A stretch of DNA of 64,000 nucleotides from Helicobacter didelphidarum (GTDB taxonomy: Bacteria > Campylobacterota > Campylobacteria > Campylobacterales > Helicobacteraceae), in the NCBI RefSeq assembly GCF_003364195.1, contig NZ_NXLQ01000001.1, positions 248,001 through 312,000 of the forward strand, given 5' to 3'. The notes under the pieces were generated by a model. The model was not told the DNA's origin. It made no database searches and saw nothing but the letters and a program-made list of their open reading frames with translations. The translations under genes were made by a program, and so were the position numbers. How positions within the stretch are numbered: position 1 is the first letter of the stretch; each line of letters begins with the position of its first letter. Shown here in pieces: positions 1-64,000 of the stretch.

Positions 1-981
1 CACACCAACACATGGGTCATGTCTGCCTTGTAATTTAATTTTTACTTCATTTTTATGAATATCAATTGTGTCTTGTGAAAGAAAAATACTCGGGGTAGGC
101 TTAAAATGCACTTTGATAATGATATCTTCACCATTTGAAATGCCACCAAGTATCCCTCCTGAATGATTTGTTATAAAACCATTATGATTTATAAAATCAT
201 TGTTATTTGAACCAAGCTTTTTGGCAGATTCTATACCATCACCTATTTCTACTGCTTTTACTGCGTTAAGTCCCATTAAATCGCGTGCAAGAATCGAATC
301 AAGTTTATAACCCAATGGCTCACCAAGACCAATAGGTGCATTTTTTACACAAATTAATGCACTTGCACCAACACTATCACCATTTTTTTTAGCTTCTAGA
401 ATTTCTTGTTGTAATAGAGATTCTATCTCTTTATCAAGTGCAAAGATTTCACTTTTTCTTGCATATTCGAAATCATCTTTATTATGATGTGTTTTTTGAG
501 ACGAAATTTTGCCAACAGCTGTAATCCCACTTAGAATCTGAATATCAAATTCCCTTAAAAGTAATTTTGCCAAACCACCAGCAAATACTCGTGCAACACT
601 TTCTCTAGCACTGCTTCTACCTCCACCACGATAATCTCGTATGCCATATTTATGAAAATAAGTAAAATCTGCGTGATTGGGGCGAAAGATGTCTTTAATA
701 TTATTATAGTCTTTACTTCTTACATTTGTATTTTCGACAAAGAAACCAATAGGCATACCAGTGCTAATGCCATCAAATACACCACTTAGAATCTTCACAC
801 AATCATCTTCTTTGCGAGGTGTTGAGAATTTACCACCTCCTTTGCGTCTTGCTACTTCTGCATGTAAAAAATCTAAATCAATTGTAATTCCAGATGGCAT
901 ACCTGTAATAACACCTCCAATGCCATGACCATGACTTTCTCCAAATGAATTAAACTGAAATAAAATGCCTATATTATCCAT
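1..981 (-). CDS. aroC: Chorismate synthase (C-terminus cut by window edge)
   Basis: Makes chorismate from 5-enolpyruvylshikimate-3-phosphate, the last common step of aromatic amino-acid synthesis, using reduced FMN in the cytoplasm. The frame starts at the ATG at 981 (ribosome site AAAGGG just upstream) and stays open for 327 codons to base 1. Family signatures seen: NSFGESHG near the N-terminus, RKEDD, the substrate/FMN loop RGGGRSSARE, and AVEIGDG. The family is usually about 360 residues, so roughly the last 35 are outside the window. Nothing suggests damage. Confidence 0.96.
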   Translation of the reverse strand, partial: MDNIGILFQFNSFGESHGHGIGGVITGMPSGITIDLDFLHAEVARRKGGGKFSTPRKEDDCVKILSGVFDGISTGMPIGFFVENTNVRSKDYNNIKDIFRPNHADFTYFHKYGIRDYRGGGRSSARESVARVFAGGLAKLLLREFDIQILSGITAVGKISSQKTHHNKDDFEYARKSEIFALDKEIESLLQQEILEAKKNGDSVGASALICVKNAPIGLGEPLGYKLDSILARDLMGLNAVKAVEIGDGIESAKKLGSNNNDFINHNGFITNHSGGILGGISNGEDIIIKVHFKPTPSIFLSQDTIDIHKNEVKIKLQGRHDPCVGV

Positions 982-1142
982 TTATTGACCCTTTAAGATT
1001 TATGTGGCAATATCGAGATTCTATAAATGTTTATATTCTAAAACATGAATAAATACATTTATAGCAAATAAAATAAACAAATTCCAAAAAAATATACTAT
1101 TTATACATATAACTTATTTTTCTTAATGTTTAAGCTCTGTTT

Positions 1143-1856
1143 TTAATTCAAAAAATACCATAGATTTTGCTTGTTATAACAAGAATCACCATCACCTAGA
1201 TTGCAACCTTTTTGGTAAAAGAAACGAGCCTGTTTTTCACGTTCTTCTAAACTTAACCAATCTATTTTAAATGGTTGTTCATAAACACTTCCTATAAAAT
1301 AACAACTTGAGCCTATATTGTTGTTACATTCTCTTGTGAGTATTTGCAATGCTTTATCATTATATTGTTGTGCTTTTTTAGAATCTGTTTCTGCAAGAAA
1401 ATCTGCCGCATAACGATAACAACCCCAACCATTATTTAAATTACAACCTCGATTATAAAGATCTTTTTCAATATAATTGTGTTTCGTTTCTACTTGTGAA
1501 CTCATAATACCAAGAAATGTGCAAGATTCGCCACTTGAAGTAGTTGGGGTTTTTGCAAAACAATCTTTTTGTAATATTTCTTCTGCATGAAGTAAATCTT
1601 TTGCTTCTCCAGTTTCATTTGCATAATACCAACATGCACGTCCTAATCCCAAATCACACGCTTGTTTTGTGAGTTTTAAAAATTCGTTATCATTCTTTTC
1701 AATATGCTGTGAGTAAGAAGCACGAGAAAGGAGTTTTGTTGCCATAGCAATTTTATCTCTATCAGAATGTGTATGTTGTTCTGTATGTCCTAATGCACCT
1801 GTATCACCCATCAAAAATACACCATATAAGATTAATGATTTAACTGAAAACAACAT
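1143..1856 (-). CDS. Secreted Sel1-repeat cysteine-rich protein (Hcp-like)
   Basis: A 237-residue protein with an N-terminal signal sequence (MLFSVKSLILYGVFL) and four to five Sel1/TPR-like helical repeats, each carrying a paired cysteine pattern of the type C-x(6-8)-C (for example GCNLNNGWGCYRYA and GCNLGDGDSCYNK). In Helicobacter cysteine-rich proteins such pairs form disulfides that lock each repeat, in the periplasm or outside the cell. I chose the ATG at 1856 because AAAGGAG lies just upstream; the frame is open further to 1964 but without a ribosome site. The molecular function is unknown; protein-protein binding is the family expectation. A related gene lies at 28746-29423. Confidence 0.8.
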   Translation of the reverse strand: MLFSVKSLILYGVFLMGDTGALGHTEQHTHSDRDKIAMATKLLSRASYSQHIEKNDNEFLKLTKQACDLGLGRACWYYANETGEAKDLLHAEEILQKDCFAKTPTTSSGESCTFLGIMSSQVETKHNYIEKDLYNRGCNLNNGWGCYRYAADFLAETDSKKAQQYNDKALQILTRECNNNIGSSCYFIGSVYEQPFKIDWLSLEEREKQARFFYQKGCNLGDGDSCYNKQNLWYFLN

Positions 1857-2193
1857 AATCACTCCTTTAAAATTTAATAATTTACAAAATACAATTGCAT
1901 TTCTGGTATTATATATTGTTTTTAAAAAGTTTGCAATAATATTACAAAATATCTTTGATTCCAAAAGATTCTCATTATTTCATATATCTATTGTTTTCAC
2001 AATAAAGATATTATTTAATAGCCAAACTTTTCTTGTAAAACAACTATAAAATCAATTTTTTAATAAGCGTAATTTTTTTTAAAAAGAACAACTATAATTT
2101 TTAAGTAGTTCTGATAGAATATCACATATTTTAGAATGGTAAATGACTACATATTGTATCAAAAATATTTAAATTTATAAGACAAGGTAACTT

Positions 2194-2574
2194 ATGAAAC
2201 CAAAATATACCCTTTTTAGCAATGCAAAATATGCCTTTGAGGGCTTATTGACAATGGTTAGAAATGAAATATCTTTTAGAATAGAACTTTGCATTATTTT
2301 GCCACTTCTTATCATCTCAATTTTTCTCCCTATTAGTCTTTTTGAGCATTTATTTTTGGTAGCTGTTTTATTTTTGATTCTGATTTTAGAATGTGTAAAT
2401 TCAGCCATTGAAGCTTGTGTTGATTTAGTTACGAATGATTTTGCTCCGTTGGCAAAAATTGCAAAAGATTGTGCAAGTGCAGGTGTATTTTTAAGTGTTG
2501 TTTTAGCAATATTGAGTTGGTTTTTTGTGTTGTTGGATTTATTTGATAAAAATAAGCTATGGAAATTATTCTAA
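2194..2574 (+). CDS. dgkA: Diacylglycerol kinase (prokaryotic DgkA type)
   Basis: A small integral membrane kinase that phosphorylates diacylglycerol to phosphatidic acid, recycling lipid left by envelope-modifying transferases. It has 126 residues, close to E. coli DgkA, with three hydrophobic helices (about 33-48, 52-66 and 96-115). The catalytic signature ECVNSAIEACVD at 66-77 carries the expected Glu, Asn and Glu. Start ATG at 2194 follows AAGGTAAC. It is a single gene ahead of the RND pump with a 138-base gap, so co-transcription is possible but not shown. Confidence 0.95.
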   Translation: MKPKYTLFSNAKYAFEGLLTMVRNEISFRIELCIILPLLIISIFLPISLFEHLFLVAVLFLILILECVNSAIEACVDLVTNDFAPLAKIAKDCASAGVFLSVVLAILSWFFVLLDLFDKNKLWKLF

Positions 2575-2712
2575 AGAATATGGATTTCTAAATTAAATCA
2601 TTATCCCATCTTTATAATCTTTCGCTATATTTCTTTTCAAAATCTTAAATAAGATAAAAATTTTAGATATTTGTGCTACAGATTATATCAAAAATAGAAT
2701 CTAGGAAACAAA

Positions 2713-5700
2713 GTGAAGTTTGTAGAATATAGTGTTAAAAATCCCGTTGTTGTTTTTGTTGGCGTGATTTTTTTACTCCTTTTTGGCTATTTAGCAATTA
2801 TACAAATGCCTTATTCTCTCACACCAAATATTAGCAGACCAACAGTCAGTGTTACAACAACTTGGGCTGGAGCAACACCTTATGAAATAGAAAAAGAGAT
2901 TGTGCAAAGACAAGAAAAATTCTTAAAGAATCTCCCTTCTCTGATAACTATGACTTCTAATAGTCGTGAAGGTTCTGCATCGGTAAATCTTGAATTTGAG
3001 ATTGGCACAGATATGAAAAAAGCTCTTCTTGATGTCAGCTCAAAGCTTTCTGAAGTAAGAGGTTATCCGGCAAATATTGATAATCCTGTAATTCGTTCTA
3101 CTGGGGAAACAATTTCTCCTGTGGTATATTTATTTGTTAAATCCAATACGAAACAATCTGTAAAAGAATTTTATACTTTTATTTATGAGGATATTGTTAA
3201 ATTCTATGAAAGGATTGATGGTGTTGGGGTTGTTGATATTTTGGGTGGTGTATCAAAGCAAGTGCAAGTTATCCTTAATACGAAACAACTTGCATATTAT
3301 AATATTACAATAGAAGATGTCATAACTGCACTTCAGAATCATAATATTAATGTTTCTGCCGGTAGTCTTGATTATGGTCAAAGGGCATATAGAGTTCGGA
3401 CAATAGGACTATATGAAAATGCTGAAAGTGTCTATAACACTATTGTAAAAACGAGCAATACTCAAGTTGTTTATTTGCGTGATATTGCTTCTGTTATTGA
3501 TACTTATGAATTACCTACTGCACCAAATATGCACAATAATGATGAAACAATCTCTCTACAAATACGACCAACAGCTCATGCGAATGTTTTGGAGCTAATT
3601 AATCAAGTTCGCATTCTTACCAATGAACTCAATGAAAAACAATTAAAACAACATAATCTACATATTGATTGGGGAAGAGATAGTGCGGGTTTTATTCAAG
3701 ATGCAATTCGTCTTGTGAAGCATGATATTATTCTTGGAATCTTGCTTGCAGCATTGATTCTATATGCATTTTTACGGAGTTTTTCAAGTGTTTTTGTTGT
3801 AAGTATTATTATTCCGATTTCAATTTTAAGTTCTTTTATCTTACTTCATGCAATGGATAGAAGCTTAAATGTTATTTTGCTCGCTGGAGTAAGCTTTGCA
3901 ATCAGTATGATTATAGATTCTAGTATAGTTGTTGTAGAGAATATTCATAGACATCATGGTATGGGAAAACGTATGTTTGAATCTTGTATTGATGGGACAA
4001 AAGAAGTTCTTGGAGCATTATTTGCAAGCACAATCACTACGGTGGCAATTTTTATCCCAATCATTGGACTAAAAGATGAGATTGGACAGCTTTTTTCAGA
4101 CATCGCACTTGCTTCAAGTTCTGCACTACTTATTTCCCTTGCAATATGTTTGATTGTGATTCCTAGTTTGTATTATAGTCTTGCGAAACTCTTTGCAAAA
4201 AATACAAATATAACAAGAGATTCCAGTAATAAATCTCTACAATTTTTTACAAAAATCCTTTTTATTAATAAATTTCAACCACACTTTTCCTTTTTACAGA
4301 AAAAAATAATTTTTTATCTTAGAAGATTTAAATATACAATAGATAGGACATTTGTTAAAATTGGCATATTTTTTTACGATATTCTTGCAAAGTTTCTTAC
4401 CTTTTGTCTGCAAAGTTTCTGGACAAGAATTGGTTGTGTGGGTATTTTTGGGATTCTTAGTATTTGGTTTATATTTTTATTGTTTCCAAAGCTTGATTAT
4501 CTTCCAAAAGGAAGTCAAAATTTTCTTATTGCTTATATCCAAGCTCCAAATGGCTTGAGCTATGAAGAGCGGCTTGATATTGTTCGTCGTATTTATGCTT
4601 ACAATGCACCATATATGCAAAGTAATGGTTTTCAAGGGAATGAACAATATCCTGCAATACGAGATTTTTATATCTCTGCGGGAACAACAAGTATTTATTT
4701 CTATGAAATATCAAGCGATCCAACACGCATAAAAGATCTTATATCTCTTATGCAGGAAAGCATAGATTCTGTCCCAAATATTAGTGGAAATGTTGTTGAA
4801 CAAGGCATCTTTAGTAGTAGCGGTATTTCAGAAAGTGTAGATGTTAATATTGTAGGATTTGATATTGATTCTATCTTAAAGAGTGCAAATTCATTTATGG
4901 AATTGGCAACAACCTATTTACCTGGTGTTCGCATTCGTGCTTTCCCTTCGCTTGATTTAAATAATAGAGAAATTAACCTCTTTCCTGATATGCGTTCTCT
5001 GGCAATTAATGGGTTGAATGTAAAGAGTTTTGGTAATATTGTAGATGTCATTATTGGTGGGAAAAAGGTTGGTGATTTTCGCAATCAAGAAGGAAAGATT
5101 ATCGATCTTGTGTTACAATCAGATAATACAACTCAAAGTCCAGAAGATGTGTTGTATTCTCAAATCTATGCACCTTCTGGACAAATCATGCCTTTAAGCA
5201 GTCTTGCAAATATTCGTCAAGATATGGGATTATCACAAATACGACATTTTGAACAAGATAGAAATATTCTTTTTTATATTAATCCACAATCTTCGATGTC
5301 CTTACAGGAAGTCATTGAAACAATTAATAATAAGATTATTCCAGAAATGAAACGACAAAATACTCTTCAAGATAACAAAGTTATGATGAGTGGAAATGCC
5401 AATAAGCTTCATAAACTTGCCACACATTTAAGCGGAGGATTTTTACTTGCATTAATTATTACTTATTTACTTTTGACTGCATTATATAGTAATTTTTTCT
5501 ATCCTATTATTATTATTTTTACCGTTCCATTTGCACTTACAGGTGGTTTTATGGGGTTAGCATTTGTTAATCGCTTTATAGCACATCAGAATCTTGATGT
5601 TTTGACAATGCTAGGATTTATTATTCTTGTTGGTTCTGTTGTTAATAACGCTATTTTAATTGTTTATCAAAGCCTTATTAATCTGAGGGAATATAAAATG

Positions 5701-5943
5701 AATGTTTATGATAGTGTTTATAATGCCACTACCTCTCGCATTCGTCCGATTTATATGGGCATGTTTACAAGTATTTTAGCTCTTGCACCCCTTATTTTTT
5801 CAAGTGGTGCTGGTAGTGAAATTTATCGTGGGCTTGGTGCGGTTATTGCTGGAGGGATTTTAGTTTCAACAATTATTAGTGTATTTGTAATCCCCTCACT
5901 CCTGATATTTGCTCTGAAGCCACCACACAATAAAGTTGTATAA
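2713..5943 (+). CDS. RND-superfamily efflux permease (HAE1/AcrB-like), no adjacent adaptor
   Basis: A proton-driven inner-membrane exporter of 1076 residues. It starts at a GTG with the usual RND N-terminus (an N-terminal helix beginning MKFVEYSVKNP) and shows the duplicated RND plan: helix 1, a large periplasmic loop, helices 2-6, then a second half with the same plan. In helix 4 the proton-relay region reads MIIDSSIVVVENI, keeping one aspartate where AcrB has two; many HAE1 members are like this. Helix 10-11 shows the typical VGSVVNNAILIV. There is no membrane-fusion protein next to it; a TolC-family channel lies at 23053-24330. Substrate cannot be read from the sequence. Confidence 0.9.
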   Translation: MKFVEYSVKNPVVVFVGVIFLLLFGYLAIIQMPYSLTPNISRPTVSVTTTWAGATPYEIEKEIVQRQEKFLKNLPSLITMTSNSREGSASVNLEFEIGTDMKKALLDVSSKLSEVRGYPANIDNPVIRSTGETISPVVYLFVKSNTKQSVKEFYTFIYEDIVKFYERIDGVGVVDILGGVSKQVQVILNTKQLAYYNITIEDVITALQNHNINVSAGSLDYGQRAYRVRTIGLYENAESVYNTIVKTSNTQVVYLRDIASVIDTYELPTAPNMHNNDETISLQIRPTAHANVLELINQVRILTNELNEKQLKQHNLHIDWGRDSAGFIQDAIRLVKHDIILGILLAALILYAFLRSFSSVFVVSIIIPISILSSFILLHAMDRSLNVILLAGVSFAISMIIDSSIVVVENIHRHHGMGKRMFESCIDGTKEVLGALFASTITTVAIFIPIIGLKDEIGQLFSDIALASSSALLISLAICLIVIPSLYYSLAKLFAKNTNITRDSSNKSLQFFTKILFINKFQPHFSFLQKKIIFYLRRFKYTIDRTFVKIGIFFYDILAKFLTFCLQSFWTRIGCVGIFGILSIWFIFLLFPKLDYLPKGSQNFLIAYIQAPNGLSYEERLDIVRRIYAYNAPYMQSNGFQGNEQYPAIRDFYISAGTTSIYFYEISSDPTRIKDLISLMQESIDSVPNISGNVVEQGIFSSSGISESVDVNIVGFDIDSILKSANSFMELATTYLPGVRIRAFPSLDLNNREINLFPDMRSLAINGLNVKSFGNIVDVIIGGKKVGDFRNQEGKIIDLVLQSDNTTQSPEDVLYSQIYAPSGQIMPLSSLANIRQDMGLSQIRHFEQDRNILFYINPQSSMSLQEVIETINNKIIPEMKRQNTLQDNKVMMSGNANKLHKLATHLSGGFLLALIITYLLLTALYSNFFYPIIIIFTVPFALTGGFMGLAFVNRFIAHQNLDVLTMLGFIILVGSVVNNAILIVYQSLINLREYKMNVYDSVYNATTSRIRPIYMGMFTSILALAPLIFSSGAGSEIYRGLGAVIAGGILVSTIISVFVIPSLLIFALKPPHNKVV

Positions 5944-6111
5944 ATAATAGACTTTAAAAATATGGTATGAGACAAATAAATCAGAGCTTTATGATTCTTA
6001 TTGTGGTTAAAGAATATTTGGCAAATGTATATCGAAAAGATTGAGATATATAAATATTTTTTGTAGTAATTTTATTATGTTACTATATATTCTATAATGA
6101 AAAGGTAAAAT

Positions 6112-6921
6112 ATGATTTGTATTTTTGATATAGAGAGTGTTCCTGATGTGGAGCTATTGCGTGAAATTTATAATTATAGTGGAAGTGATTTTGAAGTATG
6201 CAAACAAGCTTTTAACGCACAAAAAGAAATAAGTGGAAGTGAGTTTCTCCCATTATGTTTCCATAAAATTGTCTCATTGGGAAGTGTTGCAGCAGATGAT
6301 TATGGGAATTTTATTAAAGTAGGTCATTTTGGGAGAAATGCTTCAATACAAGAGCGAGAGAAAATTGTGCTTGATGAATTTAGTGCATTTCTTAATAAAC
6401 ATAACCCTCGCCTTGTAAGTTTTAATGGTAGAGGTTTTGATATGCCTTTGATTGGAATTCGTGCGCTCAAATATAATACAAATTTGTATGGATATTATGA
6501 GGTTGAAAATCAGAAATTTGGAAAAACTAAATGGGAAAATTATCGCCAGAGATATAGTGAAAGGTTTCATTTGGATTTGTATGATGTGCTAGGAAATTAT
6601 GGTGTAGCTCGGTCTCTTAGTCTTGATATACTTTGCAAAATGTCAGGAATTATGGGAAAATATGAGGTCGATGGATCGCAGGTTTTTGAGTTAATTTTTC
6701 AAAAAAATGATTTAGAACGCGTAGATTATTATTGTCAAAGTGATGTATTAAATACTTATTGGCTTTTTCTTAAGTTTGAATTAACAAAAGGAATGTTGAA
6801 TTTAGATGACTATCTTGCAAATCTTGTAAAAATGCAAGAATCTCTCCCGGAAAATGCACCATATAAAGTTGCTTTTAGAGAATCTCTTCAATATGAAATA
6901 GAGAAATATCATATCTCTTAA
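6112..6921 (+). CDS. Predicted 3'-5' exonuclease, PolB-like domain
   Basis: A 269-residue protein of the DnaQ/RNase H-fold exonuclease group found as stand-alone 'PolB-like 3'-5' exonuclease' proteins. Exo I motif FDIESVP (residues 4-10) carries the metal-binding Asp and Glu; the Exo II region is LVSFNGRGFDMPLI with Asn and Asp; a third acidic site lies in VDYYCQSDVLNTYWLF. The length suits a proofreading domain alone, without polymerase. It runs towards uvrC with only about 20 bases between the two stops, a DNA-repair neighbourhood that may be coincidental. Cellular role is unproven for this family. Confidence 0.82.
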   Translation: MICIFDIESVPDVELLREIYNYSGSDFEVCKQAFNAQKEISGSEFLPLCFHKIVSLGSVAADDYGNFIKVGHFGRNASIQEREKIVLDEFSAFLNKHNPRLVSFNGRGFDMPLIGIRALKYNTNLYGYYEVENQKFGKTKWENYRQRYSERFHLDLYDVLGNYGVARSLSLDILCKMSGIMGKYEVDGSQVFELIFQKNDLERVDYYCQSDVLNTYWLFLKFELTKGMLNLDDYLANLVKMQESLPENAPYKVAFRESLQYEIEKYHIS

Positions 6922-6942
6922 ATGTAAAGAAAGAGCTAGTGA

Positions 6943-8736
6943 TTATTGTGAAATATTTTTTACTTTCTTATGGCGATGAAAAGAGATTGCAAAGCGATGT
7001 GCTTCATCGCGTAGTTTTTGGAGAAATTGTAAGCGAGTATCATTGTGGTTTAGTCGAAATTCTAAATGTTTGGAACGTAATATATCTTTAGCACTTCCCT
7101 TTGCACGATATGCCTTAAAATCCCGTTTTTCCTTAGCAATAGCAAGAATTTCAACACTTGCACCAGTTGATTTAAGAATGTCATAAGCCAAATTGATTTG
7201 TGCTTTTCCTCCATCAAGTAGCCACAAATTTGGTGCTGGAAGTATATCAAAGTTTGTCGCTCTTCTTGTTAGCATTTCTTTCATTTGTCCATACTCATCT
7301 TTAGCGGTGAGATTATAATGGCGATAATTTTCTTTACAGAAATTATTATTGTTATAACTTATCATTGCACCTACAATAAAATCACCACCATGATGACTTG
7401 TGTCAAATACTTCAATGTTATTTATATTTTGTTGTAATGAGAAAAGACTGACAATATCTTGGAGAATTTTGTTTTCATTACAATGCATTTTTTCATTATT
7501 TTCCAGTAAATGTATAGCGTTTAAGTTTGCAAGTTGTGCCAATTTTAGTTTATTGCCTTTTTTTGGAAAAATCAGTTTTGAGGAGATTTCGGGTATAGAA
7601 TCTTGTAACATTGCGAAATGAGATTCTGTGATATTAGCAAGGATAATTTCTTCACAAAGTGATCCATCCTGTAAAATTTTTAGGAGTGCTTGTGTGTAGA
7701 TTTCATATTCAAATTCTTGTCCTATTGTGTGCTTAGAAGATTCATGATGATTTAGCATTTGAATATTCATATCAATGGTGTAGCGAGAATCTTGCTTACT
7801 AATATTTTGTGTTAATTTTTCATCTAAATTAGTTATCACATTTGTGGTTGTGTGTGTTTGTTCAGAAGCATTCGCTTTTACAAAAATATGATGAGTGCTT
7901 ACTACTTTTCCATCCCTCACAAAAAGTTTCAGTAAAATACCCTGATTGCGTAAATAGACAAAGCTTAAAATATCTGCATTATAAGCTTTTTTTATATCTA
8001 CAATAGAAAAATGTTGAATCTCTTTTAATACTTCAAGGCAATTTTTGCAAACAATAGCTTGCTCAAAAAGCTCTTTTTGTGCAAACTCTAACATTTTATG
8101 TTCAATTTCTTTTTGCATTTTATGCTTGTTTTCTATCAGCGAGATTGCTTGCTGTACAAAGTCATTATATTGTGCAATAATATTTGCATCTTGAAATTCA
8201 CACACTCCTAAACATTTTTCAATTTGATAGTAAAGGCATGTTCTTTTTCCTTTGAGGCAGCTTGCTTGTTGCACAAGTGGAAATATTTCATGAAGACTAT
8301 TGAGAATTTCTTTTGCACCTTTTGGATAGGGTCCAAAGTATCGTATACCTTTTTGTGATGTGATATGTCGCACAATGGTAAAACGGGGAAATTTCTCATT
8401 GAGATTAATCATAATGTAGGGATAAGTTTTATCATCACGCAAAAGAATATTATATTTCGGATTCTGTGATTTTATAAAAGAATTTTCAAGTATCAGTGCT
8501 TCTTTTTCATTCTCAACAACAAGGGTGTGAATCGCCACAATCTGTCTTACCATTTGCTGGATTCTAAGACTATTTTTTGGATTTGGGGATAAATCAGCTT
8601 GAAAATAACTTTTTATCCTTTTTTTAAGATTTTTTGCCTTTCCTACATACAACAAACGAGAATGTTTATCATAATACTGATAGATACCTGATTGTTGCGG
8701 TAAGTCTTGTAATTGTTTATAAAGTTGCTCTTGCAT
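6943..8736 (-). CDS. uvrC: Excinuclease ABC subunit C
   Basis: The dual-incision nuclease of nucleotide excision repair, recruited by UvrA-UvrB at damaged DNA. Of 597 residues, 15-45 form the GIY-YIG domain (SGIYQYYD, LLYVGKAKNLKKRI) that makes the 3' cut; the middle has the UvrB-binding region and cysteine pairs (SCLKGKRTCLYYQIEKCLGVC); the RNase H-like half has FDTSHHGGDFIVGAM, LWLLDGGKAQI and IAKEKR and ends with RDEAHRFAISFHR. Only about 11 residues follow that motif, so the usual C-terminal helix-hairpin-helix pair is missing. No frameshift is seen. Confidence 0.95.
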   Translation of the reverse strand: MQEQLYKQLQDLPQQSGIYQYYDKHSRLLYVGKAKNLKKRIKSYFQADLSPNPKNSLRIQQMVRQIVAIHTLVVENEKEALILENSFIKSQNPKYNILLRDDKTYPYIMINLNEKFPRFTIVRHITSQKGIRYFGPYPKGAKEILNSLHEIFPLVQQASCLKGKRTCLYYQIEKCLGVCEFQDANIIAQYNDFVQQAISLIENKHKMQKEIEHKMLEFAQKELFEQAIVCKNCLEVLKEIQHFSIVDIKKAYNADILSFVYLRNQGILLKLFVRDGKVVSTHHIFVKANASEQTHTTTNVITNLDEKLTQNISKQDSRYTIDMNIQMLNHHESSKHTIGQEFEYEIYTQALLKILQDGSLCEEIILANITESHFAMLQDSIPEISSKLIFPKKGNKLKLAQLANLNAIHLLENNEKMHCNENKILQDIVSLFSLQQNINNIEVFDTSHHGGDFIVGAMISYNNNNFCKENYRHYNLTAKDEYGQMKEMLTRRATNFDILPAPNLWLLDGGKAQINLAYDILKSTGASVEILAIAKEKRDFKAYRAKGSAKDILRSKHLEFRLNHNDTRLQFLQKLRDEAHRFAISFHRHKKVKNISQ

Positions 8737-8821
8737 AATATTTGCTCTATATAAATATATATTTTTTAGAAATTTGTAGAATCATAAGAAAATAATATCA
8801 ATTCTTTTTGTTTATATGATG

Positions 8822-9349
8822 CTATAGAGGGTCTCTTTCTTGTGTGATTCTATTTCGCAAATCTCTCCGAGAAAGCTCTATAATCCACATCCACAAAATA
8901 CATTCACAGAGACTTGCAATAAAATACGATATATTTTGATTTTCAAGACTCTCAACAAAGCCAAATAATGGTAAAAAAAGCATATAGCAAAGAATCCAAA
9001 TCATGCAACCATATAATATACCAAACGCAAACTTTAGTTTTACGTAAAATTCTACAAGAATCACATACAGCATTGCAAAAAAGATTGAAAAGCAAAATTG
9101 CCATAAAAGATATAATATATGCCATTCATATCCATTATCAAGGACATAACGCATTTGTAAGATTTCTGGTGTAATATGAATAAAACTCATCATTATTTGA
9201 GCGATTTCTCCAAGATTCTCACGCAAAACAAGTGGAAATAGCACTTCCCAGCCAATCCTTATAACTCCTCCAATCATACCCACAACAATACCGATTAAAG
9301 AACTAATCCAAATTCTATATACTGCACTAAGATTTGTATAGATTTGCAT
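8822..9349 (-). CDS. yagU: YagU-like inner-membrane protein (DUF1440)
   Basis: A 175-residue membrane protein with about four hydrophobic segments. Its C-terminus, ELSRRDLRNRITQERDP, closely matches the end of E. coli YagU as I recall it, and the spacing of the helices also fits. YagU has been linked to acid survival in E. coli, but its biochemical function is unknown. The start at 9349 follows an AAAAGGA site. It stands alone between uvrC and the TonB-dependent receptor, on the same strand as both, with gaps of 85 and 225 bases. Confidence 0.82.
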   Translation of the reverse strand: MQIYTNLSAVYRIWISSLIGIVVGMIGGVIRIGWEVLFPLVLRENLGEIAQIMMSFIHITPEILQMRYVLDNGYEWHILYLLWQFCFSIFFAMLYVILVEFYVKLKFAFGILYGCMIWILCYMLFLPLFGFVESLENQNISYFIASLCECILWMWIIELSRRDLRNRITQERDPL

Positions 9350-9574
9350 TTTTTTCCTTTTGATTTTTTATTTTTATAAAAAATCAATTCTTTTTTAGGG
9401 AGTATTATAACTAAAATTATATTTTTTTGATGAAAGTAAGGATAATATTTTCGTGTATTGATTCTATATCTTGAAAGAGTAATTCAAGATAGATTCTAAG
9501 TCAATCGTAGGTTTAATATAATATTTTATGATTATATTGTATTATGTAATATATAAAATTATATGTTTCAAATT

Positions 9575-11932
9575 CTATATGTTCTTGCTAATCTCAAAAA
9601 ATACTGCACGACCCGGAGTTTTATAATACATATAAAACTGCTCATTGAGTATATTTGTGATATTAACACTTACATCAATTTTGTGTTTTAAATGCACTCC
9701 AAAACGGGCATCTAACAATTTGTAGGCATCGTAGCTTCCATATACACCCCACACTTTTTGTGTTGCATTGTCTAAACTTTTGTATCGTTTGCTTGCATAT
9801 TCAAAGCCAATGCTGCCAAAGAGTGTTTTTCCTTCATAATATAACTGGACATAAACACTATGTTCTGGCACATTTGGTAAAAAATTTCCTGCTTTTATAT
9901 TGCCTGTGTCTTGAGTCAATTTCGCATTTGTATAGGTGTATGTAAAACGGAAGCCAAAATCATGGAAGAATCGTTGATTATAGGATAGCTCAACACCATT
10001 GATACGAGCTTTGTTTGCATTAATAAAAAAAGTCTTGGGATCATCGGGAGTAGTATAATCAGTATAAGTTGTTATCATATCTGTAAAAAATGAATCAAAC
10101 CAATATAGCTTCAATAATCCATGGAAATCAGAATCTTGCAAAAAGCTTTGCTCAAATCCAATATCATAACTCGTCAGAATCTCTGGTTTTAAGTTTGGAT
10201 TCCCCAAAAATGTTGCCCCATCATTGCGTGTATATTTCTGAAACATTTGATCGAATGTCGGTGCACGAAAATTTTGTCCAAAAGTTACTTTAAAAAGGCT
10301 TTTTACTGATTTATTGGAAAATGGTGTATAATTAAGAGATGCTTTTGGTGAAAACTGATTTCGTATATTGTTAGCAATTCGTGGGCTTGTTGTGATCGTA
10401 GAATCATAGTATCCAAATCCTTGCCATAAATCCCAACGCACTCCGAAACTTGTGCTAAGGCTAGGAAGCCATCTCGCACGCCAATCAATAAAAGCAGATG
10501 GTGTATTACTGGAACCACCAGTAGCGTTTTCTTTTTGTCCGATACTTGTAAAATCACGCCAATCACTTGCTGTGTATGTTTTACCACCATAATTAAGAAA
10601 TTTATTCTGCAAACCAAAAAGTAATTTATGAACTTCTCCTAGATTCCAAAGGAAAGTTCCCTCGAAATTTACCATATTGTATATTGAATGTGTTTGTGTT
10701 CCATTACCACCAAATGGACCTGCACCCTTACTCGGACCAGACCAAATATCATAACCATAAAGATGCGAAATATTAATGCTTAACTCATTTTCATCAAAAA
10801 AATGTTTATATCCAATGGAACTTATAACCTGATTATATTTTTCATTTCCCATACCACCTACAAAAGCATAGGGAATAGTCCCGTTTCCTGCCGTTTCTCC
10901 TGTGGCATTCCCCCAATATTCATTATTGTTAGAATCTTTTAAAAAAGTGTGCTGTTTATGGTGAATGTAGTTGTAGTTAGAATAGTTTATCCATACATCT
11001 AACATCCCATTTTCACCAATATCAATATTTGTCCTTAAACGAGCATCATGATTATTGAATTTTTGCTTACCCATATCACCAACGATATAGATTTGCTTTC
11101 CTGTGGTATCATAACTTGGTATATATCCCGTAGCACCATTTAGTCCATTTGTTGTATTATTTGTGCTTATCCATGCATTATCAGCTGCGTATCCATTTGC
11201 AAAGCTCCCTCCATAACTTGCTTTAATTTTAAACTTCTTATCAAAAAAAGCATCACCAATACTTGCATACCATTGCGTGTAATCTTTGGGGGCATTGTCA
11301 GAACCAAATGGATTACCATAGCCAATAGAACCTAATATTTCTAGTTTCTCTGGCATTCTTGTAATAAAATTCACAGCCCCACTCAGTCCCCCAGAGCCAT
11401 AAAGTATAGAGCTTGAACCACGCGTTATTTCTACTCTTTCCAGCTCATTTGCACGTAAAGCAGTAAGCATTTTTGTATTATTATTAATATCATTGATGGG
11501 GACACCATCAAGCATAATGATTGCACCATTTGTAATACCACGAATAGTTATAGTATCAAATGTTTCCATACCTCTACCCTTTGGAACAATAATACCTTCC
11601 TCGCCCCGTAAAGTTTCACTTGCACGATAATTTGGGCGAAGTTTAATCTGTGTTTTATCTGTGATGCTGGCATTACCTGGCGTAGATTCTATTGTAGAGC
11701 CCACTTTTGAACCTGTTGTCATAATAGCATCTAATGAAAATGTATGCACATCTTTTGGATTTTTCTCTTGTGTATTATCTTGTTGAGATAATGAATCTGG
11801 TTTTGTTATGGGTGGTTGCAAGTTCTCAGAATCTTGTATTGCGTATAATAGGCTAAAACTTAATGGAAACATTAATGCGATTTTGTGGAATTTTATATTT
11901 ATGTTGAGAACTGAAAGATATTGAGGATACAT
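9575..11932 (-). CDS. TonB-dependent outer-membrane receptor (siderophore, haem or metal)
   Basis: A 785-residue outer-membrane gated channel for a scarce metal or metal chelate, powered by TonB-ExbBD. An N-terminal signal sequence (hydrophobic FHKIALMFPLSFSLLYA) is followed by a plug domain (about residues 65-195) with TITIRGITNGAIIMLDGVPIND, VEITRGSSSILYGSGGLSGAVNFIT, then a 22-strand barrel with repeated aromatic-ended strands, ending with a beta strand and terminal residues typical of insertion signals (FFEISKNI). The TonB box is probably HTFSLDAIMTTGS. A perfect inverted repeat sits between the predicted -10 box and the start codon. The cargo cannot be decided from sequence; iron or nickel are both reasonable. 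Confidence 0.9.
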   Translation of the reverse strand: MYPQYLSVLNINIKFHKIALMFPLSFSLLYAIQDSENLQPPITKPDSLSQQDNTQEKNPKDVHTFSLDAIMTTGSKVGSTIESTPGNASITDKTQIKLRPNYRASETLRGEEGIIVPKGRGMETFDTITIRGITNGAIIMLDGVPINDINNNTKMLTALRANELERVEITRGSSSILYGSGGLSGAVNFITRMPEKLEILGSIGYGNPFGSDNAPKDYTQWYASIGDAFFDKKFKIKASYGGSFANGYAADNAWISTNNTTNGLNGATGYIPSYDTTGKQIYIVGDMGKQKFNNHDARLRTNIDIGENGMLDVWINYSNYNYIHHKQHTFLKDSNNNEYWGNATGETAGNGTIPYAFVGGMGNEKYNQVISSIGYKHFFDENELSINISHLYGYDIWSGPSKGAGPFGGNGTQTHSIYNMVNFEGTFLWNLGEVHKLLFGLQNKFLNYGGKTYTASDWRDFTSIGQKENATGGSSNTPSAFIDWRARWLPSLSTSFGVRWDLWQGFGYYDSTITTSPRIANNIRNQFSPKASLNYTPFSNKSVKSLFKVTFGQNFRAPTFDQMFQKYTRNDGATFLGNPNLKPEILTSYDIGFEQSFLQDSDFHGLLKLYWFDSFFTDMITTYTDYTTPDDPKTFFINANKARINGVELSYNQRFFHDFGFRFTYTYTNAKLTQDTGNIKAGNFLPNVPEHSVYVQLYYEGKTLFGSIGFEYASKRYKSLDNATQKVWGVYGSYDAYKLLDARFGVHLKHKIDVSVNITNILNEQFYMYYKTPGRAVFFEISKNI

Positions 11933-11963
11933 TGTTTTTTTCCTTTTTAATACAAGTTAAATA

Positions 11964-11987
11964 AAAATAATACTATGATATTATTTT
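11964..11987 (-). promoter_or_regulatory. Palindromic operator candidate upstream of TonB receptor
   Basis: AAAATAATA, six bases, then its exact reverse complement TATTATTTT. It lies 32 bases upstream of the receptor's start and just downstream of the predicted -10 box, where a repressor would block transcription. AATAATA-type half sites are typical of Fur- and NikR-regulated promoters in Helicobacter, but the spacing here (6 bases) is neither the Fur 7-1-7 nor the NikR 11-base arrangement, so the regulator is uncertain. Confidence 0.5.
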
Positions 11988-12002
11988 AAAAATAAAAGTA
12001 AT

Positions 12003-12008
12003 ATTATA
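12003..12008 (-). promoter_or_regulatory. Predicted -10 box for TonB receptor
   Basis: Reads TATAAT on the minus strand, about 70 bases upstream of the receptor start. A transcript starting about 7 bases downstream would place the palindrome at 11964-11987 inside the early transcribed region. Confidence 0.4.
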
Positions 12009-12367
12009 TCACATAAAAACAAATACACTATGTTAAATTTTTCAGAATATATTAGATTTCTCTATATCAAAGCTACATCAAAAATAAGATATACATCTTG
12101 ATTTATTGCTATCATAATATATATTATTTTATGTATTGCTTTATTAAAATTATGAAAGAAAGATAATAAATCAGTATTTGCATAAACAATAAAAATTATA
12201 TGTATTTAAAGAATGGTAAAATACATATCAATAACAAAGATGTATAGCATTGATAATATACTATAAAGCGACTTTGAGAAAGAGTTGAAAGTCTTAATAT
12301 CGGGCTATTTTTAGAATCTTTATAGGTTGAATGCTAATGAGTAATGCTCTCAATGAGGTATGAATTT
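12009..12367. other. Intergenic, no gene seen
   Basis: About 360 bases of very AT-rich sequence between two genes that both read leftwards (purL ends at 12368; the receptor starts at 11932). No open frame with a ribosome site, RNA gene or clear terminator was found. It probably holds the upstream promoter region of the receptor. Confidence 0.5.
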
Positions 12368-15316
12368 TTAGTATTTATTATTAAAAACCTTTTCTTCAAA
12401 GCTTTTATAATACAAATCGCTTAATTCGCACAATGGGATTTCTATATTCCAAATCCTAACATTTGCGTCATGAGTATGAGAGAGCATAGGTTGTTTTTTC
12501 TTATGATTATTTTGTAGTTTATCAAAGAGCTGGTCTATTTCCGCATTTACCTTACCGATGCAATAGCATTCAAGCCCTTTCGCATGTGCAATCTCTTTGA
12601 TGATTCTAAGATTATGTGGGAATACTTCACAAACAATTTGGCTATGATTTTCTGCAAAAAGATTCAGAGGATTTATCACACTAAAATGCAGTAAATCGCG
12701 TAAAATTTCATGAATTATGATACATTCTTTTTCTCCCAAATGTGCAATGTATTGTAAAATTTTTTGTAGTGGTTGTATATGATTGTAGAGAGTTTTTCTA
12801 TTTTGTTGTATTGTATTTAATTCATTATAAAAAGATGAAAATTCATCATTGTGAAATTCACTATAAATGCGGGTAAGAATATTTTGTATTTGTTTATTAT
12901 AAGAATTTAAAATCGCCTCAAAATCAAATTGTGATAAAGATTCAAGAGAAAGAAAAGATTTTATACTTTTTTGCCCAATGATTGCCATTTTTGCCAGAGT
13001 TACACCAATTCCTCCTTGTGCGATGTCTTTAGCACTTAAAAGAAGTTTAGTTTGTGTGCATTCATAGAGAAAATCCCATAATTTTTTCTCACATTCTAAA
13101 TCAATGGATGGTATGTTCCCGCTAATTGGATTATTTAGAATCTTTTGAAACATAGAACCTGAAAAATTCAAATAAGGTTTTTCATTTCGCAAAGAATGCT
13201 TTTTATTTGATATATTTTTTGATTGCTGAAGAGTATGAGTTTGAGAATCTATTTTGGTAGCTAATGCAGAGTTTCCTAATGTTTCTTTGGAAGTGTATTG
13301 TTTCAGACAAAAAGAATGAAAAAAGTTAGCAAAAGAATTAATTTGATTATGCAAAAAATCGCTCTGAAGAGGTGCAAAACTTTCACTAATCTTTCCCCCA
13401 ACTACGCAAATAAGTGTGTGTTTTCCAACAAAATGGCTTGCAATTGCATGGCTATAATCTTCTAAAATACCTACACTTACAATACTCGGTGTGGGGTAAA
13501 TAGCATCATTATTTGTTTGATTATACAGAGAAACATTCCCACTTACAACAGGTGTATTGAGAATTTGACATGCTTCTTTAATCCCTTCACATGCTTCTTT
13601 AAATTGATACATAACTTCAGGATTTTCTGGACTACCAAAATTAAGACAATCTGTAATTGCAAGTGGTTTTGCTCCGCTTAGAGCAACATTACGTCCGCTT
13701 TGTGCGACAGCTATTTTTGCCCCTTCTCTTGGATTAAGATAGCAGTAACGAGAATTGCATTTTGCACTGACTGCAATAGCTTTTTGTGAGTCATAGTTCT
13801 TTAAACTCACAATACTCGCATCTCCCATGCCACTTGCTTTGATTGTGCTTGCTTTAATACTTGAATCATACTGATTATAAATCCATGCTTTATCTGTTAG
13901 TTCAATACTTGAAATCATTTCACGCAAAATTGCTTCTGTGATTTCTCGCACATAGAAAATTGTATTATTGTATTGGTAAGATTCTAATATCTTTATTTTA
14001 GAATCTAATGTTATAGAATTAATACGATGTTGTTTGGCAAGATTCTCTAAAGCATTTTTTAAAAATGTTTTATCATTACTAATTTTAGAATATTCAATCT
14101 CGAGAACTAAGTCTTTGCATGATTCCAAATACTTTGGTTTCTTAATTGGGCGATGTAGCTCTGGAGCAGATTCTACAATTGGTTTAATAGGTAGGTCAGC
14201 ACATATTTTTCCCTGCCAAAATAATTCCATTTTCCCACTATTTTTTACTTCCCCAACAATTTCACAATCCAATTCATATTTCTCAAAAATTTCTTTAATT
14301 CGAGTTTCCGCACCTTTTTTTGCACAAAGCAACATACGTTCTTGAGATTCAGACAGCATAAGCTCATAGGGATTCATTCCACTTTCTCGCATAGGAATCT
14401 TATCAAGCCACATAACCATACCACTTTGACTACGACTAGCCATTTCAAAACTTGAACTTGTTAATCCTGCAGCACCCATATCTTGGATACCGACAATAAG
14501 ATTCTCTCTAAAAATTTCCAAACAAGCTTCTAAAAGTAACTTTTCTATAAAAGGATCCCCAATCTGCACAGTTGGACGAAGTGTCTTTGCATGAGAATTA
14601 AAACTATCGCTACTCATCACAGCTCCACCTAAGCCATCTCTGCCTGTTTTACTTCCAACATATATAATAGGATTCCCTTCTCCACTTGCTTTACCGTAGA
14701 ATATAGATTCATGTTTTGCAATACCAAGACTAAAAGCATTAACAAGAATATTGCCATTATAGCATGCCTCGAAATTTGTCTGCCCACCAATAGTTGGAAT
14801 CCCCATGCAATTTCCATAATGTCCAATACCTTCAACAACACCATGTAATAAATGTGTGTGTTTTTTTTTCATTTGAGCATCTAAAATATTTCCAAAATAT
14901 AATGTATTCAAATTTATAATAGGATTTGCACCCATTGTAAAAATATCTCGTAAAATACCACCAACACCGGTAGCAGCACCAGCATTTGGCTCAATGAAAC
15001 TTGGATGATTGTGAGATTCTATTTTAAAAACCGCAGCAAGATTTTCGTTATTGCGATTTTTCCCAAGATCAATAACACCAGCGTTTTCTCCAGGTCCTTG
15101 CAAGACCCAACTCGCTTTTGTGGGGAATCCTTTAAGGTAAATTTTACTTGATTTGTAACTACAATGTTCACTCCACATGGCAGAAAAAATTCCTAATTCA
15201 ATAATATTAGGAGCACGATTTAAGATATTTTCTATTTTTTTATAATCATCATGACTAAGTTTATGTTGCTTGAGAATATTCTCAAGATTATCATTTTGAA
15301 TTGAAAAATCTTGCAT
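12368..15316 (-). CDS. purL: Phosphoribosylformylglycinamidine synthase subunit PurL, enlarged
   Basis: ATP-dependent conversion of FGAR to FGAM in de novo purine synthesis, normally in complex with PurS and the glutaminase PurQ. The N-terminal half is canonical: MWSEHCSYKSSK, KIESHNHPSFIEP, GAATGVGGILRDI, GIGHYGN(C)MGIPT, and later GDASIVSLK and CLNFGSPENPEVM. It has 982 residues, where small-type PurL is about 730. The excess is two low-complexity-like insertions, roughly residues 645-730 (before GNIPSIDLECEKKL) and 785-878 (before NPLNLFAENHSQIV), flanking the conserved LLSAKDIAQGGIGVTLAKMAI. The GAGGAA ribosome site precedes the ATG at 15316. The reading frame is intact. An A9 run lies in the coding strand near 14861-14869. 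Confidence 0.93.
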   Translation of the reverse strand: MQDFSIQNDNLENILKQHKLSHDDYKKIENILNRAPNIIELGIFSAMWSEHCSYKSSKIYLKGFPTKASWVLQGPGENAGVIDLGKNRNNENLAAVFKIESHNHPSFIEPNAGAATGVGGILRDIFTMGANPIINLNTLYFGNILDAQMKKKHTHLLHGVVEGIGHYGNCMGIPTIGGQTNFEACYNGNILVNAFSLGIAKHESIFYGKASGEGNPIIYVGSKTGRDGLGGAVMSSDSFNSHAKTLRPTVQIGDPFIEKLLLEACLEIFRENLIVGIQDMGAAGLTSSSFEMASRSQSGMVMWLDKIPMRESGMNPYELMLSESQERMLLCAKKGAETRIKEIFEKYELDCEIVGEVKNSGKMELFWQGKICADLPIKPIVESAPELHRPIKKPKYLESCKDLVLEIEYSKISNDKTFLKNALENLAKQHRINSITLDSKIKILESYQYNNTIFYVREITEAILREMISSIELTDKAWIYNQYDSSIKASTIKASGMGDASIVSLKNYDSQKAIAVSAKCNSRYCYLNPREGAKIAVAQSGRNVALSGAKPLAITDCLNFGSPENPEVMYQFKEACEGIKEACQILNTPVVSGNVSLYNQTNNDAIYPTPSIVSVGILEDYSHAIASHFVGKHTLICVVGGKISESFAPLQSDFLHNQINSFANFFHSFCLKQYTSKETLGNSALATKIDSQTHTLQQSKNISNKKHSLRNEKPYLNFSGSMFQKILNNPISGNIPSIDLECEKKLWDFLYECTQTKLLLSAKDIAQGGIGVTLAKMAIIGQKSIKSFLSLESLSQFDFEAILNSYNKQIQNILTRIYSEFHNDEFSSFYNELNTIQQNRKTLYNHIQPLQKILQYIAHLGEKECIIIHEILRDLLHFSVINPLNLFAENHSQIVCEVFPHNLRIIKEIAHAKGLECYCIGKVNAEIDQLFDKLQNNHKKKQPMLSHTHDANVRIWNIEIPLCELSDLYYKSFEEKVFNNKY

Positions 15317-15488
15317 ATTATTCCTCTTAGTTGTATGTAGATAAAACAGACAAATTGTAACAAAAATATTTAAAGTGTTTTGTATATTTGCAAATTTTTT
15401 GATTTTTTTGCTTATTTATTGAATATTTTCTTTATTTTTTCATTACAATATTATAACCTTAATTTTTAGAATGGAGTGATAAAACGCG

Positions 15489-17912
15489 ATGAAGTATATA
15501 AGATTCTTTGAGGAACTCAATAATAAAGATGTTCCGCTTGTGGGCGGTAAGAACGCAAGTATTGGTGAAATGTTTAAGGAATTAGAAGCAGTTGGTATTA
15601 AAGTGCCTTATGGTTTTGCTATTACTAGTGAAGCATATTGGTATCTTTTGCGAAGTGGCGGTATTGAACAAAGGATCAAAGATCTTTTAAAAGATGTAGA
15701 TTATACAGAAATGGATGTATTACGCAATAGATGTAGTGAAATCCGTAAGCTGATTTTTAGCACACCATTACCGGCGGATTTAAAGCAAGAGATTTTTGAT
15801 GCGTATGATAAATTAAGTGCGTATTATCAAATGGAAGAGGCAGATGTGGCTGTAAGAAGTTCAGCTACTGCTGAAGATTTACCAGATGCTAGTTTTGCTG
15901 GACAACAAGATACTTATCTTAGCGTAAAAGGGAAAGAGAGATTGGTGCATTATATTAAATCTTGCTTTGCGTCTCTCTTTACACATCGTGCAACAAGTTA
16001 TCGTTCTAGTAAGGGTTTTGATCATTTCAAAGTCGCTCTTAGCGTTGGGGTGCAAAAAATGGTTCGTGCTGATAAGGGTGCTGCTGGTGTTATGTTTAGT
16101 ATTGATACAGAAACAGGTTTTAGAGATGCTGTTTTTATCACTTCATCTTGGGGACTCGGGGAAAATGTTGTTGGTGGCACTGTGAATCCAGATGAATTTT
16201 ATGTATTTAAGCCAACTTTAGAACAGGGTAAAAGACCTATTATCAAAAGAAAATTGGGGACAAAAGATGTAAAAATGGTTTATGCTCCAGCAGGAAGTGA
16301 AAAACCTACGATGAATGTAAAAACAACATATCATGAAATGGAAACTTTTTCAATTACTGATGAAGATGTTTTAACGCTTGCTAGATATGCTATTTTGATA
16401 GAGAAGCATTATACAAAAGAGGCAGGAGAATACCGCCCAATGGATATGGAATGGGCAAAAGATGGGCAGAGTGGAGACATATTTATCGTTCAATCTCGCC
16501 CTGAAACAGTGCAAAGCCAACGAAGTAAAAGTGGTGCAAAAATTGAAAAATTCCATTTTAAAGAATTAGAACCAGAAACACCACGAGAAATTGTCTTGAA
16601 AGGTATGGCAATTGGCACAAAGATAGGAAATGGAAAAGTAAGGATTATTAACGACATAGAGCATATGAACACTTTTAAGGCAGGTGAAATTCTTGTTACA
16701 GATAATACTGACCCAGATTGGGAGCCAGTCATGAAAAAAGCTGCAGCAGTTATTACAAATCGTGGTGGTCGCACATGTCATGCTGCAATTGTTGCTCGAG
16801 AAATTGGTGTCCCAACAATTGTTGGAGCAAATGGTGCTACAGAGAGACTTTACACAGGCATGGAAGTAACCGTATCTTGTGCTGAAGGAGAAGAAGGGCT
16901 TGTGTATGCAGGTATCCATGAATATAATGTTGAAACGGTTTCCTTGGATCATCTTGGTAAAACAAAGACGAATATATATATGAATGTTGGAGATCCAGCA
17001 AAAGCGTTTGGTTTTTCTTTTATCCCTAATAATGGTGTTGGATTAGCTCGTATGGAACATATTATTCTTCACCAAATTGTAGCACACCCACTTGCCTTGC
17101 TAGATTTACAAAATGATAAAACAATACATAATCAAGATGAGGTCGTAAAGCTTATAAATGGTTATGATAGTCCTAAGGACTTTTTCATTAAAAAAATTGC
17201 CGAGGGAATGGGTATGATAGCAGCCGCATTTTATCCAAATACAGTGATTGTTCGGACAAGTGATTTTAAAAGTAATGAATATCGCGGAATGATTTCTGGG
17301 GAGCATTATGAACCACAAGAAGAAAATCCAATGCTTGGGTATCGTGGTGCAAGTAGATATTATTCTGAACAATATCGTGCTGCATTTGAATGGGAGTGTC
17401 AGGCATTGGCGATGGTGCGAGATGATATGGGTTTAACAAATATGAAGATTATGATTCCATTCTTACGCACTCCCGAAGAAGGAAAAAGAGTGCTTGAGAT
17501 TATGCGAAAGAATGGTTTAGAACAAGGCAAGAATGGTTTAGAAATTTATGTTATGTGTGAGCTACCTTCAAATATTATTTTAGCTGATGAGTTTTTATCT
17601 ATGTTTGATGGTTATTCTATTGGTTCGAATGATTTGACACAGCTTACTTTGGGTGTTGATAGAGATGGGGATTTGGTAAGCCATGTTTTTGACGAGCGAA
17701 ATCCTGCTATGCTTGAAATGTTTAGGCAAGCTATTCAAGCATGTAAAAAACATAATAAATATTGTGGTATTTGCGGACAAGCTCCAAGTGACTATCCAGA
17801 AATAGCAGAATTTTTAGTGAAAGAAGGAATCACTTCAATTTCTCTTAATCCAGATTCGGTTGTGAAAACTTGGGAATGTATTGAAAAAATTGAAAAAGAA
17901 TTAAATAAATAG
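15489..17912 (+). CDS. ppsA: Phosphoenolpyruvate synthase
   Basis: Converts pyruvate, ATP and water to PEP, AMP and phosphate, the entry to gluconeogenesis. At 807 residues it has the normal three-domain layout: N-terminal ATP-grasp domain ([32 protein letters not shown]), the swivelling phosphohistidine domain ([18 protein letters not shown], with the His in TCHA), and a C-terminal PEP-binding barrel ([15 protein letters not shown]; catalytic cysteine region [14 protein letters not shown]). Start ATG at 15489 follows a GGAGTG site. It is monocistronic by appearance. Confidence 0.97.
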
Positions 17913-17933
17913 CACCTTGCAATATAAATAAAG

Positions 17934-17970
17934 TCATATATTTTCTTTCTTTGATAGAAAATAGTATATG
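17934..17970 (+). terminator. Stem-loop after ppsA
   Basis: CATATATTTTCT pairs with AGAAAATAGTATATG around a nine-base loop with a small bulge, starting about 20 bases after the ppsA stop. No clean T run follows, so it may be an RNA 3'-end stabiliser or weak terminator rather than a strong intrinsic terminator. Confidence 0.35.
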
Positions 17971-18080
17971 ATTGTAATATTATAATTTCAATTTCAAATA
18001 TTCTGTATCAGAATCATGGAATAGAGAATTTTTCTTAATTTATTTTTATAATTTTGAATTTTAAAGTCGAGGATATAAAT

Positions 18081-18737
18081 ATGTTGAAGAATTTGCAGAA
18101 GATAAAAAGAATGCAACAAGAAGAATCAAATGAAATAAAACACAAAAATTATTTGCGTAAAATTTCTGATATTGCTATACTGGGTGGTATGAGTGCTGTA
18201 CTCATAACGGGTTTATTGGGTTGTGATAGTGGCAACACAACGAATGCCCAAGAAATGAGCAAAAAACAGGGTGTTGTTGTTACACTTGAAGAACAATCAG
18301 ATGGAAGTTATCAGATTCTTAGTGAGACACCGAGTCCCGATGGCGATACGACAATTATTGTAAAAGATTTGAATGGCGAAAAAAGAATTCTAAGTAAGGA
18401 AGAAGTTGATAATCTTGTTGCTGAAGAAGCAAAAAAAATTGATGCTGGAACAAGCACACTTACAAGTGATAGCGGTGGTGGTCTTGGTATTGGAGGTGCT
18501 ATTCTTGCAAGTGCTGCTGGTGCGTTAATCGGAAGCTATATTGGAAATAAACTTTTTAATAATTCAAACTTTAAGGCAAATCAACAACGCGGTTATAGTT
18601 CGCCATCAGCTTATCAACGATCACAAAATATGGCTACCAATAGACCTGCTAGCACAACTACAAGGGCAACTGCTGCACCATCGAATGCAAAGAGTGGATT
18701 TTTTGGTGGTGGTTCAAATACAACGAGTTCATCATAG
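18081..18737 (+). CDS. UPF0323 family lipoprotein
   Basis: A 218-residue predicted lipoprotein: a basic N-terminus, hydrophobic segment, and lipobox-like LLGC (ITGLLGCDSGN). The body has a conserved charged region (VVTLEEQSDGSYQ, VKDLNGEKRILSKEEVDNL), a glycine-zipper-like stretch (GGGLGIGGAILASAAGALIG SYIG region) and a Ser/Thr/Gln-rich tail ending in a glycine/serine segment. This matches the UPF0323 family known from H. pylori and Campylobacter as I recall it. The function is unknown. I use the ATG at 18081, preceded by GAGGA; an earlier TTG at 18054 lacks a ribosome site. Confidence 0.85.
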   Translation: MLKNLQKIKRMQQEESNEIKHKNYLRKISDIAILGGMSAVLITGLLGCDSGNTTNAQEMSKKQGVVVTLEEQSDGSYQILSETPSPDGDTTIIVKDLNGEKRILSKEEVDNLVAEEAKKIDAGTSTLTSDSGGGLGIGGAILASAAGALIGSYIGNKLFNNSNFKANQQRGYSSPSAYQRSQNMATNRPASTTTRATAAPSNAKSGFFGGGSNTTSSS

Positions 18738-19079
18738 CAAATAGTATTGTAATATTTTCTGAATATACAATAAGGAACACACAGATAGTTTTGTAGTAAT
18801 CTCTAAAATTATTAAAAGTTTGTCATGGCGTTTTTAATTTATATCTATACATAAAATATTTTTGATAATTGGATAAAATGTGACATACATTAATAAGGAG
18901 ATTGTTTTCATTTTTCAATAAAGATTAAAACGATTAGAGTTGAAGGTATTTTCAAGGGTAAATTATAACTTGTAAAAAAGCTTACAATATTATGTAATTA
19001 ACCAAAATATTACTTTCTATGTGTTCTGTATTTCTAAAATATGTCATCTTATGAATATATGTTATAAAAAAGGAGTGTA
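18738..19079. other. Intergenic, no gene seen
   Basis: About 340 AT-rich bases between the UPF0323 lipoprotein and prs. No open frame with a plausible ribosome site, tRNA or convincing stem-loop terminator was found. AAAAAGGAGTG directly before 19080 is the prs ribosome site. Confidence 0.5.
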
Positions 19080-20009
19080 ATGAAAGGTTTTAAGATATTT
19101 ACTGGTAATGCCCATCCTGAATTTAGTAGAGAATTAGCCCATCATCTTGACTGCACTTTGTCAAAGGCGATATTAACTCGTTTTAGTGATGGAGAAATAA
19201 ATGTTCAAATTAGTGAATCTGTGCGTGGAAAAGATGTTTTTATCGTGCAACCTACCTGTGCCCCAACTAATGACAATCTCATGGAGCTACTTATCATGGC
19301 AGATGCTTTTCGTCGTAGCAGTGCAAGTTCTATTAATGCTGTGATTCCATATTTTGGTTATGCAAGGCAAGATAGAAAAGCAGCACCAAGGGTGCCTATT
19401 ACTGCAAAACTTGTGGCAAATTTGATGCAAAGTGCAGGAATCCATCGTATTATTACGATGGATTTACATGCTGGACAAATTCAAGGCTTTTTCGATGTGC
19501 CAGTAGATAACCTTTATGGTGCAATTATTTTCAGAGATTATGTGCGTCATAAGAATCTACCAAATCCTATTATAGCAAGTCCAGATATTGGTGGTGTGGC
19601 ACGAGCACGATATTTCGCTAATCAATTAGGACTTGATTTAGTAATTGTAGATAAAAAGCGGGAAAGAGCGAATGTGAGTGAGGTAATGAACATTATTGGT
19701 GATGTGCGTGGGAAAGATGTCATTCTTATTGATGATATGATTGATACTGCTGGGACTATGTGTAAGGCTGCACAAGTTTTAAAGGAACATGGTGCAAGTA
19801 GTGTTATGGCAGTGGGAACACATCCTGTTTTAAGTGGTCAAGCATATAAACGTATTGATGAAAGTGTGCTTGATGAAGTCATATTAAGTAATTCTATCCC
19901 GCTTAAAGATAGTAGCTCAAAAATTAAGATTCTATCGGTTGCACCATTATTTGCAGAAGTTGTTCGTAGAATTTATCACAATGAAAGCGTAAATTCATTA
20001 TTCATATAA
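19080..20009 (+). CDS. prs: Ribose-phosphate pyrophosphokinase
   Basis: Makes PRPP from ribose-5-phosphate and ATP, feeding purine, pyrimidine, histidine and tryptophan synthesis; purL and hisF in this window depend on it. The length, 309 residues, is typical. Seen are FSDGEINVQISESVRGKDVF, the ATP loop around YFGYARQDRKAAPR, the metal-site DLHAGQIQGFFDVPVDNL, and the PRPP-binding VILIDDMIDTAGTMCKAA. A strong AAGGAGTG site precedes the ATG. Confidence 0.98.
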   Translation: MKGFKIFTGNAHPEFSRELAHHLDCTLSKAILTRFSDGEINVQISESVRGKDVFIVQPTCAPTNDNLMELLIMADAFRRSSASSINAVIPYFGYARQDRKAAPRVPITAKLVANLMQSAGIHRIITMDLHAGQIQGFFDVPVDNLYGAIIFRDYVRHKNLPNPIIASPDIGGVARARYFANQLGLDLVIVDKKRERANVSEVMNIIGDVRGKDVILIDDMIDTAGTMCKAAQVLKEHGASSVMAVGTHPVLSGQAYKRIDESVLDEVILSNSIPLKDSSSKIKILSVAPLFAEVVRRIYHNESVNSLFI

Positions 20010-20330
20010 AAACTTGATTGCAATATTTTAAGCATTAAGATTTTTACAGATAGAATAAAAATTTTTAATTGTTGGGAGTATTATTATATGGTAGTAAGGA
20101 TAAAATAAATCAATGTGATCTTTTATTCTTTTTTAAGAAAAGTTTTAACATTGAATCACTATAATTATATTTTTACAATTAAACAATAATAGCGTTTTTA
20201 TTGATTGAAAAGTGTTTTCTCAAAATCTGCAACTGAGTAAATAATTACTACTTCAAATTAAGAAAGTTAATAGAGATTAAAACCTAATCTGAATTTATGA
20301 ATATATATTTTGCTCCAATAAAATGTATAT
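20010..20330. other. Intergenic upstream of nrdB, no gene seen
   Basis: About 320 bases without a supportable gene. It leads into the hairpin at 20331-20383 in front of nrdB, so it probably holds the nrdB promoter, but no box stands out from the AT-rich background. I see no NrdR-box pair of the usual consensus. Confidence 0.45.
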
Positions 20331-20383
20331 TCAAAATCACATAAATAAGATTCTGGAATGGAACTTTATTTATATGATTTTGA
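20331..20383 (+). promoter_or_regulatory. Long imperfect hairpin in nrdB leader
   Basis: Arms of 23 bases (20331-20353 and 20361-20383) pair across a 7-base loop, TGGAATG. By hand only two positions are unpaired (C/A and A/C) and one is G-U. It ends 20 bases before the nrdB ATG, just upstream of the AAAGGA ribosome site. No T run follows, so it does not look like a terminator. It could be an operator palindrome or an RNA structure controlling nrdB translation or stability. Confidence 0.55.
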
Positions 20384-20403
20384 ACTATTGAAAGGATATA
20401 TTT

Positions 20404-21438
20404 ATGCATGATAAACAAATTCTAAGAAAAGAAATATATAATCCTCTCTCAAATGAGAGTGTGAATGAAAGACGTATTTTTGGGGGAAATCCAACTGCAA
20501 TGTTTGAACTCAATAATATAAAATATACATGGGCTTATAATTTATGGAAGATTATGTTATCAAATACTTGGTTCCCAGAAGAGGTTAATATGAATCAAGA
20601 TAAACGCGATTATATTATTCTAACTCCTCAAGAAAAAGAAGGGTATGATAGAGCATTAGCACAACTCATTTTTATGGATTCATTGCAGACAAATAATCTT
20701 ACTGATAATATTAATCCATATATTACTTGCACAGAAATCAACCTCTTACTTGTCCGTCAAGCCTATGAAGAATCTTTACATGCACAAAGTTATGCTGTTA
20801 TGGTTGATTCTATTTCTGCGAATACTGAAGAGATTTATAATATGTGGCGAAAAGATAAACATTTAAAAGAAAAAAATGATTATATAGCAAATGTATATAT
20901 CGATCTTGCACGATCTCCCACAGAGACAAATCTTATAAAGGCTATGTATGCCAATCAAATTTTAGAGGGTATTTATTTTTATAGTGGTTTTAGTTTTTTT
21001 TACACTCTTGCAAAAAGTGGGAAAATGTTAAGCAGTGCACAAATGATACGTTTTATACAACGAGATGAAATCACACATTTAAATATTTTTCAAAACATGA
21101 TTGTTACTTTGCAGAAAGAAAGACCTGATTTATTTACAGCACAATTACAAGAAGAAGTGATTGAAATGTTCCGGCAAGCTGTGGATATAGAATCAAGCTG
21201 GGGAGAATATATTACACAAGGACAGATTCTGGGACTTACATCGCAAATTATTCGTGATTATATTGAATATTTGGCAGACAAACGATTAAAAGCAGTGAAT
21301 CTCCCAGCAATCTATCGAAAAAAACACCCAATACAATGGGTAGAAGATTATGCAAAATTCAATGATCAACGCACGAACTTTTTTGAAGCAAAAGTTACAA
21401 ACTACTCAAAAGGGGGTCTAAATTTTGATGGATTTTAA
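20404..21438 (+). CDS. nrdB: Ribonucleotide reductase class Ia, beta subunit
   Basis: The radical-generating subunit that lets NrdA reduce ribonucleoside diphosphates to deoxyribonucleotides. Of 344 residues, the ferritin-like helices carry the diiron ligands: Glu and His in [12 protein letters not shown], where the following Tyr is the expected radical site, Glu in [14 protein letters not shown], and Glu/His in [10 protein letters not shown]. Start ATG at 20404 follows AAAGGATAT. Its 3' end overlaps the next gene by about 11 bases, so the three genes nrdB, nitrilase and pcm look like one transcript. The alpha subunit is not in the window. Confidence 0.97.
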
Positions 21439-22156
21439 AACTTTTTATAGCTTACAACTTAAAACAAGTGCAATATGGGAACAAAACCTTCAAAAACTAG
21501 AAGAGAAAATTTCTCTTTGCAAAGATAATTCTTTTATCCTTGCAAGTGAAGTATTCTTAACGGGCTTTGCCTATCAAAAAATGCAGGAAGCACATGAATT
21601 TAGTGTTATAGCTACTCGCAAATTGCAAGAAATAAGTCTCAAGAAAACTATTGGAATCACGATGATTGAAAAGATTGGACCAAGCTATGTTAATCGTTTC
21701 AAGATTTTTCATAAAGGTTGCATAAAATATACACAACAAAAGGTAAAGTTGTTTCCCATTGGTAATGAACATTTACATTTTAAAGCAGGAAAAATTGAAG
21801 ATATTCAAATCTTTGATATTGATGGTGTTTCATGTGCGGTTTTAAATTGCTTTGAAATACGATTTATAGAATTATGGCAAAAAATTCAAGGAGCACAAGT
21901 GATTTTTATTCCAGCTGCATGGGGTAAAACGCGCAAGGTGCATTTTCAGACACTTACACGTGCACTTGCTATTGTAAATCAAAGTTTTGTTATTGCAAGT
22001 TCTTGTGCTGGTCATGATTACGCAAAAGGAAGTTGCATAATTACTCCCTATGGAATTGTTTATAAAAATGATTCTAAAGATATTATCGAAGCACAAGTCG
22101 ATTTAAGCGAGGTAGAAAAAATGCGAACTTATATTAATACGGGAATTTCACATTAA
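21428..22156 (+). CDS. Carbon-nitrogen hydrolase (nitrilase superfamily)
   Basis: A 242-residue amidase-fold enzyme with the Glu-Lys-Cys triad visible: Glu in ASEVFLTGF, Lys in the region of [10 protein letters not shown], and Cys in [11 protein letters not shown]. Such enzymes hydrolyse small amides (for example omega-amidase or deaminated-glutathione amidase); the substrate here cannot be assigned. I chose the ATG at 21428 over the TTG three bases earlier; an AGGGGG ribosome site lies inside the end of nrdB. Its stop shares one base with the pcm start, so translation is coupled. Confidence 0.85.
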
Positions 22157-22815
22157 TGCAACTTCATGAAATTAAAAACATGCAAATGTTAAAAGAAATA
22201 CAAGATAGCTTTGATAGTTCAATTATTGAAGCATTGCGTAAAACAGATAGAGAGTTTTTTGTACCAAATGCCATGAAACATTCTGCGTTTCACTTAAATG
22301 CCTTGCCAATGAGCGATGAACAATGGATTAGCTCCCCGCTCACTGTAGCAAAAATGACTTCATATCTTATGGCTTATGACCTTAAAGATTCTGTTGTAGA
22401 ACCAGATAGTGTATTAGAAATTGGTTTAGGTAGTGGATATCAAGCTGTTGTTCTATCACATTTAATCCGCCGTGTGTTTAGTATCGAACGTATAGAATCT
22501 TTATGGCTTGAGGCACGGAAACGCATTGCTGAATTACGAATTATGAATATTAACATTAAACTTGATGATGGTATGAATGGTTGGAATGCATTTGCTCCTT
22601 ATGATAGAATCCTACTATCAGCATGTGCAGAAAATATTCCTCAAGTTCTTATTAATCAGCTTAATAACAAAGGTGTATTAGTTGCTCCAATTTATCATCA
22701 TGGCAAACAAGTCATTATGCGTTTTATAAAAGATGGTAATAATCTTACGACAAGTGAGATATTAGAAACCTGTGAATTTGTTCCAATTAAATCTGGTGTT
22801 ACGCGTGCTAATTAG
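22156..22815 (+). CDS. pcm: Protein-L-isoaspartate O-methyltransferase
   Basis: Methylates isoaspartyl residues that form in ageing proteins, starting their repair. It has 219 residues with the SAM-binding motif VLEIGLGSGYQAVVLSHL, an N-terminal family region (REFFVPNAMKHSAF, LPMSDEQWISSPLTVAKM) and the DRILLSAC/PQVLINQL post-motifs. The start overlaps the stop of the preceding gene in TAATG, suggesting coupled translation. Together with the amidase it forms a plausible 'damage repair' pair behind nrdB, which is inference. Confidence 0.94.
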   Translation: MQLHEIKNMQMLKEIQDSFDSSIIEALRKTDREFFVPNAMKHSAFHLNALPMSDEQWISSPLTVAKMTSYLMAYDLKDSVVEPDSVLEIGLGSGYQAVVLSHLIRRVFSIERIESLWLEARKRIAELRIMNINIKLDDGMNGWNAFAPYDRILLSACAENIPQVLINQLNNKGVLVAPIYHHGKQVIMRFIKDGNNLTTSEILETCEFVPIKSGVTRAN

Positions 22816-23019
22816 CTACTTTTCTTAAAAATTTAAAAATTTTCTAATATTTATTCTTTCTATAATCTTAATAATTACATAATAGTCTTGTAAGTATGTA
22901 TTCTTGTCAAAAATAGAAAGTTATACGCAAGATTATTGTATATGCAATAATTTTTAGTCTATATTTAAAAATAAAAAATTATCATTTTCAATATAAATAA
23001 GAAATCTATATTTTTTTGG

Positions 23020-23025
23020 TATAAT
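23020..23025 (+). promoter_or_regulatory. Predicted -10 box for tolC-family gene
   Basis: TATAAT preceded by TTTTTTTGG, the Helicobacter pattern of a good -10 box without a -35 box. The predicted transcript start near 23032 supports the ATG at 23053 over the TTG at 23038. Confidence 0.5.
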
Positions 23026-23052
23026 CTCGGATATTTTTTGAATTGGACAAAT

Positions 23053-24330
23053 ATGCAGAGATTTTTCTTCTATATTAAATATTTAAAAAGAAGCTATTTT
23101 TTTTTGTTATTTTCTTTTATTTTTCCTCTCCATTCGTATGCAATAACATTAAGTGAGGTTATCACTTTAGCATTAAAAAATGACTATCAATTACAGAATA
23201 AACATTATCTTTTAGAATCAAGTAAATCGACTCACAAAAGTCAATATTCTCTTTTTATTCCGAGCGTAAGTGCGGGCTATACTTACAATTATCGTGCACC
23301 ACAAAATCGCCCATCATATTCCTCTAATACTCTCAATATTACAGGGCAAATGAATCTTTTTAATGGTATGCAAGATTTTTATACTTTTAAAAAATCAAAA
23401 ACAAATATCAAAATGCAAGAAAATAATCTTGATTCTAATCGCAATGATATTGTGCTAAATACAAAGCTTACTTATATTAAAATCCTTGAAAATAAACAAG
23501 CTCTTAAAATTGCACAAGATTCTATAAGACTTTTAGAGACACAACTCAATCAGGCAACACAATTTTACATGCATGGAATCAGCGATAAAAGTGCTGCTTT
23601 AAGTGTTGAGGTAAATTTAGCAAATGCAAAGATTCAACTTACACAAGTGCAATTAGATCTCAATTATAATCTTGATATTTTACAAAAGCTAAGTGGGCAA
23701 TTAATCGTGGCTGAATCTATGGAGGAAGTATTAGTGCAAGAAAGTATCAGTTATGATAAAAATCAACTTTTAGAAAGAATATATCAAAATAACCCACAAA
23801 TGCAAACTCTTCGTCTTATAATGGAGCAAAATAATTTTGATAAAAAGATAGCTCAAGCAAAATACTATCCACAACTTAATTTTAATGCTTCGAAATATTG
23901 GTATCTCACAGGAGCGAATACTTCATTGATTAATACGGGTTTGCAATCACAAGTCCGTATTGACGCGACTTGGAATCTTTTTGATAGTTATTCAGCATTC
24001 TTTGATTCCCAAAGTGTAAAGATAAATGCTCTCGCACTCAATTCACAAATTATCGATTTACGCAAAGATATTGAAACTGAAGTTCAAAATCTCCTAAATA
24101 GTCTTAGTGTTGCAAAAGATCAGCTTAACTATGCAAAACTCGCACTTACTCAAGCCGAAGAAAATTATCGCATTGTGAGCAATCGTTATAAACAAAATAT
24201 TGCAAATTATATTGAACTTCTTAATGCAGAACTTTTGCTCACAAATGCAAAAGGCTCATTGGTAACCGCACGATATGGGATAGCTACGAATGTTGCAAGG
24301 ATAGAATATTTAGAAAATCAACAATTTTAA
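23053..24330 (+). CDS. TolC-family outer-membrane efflux channel
   Basis: Forms the trimeric outer-membrane exit duct of tripartite pumps or type I secretion. About 425 residues: a signal peptide (FFLLFSFIFPLHSYA, cleavage before ITLSEVI) followed by two OEP repeats, each of paired long coiled-coil helices and short strands (SVSAGYTYNYRAP; PQLNFNASKYWYL), ending ATNVARIEYLENQQF. No adaptor or permease adjoins it; the RND permease at 2713-5943 is a possible partner. Start chosen at 23053. Confidence 0.9.
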   Translation: MQRFFFYIKYLKRSYFFLLFSFIFPLHSYAITLSEVITLALKNDYQLQNKHYLLESSKSTHKSQYSLFIPSVSAGYTYNYRAPQNRPSYSSNTLNITGQMNLFNGMQDFYTFKKSKTNIKMQENNLDSNRNDIVLNTKLTYIKILENKQALKIAQDSIRLLETQLNQATQFYMHGISDKSAALSVEVNLANAKIQLTQVQLDLNYNLDILQKLSGQLIVAESMEEVLVQESISYDKNQLLERIYQNNPQMQTLRLIMEQNNFDKKIAQAKYYPQLNFNASKYWYLTGANTSLINTGLQSQVRIDATWNLFDSYSAFFDSQSVKINALALNSQIIDLRKDIETEVQNLLNSLSVAKDQLNYAKLALTQAEENYRIVSNRYKQNIANYIELLNAELLLTNAKGSLVTARYGIATNVARIEYLENQQF

Positions 24331-24562
24331 TTAATAGTGAAATATTTAAAGATTTTTAGATAATCTATATGATAATAATTTGAGAATTGAAGTTTTAGTA
24401 TTCTATACATACATCAGGAAAACACAATCTTTTATTCCTTAACACAATAATCTTATCAGCTCAATATTATGATGAATTTTTACATACTCATAAGATGTTT
24501 TACCATCGCTATTTTATGGTGTTTTTTGCACCTTGGTAAGAAGCTTTTTGATAAATCTTACT

Positions 24563-24750
24563 TCATTGAGGTCTGTGGCAAAAAGCAGGAGGTGTAAAAT
24601 TATTAATATTTTCTTGCACAATATCGACATTATTCATATTTGCAAGCAAAATGTCAAAGATTCTATAATAGTTTTGGGGACTTGATTTATAATCTTCTTC
24701 TCATTGTCTCTAAAATATTTTCCAAATTTTTGTATTTCTTTGTTTTCTAG
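24563..24750 (-). pseudogene. Possible remnant of an unidentified gene
   Basis: Reading leftwards, one frame gives LENKEIQKFGKYFRDNEKK followed by about 13 more residues; a second frame then continues with FDILLANMNNVDIVQENIN up to a stop near 24563, as if a frameshift broke one protein. There is no start codon with a ribosome site. I do not recognise the family. It may be debris from insertion of the restriction-modification pair. Confidence 0.3.
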
Positions 24751-24851
24751 GGGTGTTTATTTTATCTTTTTGTTGTGTGGTTGCTATACAAATTTATTGT
24801 GTCAATACTTTATAATTCCCTCATTTCTTTCAAACTCAAGAAAAAACGCGA

Positions 24852-24857
24852 TATAAT
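24852..24857 (+). promoter_or_regulatory. Predicted -10 box for the DNA methyltransferase
   Basis: TATAAT about 40 bases before the TTG start of the methyltransferase gene. Only sequence resemblance supports it. Confidence 0.4.
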
Positions 24858-24898
24858 ACATAATTATTGATTACAATTTTGATTTTAGGGATCTCAAC

Positions 24899-25891
24899 TT
24901 GACTTTTATAGATTTTTGTAGTGGCATTGGTGGTGGGCGACTAGGATTAGAACTCAATGGCTTTCAATGTCTTGGGTTTAGCGAGATTGACAAAGAAGCA
25001 ATTAAGACTTATAAAAGCTTTTTTGACACAACCAATGAGCTAGAATTAGGGGACTTGACAAATATTAATCCATATAATTTACCTGATTTTGATTTGCTTA
25101 TTTCTGGATTCCCTTGTCAAACTTTTAGTATTGTGGGTAAAAGAGAGGGGCTAGAGAATTTGGATAAAGGACAAATAATTTTTTATTTAAGCAAGATCCT
25201 AGCAATTAAGCAACCAAGTTATTTTATCCTCGAAAATGTCAAAGGCTTAATCAATCACAATAAAGGTAAAACGCTCAAAATAATATTAGAATTATTAGAA
25301 TCTTGTGGCTATAATATCTCCTATCAACTCTTAAATACTTTAGATTTTGATTTACCACAGAGTAGAGAAAGAGTATATTTTGTTGGAATAAGAAAAGATT
25401 TGGGAATTAAATTCTCTTTCGAAACAAAAATTTTTCAAGATTCTAAGATACAAATAAAAGATTTTTTAAATCCAAGCAATGAAAATATATTTGATAATAA
25501 TGTAGAATCTTATAAGACTTTTTTAAAATATATTAATAATAAATATAATATTAATCGAATTAATTTAGATGAACTCTTAAAATATGATTTTTTAATCATT
25601 GATACGAGGCAAAGTGATTTAAGAATCTATAAAAATAAAATTCCAACGCTAAGAAGAGATAGGCAAGGTTTGCTTTATGTGTTTAATGGGGTTCTTTATA
25701 AGTTAAGTGCTTTAGAGGCTTTAGCATTGCAGGGATTTAATAAATTACCAAATTTACAAAATAAAATTAAAAGTCTTAAAACAAGTGATATTTTAAGACA
25801 AGCCGGAAATGCTATGAGTGTAAATGTGATAGAAGATATTGCGAGTAATATTTTAAAAATGATAACTAAAAAAGATGTGTCTAATGGATAA
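24899..25891 (+). CDS. DNA (cytosine-5)-methyltransferase, HinP1I/HhaI type (GCGC)
   Basis: Protective methylase of a type II system. Of 330 residues, the m5C motifs appear in order: I (FIDFCSGIGGGRLGLEL), IV with the catalytic cysteine (SGFPCQTFSIVGKREG), VI (FILENVKGL), VIII (QSRERVYFVGIRKDL), a variable target-recognition region (about 185-270), and IX-X (ALEALALQGF; ILRQAGNAMSVNVIEDI). The start is a TTG at 24899 after AGGG. The recognition sequence GCGC is inferred from the partner endonuclease. Overlaps that gene by 8 bases. Confidence 0.93.
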   Translation: MTFIDFCSGIGGGRLGLELNGFQCLGFSEIDKEAIKTYKSFFDTTNELELGDLTNINPYNLPDFDLLISGFPCQTFSIVGKREGLENLDKGQIIFYLSKILAIKQPSYFILENVKGLINHNKGKTLKIILELLESCGYNISYQLLNTLDFDLPQSRERVYFVGIRKDLGIKFSFETKIFQDSKIQIKDFLNPSNENIFDNNVESYKTFLKYINNKYNINRINLDELLKYDFLIIDTRQSDLRIYKNKIPTLRRDRQGLLYVFNGVLYKLSALEALALQGFNKLPNLQNKIKSLKTSDILRQAGNAMSVNVIEDIASNILKMITKKDVSNG

Positions 25892-26666
25892 GGTAGAACT
25901 TGGTTCAAAAACCGCTAAAGATGGTTTTAGAAATGAAAATTTTGTAATCAATACTTTTAATGATTGGGAAAATAATAATTTAGCAAAAGAATGGCTAGAA
26001 TCTATGGGCTATAATTTAAAAGAAATTGAGAGTGTAAAAGCAGAAAAAATAAAAGGAAGTTTCAAAGCAGATATACAAGTTGTAGTGAATGTAGCTGTAA
26101 AACTTAAGAAGCTTCAAGATGTCCAAAATATTCAAGTGAAGCTTGTATCAAATCCACAAGGTTTTAATCAAATTGATAAACGATATTTAAAATCTTATGT
26201 AGAATTATGGAAAATTCCTGATGATATTTTAGAGATTTTACGATATTTTGTAGGTGAAAATTGCCCAAAGATTCTTAATCCAAGAGATAAGCGAAGAATG
26301 TTTTTTAATGAATTTAGCCAAATAGAACAAAATAAAATTTTACAATTTTTTACAGAAAATAAAACTATGATACTCAATGATATTCTAAAAGGTAGAGGAC
26401 AGTTTGCTAGTGAGTGGTTTTTAGTAATTTTAAAGATTAAGGATAACAATCTTAAGTGGATTTTAAAATCAATCAATGAAGTAATAAATTTTTATGATGG
26501 AAAAGTAGCTTTTTCTCCTCATGGGAGTTTAAAAATTGGTAAAATTACAATGCAGAGAAAAGGGGGTAATGGAGGTAGAGAAAGTGCTAAGATGTTGCAA
26601 TTTAAAATCAACCCATGTGAGTTATTCAATTGTTGTCAATTTGAATCATGTATAAAAACTCACTAA
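25884..26666 (+). CDS. Type II restriction endonuclease, HinP1I-like (predicted G^CGC)
   Basis: About 260 residues, very like R.HinP1I as I remember it along the full length: N-terminus MDKVELGSKTAKDGF, then IQVKLVSNPQGFNQIDKR, DKRRMFFNEFSQIEQN, DILKGRGQFASEWFLV, ITMQRKGGNGGRES and KMLQFKINPCELF. HinP1I cuts GCGC leaving two-base 5' CG overhangs; the PD-(D/E)XK-type core residues sit in the FKADIQVVVN and QVKLVS region. I chose the ATG at 25884 (MDKVELG) over one at 25875 because it matches the family N-terminus. The start overlaps the methylase stop, so expression is coupled. Confidence 0.9.
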   Translation: MDKVELGSKTAKDGFRNENFVINTFNDWENNNLAKEWLESMGYNLKEIESVKAEKIKGSFKADIQVVVNVAVKLKKLQDVQNIQVKLVSNPQGFNQIDKRYLKSYVELWKIPDDILEILRYFVGENCPKILNPRDKRRMFFNEFSQIEQNKILQFFTENKTMILNDILKGRGQFASEWFLVILKIKDNNLKWILKSINEVINFYDGKVAFSPHGSLKIGKITMQRKGGNGGRESAKMLQFKINPCELFNCCQFESCIKTH

Positions 26667-27168
26667 ATATCTCCAAATTATAAATTCTCTAGAAAGGCAA
26701 TATTATTGGGTGGTAAAGGAGAAATGACTTAGGGGTAAGTTTGTTGGGTATTATATAATCTATTTCTTTATCTTGCCTGTTTAAGCTTAGCTGACAAGAG
26801 TATATAAGTAAGCATTTGGATAGAACTATCACAAAAAATGTATAAAGTTTTAAATTCTTGTTAAGGGAACTAAATATCTTATAGAGAGATTGAATTTCCT
26901 TGTTTTGATTGTATTAAAAGGGGTAAAAATAGGGAAATTAAATCTAAATCCAAAATTACTTAAACACAACAGGTAATCCATCTGGTGGTGGCGGTGGGAC
27001 ACCAAATGGAAATAATATTGTTTTAATTATTATTTAAACAGCAAAGAACTTATAGCAAGAGCTATGAGAGATTCTTAAAATATTCAATATAGCACAATTT
27101 TGCAACAAGATTCTATTATATGGAATCTTGTTGGATATAAGATTCCATAAACATTTTTATTTATTTCT
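26667..27168. other. Long intergenic with possible debris
   Basis: About 500 bases between the restriction endonuclease and ugd, which read towards each other. It has no gene with a ribosome site. A short open stretch (26948-27037) codes for a Gly/Asn-rich peptide and may be a gene tail. Confidence 0.5.
26948..27037 (+). pseudogene. Possible C-terminal gene fragment, Gly/Asn-rich
   Basis: An in-frame stretch of 29 codons reading IQNYLNTTGNPSGGGGGTPN followed by GNNIVLIII and a stop. No start codon is available. Such Gly/Pro/Asn linkers occur in large Helicobacter surface proteins and autotransporters, but the piece is too short to assign. Confidence 0.2.
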
Positions 27169-28578
27169 TCATTCCCTCACGCCAATTTGATAGTATTCAA
27201 AGCCTTTAGATTGGAGATTGTGATGTTGATAGATATTGCGCCCATCAAAGATTATGGGGGCATTTAAACTTTTAGCGATTTCATCAAAATCAGGACTTCT
27301 AAACTCACGCCATTCAGTAACGATGATAAGTGCCTCTGCACCTTTGAGTGTGGCATATTTGCTCTCTTTGAGGCTTATAGATTCTAAACAATCCGCTAGA
27401 TAGAATCGAGCCTGTTCACTTGCCTTTGGGTCATAGGCATTGACTTTACCACCGCGTTTGATAATCTCACGAATAAGCACAAGAGAGCTTGCCTCACGCA
27501 TATCATCTGTTTCTGGCTTGAAGCTAAGTCCCCATATTGCAAAACTTTTGCCACTTAGATTGTCTCCAAATCGCCTTACAATTTTTTCTACCAAAAGCAT
27601 TTTTTGTGCTTCATTCACATTTTGCACAGCATTGAGGATTTTTGCTTCATAGCCACAATCGCGTGCGGTTTTTTCCAATGCTCGCACATCTTTAGGGAAG
27701 CAACTCCCGCCATAGCCACAGCCCGGATAGATGAAGCTATATCCAATCCGAGAATCCGCACCAATGCCTAGTCGCACATCATTGATATTTGCCCCCACGC
27801 ATTCGCAAATTCTACTCATCTCATTGATAAAGCTAATCTTTGTTGCAAGCATTGCGTTTGCTGCGTATTTTGTCATCTCCGCAGATTCTATCCCCATAGG
27901 TATGAGCCTATCGGTTTTAAGCAAAAATGGTGCGTATAATGCCTTCATCGCCTCAAGGGCGCGTTTAGAATCTGTGCCTATCACCACTCTATCAGGACTC
28001 ATAAAGTCCTTTATCGCCACGCCCTCTTTGAGAAACTCCGGATTGCTCACCACATCAAAGGCGATTTTGCGTTTATGTGGCAAGTGAGATTCTATCTTTT
28101 GAGAATCTTTAGAATCTCGCTCCACATCATCTCCACGCAATCCGATTATATCGCGTTTGGTGAGGCTAGATTCTATCATCTCTCGCACTTTTTGCGCACT
28201 CCCCACAGGCACGGTGGACTTATCGACAACTACGACATATTCTCGCTCGATATACTCACCAATGTCCTTTGCTACCGCTTCGACATAGCGTAAATCCGCA
28301 CTCCCATCATCGCCCATAGGTGTGCCAACGGCGATGAATATCACTTCAGCTTCGCGTAATGCTACCGCCTTGTCGGTGGTAAAAGCAAGATTTTTCGCCT
28401 TTGTGTTGTCTAGCACCATAGATTCTAAGCCGGGTTCGTATATGGGGATTATTCCCTTTTTGAGATTGTCTATCTTTTTGGTATCGACATCAAGACAGAT
28501 GACGCGATTCCCCATCTGTGCGAAACACACTCCAGCCACCAACCCGACATAACCGCTACCAATTACAACAACTTGCAT
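27169..28578 (-). CDS. ugd: UDP-glucose 6-dehydrogenase
   Basis: Oxidises UDP-glucose to UDP-glucuronate with two NAD+, a precursor for capsule or glycan sugars. Of 469 residues: Rossmann fold VVVIGSGYVGLVAGVCFA at the N-terminus, the VPVGSAQKVRE and FDVVSNPEFLKEG motifs, the active-site cysteine in GCGYGGSCFPKDVRAL, and the C-terminal UDP-binding domain. The start at 28578 is set by AAGGAGGT directly upstream. Residues about 139-172 form a charged insertion not typical of the family. Base composition is unlike the surroundings: I counted 31 G+C of 60 in 27721-27780, against 20 of 60 in a purL line, suggesting a different origin. Confidence 0.95.
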   Translation of the reverse strand: MQVVVIGSGYVGLVAGVCFAQMGNRVICLDVDTKKIDNLKKGIIPIYEPGLESMVLDNTKAKNLAFTTDKAVALREAEVIFIAVGTPMGDDGSADLRYVEAVAKDIGEYIEREYVVVVDKSTVPVGSAQKVREMIESSLTKRDIIGLRGDDVERDSKDSQKIESHLPHKRKIAFDVVSNPEFLKEGVAIKDFMSPDRVVIGTDSKRALEAMKALYAPFLLKTDRLIPMGIESAEMTKYAANAMLATKISFINEMSRICECVGANINDVRLGIGADSRIGYSFIYPGCGYGGSCFPKDVRALEKTARDCGYEAKILNAVQNVNEAQKMLLVEKIVRRFGDNLSGKSFAIWGLSFKPETDDMREASSLVLIREIIKRGGKVNAYDPKASEQARFYLADCLESISLKESKYATLKGAEALIIVTEWREFRSPDFDEIAKSLNAPIIFDGRNIYQHHNLQSKGFEYYQIGVRE

Positions 28579-28745
28579 CTTACCTCCTTGTATATTCATA
28601 TTTTATATTTTTGTAGCAAAAGCTATTTTGTTAAATTATATCAAGAAAGTTATGAAAACTTAATAAATAAATTTATTTTTATAAGGAATAAAGTTTTACC
28701 TCTATGTAAAAAATAAAATATAATAAGGTGTTATTCTATACCAAA

Positions 28746-29423
28746 CTATTCTGTGGCTTGCTCTTTATGTAGCTCTTCGTCTTGTGATACATCTTTTTCA
28801 TAAGTATATTCATCATGAAGGTTACAAGCTTGATTATTCCCTAACTCACAGGCTTTTTGTAAATATCTTGTCGCAGTTTCTCTATTTTTAAAAACACCAT
28901 TCCCATTGTAATACGCTAAACCTAAATGTAAGCAACCAATCCCCTCATGCTTTTCGCAAACTTTTTTATATAAAATATTTGCCATTTCATAACTATGCCG
29001 CACACCTAAACCATCATAGTAGAGCATAGCGAGATTAAAACAACCCCCCATATTATTTCTTTCACATGCAAGTTTATAATATTTTTTTGCTTTTTTGTAA
29101 TTATTTAATCGCTGATAACTAAAACCTAATTTATTGCACCCCTCAATATGATTATTATTGCAGGCTTTTTGTAAATATGGGAGAGATTGGGTGTAATTTT
29201 GCACTTGTGCATAGAGCCAACCGCTAAATTCACACTCGGTTCTAACATTACATTGTTGCACACTTGGAATCCCACTATTCAACAAAAATTCACAAGATTC
29301 TAAATGAAAATTCGCACACTCTACAATCGCTTTCTTTCTTTTTGTCTCATCTAAGGTATCAGAATCCATTCCAAAAGAATAATAACAAGAACATATTAAA
29401 AAAAATAGTCTATAAACTTTCAT
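28746..29423 (-). CDS. Secreted Sel1-repeat cysteine-rich protein (Hcp-like)
   Basis: About 225 residues with a signal sequence (MKVYRLFFLICSCYYSFG) and five or so Sel1-like repeats, each about 36 residues with a paired-cysteine pattern (ACNNNHIEGCNKLG, ACERNNMGGCFNLAMLYYDG, VCEKHEGIGCLHLGLAYYNG, ACELGNNQACN). The tail is acidic. The repeats fit Sel1/Hcp proteins, which scaffold protein-protein contacts in the envelope; no enzymatic function is visible. I start at the ATG at 29423; an upstream ATG at 29441 lacks a ribosome site. Confidence 0.82.
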   Translation of the reverse strand: MKVYRLFFLICSCYYSFGMDSDTLDETKRKKAIVECANFHLESCEFLLNSGIPSVQQCNVRTECEFSGWLYAQVQNYTQSLPYLQKACNNNHIEGCNKLGFSYQRLNNYKKAKKYYKLACERNNMGGCFNLAMLYYDGLGVRHSYEMANILYKKVCEKHEGIGCLHLGLAYYNGNGVFKNRETATRYLQKACELGNNQACNLHDEYTYEKDVSQDEELHKEQATE

Positions 29424-29656
29424 CAAATTGTCCCGCTGCATTTTTCTGTAAAAGTAATTTTATCAAAAGAATTAAGCGATTAAAAATAAAATTTACTTTA
29501 AATCTCTAAATATATGTCATGGTGATTACGAAAAATAAAATTTTGGATTATATATTGCATATTTTATGTATTTTTTTCGTTAAAATACGCTTTAATCAGC
29601 AAAATAAGTTGAAAGAGTATTTGAAATAATTTATATAACTTCTTATAAGGAAAATT

Positions 29657-32476
29657 ATGGAAAAGGATTATAAAAAAACACTTATCTTACCACAGACAAA
29701 TTTCCCAATGAAAGGTAATCTCCCACAAAAAGAACCTCCAAGATATAAAGCATGGAAAGATTTTGCTTACATGCAAATGAGTAAAAAAAGAAATACAGAA
29801 TCTCACAATGCCAATGCTTACAATATGCAATTTACTCTGCATGATGGACCACCTTATGCTAATGGGCATTTACATGTAGGACATGCACTCAATAAGATTC
29901 TAAAAGATTTTATTATCAAATATCATTATTTTACTGGGAAACAAGTATTTTATACGCCCGGGTGGGATTGTCATGGTTTGCCAATAGAACAACAAGTATC
30001 AAGTACATTTGAGGCACAAAATATTACTCCAACAACATTACAAACGCGTCAAGCCTGTCGCGAACATGCAGAAAAATTTGTTTCTATTCAAAAAGATGAA
30101 TTTTTGGCAATGGGTGTTATTGGCGATTTTGATAATCCATATAAAACAATGAAATATACATTTGAAGCTAATATTTATCGTGCTTTGGTAAGAATTGCAG
30201 AAAATGGAATCCTTACACAAAGAAGTAAACCAATCTTTTGGAGTTGGGCAGCAAAAAGTGCTTTAGCAGAAGCTGAAGTTGAATATAAAGATAAAAAGTC
30301 AGATTCTATTTTTGTTCAATTTAAATTACATGGAGATGCTTTAAAAGCCTTGCAATTAGAATCTTATCAAACAACGCATTCTCCTTTTATGGTTATATGG
30401 ACAACAACACCATGGACACTTCCTAGCAATGTAGCCATAGCATTGAAGCCAAAAGAACAATATGTGCTTACATCAAATGGTGCAATTGTGGCACAAAGAC
30501 TTTATGAATCCCTTAAAAATAGGGGGCTTATACAAGGTGAAATTCTTACGACAATCAAAGCGGAATCCTTTGAACATCTCAAAGCGATTAATCCACTCAA
30601 TAACAGAGAATCTTTACTTATTCTTGCAGAATATGTGAGTATGGAAGATGGCACAGGAATGGTGCATAATGCACCCGGACACGGTGAAGATGATTATTTT
30701 GCATGTTTAAAATATAATCTGCCAGTAATTATGCCTGTTGATGATGCTGGATTATTTGATGATAGTCTTGTGAAGCAAGGGCTTTTTCCACAAGAAATAG
30801 TAACAGAATTTGTTGGTATGCATATCTTTAAGGCACAAAAAAGAATTATAGAGATTCTTAAAGATGTGAAAGCTTTACTTTATCACGAAGAAATTACGCA
30901 TTCTTATCCACATTGTTGGCGGACAAATAAACCTGTTATATTTCGTGCAACAAAACAATGGTTTATTCTTATGGATAAGCCATATCATGACAATAAAACA
31001 TTGCGTGAGGTAGCTTTAGAAGAGATTGAAAAGACAAGATTTTATCCTGAAAATGGAATCAATAGAATTAAAACAATGGTTCAAAATCGTCCTGATTGGT
31101 GTATCTCAAGACAAAGAGATTGGGGTGTGCCTATTGCTTTCTTTCTTGATAAAGAGAGTGGAGAACCTTTGCTAGATTCTGTGGTTACGACACACATTGC
31201 TGATTTATTTGAAAAACATGGTTGTGATATATGGTGGGAGAAAGAAATAGAAGATTTATTACCACAATTTTATAAAAATAAAGCACAAAATTACACAAAG
31301 AATATGCATATTTTAGATGTGTGGTTTGATAGTGGTAGCACTTGGTTTGCGGTTTTAGAATCTAAAGATTATAACGCAGGATATTATCCAAGCTCTATGT
31401 ATTTAGAAGGAAGCGACCAACATAGAGGTTGGTTCCAAAGTTCTCTTTTGGTAAGTTGTGCTATTAATAAAAAAGCTCCATTTCATAGTATTGTAACACA
31501 TGGATTCACTATTGATGATAAAAGCGAGAAAATGGCTAAAAGTAAAGGAAATGTCCTTGCTCCAAATAAGATTATTACAGAATATGGTAGCGAAATCCTG
31601 CGTTTATGGGTAGCTTTAAGTGATTATAAAAATGATGTGCAGATTTCACAAAATATTCTTAAACAAGTGAGCGAAAATTACTTAAAGATTCGTAACACCA
31701 TTCGCTTTTTACTTGCAAACACACAAGGCTTACAGAAGCTTGATTTTGAACATTTAAGCATGATTGATATATGGGTATTGCATGAGGCACAAAAGGTATT
31801 TAGGGAAATTGATAGGCTTTTTGGTGATTATGATTTTTCAAAAGGTTTTCAGATTCTCAATAGCTTTATCACAGCAACTTTGAGCGGAATCTATCTTGAC
31901 ATTTGTAAGGATAGCCTCTATTGTGATAGTCTTGTTTCACCCAAACGCATTGCAATACAAAGTGTCTTTGCACTCATTGCAAATAGAATCTTGCATATTC
32001 TTGCACCATTTCTCACTTACACAATTGATGAAGCTATAGAGTATGCCAATGAAACGATAAAAGGAAACGCAAAAAATGTTTTTGAGTTACAGAAAATTGA
32101 TTTTCCAAATTTAGAATCTTATAATATTCAGCTCAATGACTTTGTAATATTTTTAGAGTTACGAAGATTGTTTAACGAAAATATTGATAGGCTTAAAAAA
32201 GAAAAAGTTATTAAATCAAGTCTTGAGTTAGAATTGGTAATTCCTGAAAATTTTAAGAATCATGTAAAATTAATAGAAGATTTTTTGATGGTAAGTGTAT
32301 GTAAAGTTGGTGATACAAATTCATTTGATTCCAATGATTTATTCTTTAATTTATGTATCGATGAAAATACTTTCATTGTATATAAATCAAATAATCATAA
32401 ATGTCCTCGTTGTTGGCAGTTTAAGGCTAATAATCAAGATAGTCTTTGTCATCGTTGTCAAGAAGTTTTAGGATAA
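29657..32476 (+). CDS. ileS: Isoleucyl-tRNA synthetase
   Basis: Charges tRNA-Ile with isoleucine and edits valine. It has 939 residues in the usual order: class I catalytic core with PPYANGHLHVGHALNKILKD (HIGH-type motif), the CP1 editing domain (about 200-400, with VIWTTTPWTLPSN and GTGMVHNAPGHGEDDYF), the EKMAKSKGNV (KMSKS-type) loop, the anticodon domain, and a C-terminal zinc knuckle CPRCW...CHRCQ. Start ATG at 29657 follows AAGGAAAAT. Confidence 0.98.
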   Translation: MEKDYKKTLILPQTNFPMKGNLPQKEPPRYKAWKDFAYMQMSKKRNTESHNANAYNMQFTLHDGPPYANGHLHVGHALNKILKDFIIKYHYFTGKQVFYTPGWDCHGLPIEQQVSSTFEAQNITPTTLQTRQACREHAEKFVSIQKDEFLAMGVIGDFDNPYKTMKYTFEANIYRALVRIAENGILTQRSKPIFWSWAAKSALAEAEVEYKDKKSDSIFVQFKLHGDALKALQLESYQTTHSPFMVIWTTTPWTLPSNVAIALKPKEQYVLTSNGAIVAQRLYESLKNRGLIQGEILTTIKAESFEHLKAINPLNNRESLLILAEYVSMEDGTGMVHNAPGHGEDDYFACLKYNLPVIMPVDDAGLFDDSLVKQGLFPQEIVTEFVGMHIFKAQKRIIEILKDVKALLYHEEITHSYPHCWRTNKPVIFRATKQWFILMDKPYHDNKTLREVALEEIEKTRFYPENGINRIKTMVQNRPDWCISRQRDWGVPIAFFLDKESGEPLLDSVVTTHIADLFEKHGCDIWWEKEIEDLLPQFYKNKAQNYTKNMHILDVWFDSGSTWFAVLESKDYNAGYYPSSMYLEGSDQHRGWFQSSLLVSCAINKKAPFHSIVTHGFTIDDKSEKMAKSKGNVLAPNKIITEYGSEILRLWVALSDYKNDVQISQNILKQVSENYLKIRNTIRFLLANTQGLQKLDFEHLSMIDIWVLHEAQKVFREIDRLFGDYDFSKGFQILNSFITATLSGIYLDICKDSLYCDSLVSPKRIAIQSVFALIANRILHILAPFLTYTIDEAIEYANETIKGNAKNVFELQKIDFPNLESYNIQLNDFVIFLELRRLFNENIDRLKKEKVIKSSLELELVIPENFKNHVKLIEDFLMVSVCKVGDTNSFDSNDLFFNLCIDENTFIVYKSNNHKCPRCWQFKANNQDSLCHRCQEVLG

Positions 32477-32620
32477 CTAATATTGAACCTTTCTAAAAAG
32501 ATATAGAGAAGAGTTTAGTGTCTTTCTATTTATGAATATATTCTATATATGAATGTTATTTAACTCTCATGATATGATGAATTTTAGAGTAAAATATTGG
32601 AAAGTACATACTGTGAAAGA

Positions 32621-32655
32621 GTAAGAATTCCCCTTATATTTTAAAAAATTCTTAC
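32621..32655. repeat. Inverted repeat between convergent genes
   Basis: GTAAGAATT and its exact reverse complement AATTCTTAC flank a 17-base loop, between the ends of ileS and the leftward lipoprotein gene. It could help end transcripts from either side, though no T run adjoins it. Confidence 0.4.
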
Positions 32656-32660
32656 ACGAT

Positions 32661-32682
32661 AATAGCTATAATGCTATTTTTT
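32661..32682 (+). terminator. Intrinsic terminator candidate downstream of ileS
   Basis: AATAGC, six-base loop TATAAT, GCTATT, then more T residues. A short stem with a T run, 185 bases after the ileS stop. Confidence 0.5.
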
Positions 32683-32689
32683 ACAAAAG

Positions 32690-33175
32690 CTATTTTTGTC
32701 CGCAGTCATACAGATCGCCATAGATTCTATATGAAATTATATCCGCATTAGCTGGAATTGGGTCCCATGTTGTGCAGTCTACTTCAGAAATCTTTGTTTC
32801 CATTTTTTTCTTATTTGTTTCGCTTGGCACTTCTGTTTTTATGCGACATTTCATTTCTTCTTTTGCAATTGCAATCATTACTTTCTGACCCTCTTTAATA
32901 GCATAGACAGATTCGTTTTTAAGTTGATTAATTGCACCTTGTCGCATTTTTTGTTTCGTTGCACCCGAAGTATTACCAACTTCTTCATAACCTTCACTTT
33001 CACCAACAATTTTACAATTATATGGCTTACTGCTTGTAATAGTAATACCTCTTGCTTTATCATCTAATGTTGAAGGTGTAAAAGGTGGTTTTGGTTTTGG
33101 AGCTTCTGGCTTATTACCAAAACAACCACTTAATAAAATAGCTATTCCGCAAACATTATACTGCAGATAGAGCAT
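32690..33175 (-). CDS. Small envelope lipoprotein, signal peptide possibly frameshifted
   Basis: A 161-residue frame with lipobox LLSGC, a proline-rich linker (NKPEAPKPKPPFTPS) and a compact domain with five later cysteines (PYNCKI, MKCRIK, VDCTTW, YDCGQK). No family function recognised; the fold resembles small cysteine-bridged sensor lipoproteins only in general shape. The in-frame start has no ribosome site. A better start, ATG at 33197 with AAAGGAT upstream, reads MTLKHLKYALSAV and stops; deleting one base near 33158 would join it to the lipobox frame as a textbook lipoprotein signal. So the gene is either frameshifted (real or sequencing) or starts weakly at 33175. Confidence 0.65.
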   Translation of the reverse strand: MLYLQYNVCGIAILLSGCFGNKPEAPKPKPPFTPSTLDDKARGITITSSKPYNCKIVGESEGYEEVGNTSGATKQKMRQGAINQLKNESVYAIKEGQKVMIAIAKEEMKCRIKTEVPSETNKKKMETKISEVDCTTWDPIPANADIISYRIYGDLYDCGQK

Positions 33176-33358
33176 ATTTAAGATGTTTTAAAGTCATTAT
33201 AAATCCTTTATCTTGTAAAATTCCCGTGTGATACGGAGAGGTGATTATACAAAAAAAACAAGTCAAGCCTACTTTTAAGATTTTTAAAATCTGATTTATA
33301 AGTATATAACTATTGTTATTTGCATGTAAGAAGTTTTTTCATTAAGGTAATTCTAATT

Positions 33359-33375
33359 TTGGCACATATTTTGCT
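33359..33375 (+). promoter_or_regulatory. Sigma-54 promoter for flgE2
   Basis: TTGGCAC, five bases, TTGCT: GG at -24 and GC at -12 with 12-base spacing, matching the RpoN consensus. It lies about 90 bases before the start of a hook-protein gene, as expected for middle flagellar genes in Helicobacter controlled by FlgR and RpoN. Confidence 0.85.
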
Positions 33376-33466
33376 AGCTAACACAAAATAACTTCACTTA
33401 TTTGTGAAAGCTAGATTTATCAAGAAAGATTCTAGTAGATTTAAGGAAAGTTTTGCAGGAGGCAAC

Positions 33467-35269
33467 ATGAATGATACAATGTTAAATGCGGTCAGTGGGA
33501 TTAAAACTCATCAGTTTGGGCTTGATAGCATTTCAAATAACATAGCCAATGTCAATACGACAGGATATAAAGCAAATGATCCGCAGTTTAAAACTCTCTT
33601 TTCTCGTAGCATGGATTCTCTTAATGCTTCAACGGTTACAAATAATGATTTTAGCTATGGAGTTACTGGTGGGAGCAATAATATTATTACAAAGATTGGG
33701 AATCTTAAAAAAGCAGATAGTGATACAGCAGTAGCATATACCGGAAAAGGTTGGTTTGTTGTTGGTAAAAATAAAGAGGGACAATTTGAAATTAATGATG
33801 ATGATTTTAAGGTAAGCGATGAGAATTTCTTTACAAAGAATGGAGATTTTACGATAGATTCTGATGGATATTTAGTAAATTCAGAGGGATATTATCTTTA
33901 TGGAGTGAATCTTGGGAAAATAAAAGACAATAGTTTTAAAGCTTCTCAGGATCCTGAAAAAGATTATAAAGAATTGGCAAAAGGGGTTATGAAGCCAATC
34001 TCTATCCCACCTCAAATTAGCTATCAACCTGTTGAAACTACAAAGGTTGATTTGTCTGTGAATCTTAATCGCACCGGAGAACTTAAAAATGTTGTTGAGG
34101 CTTATACAACAAATGGTGTTTTTAACGAAATGGGTTTTTTTAATCAAGATTTTAACGCATTGGCAAATCGTGATGGAGATATGATTCGTCCAAATAATTT
34201 TCCTAAAGCTGACCTTGAAGTAACTTTGCCCGATGGGACAATTCAAGTGTTGCATTATGAATATGGTGATGGCACATCATCTCAAGGTAAATTTCATACT
34301 ATTGGGCAATTACAATATCTTATCAAACGAGATAGTGGGCTTGACTTAGAGCTAAATCGAGGACAAAATGGTGTGATTGACCCAAAAGGTGTACTTGTGT
34401 TAAAAAACAATACAAATACTCCTGTGAAAGTAAAGGTAAGCGGGAATTTTTTTGAACGACTACACATTACTGGTGAAATGGATCCAATGAACAAAAATGA
34501 TTATATTGCAGGAACAAATCTTGGTGTGCCAAGCTTCACAAATACAACTGAAATTTTTGATCCAAGTGGTAAAAAATATGCCTTACGAAGCGAGTATTTT
34601 TTAGTGAATGCGGGTGATGGAGAAGGTGTGCAAAAATCTCCAGAAACATGGAATGTCCGTAGTTATATCCATGAGTTTTCTGGAAATAGAATGCTCGTGA
34701 GTTCTGAAGTAAAAGAAGGAAAGATATTTTTTAATCCACAAGGAAAGGCAGATGCAGATGATTTAAAGATTCCATTCTTAGGAGAAAAAGAAATTACACT
34801 TTCTCTTAATCGTAGCACCAATCATGTTTATACAGAATCTGGTTTAAACAATACAGAACAAGATGGCAAGAATCGTGGTGAAATGTCAAATATTAGAATC
34901 AATAATGAAGGTATTATTTCTGTTGCTTTTACTAATGGTCAAACAGAGGCGATTGGACGCGTAGGATTAGCAATGTTTGCTAATGATCAAGGTTTGCGTA
35001 AAGTTGGTGGGAATCTTTATGCATTGAATCCAACCACAGCAAATGGTGAGGTTGTGCAACAAAGTGGAAAACCAAAACTTGTATGGGGGGAGGATTCTAA
35101 TCTCAAGCAAGGTAAAGTGATACAAGGGATGGTCGAGACAAGCAATGTTGATGTTGCAGATGCTTTGACTAATCTTATACTAATGCAAAGGGGTTATTCA
35201 ATGAATGCTAAAGCATTTACAACTTCCGATGATTTGATTAAAGAAGCTATTGCCTTGAAACGTGCATAA
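33467..35269 (+). CDS. flgE2: Flagellar hook protein FlgE2-type
   Basis: A 600-residue axial flagellar protein. N-terminal rod/hook signature MLNAVSGIKTHQFGLDSISNNIANVNTTGYKA and C-terminal partner GQTEAIGRVGLAMFAND, VQGMVE-like (IQGMVETSNVDVADALTNLI) and RGYSMNAKAFTTSDDLIKEAI flank a long variable middle. It is secreted by the flagellar export apparatus and polymerises outside the cell. The size fits the second FlgE paralogue of H. pylori better than the main 718-residue hook protein. I use the ATG at 33467, with GGAGG at the right distance; the frame opens further upstream to 33404. The sigma-54 promoter at 33359-33375 supports the assignment. Confidence 0.88.
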   Translation: MNDTMLNAVSGIKTHQFGLDSISNNIANVNTTGYKANDPQFKTLFSRSMDSLNASTVTNNDFSYGVTGGSNNIITKIGNLKKADSDTAVAYTGKGWFVVGKNKEGQFEINDDDFKVSDENFFTKNGDFTIDSDGYLVNSEGYYLYGVNLGKIKDNSFKASQDPEKDYKELAKGVMKPISIPPQISYQPVETTKVDLSVNLNRTGELKNVVEAYTTNGVFNEMGFFNQDFNALANRDGDMIRPNNFPKADLEVTLPDGTIQVLHYEYGDGTSSQGKFHTIGQLQYLIKRDSGLDLELNRGQNGVIDPKGVLVLKNNTNTPVKVKVSGNFFERLHITGEMDPMNKNDYIAGTNLGVPSFTNTTEIFDPSGKKYALRSEYFLVNAGDGEGVQKSPETWNVRSYIHEFSGNRMLVSSEVKEGKIFFNPQGKADADDLKIPFLGEKEITLSLNRSTNHVYTESGLNNTEQDGKNRGEMSNIRINNEGIISVAFTNGQTEAIGRVGLAMFANDQGLRKVGGNLYALNPTTANGEVVQQSGKPKLVWGEDSNLKQGKVIQGMVETSNVDVADALTNLILMQRGYSMNAKAFTTSDDLIKEAIALKRA

Positions 35270-35474
35270 TTATTTTTTAAAGATTTTCTATCAATTTATC
35301 AAGTGTATTTTAGTTAAAAGATTATAAAAAGTTTTTCATAATTTTATATTTCTGCATTGAAGTTTAAATTCTTTGAATCTATATTCTTAGTAAAAATTTT
35401 ATTTAAGAATGTAGATTACTGAACAATTAAAGTAAATTTTATGTATTTTGGCACAATAGAATTTAAGGAAAAAT

Positions 35475-35720
35475 ATGTTTCCATTTAGTGATGAAGAGTT
35501 ATTGCAACCAGTTTTAATGAGTATTGAGAAAGTGCGTCCTATGCTTTTACGAGATGGTGGGAATATCGAAGTAGTAAAGATTCAAAATACTAAAGTGTTT
35601 GTTCGTTTAGAGGGGGCTTGTAGCGGGTGTCTGAGTCGTCATCTTACTTTAAAAAATGGTGTTGAGCAAACATTGCGTAGAGATATTCATCCTGATATTG
35701 AGGTCGTTGAAATCTTGTAA
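35475..35720 (+). CDS. NifU C-terminal-domain iron-sulfur carrier
   Basis: An 81-residue protein made only of the NifU C-terminal (Nfu) domain: IEKVRPMLLRDGGNIEVV and the cluster-binding CSGC pair in LEGACSGCLSRHLTLKNGVEQTL. Such proteins hold and pass Fe-S clusters to target enzymes. Start ATG follows AAGGAAAA. The scaffold NifU and NifS are not in the window. Confidence 0.92.
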   Translation: MFPFSDEELLQPVLMSIEKVRPMLLRDGGNIEVVKIQNTKVFVRLEGACSGCLSRHLTLKNGVEQTLRRDIHPDIEVVEIL

Positions 35721-36090
35721 ATTATTATCCGGATCTATCAGCAAAATAATGTCTATGAGGAATTTTTAAGAGAAATCAAAAGTGTGCTATCTGTTCAAGA
35801 AAATAAGATGATTTAACTCTCAATTTTCTTAAAAGGTATAATCGCAAAATAATCATTCCTTATTTTATGCTATGTAATAAAATAAATATTAATACAAAAG
35901 AATAGGGTAGTTAAATTTGTAGTGTACTAGATAAAATTATTTTTTTAAGTTTTTGTGGCAAGAAAATATGGGTATAATTATAATAAAGATGTATGGTAAT
36001 AAAATAAAAAATCATAGCAAAATATAGGAATTTTGAAGATTTTTTTGTAGAATTTAGCCTTTATTTACTACAATAATGGAAAGGTGCAAG
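35721..36090. other. Intergenic with candidate -10 boxes
   Basis: About 370 bases between the Nfu-domain gene and the rsmE pair. Two TATAAT boxes preceded by GG (35837-35842 and 35973-35978) could drive the downstream pair. No gene with a ribosome site is visible. Confidence 0.45.
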
Positions 36091-36534
36091 ATGGATTTTG
36101 AGGAAAATTTTAGTTTCTTTTTGAGTGATGCATATACACAAGGCTCTCTTATGCATGAGATTTTCACATGTATGTTTATACTTCCTTATGTATGGTATTT
36201 GCTTGTGCTTTTTTCACATAAAACTTACCTCTCAATGAATAATAAAATATATTTTATTATGCCGATTACTTTCTTTTTGTTAAGTGTAGCTATTGTTACA
36301 GGAATATTTTTGTTATCTATGAGAGGTTTTATTTTCGATTTGCGGATTATTCTTATGATTATTGTATGTTACATTTTTCTTGCAGGAGAAATTTATCGTT
36401 TAGTCACATTAAAAAAGGCGAAGACAAGCTTGGAGGGCATGAAGAAATATACAAAATTCTGTAAAATTATGTATTTTCTATTTTTACTGCTTTATTTTAT
36501 CGTAATTGGCTTCTCTAAAGCCTATAAAGGGTAA
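36091..36534 (+). CDS. Four-helix membrane protein of unknown function
   Basis: About 147 residues with four strongly hydrophobic helices (roughly 20-40, 53-75, 85-103 and 122-143), lysine-rich connecting loops and no recognisable catalytic motif. I use the ATG at 36091, which follows AAAGGTG; an ATG 15 bases earlier has no ribosome site. The stop shares one base with the rsmE start, so the two are translationally coupled. Not recognised as a named family. Confidence 0.75.
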   Translation: MDFEENFSFFLSDAYTQGSLMHEIFTCMFILPYVWYLLVLFSHKTYLSMNNKIYFIMPITFFLLSVAIVTGIFLLSMRGFIFDLRIILMIIVCYIFLAGEIYRLVTLKKAKTSLEGMKKYTKFCKIMYFLFLLLYFIVIGFSKAYKG

Positions 36535-37310
36535 TGATGCAATTCTTTTATCATAAAGATGCAGGACTACATCAAATTATGTTAGATTCCAGAGATTCTC
36601 ATTATTTATTTCGGGTACGAAGATTTAAAGAAAATGGTATTTTAAAAGTCAGGAATCTTCATGATGATACATTATATTTTTATAAACATACAAAAAAATC
36701 AAATTTTATATTAGAATCTCTTTTACAAGATTCTAATCAATTTACTAAAGATTCTCAAGAACTACATTTAATTGTAGCAATGATTGATACCAAAGATATT
36801 TATGATACATTAAGTATGCTTAACGCTCTTAATGTGAGTTCATTAAATCTTTTTTATGCTGACTATTCGCAAAAAAATCGTAAAATTGACTTACAAAAAG
36901 CACAAAAAATCCTTTATTACTCATGTATGCAATGTGGTCGAAGTAATTTTATGTCAATCAATATATTTTCAGATTTATCAGATGTTTTTTGTGCTTTTGA
37001 GAAGGCATGCTATATTGATTTTGCTAGAGAATCTTTTACTATCACAAAGATTCCATTGTATAATAATCACTCATTACAAGATACAGCTATTTGTTCTTAT
37101 CAGCCTCTAATGCTTGAATCACTTCCTGCGAATCTCTTGCAAGAATGTGCCAAAAATGGTATTATTATTGGTGCAGAGGGTGGTTTTAGTCCAAGAGAAA
37201 GAGCTGAAATTTTCTCAAATAAAACATGTTATAGCCTATCAACATCACACATTCTTACAGCACATTTAACAAGTATTTACATAGCAAGCTTATGTATGGC
37301 AAAGTTATAA
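36534..37310 (+). CDS. rsmE: 16S rRNA m3U1498 methyltransferase RsmE
   Basis: Methylates U1498 of 16S rRNA in the assembled 30S subunit. The 258 residues show an N-terminal PUA-like domain (DSRDSHYLFRVRRFKENG) and a SPOUT knot with SYSQKN-type (ADYSQKNRKIDLQKAQKIL) helix, MQCGRSN, IIGAEGGFSPRERAEIF and the C-terminal SHILTAHLTSIYIAS. An alternative ATG lies three bases on. Coupled to the upstream membrane protein. Confidence 0.93.
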   Translation: MMQFFYHKDAGLHQIMLDSRDSHYLFRVRRFKENGILKVRNLHDDTLYFYKHTKKSNFILESLLQDSNQFTKDSQELHLIVAMIDTKDIYDTLSMLNALNVSSLNLFYADYSQKNRKIDLQKAQKILYYSCMQCGRSNFMSINIFSDLSDVFCAFEKACYIDFARESFTITKIPLYNNHSLQDTAICSYQPLMLESLPANLLQECAKNGIIIGAEGGFSPRERAEIFSNKTCYSLSTSHILTAHLTSIYIASLCMAKL

Positions 37311-37694
37311 GAACTCAATAATCTTACCCTCTGTTTGGCTGTTCGTTTAATAGTATCTTATTCAATATGCTTTTTGTGTTTTGTGGTATGAAGTAAAATA
37401 TGGATATGTATTAAACACTTTATTTTTTAGAGAAAGTGGTTTCGAAAAAAAAGGGGGGGGAGGGGGAATAAATAATGTGGATTTTTAGAGTTATTATTTA
37501 ATTTTGTATTTTTTACATCTCAAACTTTTCTGGTAATAAATTTTAGTATAGTTAAAGTTTAACGAATTATTATAGTATAGCACTTTTGCTACAATACAAT
37601 CATTCTTTCATGTCTTATTTCAGAGATGAATGAACTCACAATGCTTTAAGTGCAATAAAGAATTGGAGTTTCATATTCCAAAGTGCCATTTATT
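37311..37694. other. Intergenic between convergent genes, with poly-G tract
   Basis: About 380 bases after rsmE and before the end of the rhodanese gene. It holds A8-G8-A-G5 at 37445-37466. No open frame crosses the tract in a way that suggests a current gene. Confidence 0.5.
37453..37466 (+). repeat. Poly-G tract (G8-A-G5) in non-coding DNA
   Basis: Eight Gs, an A and five Gs directly after eight As. Such tracts are slippage-prone in Helicobacter and are rare by chance in AT-rich DNA. No promoter or gene clearly depends on its length here. Confidence 0.7.
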
Positions 37695-38054
37695 CTAATA
37701 ACTTAAATCTTTTAAACAATCTTTATTATCGCCAACAATTTCAAATTTCTCATAGAATCTTGAAAATATATCATCAAAGAAATATATATTATTGCAACCT
37801 CTTTTTACTAATTCACTTCCCATTTGGGAGGCTCTTCCACCGCGTTTGCAATGCACCAAAACCTTTTTTTCTGGGTTATCCTTTGCGAGATTGCAGATTG
37901 CATGAGGTTCTTTAATATTTGGCACTCCTTTGATTCTGGCAGCACATACTTCTTCTGGATCTCGTATATCAATAACCATATAGTTATTTAAATTCATTTC
38001 TTCAATATATACAGGCTTTGCTAAACTCTTATAATTTTTACCATATTCTTGCAT
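37695..38054 (-). CDS. Single-domain rhodanese-like protein
   Basis: A 119-residue cytoplasmic rhodanese domain: MVIDIRDPEEVCAARIKGVPNI at the N-terminal side and the active-site loop VHCKRGGRASQM with the persulfide cysteine. It probably moves sulfane sulfur or acts in redox sensing; the acceptor is unknown. It is the gene immediately downstream of asd on the same strand, with a 121-base gap. Confidence 0.85.
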   Translation of the reverse strand: MQEYGKNYKSLAKPVYIEEMNLNNYMVIDIRDPEEVCAARIKGVPNIKEPHAICNLAKDNPEKKVLVHCKRGGRASQMGSELVKRGCNNIYFFDDIFSRFYEKFEIVGDNKDCLKDLSY

Positions 38055-38175
38055 GATTAATCCTTAAAATAAAATATTAGATTTATTCTAACTTGATTTG
38101 ATTAATAGAGTATCAATTATGTTTATTTTCTATTAACTCTTAGGAAAATGAACTTTATGGTAACACATAGAGAAT

Positions 38176-39207
38176 CTATTTCGATAGTGCAATCCATTTT
38201 TCTGCGATTCTTACTGCATTTGTTGCTGCACCCACACGTATCTGATCAGCAACACAAAATACATGTAAAATATGTTTATCAAAATTATCCACACGGATGC
38301 GTCCAACAAAAGTTTCATCGGTATTTGTAGCCATTATTGGCATCGGATAGTTATTTTTATTTGGTTCATCGCACACAATTACACCTTGTGAAGATTTAAG
38401 AATCTCTCTTGCACGATTGGCGTTTGCTTCTTTCTTAAATCGAATAGTTAATGTCTCGCTATGACTCCGCAAAATTGGCACACGAACACAAGTAGCCGAT
38501 AGAGCAAAATCAGTGTGCATGATTTTTCTACTTTCATTGACCATTTTCATTTCTTCTTTAGTGTAGTCGTTATCAAGAAAAGTATCAATATGTGGGATAA
38601 GATTTAATGCAATTTGATGTGGAAAAGCTGAAGGTATTGTAGAATCTAACTCAAAAGCAAAAAACTTTTGCATTTGCAATACAAGTTCTTCCATACCCTT
38701 TTTACCTGCACCGCTGACGGCTTGATAAGTGCTAACATCTACGCGTTCAATTTCAAATTCACGATGTAGTGGAGCTAAAACTTGCACCATCTGAATTGTT
38801 GAACAATTTGGATTAGCAATAATTGTGGAATCTTTTTTAATATCTTCTGGATTCACCTCTGGGACAACAAGTGGAATATTTTCGTGCATACGAAAGAAGC
38901 TTGTGTTGTCAATTACGAGAGCACCTGCTTTTGTTGCACTTGAAGCATATTTTTCACTTACACTTGAACCAGCACTAAAAAAAGCTATTTCAATACCTTG
39001 TTGTGCAAAAATATCATGAGTTGTTTCAAGGATTGGATATTCTTTGCCTTTAAATGTAACTGATTTACCTACACTTCTGGAGCTTGCCAATGGCACAAGT
39101 TTTTTGAGAGGAAATTTTCTTTCTTCTAAGATTAATAATAACTCTTCGCCTACGGCACCACTTGCACCAACTATTCCTACTACATATTCTTTTTTATCGT
39201 TAGACAT
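38176..39207 (-). CDS. asd: Aspartate-semialdehyde dehydrogenase
   Basis: Reduces aspartyl phosphate to the semialdehyde with NADPH, the branch point to lysine, diaminopimelate, threonine and methionine. It has 343 residues; NADP-binding GIVGASGAVGEELL near the N-terminus, the nucleophile in NPNCSTIQMVQVL, QAVSGAGKKGMEEL, and the substrate region SATCVRVPILRSHSE. It supplies meso-diaminopimelate for MurE (53146-54531). Confidence 0.97.
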   Translation of the reverse strand: MSNDKKEYVVGIVGASGAVGEELLLILEERKFPLKKLVPLASSRSVGKSVTFKGKEYPILETTHDIFAQQGIEIAFFSAGSSVSEKYASSATKAGALVIDNTSFFRMHENIPLVVPEVNPEDIKKDSTIIANPNCSTIQMVQVLAPLHREFEIERVDVSTYQAVSGAGKKGMEELVLQMQKFFAFELDSTIPSAFPHQIALNLIPHIDTFLDNDYTKEEMKMVNESRKIMHTDFALSATCVRVPILRSHSETLTIRFKKEANANRAREILKSSQGVIVCDEPNKNNYPMPIMATNTDETFVGRIRVDNFDKHILHVFCVADQIRVGAATNAVRIAEKWIALSK

Positions 39208-39402
39208 ACAAGAACCTCATCTTTATTTTTGTGTGTATTCTAACATGTTTTTTCAAACAAAATCAATCAACAATTTCATATTCAAAGCCATTTTCTTTTG
39301 AAAATATTTACTTTCTTTAAAAAATATAGATATAATTCAATTTCGTAAGAATTTCATTAATGTTAATGAAATTTGACTTTAATATTTACCATTTCGTTAT
39401 AA

Positions 39403-39479
39403 CGGAGTATAGCGCAGCTTGATAGCGCACACCCTTGGGGTGGGTGAGGTCGTGGGTTTGAATCCCGCTACTCCGACCA
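39403..39479 (+). tRNA. tRNA-Pro (anticodon GGG)
   Basis: A full cloverleaf folds by hand: acceptor CGGAGTA/TACTCCG, D stem GCGC/GCGC, anticodon stem CACCC/GGGTG around loop TTGGGGT, T stem GTGGG/CCCGC around TTTGAAT, discriminator A and encoded CCA. Anticodon GGG is at 39437-39439 with G at position 37, as in tRNA-Pro that needs TrmD methylation. Reads CCC and CCU. Confidence 0.96.
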
Positions 39480-39696
39480 TTACAATTCATAATTTTTGAG
39501 TTTTAAAAATCTTATAAAATTAAATAATTAAGTGAAAAGAGTAAAGTTTTTCCGTATAATTTCAGAATCTAACACAGATCATCAAATAAAAAATAAAATC
39601 GAGATATAAAAATTATAATTATTAAAACTTGTAGAAAAGTATTACTCACATAGTCTCACTAAGATAGTTGTAAAAAATATCGAAGGATGTATAATC

Positions 39697-41288
39697 ATGC
39701 AAAAAATCATTAATTTTATTGTATTGTTTCTATGTATTCCGCATACTGCTTTTGCATATTTAGATCCAGGTACAGGATCATTATTGCTCTCATCCATTAT
39801 AGCCATTATTGCTTCAGGCATGTTTTTCTTAAAAAGTTTTTTTTATAAAGCAAAAGCTTTCTTAGATACTAATGGGGGGGGGGGGGGAAATCCCGCAATT
39901 CTCGTGGTAATATCTTTAGACAAAAAGATGCACATGGCATAGTCATTTACAATGAGGGTAAGCAATATTATAGCGTTTTTCACCCTATTGTAACATGTTT
40001 AGAATCTTTAAAATATCCTTATACTTATTACACTTCAAGTCCAAACGACCCTCTTTTATCACAGCCTCATCATGAATTAGCACAAGTCGAATTTATCGGC
40101 GATAGCAATAAAGCGTATATGAAGCTCAATAGCCTTAGAGCTGATATAGTCTTAATGACTACCCCACAGCTTGAAGTCTTGCAAATCAAACGTAGCAAAG
40201 GTGTAAAACATTATTGTCATATTATTCATTCACTTCCTCATGTTGATAATTACGAAGTGTTTGCACTTGATTATTTTGATAGTATTTTTACAAATTCTCC
40301 AATCCATAATGATTTTATTCGTCAAGTTGAAAAAGTCCGTAATTTACCAACAAAACAAATTACAATCACAGGTTGCACTTATTTAGATGTATTAGATTCT
40401 AAACTCAAAAAATTTCAAGCACAACTTGCAAAGAATGAAATATTAATATATGAGAATCAGGAAATAAAACCTATAACTTCTTTTTTCACAAATAAAGCAG
40501 ATTCTGATAAATACACAATTTTAATCTCACCGTCATGGGGGCGTGAAGCAATTTTAAGTAAATATGGTATGAAGGTTATCTCTCCCCTTATAGATTCAAA
40601 TTTTAATATCATCATACGTCCGCATCCACAAACTTATATTTCAGAATCTCATATCTTAGAAAATCTTAAAGCTCAAACCAAAGATTGTCCAAATATAAAA
40701 TGGGATAGTAATATAGATAACATTTATGCTATGCAAGAAGCGGATTTAATGCTTGGTGATTTCTCTGGGATTTTATTTGATTTTCTTTGTCTTTTTTCTA
40801 AACCTATTGCCACAATGGAATTCAACTTTAATATCACAGGATATGATTTAGAGGATATTTATGACACTCCGTGGGTAAAAGGTGCGTTGCAAAAAATTGG
40901 CAGGAGTATCAAAGATGAAGAAATACCCAATCTTGCATCTGTTTTAGAATCTTTTTTAGAAGATAAATCTGGAATCTTAAATAAAAATATAGCTGAAATG
41001 AAAGAACTACTTTGGCATTATCAAGGCACAAGTGCAGAAGTTAGCACAAAAGAGCTTTTGAAAATACATAGGAATATTTTGGAATCTTCACTTGGGGAAA
41101 AATATTCTATTTACCAGCATTTATCATGTCTTAATGCAATCTTAGATTCTACAACAATGTATCAAACTAAAGATTCTAATATTTCGGAGAATGAAATGCG
41201 AAATAATATATTCTCAAATCAATTGCAAAATAAAGCTCAAACAGCATATAACTATTCTTTTGTTTCTAATGTAGGAGGGGGACAATGA
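39697..41288 (+). CDS. Phase-variable CDP-glycerol glycerophosphotransferase-like protein (OFF)
   Basis: Start ATG after AAGGATG gives a signal/membrane segment, then the motif AYLDPGTGSLLLSS and a second helix. A G14 tract at 39874-39887 then throws the frame into a stop at 39942 (81 residues). In the next frame the sequence is open without interruption from the tract to 41288. With one more G (or two fewer) a 530-residue protein results. The C-terminal part has the TagB/TagF-type signatures IIIRPHPQTYI and ADLMLGDFSGILFDFL, the fold that moves a phospho-alcohol from a CDP donor to a surface glycan. The stop overlaps the next gene's start (ATGA). Acceptor and donor are unknown; a choline-type donor is inferred from the neighbours. 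Confidence 0.88.
39874..39887 (+). repeat. G14 phase-variation tract
   Basis: Fourteen consecutive Gs inside a coding frame, between a signal/membrane segment and the transferase domain. Length 14 is out of frame; 12 or 15 would be in frame. Poly-G tracts of this size change length at high rates in Helicobacter and Campylobacter. Confidence 0.95.
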
Positions 41289-44053
41289 TTGATATTTTAT
41301 ATTATATTTGCATCTTTCCTTTGGAGAATGTATTGGATTGGTTATTTGGTAGATTTAGACTTTGGACCCATAATAGTAGTGGAATGGGCATTATTCTCTC
41401 TAGTCTTACTGTGAATCTCATCTTGTTAAAATTATTTTTATACACAGATAAAAAGGCACAACAAGAAAGTGACTTAAAAGCAAAGTTAGATTCTCGTATA
41501 AAAGGGTGGAAAAAGGTTTATAAAGGTGCAAAGCTTCATGCTTTTACAAATGCACTTTATAGACAACATAAATATCACCCAATCTATGCTTTGCGTAGCC
41601 TTGGTGGTTTGGCGTTACAGATTCCATTCTTTTGGGCTATGTATCTTGTTATTAAGAAATCAGAAGTTCTTGCTGGCAATAGCTTTCTATGGATTGGAGA
41701 TTTATCTCAACCAGATCTTGTTTATGGTGTGCATGTTTTGCCACTTTTAATGACACTTTTTACCCTTATAAATGTATTTTGTTTATCAAAGGAGTTGGGT
41801 GCTAGGATACAAGGCTCATTGATTGCACTGCTTTTCCTTGTGCTACTTTATAACATGCCATCAGCACTTGTTTTATATTGGTGTGTGAATATGTTGTTTT
41901 CTTTGCTCAAGACATTATCTGTGAAATTGATAGAAAGAAGGAAGGAAATTTGTGATACATATAACAAAAACAAAGATTCTCTTGATTTAGATTCTAAAGA
42001 TTTAGATAATATAACAAAATACTTCAATAATCTTTTATCGCAATATAATCAAGATTTTACAAAGATTGGTTTTTTGCAGAAGTCAAAATTATGGTTTAAG
42101 GGGCTTTTTGAATCGTATCCTAAATTTTTGATTAAGCTAGATTCTCAACAAATAGGGCTTGTTGTGAATAATTTTCTTGTGCAACAAGCATCTAGTGTTG
42201 TTTCTATAAAAGAACACAATTGCAATAAAGATTCCATAAAAGCATATTTGCAAATGCAAATACAAGCCAAACAAAGCCAGTTTTTATCTTTTCAGAATCT
42301 TATAAAATGGATTATTCTTAGTGCTTGTTTTATTATATGTATTTTCTCTCCTTATGGTGTGTATAGCTCTGATGTATCGCAGTTTAATCTTGCTTATACT
42401 TATAATACGCTAGAGGTTATGTTTGGTTGTTTTTTACTGCTTTCATTAAGCCTTTTATACTTTATTAGTTTTTTTTCTTATACGCGTGTTTTTAAAATTG
42501 TTGTTGGGCTTTTCTTTGCATTTTTATTACTTGGGGTGAGTTACACATTTGTGCTTACTGGGGATTATGGTCTTATGACTGATTTCGTCTTTGCTAATAT
42601 GCCTTCTGTAAGCACAAGGGATAGCATCATAGATATTGTTCTCTGCGTTGTTTTCGTTGTGTTCGCATTTGCTTTACTTGCTTGGCGATATAGCATTTAT
42701 CTTGTTAAAATTATTTTTATTGTGGCATTTGTGATGAGTCTTGTATTTGCTGGGAATATCATTAGCTATGTGCAAAGCCATCAATTTCTTATTGCTGAAG
42801 ATTCCAAAGATACAAAAGTGAAAACACGAGAGAGAAATTTTATTACGAAAAATACACAGGAAGTCGATCCACTATTTGATTTCTCAAAAGAGAAAAATAA
42901 TGTGTTAGTCATTATCTTAGATAGAGCCGATGGATATTCTATCAATCAGCATATAGAAAATTATAAAGATATTGCAAATAAATATGATGGCTTTACTTAC
43001 TTTGATAGAGTATTATCCACTTCTGGTAATACTGCACAAACACTTGCAAGTATCATTGCTGGGGAATACTATACCGGGCATAATATCAATCAAAGATATA
43101 CAAAATATGGCTCATGGAAAGAAATAGCGCAAGGCTATGCTGGAATCTTTAATGCCTTTCATAGTGCGGGGTATAAGACAGCAGGTATTGTTGAATGGCC
43201 ACTTGATGGCGCGTATTTTTATCCCTTAGTTAAAGAGAAAAATGATGTTATATTCAATACAGAAAAATATGAGACATTTTACAGACAGCAACATGGTATT
43301 TCAGAAGATTTTCACAAGAGAATCCCATTTTCAAAGCTTTTTTCATTTGGTGTGTTTAGATTTGCTACATATAGTATGCGTCCAAAGGTTTATAAAAGTG
43401 GCTTTTGGTTATTTAGAGTGAAGAGCGTAAAATTATCCCCTATTGCTGAAGTCTATGCCTTTAAGGAACTCATTTCTAATCGCACCACACAATCAACATT
43501 TAAATTTTTCCATTTTGATATAACACATGATCCTTATTTACTTGATTCTAAATGCGAATATACAGAAAATTTTGGTGAACATAAAACAAGTGAAATATGC
43601 GCTCTAAAATGGATTGCTGAAGCAATAGATAAGATGAAGAAATTAGGAATATATGATAATACAGAAATATTTATCACAGCAGATCATGGTGCACATGGCA
43701 TATCAGATTCTGTATTGCCTATCAAACAAAACTTCGTTGTGCCATTTTTCTATAAGCCATATAATGCAAGAGGTGAGCTACAAATCAATCATGCAAATCT
43801 TGTCAATTATGATTTAGCCACAATCTTTTGTGCAAATATCGCCAAGAGTGAGACACCATGTCCGCATGTCGCACAAAATATTTTAGAGAATCTACCAAAA
43901 GATAGAATAATTCTGACATATGACATGGGATGGAAATTTAACAAAAATTATTTTATACCATACACTTACTACGAATTTACCCCCAACCAATCAGGTGATA
44001 TATACGACCCAAAAAACTGGAAAGATGTAACGGAAAAATATAAGGATAAATAG
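41285..44053 (+). CDS. YidC/Oxa1-like domain fused to alkaline-phosphatase-superfamily phosphotransferase
   Basis: A 922-residue inner-membrane protein. Residues 1-215 follow the YidC/Oxa1 plan: entry helix, the SSLTVNLILLKLFLYTDKKA helix, a charged hairpin (KLDSRIKGWKKVYKGAKLHA), HPIYALRSLGGLALQIPFFWAMY, then two more helices. The groove arginine of insertases appears to be Asn44. A soluble linker (215-335) and a second bundle of about six helices (335-505) follow. Residues 538-900 are a sulfatase/LtaS/EptA-type domain: metal Asp in VLVIILDRADG (D546), probable Thr nucleophile T583 in SGNTAQTLASIIAG, and ITADHGAHG (D800, H801). Thr rather than Cys favours a phosphotransferase. A strong GGAGGGGG site precedes the start, inside the previous gene. 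Confidence 0.85.
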   Translation: MIDILYYICIFPLENVLDWLFGRFRLWTHNSSGMGIILSSLTVNLILLKLFLYTDKKAQQESDLKAKLDSRIKGWKKVYKGAKLHAFTNALYRQHKYHPIYALRSLGGLALQIPFFWAMYLVIKKSEVLAGNSFLWIGDLSQPDLVYGVHVLPLLMTLFTLINVFCLSKELGARIQGSLIALLFLVLLYNMPSALVLYWCVNMLFSLLKTLSVKLIERRKEICDTYNKNKDSLDLDSKDLDNITKYFNNLLSQYNQDFTKIGFLQKSKLWFKGLFESYPKFLIKLDSQQIGLVVNNFLVQQASSVVSIKEHNCNKDSIKAYLQMQIQAKQSQFLSFQNLIKWIILSACFIICIFSPYGVYSSDVSQFNLAYTYNTLEVMFGCFLLLSLSLLYFISFFSYTRVFKIVVGLFFAFLLLGVSYTFVLTGDYGLMTDFVFANMPSVSTRDSIIDIVLCVVFVVFAFALLAWRYSIYLVKIIFIVAFVMSLVFAGNIISYVQSHQFLIAEDSKDTKVKTRERNFITKNTQEVDPLFDFSKEKNNVLVIILDRADGYSINQHIENYKDIANKYDGFTYFDRVLSTSGNTAQTLASIIAGEYYTGHNINQRYTKYGSWKEIAQGYAGIFNAFHSAGYKTAGIVEWPLDGAYFYPLVKEKNDVIFNTEKYETFYRQQHGISEDFHKRIPFSKLFSFGVFRFATYSMRPKVYKSGFWLFRVKSVKLSPIAEVYAFKELISNRTTQSTFKFFHFDITHDPYLLDSKCEYTENFGEHKTSEICALKWIAEAIDKMKKLGIYDNTEIFITADHGAHGISDSVLPIKQNFVVPFFYKPYNARGELQINHANLVNYDLATIFCANIAKSETPCPHVAQNILENLPKDRIILTYDMGWKFNKNYFIPYTYYEFTPNQSGDIYDPKNWKDVTEKYKDK

Positions 44054-44136
44054 GGAATATTTATATGTAATACTATCGAATTTATGGCAGTCAAATATAA
44101 GATTTCACAATTTATAAATCTATAAAAAGGAAAAAT

Positions 44137-45615
44137 ATGAAAGCTATTATTCTTGCAGCAGGGATGGGCACTAGATTAGCTCCTATGACATTACTAAAAC
44201 CAAAGCCACTCTTAGAAATTCGTGGCATAGCTTTGCTTGAAAATATGATTAAGCATTTGCAAGCTGGGGGAGTGAATGATATAATTGTTGTTACTGGATA
44301 CAAAAGTGAATTATTTACACCTTATGCAAAAAGATTAGGTTTTAAGCAAATAACTTATAGTGATTATGCCACGAAAAATAGTGCCGCTTCCTTAAAGCTT
44401 GTGATTGATGAAATGCAAAAAGGTAGCATTATTCTTAATGGAGATTTGTATCTTACAGAATCTTTTTTCCAATATATTAAACCAAATGTTTCACAATTTA
44501 TTGCACAAACGATTACAAATAATGTCATATCTTGGGGATATATTACAGATTCTAACTTTAAAATACAAGATATAGATACAAATGCGACAAGCGGGTATGG
44601 TGATGGAATTGCTGTATTTGATAATGAAAAAGATATTGAGATTTTCAAGCAAGAATTAGAAAAATGTAGCGATGATGAGTATTGGGAATATTGTGTCCTG
44701 CGTTCTTTGACAAAAATCGATTGCTATGCTTTTCATCATAATACTTATGTAGAGATTGATTCTTTTCAAGATGCTTTATATCATGATTTATTAACTCCAG
44801 AAGATATTGCTGTGCAATGTAGTGATGATTCGCATATACAAAGACTTGGTGGTATAACAAATATTAATTATAAAATTACATTTTTAGGACAAGAAAAAGT
44901 TATTAGAATCCCGCGAAAAGGAATAGAAAATATTGTCAATAGAGATTCAGAAAAAGAAATTATATCGCTTTTACAGAATACAGATATAACAACACAATGT
45001 GAATTCTATGATAGTAATATCAAGCTTTCTACATTTTTAAATGATTATAGAATCTTAACTTTTGAAGATATAAAAAATAAAGAAAAAATTTTTCCACTTA
45101 TTGTAGAAAAACTTAAAAAACTGCATTCTTTTACATTCAAAGATTATCCTACATTTCAATCAATTAGCATGGTAGGTGAAATAGTAAAATTTGAAAAACT
45201 TGCAAAAATCCCATTACTCACTCAACAAGAACACAAGCTATTACTAAACATTGCAAGAAAGATGGATAAAGATATTTCTGTGCTATGCCACAGGGATTTG
45301 CAACTTCCAAATATTATGTATAATGGATGTGAAGTAAAATTTATTGATTTTGAATATGCAGGGTTTTGCTCAATTGCTTGGGAAATAGGGAATCTTAGTG
45401 CCGAACTTGAATTAAATAAAGATGAGATTCTCTATTTTATTTCTCTATATGATAAGATTACTTATCTTGAAGTCATTGAGGGGCAATTACTTTCAAATTA
45501 CATTTGGGCTTTGTGGGGATTTATCTACAATCGTATTGATGTAGCTCGTAATTATATTAAGCGATTAGATTCCAATCTTGCAATATTACAATCTCAAGAA
45601 ATGGAATTCTCATGA
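44137..45615 (+). CDS. LicC-LicA-type fusion: CTP:phosphocholine cytidylyltransferase and choline kinase
   Basis: A 492-residue bifunctional protein. Residues 1-225 are a nucleotidyltransferase: AIILAAGMGTRLAPMTLLKPKPLLEI, LNGDLYL with the metal Asp, and ATSGYGDGIAVF. Residues 230-490 are a choline/ethanolamine-kinase fold: RLGGITNINYKI and KVIRIPRKG at the ATP lobe, then the catalytic LCHRDLQLPNIMYNG and KFIDFEYAG. Together they would phosphorylate an amino alcohol and make its CDP form. A similar licCA fusion is known from Treponema denticola, there for phosphatidylcholine. Start follows AAAAAGGAAAAAT; the 3' end overlaps the permease gene. Choline versus ethanolamine is not resolved. Confidence 0.88.
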   Translation: MKAIILAAGMGTRLAPMTLLKPKPLLEIRGIALLENMIKHLQAGGVNDIIVVTGYKSELFTPYAKRLGFKQITYSDYATKNSAASLKLVIDEMQKGSIILNGDLYLTESFFQYIKPNVSQFIAQTITNNVISWGYITDSNFKIQDIDTNATSGYGDGIAVFDNEKDIEIFKQELEKCSDDEYWEYCVLRSLTKIDCYAFHHNTYVEIDSFQDALYHDLLTPEDIAVQCSDDSHIQRLGGITNINYKITFLGQEKVIRIPRKGIENIVNRDSEKEIISLLQNTDITTQCEFYDSNIKLSTFLNDYRILTFEDIKNKEKIFPLIVEKLKKLHSFTFKDYPTFQSISMVGEIVKFEKLAKIPLLTQQEHKLLLNIARKMDKDISVLCHRDLQLPNIMYNGCEVKFIDFEYAGFCSIAWEIGNLSAELELNKDEILYFISLYDKITYLEVIEGQLLSNYIWALWGFIYNRIDVARNYIKRLDSNLAILQSQEMEFS

Positions 45616-46517
45616 ATATGATGAAATTGTATGGACATTTATATGCTTTTTTAAGTGTATTTTTTTGGTCAGCACTTTATGTTTCAACAAAGATTCTTTT
45701 AGAATCTTTTACGCCTTTGACATTGCTTATTATGCAATTTATCGTTGGATATACTCTTTTAATATTATGGAAACCAAAAAGACTAAGAACAAAAAATATG
45801 AAAGAAGAGGTATATTTTATTCTTGCTGGATTATTTGGAATCACAATCTATAATCTCTTTTTAAATCTTGCAATGGATTATTCACTTGCTTCAAATGTCA
45901 GTGTCATTATTGCTACTGCACCACTTTTTACAGGAATTTTTTCATTTATCCTCAAAATAGAAAAGCCATATATTAATTTTTTTATTGGTTTTTGTATTTG
46001 TATTGTGGGTATTTTTCTTTTAAGCTTTAATGGAAATTTCAATATTTCTATTAATCCATTGGGTGATTTTTTTGCGATTATTTCTGCTATTGGTTGGGGA
46101 ATCTATGCAGTTATTATCGCACGGATAACAAAAATGAACTATGATATTATTTTGACAACGCGAAGAGTAATATTTTATGGTATTGTTTTTATTATTCCTG
46201 CATTTTTCTTTTTAGATATTCATTTTGATATTGAAAAACTTACAAAGCCTATCAATTTCTTAAATCTTTTATTTTTAGGAGTATTTTCCTCTGGTATCTG
46301 TTTTATTATATGGAACAAAGCCACCCAATTAATTGGTGCGGTTAAAACAAATATCTATGTCTATCTCACACCTATCATTACGATAGTGGTATCAATGATT
46401 GTATTAGATGAAAAAATAACATTTGTGATGTTTATTGGAATCATTCTTACACTCCTTGGGGTAATCCTCTCAGAATATAAAAATGCAAAAACACAAGGTA
46501 AAAAAGATTCTCTGTGA
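45612..46517 (+). CDS. DMT/EamA-family permease, LicB-like
   Basis: A 301-residue transporter with ten hydrophobic helices in two EamA repeats (residues about 8-145 and 150-290). LicB, the choline permease of the Haemophilus lic1 locus, belongs to the same superfamily. The start codon overlaps the stop of the licCA-like gene in ATGA (a second ATG lies six bases on), so both products are made together, which supports a role in importing the kinase substrate. By sequence alone it could be a general metabolite exporter; the choline assignment rests on context. Confidence 0.8.
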   Translation: MNMMKLYGHLYAFLSVFFWSALYVSTKILLESFTPLTLLIMQFIVGYTLLILWKPKRLRTKNMKEEVYFILAGLFGITIYNLFLNLAMDYSLASNVSVIIATAPLFTGIFSFILKIEKPYINFFIGFCICIVGIFLLSFNGNFNISINPLGDFFAIISAIGWGIYAVIIARITKMNYDIILTTRRVIFYGIVFIIPAFFFLDIHFDIEKLTKPINFLNLLFLGVFSSGICFIIWNKATQLIGAVKTNIYVYLTPIITIVVSMIVLDEKITFVMFIGIILTLLGVILSEYKNAKTQGKKDSL

Positions 46518-46884
46518 TTGATTCATTGAATTGATAATTTTATTGTTATTAAAAATCTGCAAAGCTTTTTAATATCTTGAGATTCTAAATTGCAAAAACC
46601 CTAAGAGCATAATATGTATTCATGAAATATTTTTTAAGCCTTAATAAACCTTATTGTATTCTGTATTTTATGTTTTAAGTTAATATGAAAATAAAGTAAA
46701 AATAAAATTGTTTTATTTTATTACACTATAATATAACATTAACTTATAAGATTTCAAAAAGAAGTATATATTCATATTTTGTTTGATGATTTTATAATGT
46801 AACGGAATCTCAATTTTTATTTAAGTATATATAATTTTCTTATTATAAAATTCTTATTTATCTCAAATTTATTTAGGAGTTCTC
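46518..46884. other. Intergenic, nhaA promoter region
   Basis: About 370 AT-rich bases between the permease and nhaA. A TATAAT at 46727-46732 is a possible -10 box. No gene, strong terminator or RNA was found. Confidence 0.45.
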
Positions 46885-48177
46885 ATGCGTATGACACAAG
46901 CCCTTGCAGATTTTATCAAAAGTGAATCTTTTGGTGGGATTTTTCTTGCAATAAGCACACTGATGGCATTAGGTATTGCAAATTCTCCTCTACAACATTA
47001 TTATCGTGAGTTTTTTCATTATGAATTTGGATTTACTTTTAATAAATATCATATCGGTATGTCCTTGCGTGATTGGATTAATGATGTTTTAATGTCATTT
47101 TTCTTTCTTTTGGTTGGTTTGGAAATTAAGCGTGAAATGCTATTTGGTGAGTTAAATTCATTCTCTAAGGCTGCCTTTCCGGCAATTGCGGCTATTGGTG
47201 GCATGATTGTTCCTGGTGTAATATATTATGCTCTCAATTATGATACAAATTCTTCACATGGTTTTGGAATCCCAATGGCAACAGATATAGCGTTTGCTTT
47301 AGGTGTTATGCTTATGCTTGGTAAACGCGTTCCAACAGCATTAAAAATCTTTTTGGTAACACTTGCCGTTGTTGATGATTTGGGTGCAATTGTAGTTATT
47401 GCCTTATTTTATGGTGGAAATATTCAAGTGATGTGGTTAGCTGTCGCTGGTATAATTATCATTGTTCTTACACTTTGTAATTCAAAAGGCATAAAATTAT
47501 TAAGAGTGTATTTAATATTGGGAGTTCTTTTATGGATATTTGTACACATGAGTGGTATCCATGCAACAATAGCTGCGGTCGTGCTTGCATTTTGTATTCC
47601 TGTGCGAGCAAAACAAGATTTTTCGGCTTTTCAGGCACAATTGAATGAATGGTCAAAAATAAAAGTTTACCAGACACAAGAAGATTCTGTTTTGCTTGAT
47701 GCACATAAAGTTGAATTTATTCATGAAATTCGTGAAAATATTCTTCACACTCAAAATCCGCTTTTGCGTTTAGAACACTTTTTGCAACCTTGGAGTGCAT
47801 ATTTTATTATGCCTTTATTTGCATTTGCAAATGCAGGTGTAACATTGCAATCAAATTTTAATTTTCATATTGATCATATTTTTTTAGGTATTTTTTTAGG
47901 ATTAGTCGTTGGAAAACCAGTTGGAATATTCCTCACAACATTCCTTTGTGAAAAATTTGGTATAGCAAAACGACCAACAGGAATCTCATGGTTACATATT
48001 ATTGGTGCTGGTATGCTTGCTGGGATAGGCTTTACTATGTCACTCTTTGTTTCAGGATTAGCATTTGATAATGAAGCTGCACGCGAATTATCGAAAGTTA
48101 CAATTTTAATTGCTTCATTATCATCATGTATTGTTGGTGTAATTTTTTTACTTTTAATAGGAAAATCTAAAAATTAA
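46885..48177 (+). CDS. nhaA: Na+/H+ antiporter NhaA
   Basis: Exchanges cytoplasmic sodium for protons across the inner membrane, for pH and salt balance. It has 430 residues and about twelve helices; the ion-binding pair is in LAVVDDLGAIVVIALFY, after ATDIAFALGVMLMLGKRVP. A stretch of about 40 hydrophilic residues (around 245-290) separates the two halves, as in Helicobacter NhaA. Start ATG follows TTAGGAGT. Ahead of yajC-secD-secF, an order I recall from H. pylori. Confidence 0.96.
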   Translation: MRMTQALADFIKSESFGGIFLAISTLMALGIANSPLQHYYREFFHYEFGFTFNKYHIGMSLRDWINDVLMSFFFLLVGLEIKREMLFGELNSFSKAAFPAIAAIGGMIVPGVIYYALNYDTNSSHGFGIPMATDIAFALGVMLMLGKRVPTALKIFLVTLAVVDDLGAIVVIALFYGGNIQVMWLAVAGIIIIVLTLCNSKGIKLLRVYLILGVLLWIFVHMSGIHATIAAVVLAFCIPVRAKQDFSAFQAQLNEWSKIKVYQTQEDSVLLDAHKVEFIHEIRENILHTQNPLLRLEHFLQPWSAYFIMPLFAFANAGVTLQSNFNFHIDHIFLGIFLGLVVGKPVGIFLTTFLCEKFGIAKRPTGISWLHIIGAGMLAGIGFTMSLFVSGLAFDNEAARELSKVTILIASLSSCIVGVIFLLLIGKSKN

Positions 48178-48264
48178 ACACTTTTGTGCTAGAATTACAA
48201 TTCGCAATTGTCTTTTCAGTAAGTTAGAGATATTTATTTTCTAAGTATTTTACAAGGAGTTTTT

Positions 48265-48555
48265 ATGGAATCTTTATTATCATTTTTACCGCTTGTGGTT
48301 TTGATTTTGGTTTTTTATTTTTTGGTGTTTCGTCCGCAACAACAACAACGAAAAAGACATGCTGAAATGGTAACAACATTAAAACGAGGCGATAAAGTTA
48401 TTACAAATGGTGGATTTGTCTGTGAGGTAATTAAACAAGAGGAGAAATTTATAATGGTTCGTTTAGGCGATAGCCAAGTGCGATTATCAAAAGATTATGT
48501 TGCCTATAAAATTGATGATATTTCGGAATCTGATGATTCTGTGGAGAAGAATTAA
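48265..48555 (+). CDS. yajC: Preprotein translocase accessory subunit YajC
   Basis: A 96-residue single-helix protein (LLSFLPLVVLILVFYFLVF) followed by the family signature RPQQQQRKRHAEM and a small basic domain (LKRGDKVITNGG). It associates with SecD-SecF at the translocon. A (CAA)4 run codes the four glutamines. Start follows AAGGAGT; 48 bases before secD, so one operon. Confidence 0.95.
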   Translation: MESLLSFLPLVVLILVFYFLVFRPQQQQRKRHAEMVTTLKRGDKVITNGGFVCEVIKQEEKFIMVRLGDSQVRLSKDYVAYKIDDISESDDSVEKN

Positions 48556-48603
48556 ATAATAAATGTGTAATACTATCTAGATTCTCTATAAGGTAAATAA
48601 AAT

Positions 48604-50268
48604 ATGGCAAAAATTCATAAGCATACCCAAAAACCTTTCAATTATCGCCTTTTAACTTTGATTATTGCTTGTTTATTTGGAATTATTTTTAGCATTCCCT
48701 CATTTTTTCAAGATGGTGTAAAATACCCTTTATTCAAAGATAAACCAAAAATTACTCTTGGGCTTGATTTGCAGGGTGGATTAAGTCTTTTACTCGATGT
48801 AAACGTGCAAGTGGCAATCAAAAATCATTTTTCTAAAATTCTTAGTGAAATAAAATATAAAACTGATAAACAAAACATATTTATTAATAAGCTTAAAGCA
48901 CAAGAAAGTAGTGTAAGTTTTACCCTCATTGATACTGATAAAGAGACAGAAATTAACAAAATTCTTGCCAATATAAATGGATCGCAAGTTAAAAAGAATG
49001 GTAATAAATTCATTATCACATTAAGTGAAGAAGAAGAAAGAAATGTCGCGAAAGGTGCTATCGATCAGGCTATTTTTATTATACGAAAGAGACTTGATAC
49101 ATTTGGATTAACAGAACCAAATGTCGTTCGTGAGGGACTTAATCAAATCCGTGTAGAAATGCCTGGGACAAATACAAAAGAAGAGCAAGATAGAGTCATT
49201 AAACTCATTTCACAAAATGCAAAACTTGATTTTATGGCAGTTGATGAGACATTAGCTATACGCAGTGATCTTACAGAATCTGAAGCTATGAATGCAGGTG
49301 ATATTTTGCTTCCTTATGCAACAAATGAAAACGCAAAGCTTCCACTGAAATCTATACCAATTCTTGATGGAAGCTCCATAGTTGACGCACGACCAACACT
49401 CGAAGAAAGCAAGAATGCTGTAAGCTTTAAGTTAGATTCGAAAGGTGCAGAAATTTTTGGTGATTTTACTGGTAAAAATATCAAAAAAAGATTAGCAATC
49501 GTGCTTGATGGAAAAATTGTATCAGCTCCTTCGATCAATGGACGCATTGGTGGTGGTAGCGGTATTATTACAGGAGATTTTACACACGAAACTGCAAAAG
49601 ATTTATCTATTACATTGCGATCTGGTGCATTACTTGCTCCTGTAAGTATTATAGAAAAACGTAGTGTCGGTCCTAGTTTGGGTGCTGATTCTATATATGC
49701 TTCATTTGTAGCATTAATTGGTGCTTTAGTCTTGGTTGCTGGTTTTATGATTTTCTATTATTCTGTTGCAGGAATCTTTGCCTCCTTGGTGCTTATTATC
49801 AATCTTTTTTTAATTATTGCAGTTATGGCACTTTTCCATGCAACATTGACACTACCTGGAATGGCTGGAATAGTTCTCACGATAGGTATGGCAGTTGATG
49901 CAAATATTATCATTAATGAACGAGTAAGAGAAGCACTTAAGCAAGGAATGGGTGTCGTAAAGGCACTTCAAATTGGCTATCAAAATGCCTCAAGAGCGAT
50001 TTTTGATGCAAATATCACTTCTTTGATTGCTTCACTATTGTTGTATATATATGGAACAGGTGTTATCAAAGGTTTCGCAATTACCACAGGGATTGGTATT
50101 CTCGCTTCGATTATTACTGCTATCATTGGCACACATGGAATTTATCTTTGGCTTGGTGAAAAAATAGAAAAAAGTAAGAAAATTAATCTTTGGTTTGGCA
50201 TAAAGCTTGATCCAAACCTTGTATCTTTGGCAACAAAAGATAATAGAATCAAAAAGAAATCGAGGTAA
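48604..50268 (+). CDS. secD: Protein-export membrane protein SecD
   Basis: Uses proton flow to pull secreted proteins to the periplasm and complete release from SecYEG. Of 554 residues: one N-terminal helix, LGLDLQGGLSLLLDV, a large periplasmic domain (60-380) and five C-terminal helices with the RND-type GIVLTIGMAVDANIIINERVREAL, which holds the key Asp. The C-terminal tail encodes the ribosome site of secF. Confidence 0.97.
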   Translation: MAKIHKHTQKPFNYRLLTLIIACLFGIIFSIPSFFQDGVKYPLFKDKPKITLGLDLQGGLSLLLDVNVQVAIKNHFSKILSEIKYKTDKQNIFINKLKAQESSVSFTLIDTDKETEINKILANINGSQVKKNGNKFIITLSEEEERNVAKGAIDQAIFIIRKRLDTFGLTEPNVVREGLNQIRVEMPGTNTKEEQDRVIKLISQNAKLDFMAVDETLAIRSDLTESEAMNAGDILLPYATNENAKLPLKSIPILDGSSIVDARPTLEESKNAVSFKLDSKGAEIFGDFTGKNIKKRLAIVLDGKIVSAPSINGRIGGGSGIITGDFTHETAKDLSITLRSGALLAPVSIIEKRSVGPSLGADSIYASFVALIGALVLVAGFMIFYYSVAGIFASLVLIINLFLIIAVMALFHATLTLPGMAGIVLTIGMAVDANIIINERVREALKQGMGVVKALQIGYQNASRAIFDANITSLIASLLLYIYGTGVIKGFAITTGIGILASIITAIIGTHGIYLWLGEKIEKSKKINLWFGIKLDPNLVSLATKDNRIKKKSR

Positions 50269-50269
50269 T

Positions 50270-51244
50270 ATGGAAATATTCAAACAAAATAGGGTATTTG
50301 ACTTTGTATCATGGAGTAAGTATGGTTTAATCATTTCTATTCTACTTACTATTGGTTCAATTTATCTTTTTTTTGGTGTCGGATTTAATTTTGGGATTGA
50401 TTTTGCTGGTGGCAGCACAGCACAGATTCAATACCAAGAAAAACAAGCTCCAATGGTTGAAATCCGCAAACTTCTAACTACAAATCCACATTTTGATAAT
50501 ACACAAGTCAGTAAATTTGGTGCAGATAATGAAATTGTTGTAAAAATTCCATATCATGAGAATCTTAAATCAGAGGAACTTGAAAGTGAATTGTATCAGA
50601 CTCTTGCTTCGAGTGGAGATTTTACAATTCGCAAACTCGATAGTGTAGGAGCAAAAGTTGGAGATGATTTGACAAAAAGTGCGATACTCTCATTACTTCT
50701 TGCAACGCTTGCAATGATGCTTTATGTAAGTTTTCGCTATGAATGGCGATTTGCACTTGCTTCAATCATTACTCTTGTACATGACATTATCATTACCGCA
50801 GCTTCTGTAATTATTTTTAAGATTGATATGAATCTCGAAGTGATTGCCGCACTATTAACATTGCTTGGTTACTCTATTAATGATACAATTATTATTTTTG
50901 ATAGAATACGAGAAAAAATGTTAGAAGGAAAAAAGATGCAAATTAGCGATGTTATCAATGAGGCTATTTCAAATACTCTTCCAAGAACACTTTTAACTTC
51001 GCTTACAATGTTCTTTGCAGTGCTGACACTGTATCTTTTTGGTGGACATATTATCGTAGGTTTTTCTTTGCCTTTGCTTGTTGGCGTAATCTTTGGAACT
51101 TATAGTTCTATGTTTGTTGCTCCTAAACTAGCTATTCTTTTAGGGTTTTCTATTGAGAGATATTATGCAAAAGAATCTGAAAAAGCTAAAAAAGCTGAAG
51201 AAAAGCGTAGAATGCGACAACTTTATGAGGGTGGTCGAGTATAA
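50270..51244 (+). CDS. secF: Protein-export membrane protein SecF
   Basis: Partner of SecD in proton-driven protein export. It has 324 residues: helix 1, GIDFAGGSTAQIQY, a short periplasmic domain, then five helices with LLGYSINDTIIIFDRIREKM. The start at 50270 (MEIFKQN) comes one base after the secD stop and follows GAGG; longer open frame to the left lies inside secD and is not used. A lysine-rich cytoplasmic tail ends the protein. Confidence 0.96.
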   Translation: MEIFKQNRVFDFVSWSKYGLIISILLTIGSIYLFFGVGFNFGIDFAGGSTAQIQYQEKQAPMVEIRKLLTTNPHFDNTQVSKFGADNEIVVKIPYHENLKSEELESELYQTLASSGDFTIRKLDSVGAKVGDDLTKSAILSLLLATLAMMLYVSFRYEWRFALASIITLVHDIIITAASVIIFKIDMNLEVIAALLTLLGYSINDTIIIFDRIREKMLEGKKMQISDVINEAISNTLPRTLLTSLTMFFAVLTLYLFGGHIIVGFSLPLLVGVIFGTYSSMFVAPKLAILLGFSIERYYAKESEKAKKAEEKRRMRQLYEGGRV

Positions 51245-51619
51245 AAGCACTGGTTATAAAGAATATAAATAAAATAAATTAACTTTTTAAATTGGAGATA
51301 TGCTAGGGTAGGCTGAATAGTGAGAAATAAAAAGGTTTGTGACTCACTATTTTGGCATTATTATTTTTTCCATTTGTTTTTTATTTGTGTTGAGTGACTT
51401 ATAACATACAAATATTATATATCTTTAATTTAGTTTTATCCTTACTCATTGTATTTTCTCGTGTATAATCTATTTTCTTTATGAAGTTTATTATTTCTTT
51501 TTAGATTTTTTTGTTCTATTTCTAAAAGAGTCTTTTTGACAGAATCTTATTTTGACAGCAAGAGTAGTAAAAATACGATATACTTGTAGGATATTTTAGT
51601 TTAAAAAAGGTTATTATCT
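51245..51619. other. Intergenic after secF
   Basis: About 375 bases holding the inverted repeat at 51316-51351 and, near 51590, the likely promoter area of the TelA gene. No gene is supported. Confidence 0.45.
51316..51351 (+). terminator. Stem-loop downstream of secF
   Basis: AATAGTGAG and its exact reverse complement CTCACTATT around an 18-base loop, followed by TT and, a little later, a T-rich run. It is 72 bases after secF, a plausible end of the yajC-secD-secF transcript. Confidence 0.5.
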
Positions 51620-52759
51620 ATGAAAATAAAAAAGATGGCAAACACTCTAATCGATGAGCTAAATAAAGGTATTGCAAATGGGGAGATAAAACGAGATATG
51701 GTGGATAAATTCGCCGAAGAGGAAAAAATACAAAGTATGCAAATTAGTGAGATGATACGCGGGAATCTTGCGAATTTAGAAGGGAGAGACAAACCCGTTT
51801 TTGATGCATTGAAATCATTACAAAATACTATAAGTGATTTAAATCCAAATAATTTCAAACCATCGTTTTTTGAAAAACTCTTTGGTAAAACTACAAAAAG
51901 CATGAAGCAATATTTTCAAAAATTTCAAGATAATCAGGATTTATTAAATGAGATACTTAAACAACTTGATACGAGTAAAGAAACCTTATTGCGTGATAAT
52001 ATCGCACTTGGTATTGAGGCACAAAGAAATGCAGAACTTGCACACAAATTAGAAGAACAATTAGCACTTGCAAATGAAGCAAATAATTATATCGAATCTA
52101 TTCTAAATACTTCATCACACACAGCAATGCAACATAAACTTCTTACAATAGAATCTAATAATGCGACAATGCAATCAAATACAGAAATTATTTCGCATGA
52201 TTCAGATGTGATACCAGAAATATATGCAGAAATTACTCATAATGACATCGAGATTTCAGAAAAAAATAGAGATGCAATACAAAACCAGATTCTTTTTCCT
52301 TTGAAACAAAAAATTATGGATTTTCAGCAACAAATTCTTGTGCATACACAAGGGGAGGTTGCATTAAAAACTTTGATTAATAATAATAAAGAGTTGGTAA
52401 ATAGTGTTGATAGGACAAAAAGTGTAACACTTAATGCACTTAATATGGCAATTATTACAGCACAAGGTTTGGAACAACAACAAAGAGTGTTAAAAGCTGT
52501 GCAAGATATTAATACACAAACAAGTGATCTGATTGCACATACAGGAGCAAAATTGAAAGAACAAGGTGTGCAAATTCAACAAGGCGCAGCAAATACAATG
52601 CTTGATATGGATAAACTCAAAGAAGCGTTTGACAATGTGATTACTGCAATGGAAGATATGAAAACTTTTAAAGTAAATGCTTTGCCAAAAATGCAGGAGA
52701 ATATTAATCTCTATGATAAATATCTTGGTAATATGAAAAAAGCAATGCAAAAATCCTAA
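51620..52759 (+). CDS. TelA-family (toxic anion resistance) protein
   Basis: A 379-residue soluble, mostly helical, coiled-coil protein of the TelA/KlaA/YceG family: FGKTTKSMKQYFQKFQD near residue 85-105, LRDNIALGIEAQRNAELAHKLEEQL, and the C-terminal helices TKSVTLNALNMAIITAQGLEQQ and AANTMLDMDKLKEAFDNVITAM. The family is linked to tellurite and stress resistance, often beside TerD proteins, but no ter gene is present here. The role in Helicobacter is unknown. An ATG five codons on is an alternative start. Confidence 0.85.
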   Translation: MKIKKMANTLIDELNKGIANGEIKRDMVDKFAEEEKIQSMQISEMIRGNLANLEGRDKPVFDALKSLQNTISDLNPNNFKPSFFEKLFGKTTKSMKQYFQKFQDNQDLLNEILKQLDTSKETLLRDNIALGIEAQRNAELAHKLEEQLALANEANNYIESILNTSSHTAMQHKLLTIESNNATMQSNTEIISHDSDVIPEIYAEITHNDIEISEKNRDAIQNQILFPLKQKIMDFQQQILVHTQGEVALKTLINNNKELVNSVDRTKSVTLNALNMAIITAQGLEQQQRVLKAVQDINTQTSDLIAHTGAKLKEQGVQIQQGAANTMLDMDKLKEAFDNVITAMEDMKTFKVNALPKMQENINLYDKYLGNMKKAMQKS

Positions 52760-53145
52760 ATATGATATGGGGAAGTATCAACAATCAAATCTATTAGAAT
52801 CTAAGTATGATAGATAAAAATAAAAACTTAGAATTATTAAAAAAATATTTTCTTATGTATTCTTAAACAAATATTCTTGTTGTTTAATATAGTAAAAAAC
52901 AATATTTTAGAATGTTTTTATCGTTTGTGGGTAAAATCATACACATTTTAGAGCTTTTTGAATATACTAAATACATTCTTTTAATGTTTTATGTATATCA
53001 ATGTTTTTTCGCTATAATTATCCAGCTTTCAAGAAAGATTGACACTGCCTTAACATTCATGGGCTTATAGCTCAACACATTTGAAATAAGTCATGATTTT
53101 CAGGTAAAAATTGATGGCACAACAAGAGAGATGGAGGATGTGGCA
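52760..53145. other. Intergenic upstream of murE
   Basis: About 385 bases without a supported gene; holds the likely murE promoter at 53013-53018 and the GGAGG ribosome site at 53133-53137. Confidence 0.45.
53013..53018 (+). promoter_or_regulatory. Predicted -10 box for murE
   Basis: TTTTTTCGCTATAAT: a T run, GC, then TATAAT, the usual Helicobacter housekeeping pattern. About 130 bases before the murE start. Confidence 0.45.
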
Positions 53146-54531
53146 ATGACAACAACGCAACAACAAGTAGTCCCCCACATTACAGATGATACGCGGGAAT
53201 TAAGACAAGATTCCCTCTTTTTACAAATACCACAAAACGAAAAATTCCTCGCTTCACTTCCAGCACACACAAAGATAATACAACGAGATGATCTAAAAAA
53301 ATATTTTAATCTAAATCTGAAAATTATCGGAATAACAGGCACAAATGGTAAAACAACAACGGCTGCTATAATTTATTCTGTTCTCTTAGATATGGGATAT
53401 AAAGTTGCACTGCTTGGCACACGTGGTATGTTTGTTAATGATAAACAAATCAAACCAAAAGGTTTAACCACACCAAAACTCATAGAACTCTATCAAGATA
53501 TTCATACCGCAACTTTGCTTGGTTGCGAATATTTTGTAATGGAGGTAAGTTCGCATGCTATCAAGCAAGAGCGTATTTATGGTTTGGAATTTTATACCAA
53601 GATTCTGACAAATATTACAAGCGATCATTTGGATTATCATAAAACTTGGGAGGACTATGCTCAAACAAAATTAAATTTTTTACAAACAAATGAGAATAAT
53701 CAGTGCATCAAGATTATTAATTTAGATGATCCAAGTGCTGCAAAAATACGATTTTTTCCAAATACTCTCACTTATGGCATTGAGTCAAAAGGAAATTTTT
53801 TTGTAAATGCCTATTCTCTTAATGATGGTATTTTCGCACAAATTGGACTTCGTATGTCAAATAAAGTGCAATCACAGGGGAATAATAAACAAGATTCTAC
53901 ATATACTTCAGATATTCAATCGGCTCTGTTGCATAGTGAGCTTTTTGGTTTGTTTAATCTTTATAATATTATGGCTGCTGTTCTTGCCATTAAGGCTCTT
54001 ACAGATGAATCTTTGCAAAAAATATGTGATTTGGTTGAGCAGTTTGGTGGTGTTTCTGGGCGCATGGAGGTTGTAAGTAATAATCCTTTAATTATCATTG
54101 ATTTTGCTCATACAACCGATGGTATGGAAAAAATTTTTGAATCATTTAAAACAAAAAAGATTAGTGTTGTGTTTGGTGCAGGGGGTAATAGAGATAAAAG
54201 CAAACGAGCAAAAATGGGAGCAAGTGCGGCAAAATATGCAAATAAAATTTATATTACTAATGATAATCCGCGAAGTGAAGAACCCAATGAGATTGCCAAT
54301 GAAATAGTTAGCGGTATAGATTCCCATCAATTTCTTACCAAAATACAATCGTCTCTAAAGATTATACTTGATAGAAAAGAGGCGATACGACAAGCAATTA
54401 AGGATTTACCAAAAGATTGGGTATTGCTTATATTAGGGAAGGGTGATGAATGTGAGCAGATTTTTAAAGATTCTATTATTCAGTTTAGTGATAAAGAATG
54501 TGTGCGAGAAATACTACAAAAAGAGCAGTGA
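53146..54531 (+). CDS. murE: UDP-MurNAc-tripeptide synthetase (meso-DAP adding)
   Basis: Adds the third amino acid to the peptidoglycan precursor in the cytoplasm. Of 461 residues: ATP loop GITGTNGKTTTAA, EVSSHAIKQERIYGLEF, FAHTTDGMEKIFESF, GAGGNRDKSKR, and DNPRSEEPNEI, the motif marking meso-diaminopimelate as substrate, with LGKGDECEQ near the end. The start at 53146 has GGAGG eight bases upstream; an earlier in-frame ATG at 53131 does not. The helicase gene follows after 48 bases. Confidence 0.95.
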   Translation: MTTTQQQVVPHITDDTRELRQDSLFLQIPQNEKFLASLPAHTKIIQRDDLKKYFNLNLKIIGITGTNGKTTTAAIIYSVLLDMGYKVALLGTRGMFVNDKQIKPKGLTTPKLIELYQDIHTATLLGCEYFVMEVSSHAIKQERIYGLEFYTKILTNITSDHLDYHKTWEDYAQTKLNFLQTNENNQCIKIINLDDPSAAKIRFFPNTLTYGIESKGNFFVNAYSLNDGIFAQIGLRMSNKVQSQGNNKQDSTYTSDIQSALLHSELFGLFNLYNIMAAVLAIKALTDESLQKICDLVEQFGGVSGRMEVVSNNPLIIIDFAHTTDGMEKIFESFKTKKISVVFGAGGNRDKSKRAKMGASAAKYANKIYITNDNPRSEEPNEIANEIVSGIDSHQFLTKIQSSLKIILDRKEAIRQAIKDLPKDWVLLILGKGDECEQIFKDSIIQFSDKECVREILQKEQ

Positions 54532-54579
54532 GATATTTTAGATAACAACACAGAGTCCCAATTTTTTATAAGGCATACA

Positions 54580-56352
54580 ATGCAAGGATTACAGCAATAT
54601 CTCATTAAATCGGCAACAGATTATCTTGATTATTTAGAGAAGAATAATCTTGGTTTAGATGAGATAAAGATTCATGATGTGTCTATTCGTTCAAATAATA
54701 CGCTTTTTTTGCATCTTGAAAAGAATTTGATTGGAACAGATTATCTTCAGCTTTCTCTGGGAGATTACAATATTGATTTAGATGTGATTGAGGAGAAAAG
54801 TTTTAATGATGTCACAAGAACATTGAAAATTACATTTGAAAATAGTATGTTAAAAAATCTTTTTGAGGATATATATAAAGATGTTTTTTTTAGTATTGAT
54901 GAAGAACAAACTAGCAATATATTTGAAATACTTTTAGACACAATAGACAAAAATTGGAGGCATAATTTAGGGCTTTTTGTTGATCTCAAATTTCTCGTAA
55001 AAAATATTCGAGATTTTTGCCAACAAGATATTGTCTCTATAAAGCTTCCTACCAAAAAACCAGAAAAACTTGCTATTTCTTTGGAATCTTTCATTAGCCA
55101 AGAGCAACAAGAAGCTATTAGGGGGATTTTCTCTTCCCCCATAAGTTATATTTGGGGTATTAGTGGAAGTGGAAAAACTCAAGTTGTGCTTTTTACTTCT
55201 GTATTGAATCTTATAGCACAAAATAAAAAAGTATTGCTTCTCGCACCAACAAATACAGCATTAGAACAAATTTTTAGTGCGCTGATTACAAAATGCGATA
55301 AGAGAGGAATTTATCGTTCGCAATTTCTGCGTTTGGGTATGCCTAGTGCGGATTTTTTGCAGAATTTTCCGGAAGTTTGTATGCAAAATGAAGAAAAAGA
55401 GAAAGTAGAACAATCAAACGAACTTTTCCGCACATTAACATTAAAGGAAAGATTACAAGATTCTCTTGTTATTGGGGCAACTTTGGATAGCTTTGTCAAA
55501 CGTTATCAAAGTCTTTCGTCATTGGATTTCTCACATATATTTCTTGATGAATGTGCATTTTCTCCCCTTATAAAACTTATTATCCCACTTAGTCTTGAGA
55601 TTCCACTAACCTTATTAGGAGATCATAAGCAACTTATGCCAATTTGTCTCATGGAAGATTCTCTTATCCGAGAAAAAAATCATGAGGTATGTCTCTGGAA
55701 TCTTAATACACTTTTTTTGGAAGAAATATTTAATTCATATCAAAATCTTTATTTGAAAAGTAATTATGATGAAATAAAATTTAAGGAAATTGCATATTTT
55801 AAATTGACTACAACTCATCGCTATGGTGATAATCTCGCAAAAATTTTAGACCGTCATATTTATTTAAATGGTTTGCGTGGTGTTGGGCTATCAACTCAAA
55901 TTTATTATATTGATAGTGCATATCTTGGCAAGCAATATCAATATAATCATGGACGCAATGAGAGTGAAGGTGAAGCAGATGTGATTCAGATGCTTGTGCA
56001 GTCTTATAATTTTAAAGATTATGCTGTGCTTACTCCATTTCGCCACCAACAACACCTTATTGTCCGCAAAGGTGTCCCCAGAAATCGTGTTTTTACAATC
56101 CATAAATCACAAGGCAAAGAATTTGATATGATTATTTTTTCCCCTGTAAAGATGAGTAAATATTTGACGAATTCGAATAATAAAAATGCTTTATTTGCAT
56201 TGAATGTTGCAGTCAGTCGTCTTAAAAAAGATTTGATTATTGTATGTGATTATGGTTTTTGGATACGACAAAATGGGCAGTTTATTACCTCTCTTTTACA
56301 AATTGCAAAACCTTATCCACTGAAACAACAAACTCAAATATTTACTTTTTAG
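54580..56352 (+). CDS. Superfamily 1 DNA/RNA helicase (UPF1/Dna2-like)
   Basis: A 590-residue ATP-dependent helicase. An N-terminal domain without recognised motifs (1-165) is followed by the Q-motif region SQEQQEAIRGIF, Walker A in IWGISGSGKTQVV, Walker B in HIFLDECAFSPL, motif III TLLGDHKQLMPI, motif IV/V region VFTIHKSQGKEFDMIIFSP, and motif VI ALNVAVSRLKKDLIIVCD. This order is that of AAA_11/AAA_12 helicases. Substrate and role are unknown; it sits 48 bases behind murE and may be co-transcribed. Confidence 0.88.
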   Translation: MQGLQQYLIKSATDYLDYLEKNNLGLDEIKIHDVSIRSNNTLFLHLEKNLIGTDYLQLSLGDYNIDLDVIEEKSFNDVTRTLKITFENSMLKNLFEDIYKDVFFSIDEEQTSNIFEILLDTIDKNWRHNLGLFVDLKFLVKNIRDFCQQDIVSIKLPTKKPEKLAISLESFISQEQQEAIRGIFSSPISYIWGISGSGKTQVVLFTSVLNLIAQNKKVLLLAPTNTALEQIFSALITKCDKRGIYRSQFLRLGMPSADFLQNFPEVCMQNEEKEKVEQSNELFRTLTLKERLQDSLVIGATLDSFVKRYQSLSSLDFSHIFLDECAFSPLIKLIIPLSLEIPLTLLGDHKQLMPICLMEDSLIREKNHEVCLWNLNTLFLEEIFNSYQNLYLKSNYDEIKFKEIAYFKLTTTHRYGDNLAKILDRHIYLNGLRGVGLSTQIYYIDSAYLGKQYQYNHGRNESEGEADVIQMLVQSYNFKDYAVLTPFRHQQHLIVRKGVPRNRVFTIHKSQGKEFDMIIFSPVKMSKYLTNSNNKNALFALNVAVSRLKKDLIIVCDYGFWIRQNGQFITSLLQIAKPYPLKQQTQIFTF

Positions 56353-56610
56353 ATTCTATGTAAAAAATTCAAATTGTTTTTTGAAGATTTAAGATTGGAA
56401 GAAATAAATTTGTTGTGTCAAATGAATATGTTGATTTTTAAATTGTCTTTTGCATAAATAGAACTAGAAAGTTGCTTTTTGCGGTTAAATACGATAAAAT
56501 AAGCTTTTATATTGATTTGATACTTGTTGTCTTTTTGGATATTTGAAAAATCTTTTTTAAAACATTTTTCATTTTTTTTGGTTTGTGTCCAGTTTATAAA
56601 AGGGGATTGT

Positions 56611-57162
56611 ATGGCATTACTTAAAGATGTTGAGCCTGATATTATTTTTAGGCATTTTATTTTAAGCATATTGTTTGTGGGATCGGTTGCATATTATATT
56701 AATACATTTATTATGCCCAATATTGATTCATATAAGGAACAAGTGCGTTTTACGCGCACAACACAAAGTGTATTAGAAACTACAAGGGCTATAAACGCAG
56801 ATGCACAATCCAAAATCAATTCTTTTTCTAATGCAAACTATAAAGAATTGAAAGTTTTTTCTGGCAAGATTAACGAAGCAACTATACGAAAAAGTCTCCC
56901 AAAAGGTTTTTTAAAAATAAATGTGAAACGTTTAAATGAGGAATTTATTCCTAATGAGCAATTAAAGAAAACACATTATACAATTAGTGGAGAGGTTGGT
57001 GCGAATAATCTTGGTCTTATTCTCAATATTGTGCCAAAGTTACATGAAAATAATATTAGTGCGATACTTAATCTTCCTTTTACATTGAAAAAAACTGCCA
57101 AAAATAATCTTGAATTTAGTCTTGGTGTTTCTATTACACAAAGCACTTATACAAGAAAGTAA
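56611..57162 (+). CDS. Inner-membrane protein with PilO-like shape, upstream of valS
   Basis: About 183 residues: a short cytoplasmic N-terminus, one membrane helix (FILSILFVGSVAYYINTFIM), a predicted coiled coil (EQVRFTRTTQSVLETTRAIN) and a small alpha/beta periplasmic domain (HYTISGEVGANNLGLILNIV...FSLGVSI). The topology is like PilO/GspM, but no type IV pilus gene is near. I use the ATG at 56611 with AGGGGA upstream; the open frame reaches 56524. It precedes valS by 12 bases; I recall a hypothetical gene in the same place in H. pylori. Function unknown. Confidence 0.75.
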   Translation: MALLKDVEPDIIFRHFILSILFVGSVAYYINTFIMPNIDSYKEQVRFTRTTQSVLETTRAINADAQSKINSFSNANYKELKVFSGKINEATIRKSLPKGFLKINVKRLNEEFIPNEQLKKTHYTISGEVGANNLGLILNIVPKLHENNISAILNLPFTLKKTAKNNLEFSLGVSITQSTYTRK

Positions 57163-57174
57163 AAGAGGTATATT

Positions 57175-60045
57175 GTGAGCGAAAAACGATTATTTAATGA
57201 AGCATGGGAATCTCTTATCTATAATGAATGTGAAAATCGTGGATATTTTGAAACAGATGGCAATATAACATTACAAAATGCAAGAATACAAAAAGAATCG
57301 CAACTATCATCAAAATTTGAGAACAAAAATAATATTATAGAATCTCATGATTTTGAAGTGAACGAACAAAAAAATACTTTTTGTGTTATGATGCCACCAC
57401 CGAATGTAACAGGAGTGTTGCACATTGGACATGCTCTCACTTTTACTTTACAAGATATTATTGTGCGATATAAGCGCATGGATGGATTTAAAACACTTTG
57501 GCAACCTGGATTAGATCATGCAGGTATTGCTACACAAAATGTTGTAGAAAAACAACTTTTATCCCAAGGTATCACAAAAGAGCAATTGGGGCGAGAAGCA
57601 TTTATTAAAAAAGTATGGGAATGGAAAGAAGAGAGCGGCGGTAAGATTCTTGAACAAATGCGTACTATGGGATTTTCCCCAGCATTTAAACGCACTCGTT
57701 TTACTATGGATGTAGGACTTGCAAATGCAGTAAAAAGAACTTTTGTTACATGGTATAATAAAGGATTAATTTATCGTGGGGAACGTATGATAAATTGGTG
57801 TACTCATGATGGGGCATTAAGTGATATTGAGGTAGATTATAAGGAAAATAAGGGAAAGCTTTATTATCTACGCTATGAAATTGTTGATAAAGATTTAGAT
57901 TGTAAGAATGACACAAATACGCAAAATCTTTTATCTGATAAAACAATGCCATATACGCTTCCATATCTCATTGTAGCAACAACAAGACCAGAGACATATT
58001 TTGGGGATACAGCAGTTATGGTTAATCCAAATGATTTGCGATATAAGCATTTAATTGGAAAAAAAGTGTCTCTTCCACTTATTCAAAAGCAAATACCAAT
58101 CATCGCAGATTCTCATGTTGATATGGATTTTGGGACAGGTGCAGTAAAAGTTACACCAGCACATGACTTAAATGACTATGAGGTAGGATTACGGCATAAT
58201 TTAGAACAGATTATCATTTTTGATTCAAAGGGTATTTTAAATGATAAATGTGTGCAATTTTGTGGATTGGAGCGTTTGGAGGCACGAGAAAAGATTGTTG
58301 TAGAGTTACAGCAATATGGTGCAATAGAAAAAATTGAAGAGTATGAAAATAAAGTTGGAATCTGTTATCGTTGTGGAAATGTAATTGAACCATATATTTC
58401 GAAGCAATGGTTTGTAAAGGCTGAAATAGCAAAAGGTGCAATACAACGAATAGCACAAGATGAAGCAAAATTTTATCCGGCACAATGGAAAAATAATTAT
58501 AATGCTTGGATGCGTGATTTGCGTGATTGGTGCATTAGTCGTCAATTATGGTGGGGACATAGAATCCCAGTATTTTATTGTAAGTGTGGCTATGAATTTG
58601 CAAGTGAGGAGGAAAGTCCTCTATGCCCTCGTTGCAACACAGACAATCTTGCACAAGATGACGATGTATTGGATACTTGGTTTAGTTCGGCTCTCTGGAG
58701 TCATAGCACACTTGGTTATGGCAATGGTAAATTTGGAAAAGGTAGTTTATGGCATGAGAATGATTTGGAAGATTTTCACCCAAATTCTTTACTTATAACT
58801 GGTTTTGATATTCTTTTCTTTTGGGTTGCTCGTATGTTATTGGCAGCAGATTCTAATATAAAAGAAATTGCTTTTAAAGATATTTACCTCCATGCTTTGG
58901 TATTAGATTCTAAAGGGCAGAAAATGTCAAAGAGTAAGGGTAATGTGATTGATCCTCTTGTATTATGCAGGAAATTTAGTCCTGATATTGTGCGTTTTAG
59001 TCTCGCATATCTTTGTATTCAGGGGCGCGATATTCGTTTGAATGAAAAGCAACTAGAAATCACGCGTAATTTCACCAACAAGATTGTGAATGCAATGAAA
59101 TTTCTCCAACTCTATGCGAGTCAGTTGGATTCTAATTATTCTTTTATTGAGCGACAAAGTCTTGGGGAATATACGAGTGTGCTTGGTATTTTTATGAAAT
59201 CTCGTCTTAATCTTGCGATTACAGAATCTCGTCTTGCACTTGCAGATTATCGTTTTGATTTATATGCGAGCATTCTTTATAAATTTTTGTGGAATGAATT
59301 TTGTGATATTGGTATTGAATATGCGAAAGTAGAAAAGCAAAGTGTTTTTGAACTTGCAAGTATTTTAATAGAATCTATGAAGCTCCTTCACCCATTAATG
59401 CCATTTTTAAGCGAATATATATTTCATACGCTTTTGGGACATAATATTGAGCATGGATTAGGCAATTATCAATCTATCATGATAGAATCTTTTCCATATG
59501 AGAGTACAAGACATAAAGGATATGAACAATCCTTTAAAATCATTGGTGATTGCATTACAACTATTCGACGTATGCGTATCAATTTGGATATTGGTGGAAA
59601 TGAGATAGAATCTGTTTCTATTGTATTACATAAAGATTTAGAGAATATCATTCATGATTCAGACTTTAATGAATATGATTTCACTTTTTTACGAAAAATT
59701 GGGTTAAGTTTTATTACAAAATTAGCAAAAGTTAAACATATTGTTTTAGTAGATTCTAAACCAGAATCTTGTATTTCAGATATTGGTGAGTATGCACAAA
59801 TTTTTATAGAATCTAAAAATCTTGATTTAGAAGGATTGCGTTCTAGGTTATGCCAACAAGAAGCAAAGATTGCTAAAGAAATTACAAAATTACACTCTAT
59901 GTTAAAAAATGATAAGTTTATTGCAAATGCACCACAAGAAGTAGTAGAGAGTAATCAAAAAGCATTGCGTGAGTTAGAAGACAAGCAAATAAAAATAAAA
60001 GCTGAACTTGCAGAATTATCTACTACTATAAATGAAATAAAATAG
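57175..60045 (+). CDS. valS: Valyl-tRNA synthetase
   Basis: Charges tRNA-Val and edits threonine. It has 956 residues starting at a GTG behind AAGAGGT. Present: PPPNVTGVLHIGHALTFTLQD (HIGH type), the editing domain with TRPETYFGDTAVMVNP and DFGTGAVKVTPAHDLNDYEVG, GQKMSKSKGNVIDP (KMSKS), cysteine pairs CYRCGN and CKCGYEFA...CPRCN, an anticodon domain and the C-terminal coiled coil (QQEAKIAKEITKLHSML). Directly after the membrane protein gene. Confidence 0.98.
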   Translation: MSEKRLFNEAWESLIYNECENRGYFETDGNITLQNARIQKESQLSSKFENKNNIIESHDFEVNEQKNTFCVMMPPPNVTGVLHIGHALTFTLQDIIVRYKRMDGFKTLWQPGLDHAGIATQNVVEKQLLSQGITKEQLGREAFIKKVWEWKEESGGKILEQMRTMGFSPAFKRTRFTMDVGLANAVKRTFVTWYNKGLIYRGERMINWCTHDGALSDIEVDYKENKGKLYYLRYEIVDKDLDCKNDTNTQNLLSDKTMPYTLPYLIVATTRPETYFGDTAVMVNPNDLRYKHLIGKKVSLPLIQKQIPIIADSHVDMDFGTGAVKVTPAHDLNDYEVGLRHNLEQIIIFDSKGILNDKCVQFCGLERLEAREKIVVELQQYGAIEKIEEYENKVGICYRCGNVIEPYISKQWFVKAEIAKGAIQRIAQDEAKFYPAQWKNNYNAWMRDLRDWCISRQLWWGHRIPVFYCKCGYEFASEEESPLCPRCNTDNLAQDDDVLDTWFSSALWSHSTLGYGNGKFGKGSLWHENDLEDFHPNSLLITGFDILFFWVARMLLAADSNIKEIAFKDIYLHALVLDSKGQKMSKSKGNVIDPLVLCRKFSPDIVRFSLAYLCIQGRDIRLNEKQLEITRNFTNKIVNAMKFLQLYASQLDSNYSFIERQSLGEYTSVLGIFMKSRLNLAITESRLALADYRFDLYASILYKFLWNEFCDIGIEYAKVEKQSVFELASILIESMKLLHPLMPFLSEYIFHTLLGHNIEHGLGNYQSIMIESFPYESTRHKGYEQSFKIIGDCITTIRRMRINLDIGGNEIESVSIVLHKDLENIIHDSDFNEYDFTFLRKIGLSFITKLAKVKHIVLVDSKPESCISDIGEYAQIFIESKNLDLEGLRSRLCQQEAKIAKEITKLHSMLKNDKFIANAPQEVVESNQKALRELEDKQIKIKAELAELSTTINEIK

Positions 60046-60342
60046 AATGACTGCTTTGAGAATCTTATAGAATATATTTTTGAAAGAAAATAATGTTTCA
60101 TAGTTACTACTCTCTTTGTCAATAGATAATTTTGTGAATCGATTCTAAAATAAGTTAATATGTGTTTTGATTTTCCCTAGAAATATATGAAGTTAAATAT
60201 CTCTAGATTATTTATAAATGATTCAATTTACAAGAAGTATTATGAGAAAATATATAGCATAGTATAAGCGACAAAAATTTATTCTTATCTTTCTTTGATT
60301 ATATTTAAATATTATTAAATTTATAAGGATTTCAAGTTTTTT

Positions 60343-61104
60343 CTAGATTCTTACAGGAATATTATGTTTTCTTAAATATTCTTTTAATTCCATAATACTA
60401 ACTTCCTGATAGTGAAAGATACTTGCAGCCAAAGCCGCATTAACACCAAGTTCAAATGCCGCTAAAATATGCTCTTTGTTTCCAGCACCACCACTTGCGA
60501 TAAGGGGTAAATCACATACCTCCATAGCAATGCGTAATTTTTCTATGTCAAAACCTAGTTTTGTTCCATCCGTATCCATACTTGTGAGTAGTATTTCGCC
60601 TGCACCGCGTTCTTTTACTTCTTGCAACCAATCTTGCATGTTGCGTCCACTATCATTACGTCCACCATGTGTAAAAACTCCAATAGTAGAATCTTGTCTC
60701 TTTTTTACATCAATAGCAATCGTAATACATTGTGTGCCAAATTTTTCTGCACTTTCATTAATAAATGATGGAGTGTTAAGTGCAGAAGAGTTTAAACTTA
60801 CTTTATCGCAACCGGCATTCAGCATATCTGAAATATCTTGCAAGGTAGAGATTCCTCCTCCTATCGTAAGTGGAATAAAAACTTCTTTAGCAATAGATTC
60901 TATGACATTTAAAGTTGCTTTACGTCCTTCGTGAGATGCATTAATGTCAAGAAAAACGAGTTCATCTGCTCCATAATCATTGTAACGTTTTGCAACTTCA
61001 AGGGGATTCCCTGCATCTTTTAACTGCACAAAATTGACACCCTTTACAACTCTACCATCTTTAATATCAAGGCATGGAATAATTCTTTTTGCTAAATTTG
61101 TCAT
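60343..61104 (-). CDS. hisF: Imidazole glycerol phosphate synthase, cyclase subunit
   Basis: With HisH it turns PRFAR and ammonia into imidazole glycerol phosphate and AICAR, linking histidine and purine synthesis. The 253 residues form a TIM barrel with catalytic Asp near the start (RIIPCLDIKDGRVVKGVNF) and ITIAIDVKKRQ, plus phosphate-binding GGGISTLQD and SGGAGNKEH. It is on its own here, away from other his genes, as is common in this group. Confidence 0.97.
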   Translation of the reverse strand: MTNLAKRIIPCLDIKDGRVVKGVNFVQLKDAGNPLEVAKRYNDYGADELVFLDINASHEGRKATLNVIESIAKEVFIPLTIGGGISTLQDISDMLNAGCDKVSLNSSALNTPSFINESAEKFGTQCITIAIDVKKRQDSTIGVFTHGGRNDSGRNMQDWLQEVKERGAGEILLTSMDTDGTKLGFDIEKLRIAMEVCDLPLIASGGAGNKEHILAAFELGVNAALAASIFHYQEVSIMELKEYLRKHNIPVRI

Positions 61105-61155
61105 AATTACCTTTACTTCATAATTAAAAATAGATATAATTTCAAAGATAAAAGA

Positions 61156-61161
61156 ATTATA
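61156..61161 (-). promoter_or_regulatory. Predicted -10 box for hisF
   Basis: TATAAT on the minus strand, about 52 bases before the hisF start. Only pattern resemblance supports it. Confidence 0.35.
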
Positions 61162-61325
61162 CTAGAAAATATGTTTAATATGATTGTTAAAAGTGTAAAT
61201 ATAAATCACAATATGAACTTTTGTTATTTTATCATTGAATTTTTATAGAATATTTTTTAAGAAATTATAAAAACTTTAAAAAATAAAATTAGTTTTGGTG
61301 AAATAAGGCTTTAATGGAGGTGGTT

Positions 61326-61931
61326 ATGAGTAAAATATTGTTTAGTTTTTTTCTTGCTTTAACAATTTCCCTTACAAATGCTATTGGAGTGAATCTGCCA
61401 AAATGCATGAATGAAGAGGTAATTAAGGAACTTGAAAAAGAATTTATCAAAGAAATAAGATATGAAATAGCTGGAGATGATGAATTGCGATTGAGACTAC
61501 ATGATAAAACTGCACAAAATAATATTAATGTAGATACAAATGCAAAAGCTTGGGATAATGCACTCAAAAAACTTGGCACAGAAATTTTTATTTCAATTAG
61601 ATTTACAAAATTTATCACAAATAATACAGATAATCAAGCAAAAAAAGTTATATGTCAGGCTCAAATTGCTGAATTTAAATTATCATTACACGCAATGAAA
61701 GAATTCGCAAAATTTGTTGCAATGGAAACATTGATTGCACATCGCCAAGATTCAAAGAAGTTATCAAAAGAAGAATCTCAAGCATTAAAAGTAGCGATTG
61801 ATTCAGAAATTGATGCAGTAGCACCTTCAATGGTAGCAGAAATGGAAAATGCAATCAAATCACAAGTTTTTCACTATTCTGCACAACATACAGATGATGG
61901 TTTTGTGGTAGTTGAAATTCTTGATGAGTAA
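61326..61931 (+). CDS. Periplasmic protein of unknown function
   Basis: About 201 residues with a signal peptide (MSKILFSFFLALTISLTNAIG) and a mostly helical body with two cysteines (PKCMNEE; VICQAQ). I see no catalytic motif and do not recognise the family. The ATG at 61326 is preceded by GGAGGTG; a GUG/ATG frame opening at 61314 lies on that site itself. It sits between hisF (opposite strand) and rsmA, 136 bases before the rsmA start chosen here. Confidence 0.75.
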   Translation: MSKILFSFFLALTISLTNAIGVNLPKCMNEEVIKELEKEFIKEIRYEIAGDDELRLRLHDKTAQNNINVDTNAKAWDNALKKLGTEIFISIRFTKFITNNTDNQAKKVICQAQIAEFKLSLHAMKEFAKFVAMETLIAHRQDSKKLSKEESQALKVAIDSEIDAVAPSMVAEMENAIKSQVFHYSAQHTDDGFVVVEILDE

Positions 61932-62067
61932 TTATAATGGCTTTGAAAAAACTTATTATTAAGATAGCAAAATGCAACAACAAAGATTGATAAAGGATTG
62001 CAAGAGGAGGCATAAACAAGAAGTAAAATATTCATCTTGTAAAAATATTAAAGAAAAAGAAACTCAA

Positions 62068-62874
62068 ATGAAAGCAAAGAAGAGTTTAGGACAAAATTTT
62101 TTACAAGATGAAGTTATTTTAGATAAGATCATCAAATCCATTCCCTACAATGTGGCACAGAGTATAGAATTAAAAAAAGTGCAACTCATTGAAATAGGGG
62201 TTGGATTGGGTGATTTAACCAGAAAGCTTTTAGATAAATATAATGTATTGACTTATGAAGTCGATAGCAATCTTATCGCACGGGCAAAGCGAGTATTGAA
62301 TGAATTTTTAGTAAATAAGCGACTTACTCTTGAAGAAGCAGATGTATTAAAGATTTGTAAGGGCAATGGTTATTTATTTGAAAGCGAATATTTTTTGGTA
62401 TCAAATCTCCCTTATTATATTGCAACACCTATTATTTTGCGTGCAATGAGAGATAAACAATGTTGTGGTTTTCTCGTTATGACTCAACGAGAAGTTGCAC
62501 AGAAATTTTGTGCAAAAGTTTCAAGTAAAGATTTTTGTGCTCTGAGTGTTCTTTCAGAGTCTTATGGCACTATTTCTTATCTGTTTGAGGTTTCTCCACA
62601 ATGCTTTATACCTCAACCAAAAGTGTATTCGGCTGTATTTTGTTTTGAGAGATTTTCAAAAGAGATTCCAGATAATTTAGAATTGCTTTTGAAACATGCT
62701 TTTAAAAGCCCGAGAAAAAAGCTTTTTTCTAATTTAATGGATATGTTATCAAAGCAAGATATGCAGAAAATCTTTTATGCATTAAATTTGCGAAACGATA
62801 TTCGCCCACATGAGGTATCAACGCAAACATATCTCTCAATAGCACAATTATTAGGTAATAATTTAAAGGAATAA
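62068..62874 (+). CDS. rsmA: 16S rRNA dimethyladenosine transferase
   Basis: Dimethylates A1518 and A1519 in 16S rRNA, a late check in 30S assembly; also called KsgA. N-terminus KKSLGQNFLQDEVILDKI, SAM site LIEIGVGLGDLTRKLL, catalytic VSNLPYYIATPIILR, and the C-terminal domain with FIPQPKVYSAVF and SPRKKLFSNL. I choose the ATG at 62068, which gives the usual length (268) and N-terminus; the frame is open back to 61972 with a lysine-rich stretch. RNase J begins two bases after its stop, the same order as in H. pylori. Confidence 0.93.
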   Translation: MKAKKSLGQNFLQDEVILDKIIKSIPYNVAQSIELKKVQLIEIGVGLGDLTRKLLDKYNVLTYEVDSNLIARAKRVLNEFLVNKRLTLEEADVLKICKGNGYLFESEYFLVSNLPYYIATPIILRAMRDKQCCGFLVMTQREVAQKFCAKVSSKDFCALSVLSESYGTISYLFEVSPQCFIPQPKVYSAVFCFERFSKEIPDNLELLLKHAFKSPRKKLFSNLMDMLSKQDMQKIFYALNLRNDIRPHEVSTQTYLSIAQLLGNNLKE

Positions 62875-62875
62875 C

Positions 62876-64000
62876 ATGGATAACAAGGAAAATCAAATAA
62901 AACAGGCGAGAAACATAACAGGTGAAAATTCAGAAATAAAGAAGAATTACACACAAGCAAATACAAAAACGCATGGTATTAGTGCAAAGGATAAGACGAG
63001 ACATACAAATGGTAATAAAAATAAAAAAGTCAATGCACGGGAACAAGAACATGGAAATGACGACAGAAAACGTAACTTTAAGTCACAATTTAGAAGTGAA
63101 AATAGTGAAAGTAAAAGGTGGACAGGCGAAAATAAACATGCTATAAAAAACAATAATGGTTATGAAGGTAATGAAAAACATGATGATGGAACAAGAAAGA
63201 TTCAATCTCCTACTGAAAAAGGCACACTATCTTTCCATAAAGATCTTAAAAAAGGCGTGGAGTCTAATCATAAGATTCAAAAAGGCTCTCTTAATCCCCA
63301 TCACAAACTTAATTTGAATACAAATGCAAAAATTCGTATTACCCCTCTTGGTGGCTTAGGTGAAATTGGTGGAAATATGACTGTGATTGAAACAGAATCT
63401 AGTGCGATCATAATTGATATTGGTATGAGCTTTCCTGATGAAACAATGCCTGGTGTTGATATTTTAATACCTGATTTTCATTATATTGAAAGTATTAAAA
63501 ATAAAATTGTTGCAGTTCTCATTACTCATGCTCATGAGGATCATATTGGTGCTGTCCCTTATTTTTATAAACAATTTCAGTTTCCACTTTATGGTACACC
63601 GCTTGCACTTGGGCTTGTTGGTGCAAAATTTGAAGAACATGGTCTAAAACGATATAAGGGGCTTTTTCATATTGTTGAAAAACGTACACCAATAAGAATC
63701 GCAGATTTTGAAGTTGAATGGATACATATTACTCATAGTATCATTGATAGTTCTGCACTTGCTATTCGCACAGAAGCGGGGATAATTTTACATACGGGAG
63801 ATTTTAAAATAGATCATACCCCTATTGATAATTTGCCAACAGACTTACATAGATTAGCACATTATGGCGAGGAAGGTGTTATGCTTTTGTTAAGTGATTC
63901 TACAAATTCACACAAATCCGGTGTTACTCCAAGTGAAGCAAGTGTAGGACCAACATTTGATAATCTCTTTAAAAATGCGACAGGTAGAGTTATTATGAGT
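62876..64000 (+). CDS. rnj: Ribonuclease J (C-terminus cut by window edge)
   Basis: The main mRNA-decay nuclease of Helicobacter, with endo- and 5'-3' exonuclease activity. The frame starts at the ATG at 62876 and stays open for 375 codons to the window end. The metallo-beta-lactamase core starts at about residue 152: RITPLGGLGEIGGNM, the metal motif THAHEDHIGAV, HTGDFKID and LLLSDSTNSHKSG. The first 151 residues are a low-complexity, Lys/Asn/Gly/Glu-rich extension. H. pylori RNase J is known to carry a similar extension. Missing here are the rest of the beta-CASP and C-terminal domains. Confidence 0.95.
   Translation, partial: MDNKENQIKQARNITGENSEIKKNYTQANTKTHGISAKDKTRHTNGNKNKKVNAREQEHGNDDRKRNFKSQFRSENSESKRWTGENKHAIKNNNGYEGNEKHDDGTRKIQSPTEKGTLSFHKDLKKGVESNHKIQKGSLNPHHKLNLNTNAKIRITPLGGLGEIGGNMTVIETESSAIIIDIGMSFPDETMPGVDILIPDFHYIESIKNKIVAVLITHAHEDHIGAVPYFYKQFQFPLYGTPLALGLVGAKFEEHGLKRYKGLFHIVEKRTPIRIADFEVEWIHITHSIIDSSALAIRTEAGIILHTGDFKIDHTPIDNLPTDLHRLAHYGEEGVMLLLSDSTNSHKSGVTPSEASVGPTFDNLFKNATGRVIMS

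Follow-up and report, generated by a model that had tools for sequence, protein, structure and literature searches.

A candidate phase-variable, LicD-independent system for phosphocholine decoration, built of two exchangeable modules, in Helicobacter didelphidarum

The window analysed here is a stretch of 64,000 nucleotides from the Helicobacter didelphidarum genome assembly, which comprises 249 contigs. It carries four genes on the plus strand (positions 39697–46517), located between a tRNA-Pro gene (39403–39479) and an open reading frame (ORF) at 46885 that resembles nhaA. The genes are tightly packed, with ATGA overlaps at 41285 (genes 1 and 2) and 45612 (genes 3 and 4), correctly placed already in the initial annotation, and a spacing of 83 bases between genes 2 and 3. 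Profile matches support the families assigned there to the first three products—a TagF-like enzyme, a fusion of a YidC-like with an LtaS-like domain, and a LicC-LicA fusion. Elsewhere in the window (24899–26666), an ORF resembling DNA cytosine methyltransferases overlaps an ORF of 263 amino acids, perhaps constituting a restriction-modification pair.

Gene 1 falls into three parts on the plus strand: a 5′ part (39697–39873) encoding two predicted transmembrane (TM) helices around a conserved YLDPGTGS motif (residues 4–22 and 27–45 by hydropathy), a tract of 14 G (39874–39887), and the catalytic body of the TagF-like enzyme (39888–41288). The YLDPGTGS motif is kept in relatives. With the tract length as assembled, the frame is broken: the 5′ part runs into a stop at codon 82, and a different frame is the one open through the catalytic body; thus, the TagF-like family assignment stands, but the intact ORF initially assumed does not. 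Since the window copy is out of frame, the TagF alignment and fold were taken from relatives. In the profile search, gene 1 reached 22.9 bits for PF04464 (Glyphos_transf) against a cut-off of 22.1, a low score that is supported by the fold of the H. muridarum orthologue, the model of which matches TagF (3l7i) best and also 8qoy. The PF04464 fold and the RPHP motif of TagF polymerases are both present, the latter as an invariant RPHPQ in the aligned TagF-like bodies.

The 14-G tract, a candidate phase-variation switch, lies far above chance expectation, with a run of at least 12 G occurring in none of 100 shuffles of the window. Tracts of 9–14 G near the 5′ end are found in 20 of 24 Helicobacter tagF genes, the window's included (19 of the 23 others), roughly 105–140 bases past the YLDPGTGS codons wherever this motif is readable; spirochaete tagF genes have no G tract at the corresponding place. 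In genomes where LicCA is encoded apart from tagF (G002, G008, G010, G013), the tract sits in the licA half, and in loci with a soluble TagF-like protein (described below), it lies in or near a small ORF in three of four cases. The Helicobacter switch, hence, appears in different genes of one pathway. There is a strong case by analogy that poly-G slippage in tagF would switch the system on and off.

Gene 2 (41285–44053, plus strand) encodes a protein of 922 amino acids, in which a YidC domain (PF02096, 77.8 bits) is followed by a sulfatase domain (PF00884, 47.9 bits); in some relatives (L056, L078, L079), the two parts are separate neighbouring genes. The YidC-like domain (residues 33–213; 41381–41923, plus strand) belongs by its profile score to the PF02096 fold of YidC insertases. 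The groove arginine of YidC is replaced by Asn in the window and by Asn, Gln or Ser across the aligned relatives, whereas the housekeeping YidC of the H. didelphidarum genome retains it. YidC of Escherichia coli scrambles lipids in vitro (PMC10491306); given the loss of the groove arginine, lipid scrambling cannot be assumed for the YidC-like domain.

The LtaS/EptA-type half (42299–44020, plus strand) comprises five TM helices (residues 339–489), followed by an outer catalytic domain. As a sequence search of the PDB with this half returned weak sulfatase matches only, fold comparison was used. In the structure model of the fusion (pLDDT 75.7), Foldseek matched it to PbgA (6v8q/6xlp) and MCR-1 (9nww). 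Residues D546, T583, H748, D800, H801 and D843 are invariant in 33 of 33 aligned relatives, among them Helicobacter and spirochaetes, and the layout known from LtaS, EptA and PptA is found here as well: TM helices come first, then an outer domain of the sulfatase fold that keeps the metal ligands and the position of the Thr nucleophile. We infer that the sulfatase-fold half should face outward with its Thr nucleophile. Brachyspira has many additional YidC/LtaS fusions (L126, L128, L131, L135, L139, L146, L152–L155) that have neither TagF nor genes for head-group supply in their vicinity. In H. didelphidarum itself, a CptA/EptA-like phosphoethanolamine transferase is encoded on another contig (G000:C180; L186:1360–3153), adjoined by a methyltransferase gene weakly like OlsG/PmtA (L186:775–1326), all these matches lying below curated cut-offs.

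Gene 3 (44137–45615, plus strand) combines an NTP_transferase domain (50.3 bits) with a Choline_kinase domain (PF01633, 62.6 bits). The LicC half (44137–44820, plus strand) resembles CTP:phosphocholine cytidylyltransferases, with pneumococcal LicC (1jyk, 84.7 bits) as the nearest solved structure, and the choline kinase-like LicA half (44821–45615, plus strand) matches pneumococcal LicA (4r77, 51.7 bits). The aromatic residues of the LicC choline box are retained in 20 of 20 distinct LicCA proteins, all of which also have Asn at the position where PntC has Glu; in LicC homologues from phosphonate loci, both Trp residues are never kept together. Structural background for this LicC/PntC comparison is available in the literature, where the choline-box aromatic residues are also described in one characterised PntC (PMC6697681). 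Gene 4 (45612–46517, plus strand), which follows LicCA also in relatives, encodes an EamA/DMT permease (EamA, 153.7 bits). The permease alone gave no sequence match in the PDB, and the gene-4 profile reached LicB (7b0k) at E = 0.018, a weak match, so that the designation as a permease is retained and the original "LicB-like" label is not firmly backed. By family and position, gene 4 is a probable choline importer. LicA-type kinases and EamA permeases differ in substrate, and sequence does not settle specificity; hence, the head group might be another amino-alcohol, such as ethanolamine, handled by the same transfer logic. We consider this quite improbable in view of the Trp box (with the proviso that one PntC shares the aromatic residues) and of LicC and LicA being the best matches among solved structures.

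In the H. didelphidarum genome, the search for LicD returned only a remnant of 80 residues and no intact copy, and the CDP-alcohol family is represented only by PgsA and PssA, neither a choline phosphotransferase nor a phosphatidylcholine synthase belonging to it being encoded. For TagD, TIGR01518 scored only HldE, below its cut-off, and PEP mutase gave no match over the cut-off. This leaves TagF as the only recognised candidate user of CDP-choline; the finding named at the outset as a refutation, a licD or phosphatidylcholine synthase elsewhere in the genome that accounts for the CDP-alcohol, did not materialise. Together with the retained choline box, the lack of PEP mutase, TagD and intact LicD makes choline the best-supported substrate of LicCA, a strongly favoured reading. 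Two further candidates were rejected on the same grounds: a functional LicD elsewhere in the genome, and a phosphonate as the window's own head group. A teichoic-acid-like glycerol-phosphate polymer made from CDP-glycerol, suggested by the families to which TagF and the LtaS-like half belong, was likewise rejected for want of TagD and retains only a minute probability. The LicD remnant (G000:C227:25211–25465; L001, L072) lies by MATE transporter-like fragments and has the appearance of a decayed LicD locus.

Comparison with other genomes shows that the system consists of two exchangeable modules—a supply module (LicCA and permease) and a transfer module (membrane-anchored TagF and the YidC-like/LtaS-like protein). 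A survey of 119 relatives located the fusion, or its two parts as separate genes, in about 20 Helicobacteraceae genomes and in one genome of another family. All four genes stand together in six Helicobacter genomes (that of the window, H. muridarum, H. saguini, H. canis, isolate RGIG5417 and G063), and likewise at two Brachyspira loci, one from B. pilosicoli (L141) and one from another member of the genus (L137); two further Brachyspira loci (L156, L172) have LicCA beside the transfer module with no permease seen. The four-gene arrangement thus recurs in both genera and the genes do travel together; the initial reading needs refinement, however, in that the locus is made of two recombining modules and is not a single four-gene unit, each module being also found without the other. 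At some loci, the transfer module stands without any supply genes in its neighbourhood, and one genome with the module (G057) has neither LicCA nor PEP mutase. Conversely, LicCA and the permease are also found alone or with a soluble TagF-like protein; in G031, G058, G028 and G068 (loci L059, L060, L061 and L063), such a protein (PF04464, 41.9 bits) lies beside LicCA and the permease, together with a small ORF. The small ORF resembles the C-terminal half of a TagF-like enzyme, and this set may constitute a third transfer module.

In 12 other Helicobacter loci, the transfer module adjoins phosphonate genes instead of LicCA. These sets contain PEP mutase (409.8 bits against a cut-off of 319.55) along with a full or partial complement of phosphonopyruvate decarboxylase, a PntC-like cytidylyltransferase, AEP aminotransferase and PsrA. 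H. trogontum and H. anseris are examples of species in which the transfer module adjoins phosphonate genes. In a scan of named genomes, the TagF and YidC pair was also found in Brachyspira, Treponema, Sphaerochaetaceae, a Shewanellaceae MAG, Lentisphaerae and others, and many of these non-Helicobacter loci also carry PEP mutase. In several Helicobacter genomes that lack the transfer module, it is LicD that adjoins the phosphonate genes (G026, G037, G046, G056), which implies that the module occupies the place expected of a head-group transferase. LicCA or PEP mutase is present in 20 of the 21 Helicobacteraceae genomes with the module versus 13 of the 50 without it (Fisher p = 4e-8, kinship ignored). 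The coupling of choline-activation genes to a transfer system other than LicD, as initially proposed, is consequently upheld, both by the conserved co-location and by the reduction of LicD to a remnant. Two arrangements stand apart. At L068 (G053:C2:48000–67900), two copies of tagF and the fusion, with identical tagF bodies, flank Pst-like phosphate uptake genes in opposite orientation, and phosphonate genes adjoin only one of the copies; at L125:750–2588 and L151:10941–12872, a LicC-like domain fused to a class I/II aminotransferase lies by TagF and the fusion, perhaps providing another head-group supply.

In the TagF tree, the supply label switches repeatedly, with at least four changes for choline on well-supported branches. 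Between B. pilosicoli and the window, LicCA and the permease are 63% and 66% identical, as opposed to 39% for TagF, 37% for the YidC-like and 23% for the LtaS-like part. Because the AU test does not reject a monophyletic Brachyspira (p = 0.225), the tree was discarded as proof of LicCA movement between Helicobacter and Brachyspira; the idea of transfer is therefore based on the difference in identity between genes of the locus, which points to a supply cassette that would have moved on its own and now sits beside a resident transfer pair.

Taken as a whole, the locus likely encodes a phase-variable, LicD-independent phosphocholine decoration system made up of two modules. In the proposed pathway, the permease would import choline, which would be phosphorylated by the LicA half and converted to CDP-choline by the LicC half. 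TagF would then move phosphocholine from CDP-choline to a membrane lipid at the inner face, the loaded lipid would get through the membrane by way of the YidC-like domain, and its head group would be taken up by the LtaS/EptA-like domain as a Thr-583 intermediate and handed on to an acceptor outside (LPS, glycan or protein), with poly-G slippage in tagF turning the decoration on or off. Weighing against this reading are the broken tagF frame of the assembly, the loss of the groove arginine from the YidC-like domain, and the loci whose transfer module has no supply genes nearby. The lipid relay within this pathway is inferred with moderate confidence; it is suggested by the membrane-anchored TagF, the scrambling precedent of YidC (PMC10491306), and the outward LtaS-like half.

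The main rival to such a relay is direct transfer, in which TagF would place phosphocholine on a cytoplasmic glycan or glycolipid and the YidC/LtaS protein would serve a separate job, such as the addition of phosphoglycerol or phosphoethanolamine from phospholipids, or help in export. TagF enzymes and capsule polymerases do transfer straight to glycans (compare the fold matches 3l7i and 8qoy), and LicCA stands by a TM-less TagF-like protein without YidC/LtaS in some loci; hence, a lipid step may be dispensable for enzymes of the TagF type. However, TagF and YidC/LtaS are paired across phyla and with both supply types, which favours one shared pathway, and the TagF of the pair is membrane-anchored, unlike the TagF-like protein that accompanies LicCA where YidC/LtaS is absent, suggesting a membrane acceptor. 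On balance, direct transfer appears unlikely. Still less probable is phosphatidylcholine as the end product, as reported for the LicCA pathway of Treponema, with TagF serving as a choline phosphotransferase of an unusual kind and the surface left undecorated. The LicC-LicA fusion, the membrane anchor of TagF and the failure to find any other CDP-choline user would agree with it; the predicted intact outward active site of the LtaS-like half, the absence of a choline phosphotransferase of the CDP-alcohol family from the genome, and phase variation, which is typical of surface structures, speak against it.

Extending the preferred lipid relay beyond choline, we tentatively raise the possibility, at somewhat less than even chance, of a widespread cargo-swappable machine, in which TagF would load phosphocholine or aminoethylphosphonate on a lipid, a repurposed YidC domain would flip it, and the fused LtaS-like domain would transfer the head group to the surface. 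If true, it would constitute a general alternative to LicD and the first role of a YidC-family domain in lipid-linked head-group export, which would give a task to a YidC-like domain without the insertase arginine. The steps of phosphonyl tailoring after C–P bond formation have been called enigmatic by Rice et al. 2019, whose text does not mention TagF, YidC or sulfatase (PMC6697681); a module common to phosphonate and phosphocholine loci would provide named candidate enzymes for this step. Phosphocholine is a surface group that mimics the host, and the module would also add a way to it that bypasses LicD in gut Helicobacter and Brachyspira; for Helicobacter, such a route is not covered by a 2023 survey of phosphocholine decoration genes. 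Among open-licence papers, no published description of the system was found, and searches for YidC together with LtaS and TagF, or for Helicobacter together with aminoethylphosphonate or phosphonate, yielded nothing relevant.

Several known systems share components with the one described here. The LicCA phosphatidylcholine pathway reported for Treponema shares with gene 3 the fusion of LicC with LicA, but the window's genome lacks the choline phosphotransferase of the CDP-alcohol family. With the Lic-1 pathway (licABCD) of Haemophilus, pneumococcus and Campylobacter upsaliensis, the system has in common LicA and LicC homologues, a DMT permease, and predicted phase variability and CDP-choline activation; it differs in that LicC and LicA are fused and that TagF and YidC/LtaS stand in place of LicD. 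In the Pnt phosphonyl tailoring pathways with PntC (PMC6697681), PEP mutase, Ppd, PntC-like and PhnW proteins are the counterparts of genes that adjoin the same TagF and YidC/LtaS module in related loci, whereas in the window LicCA takes their place and PEP mutase is missing from the genome. TagF/TarF and capsule polymerases share PF04464, the RPHP motif and the fold, yet the window's TagF carries two N-terminal TM helices, resides in a genome without TagD, and belongs to a family coupled to LicCA or PntC genes. Finally, the PptA, EptA and LtaS transferases likewise have five TM helices followed by an outer domain of the sulfatase fold, with its Thr nucleophile position and metal ligands; what sets the LtaS-like protein of this system apart is its fusion to, or pairing with, a YidC-like domain and its link to a cytidylyl-activated head-group supply.
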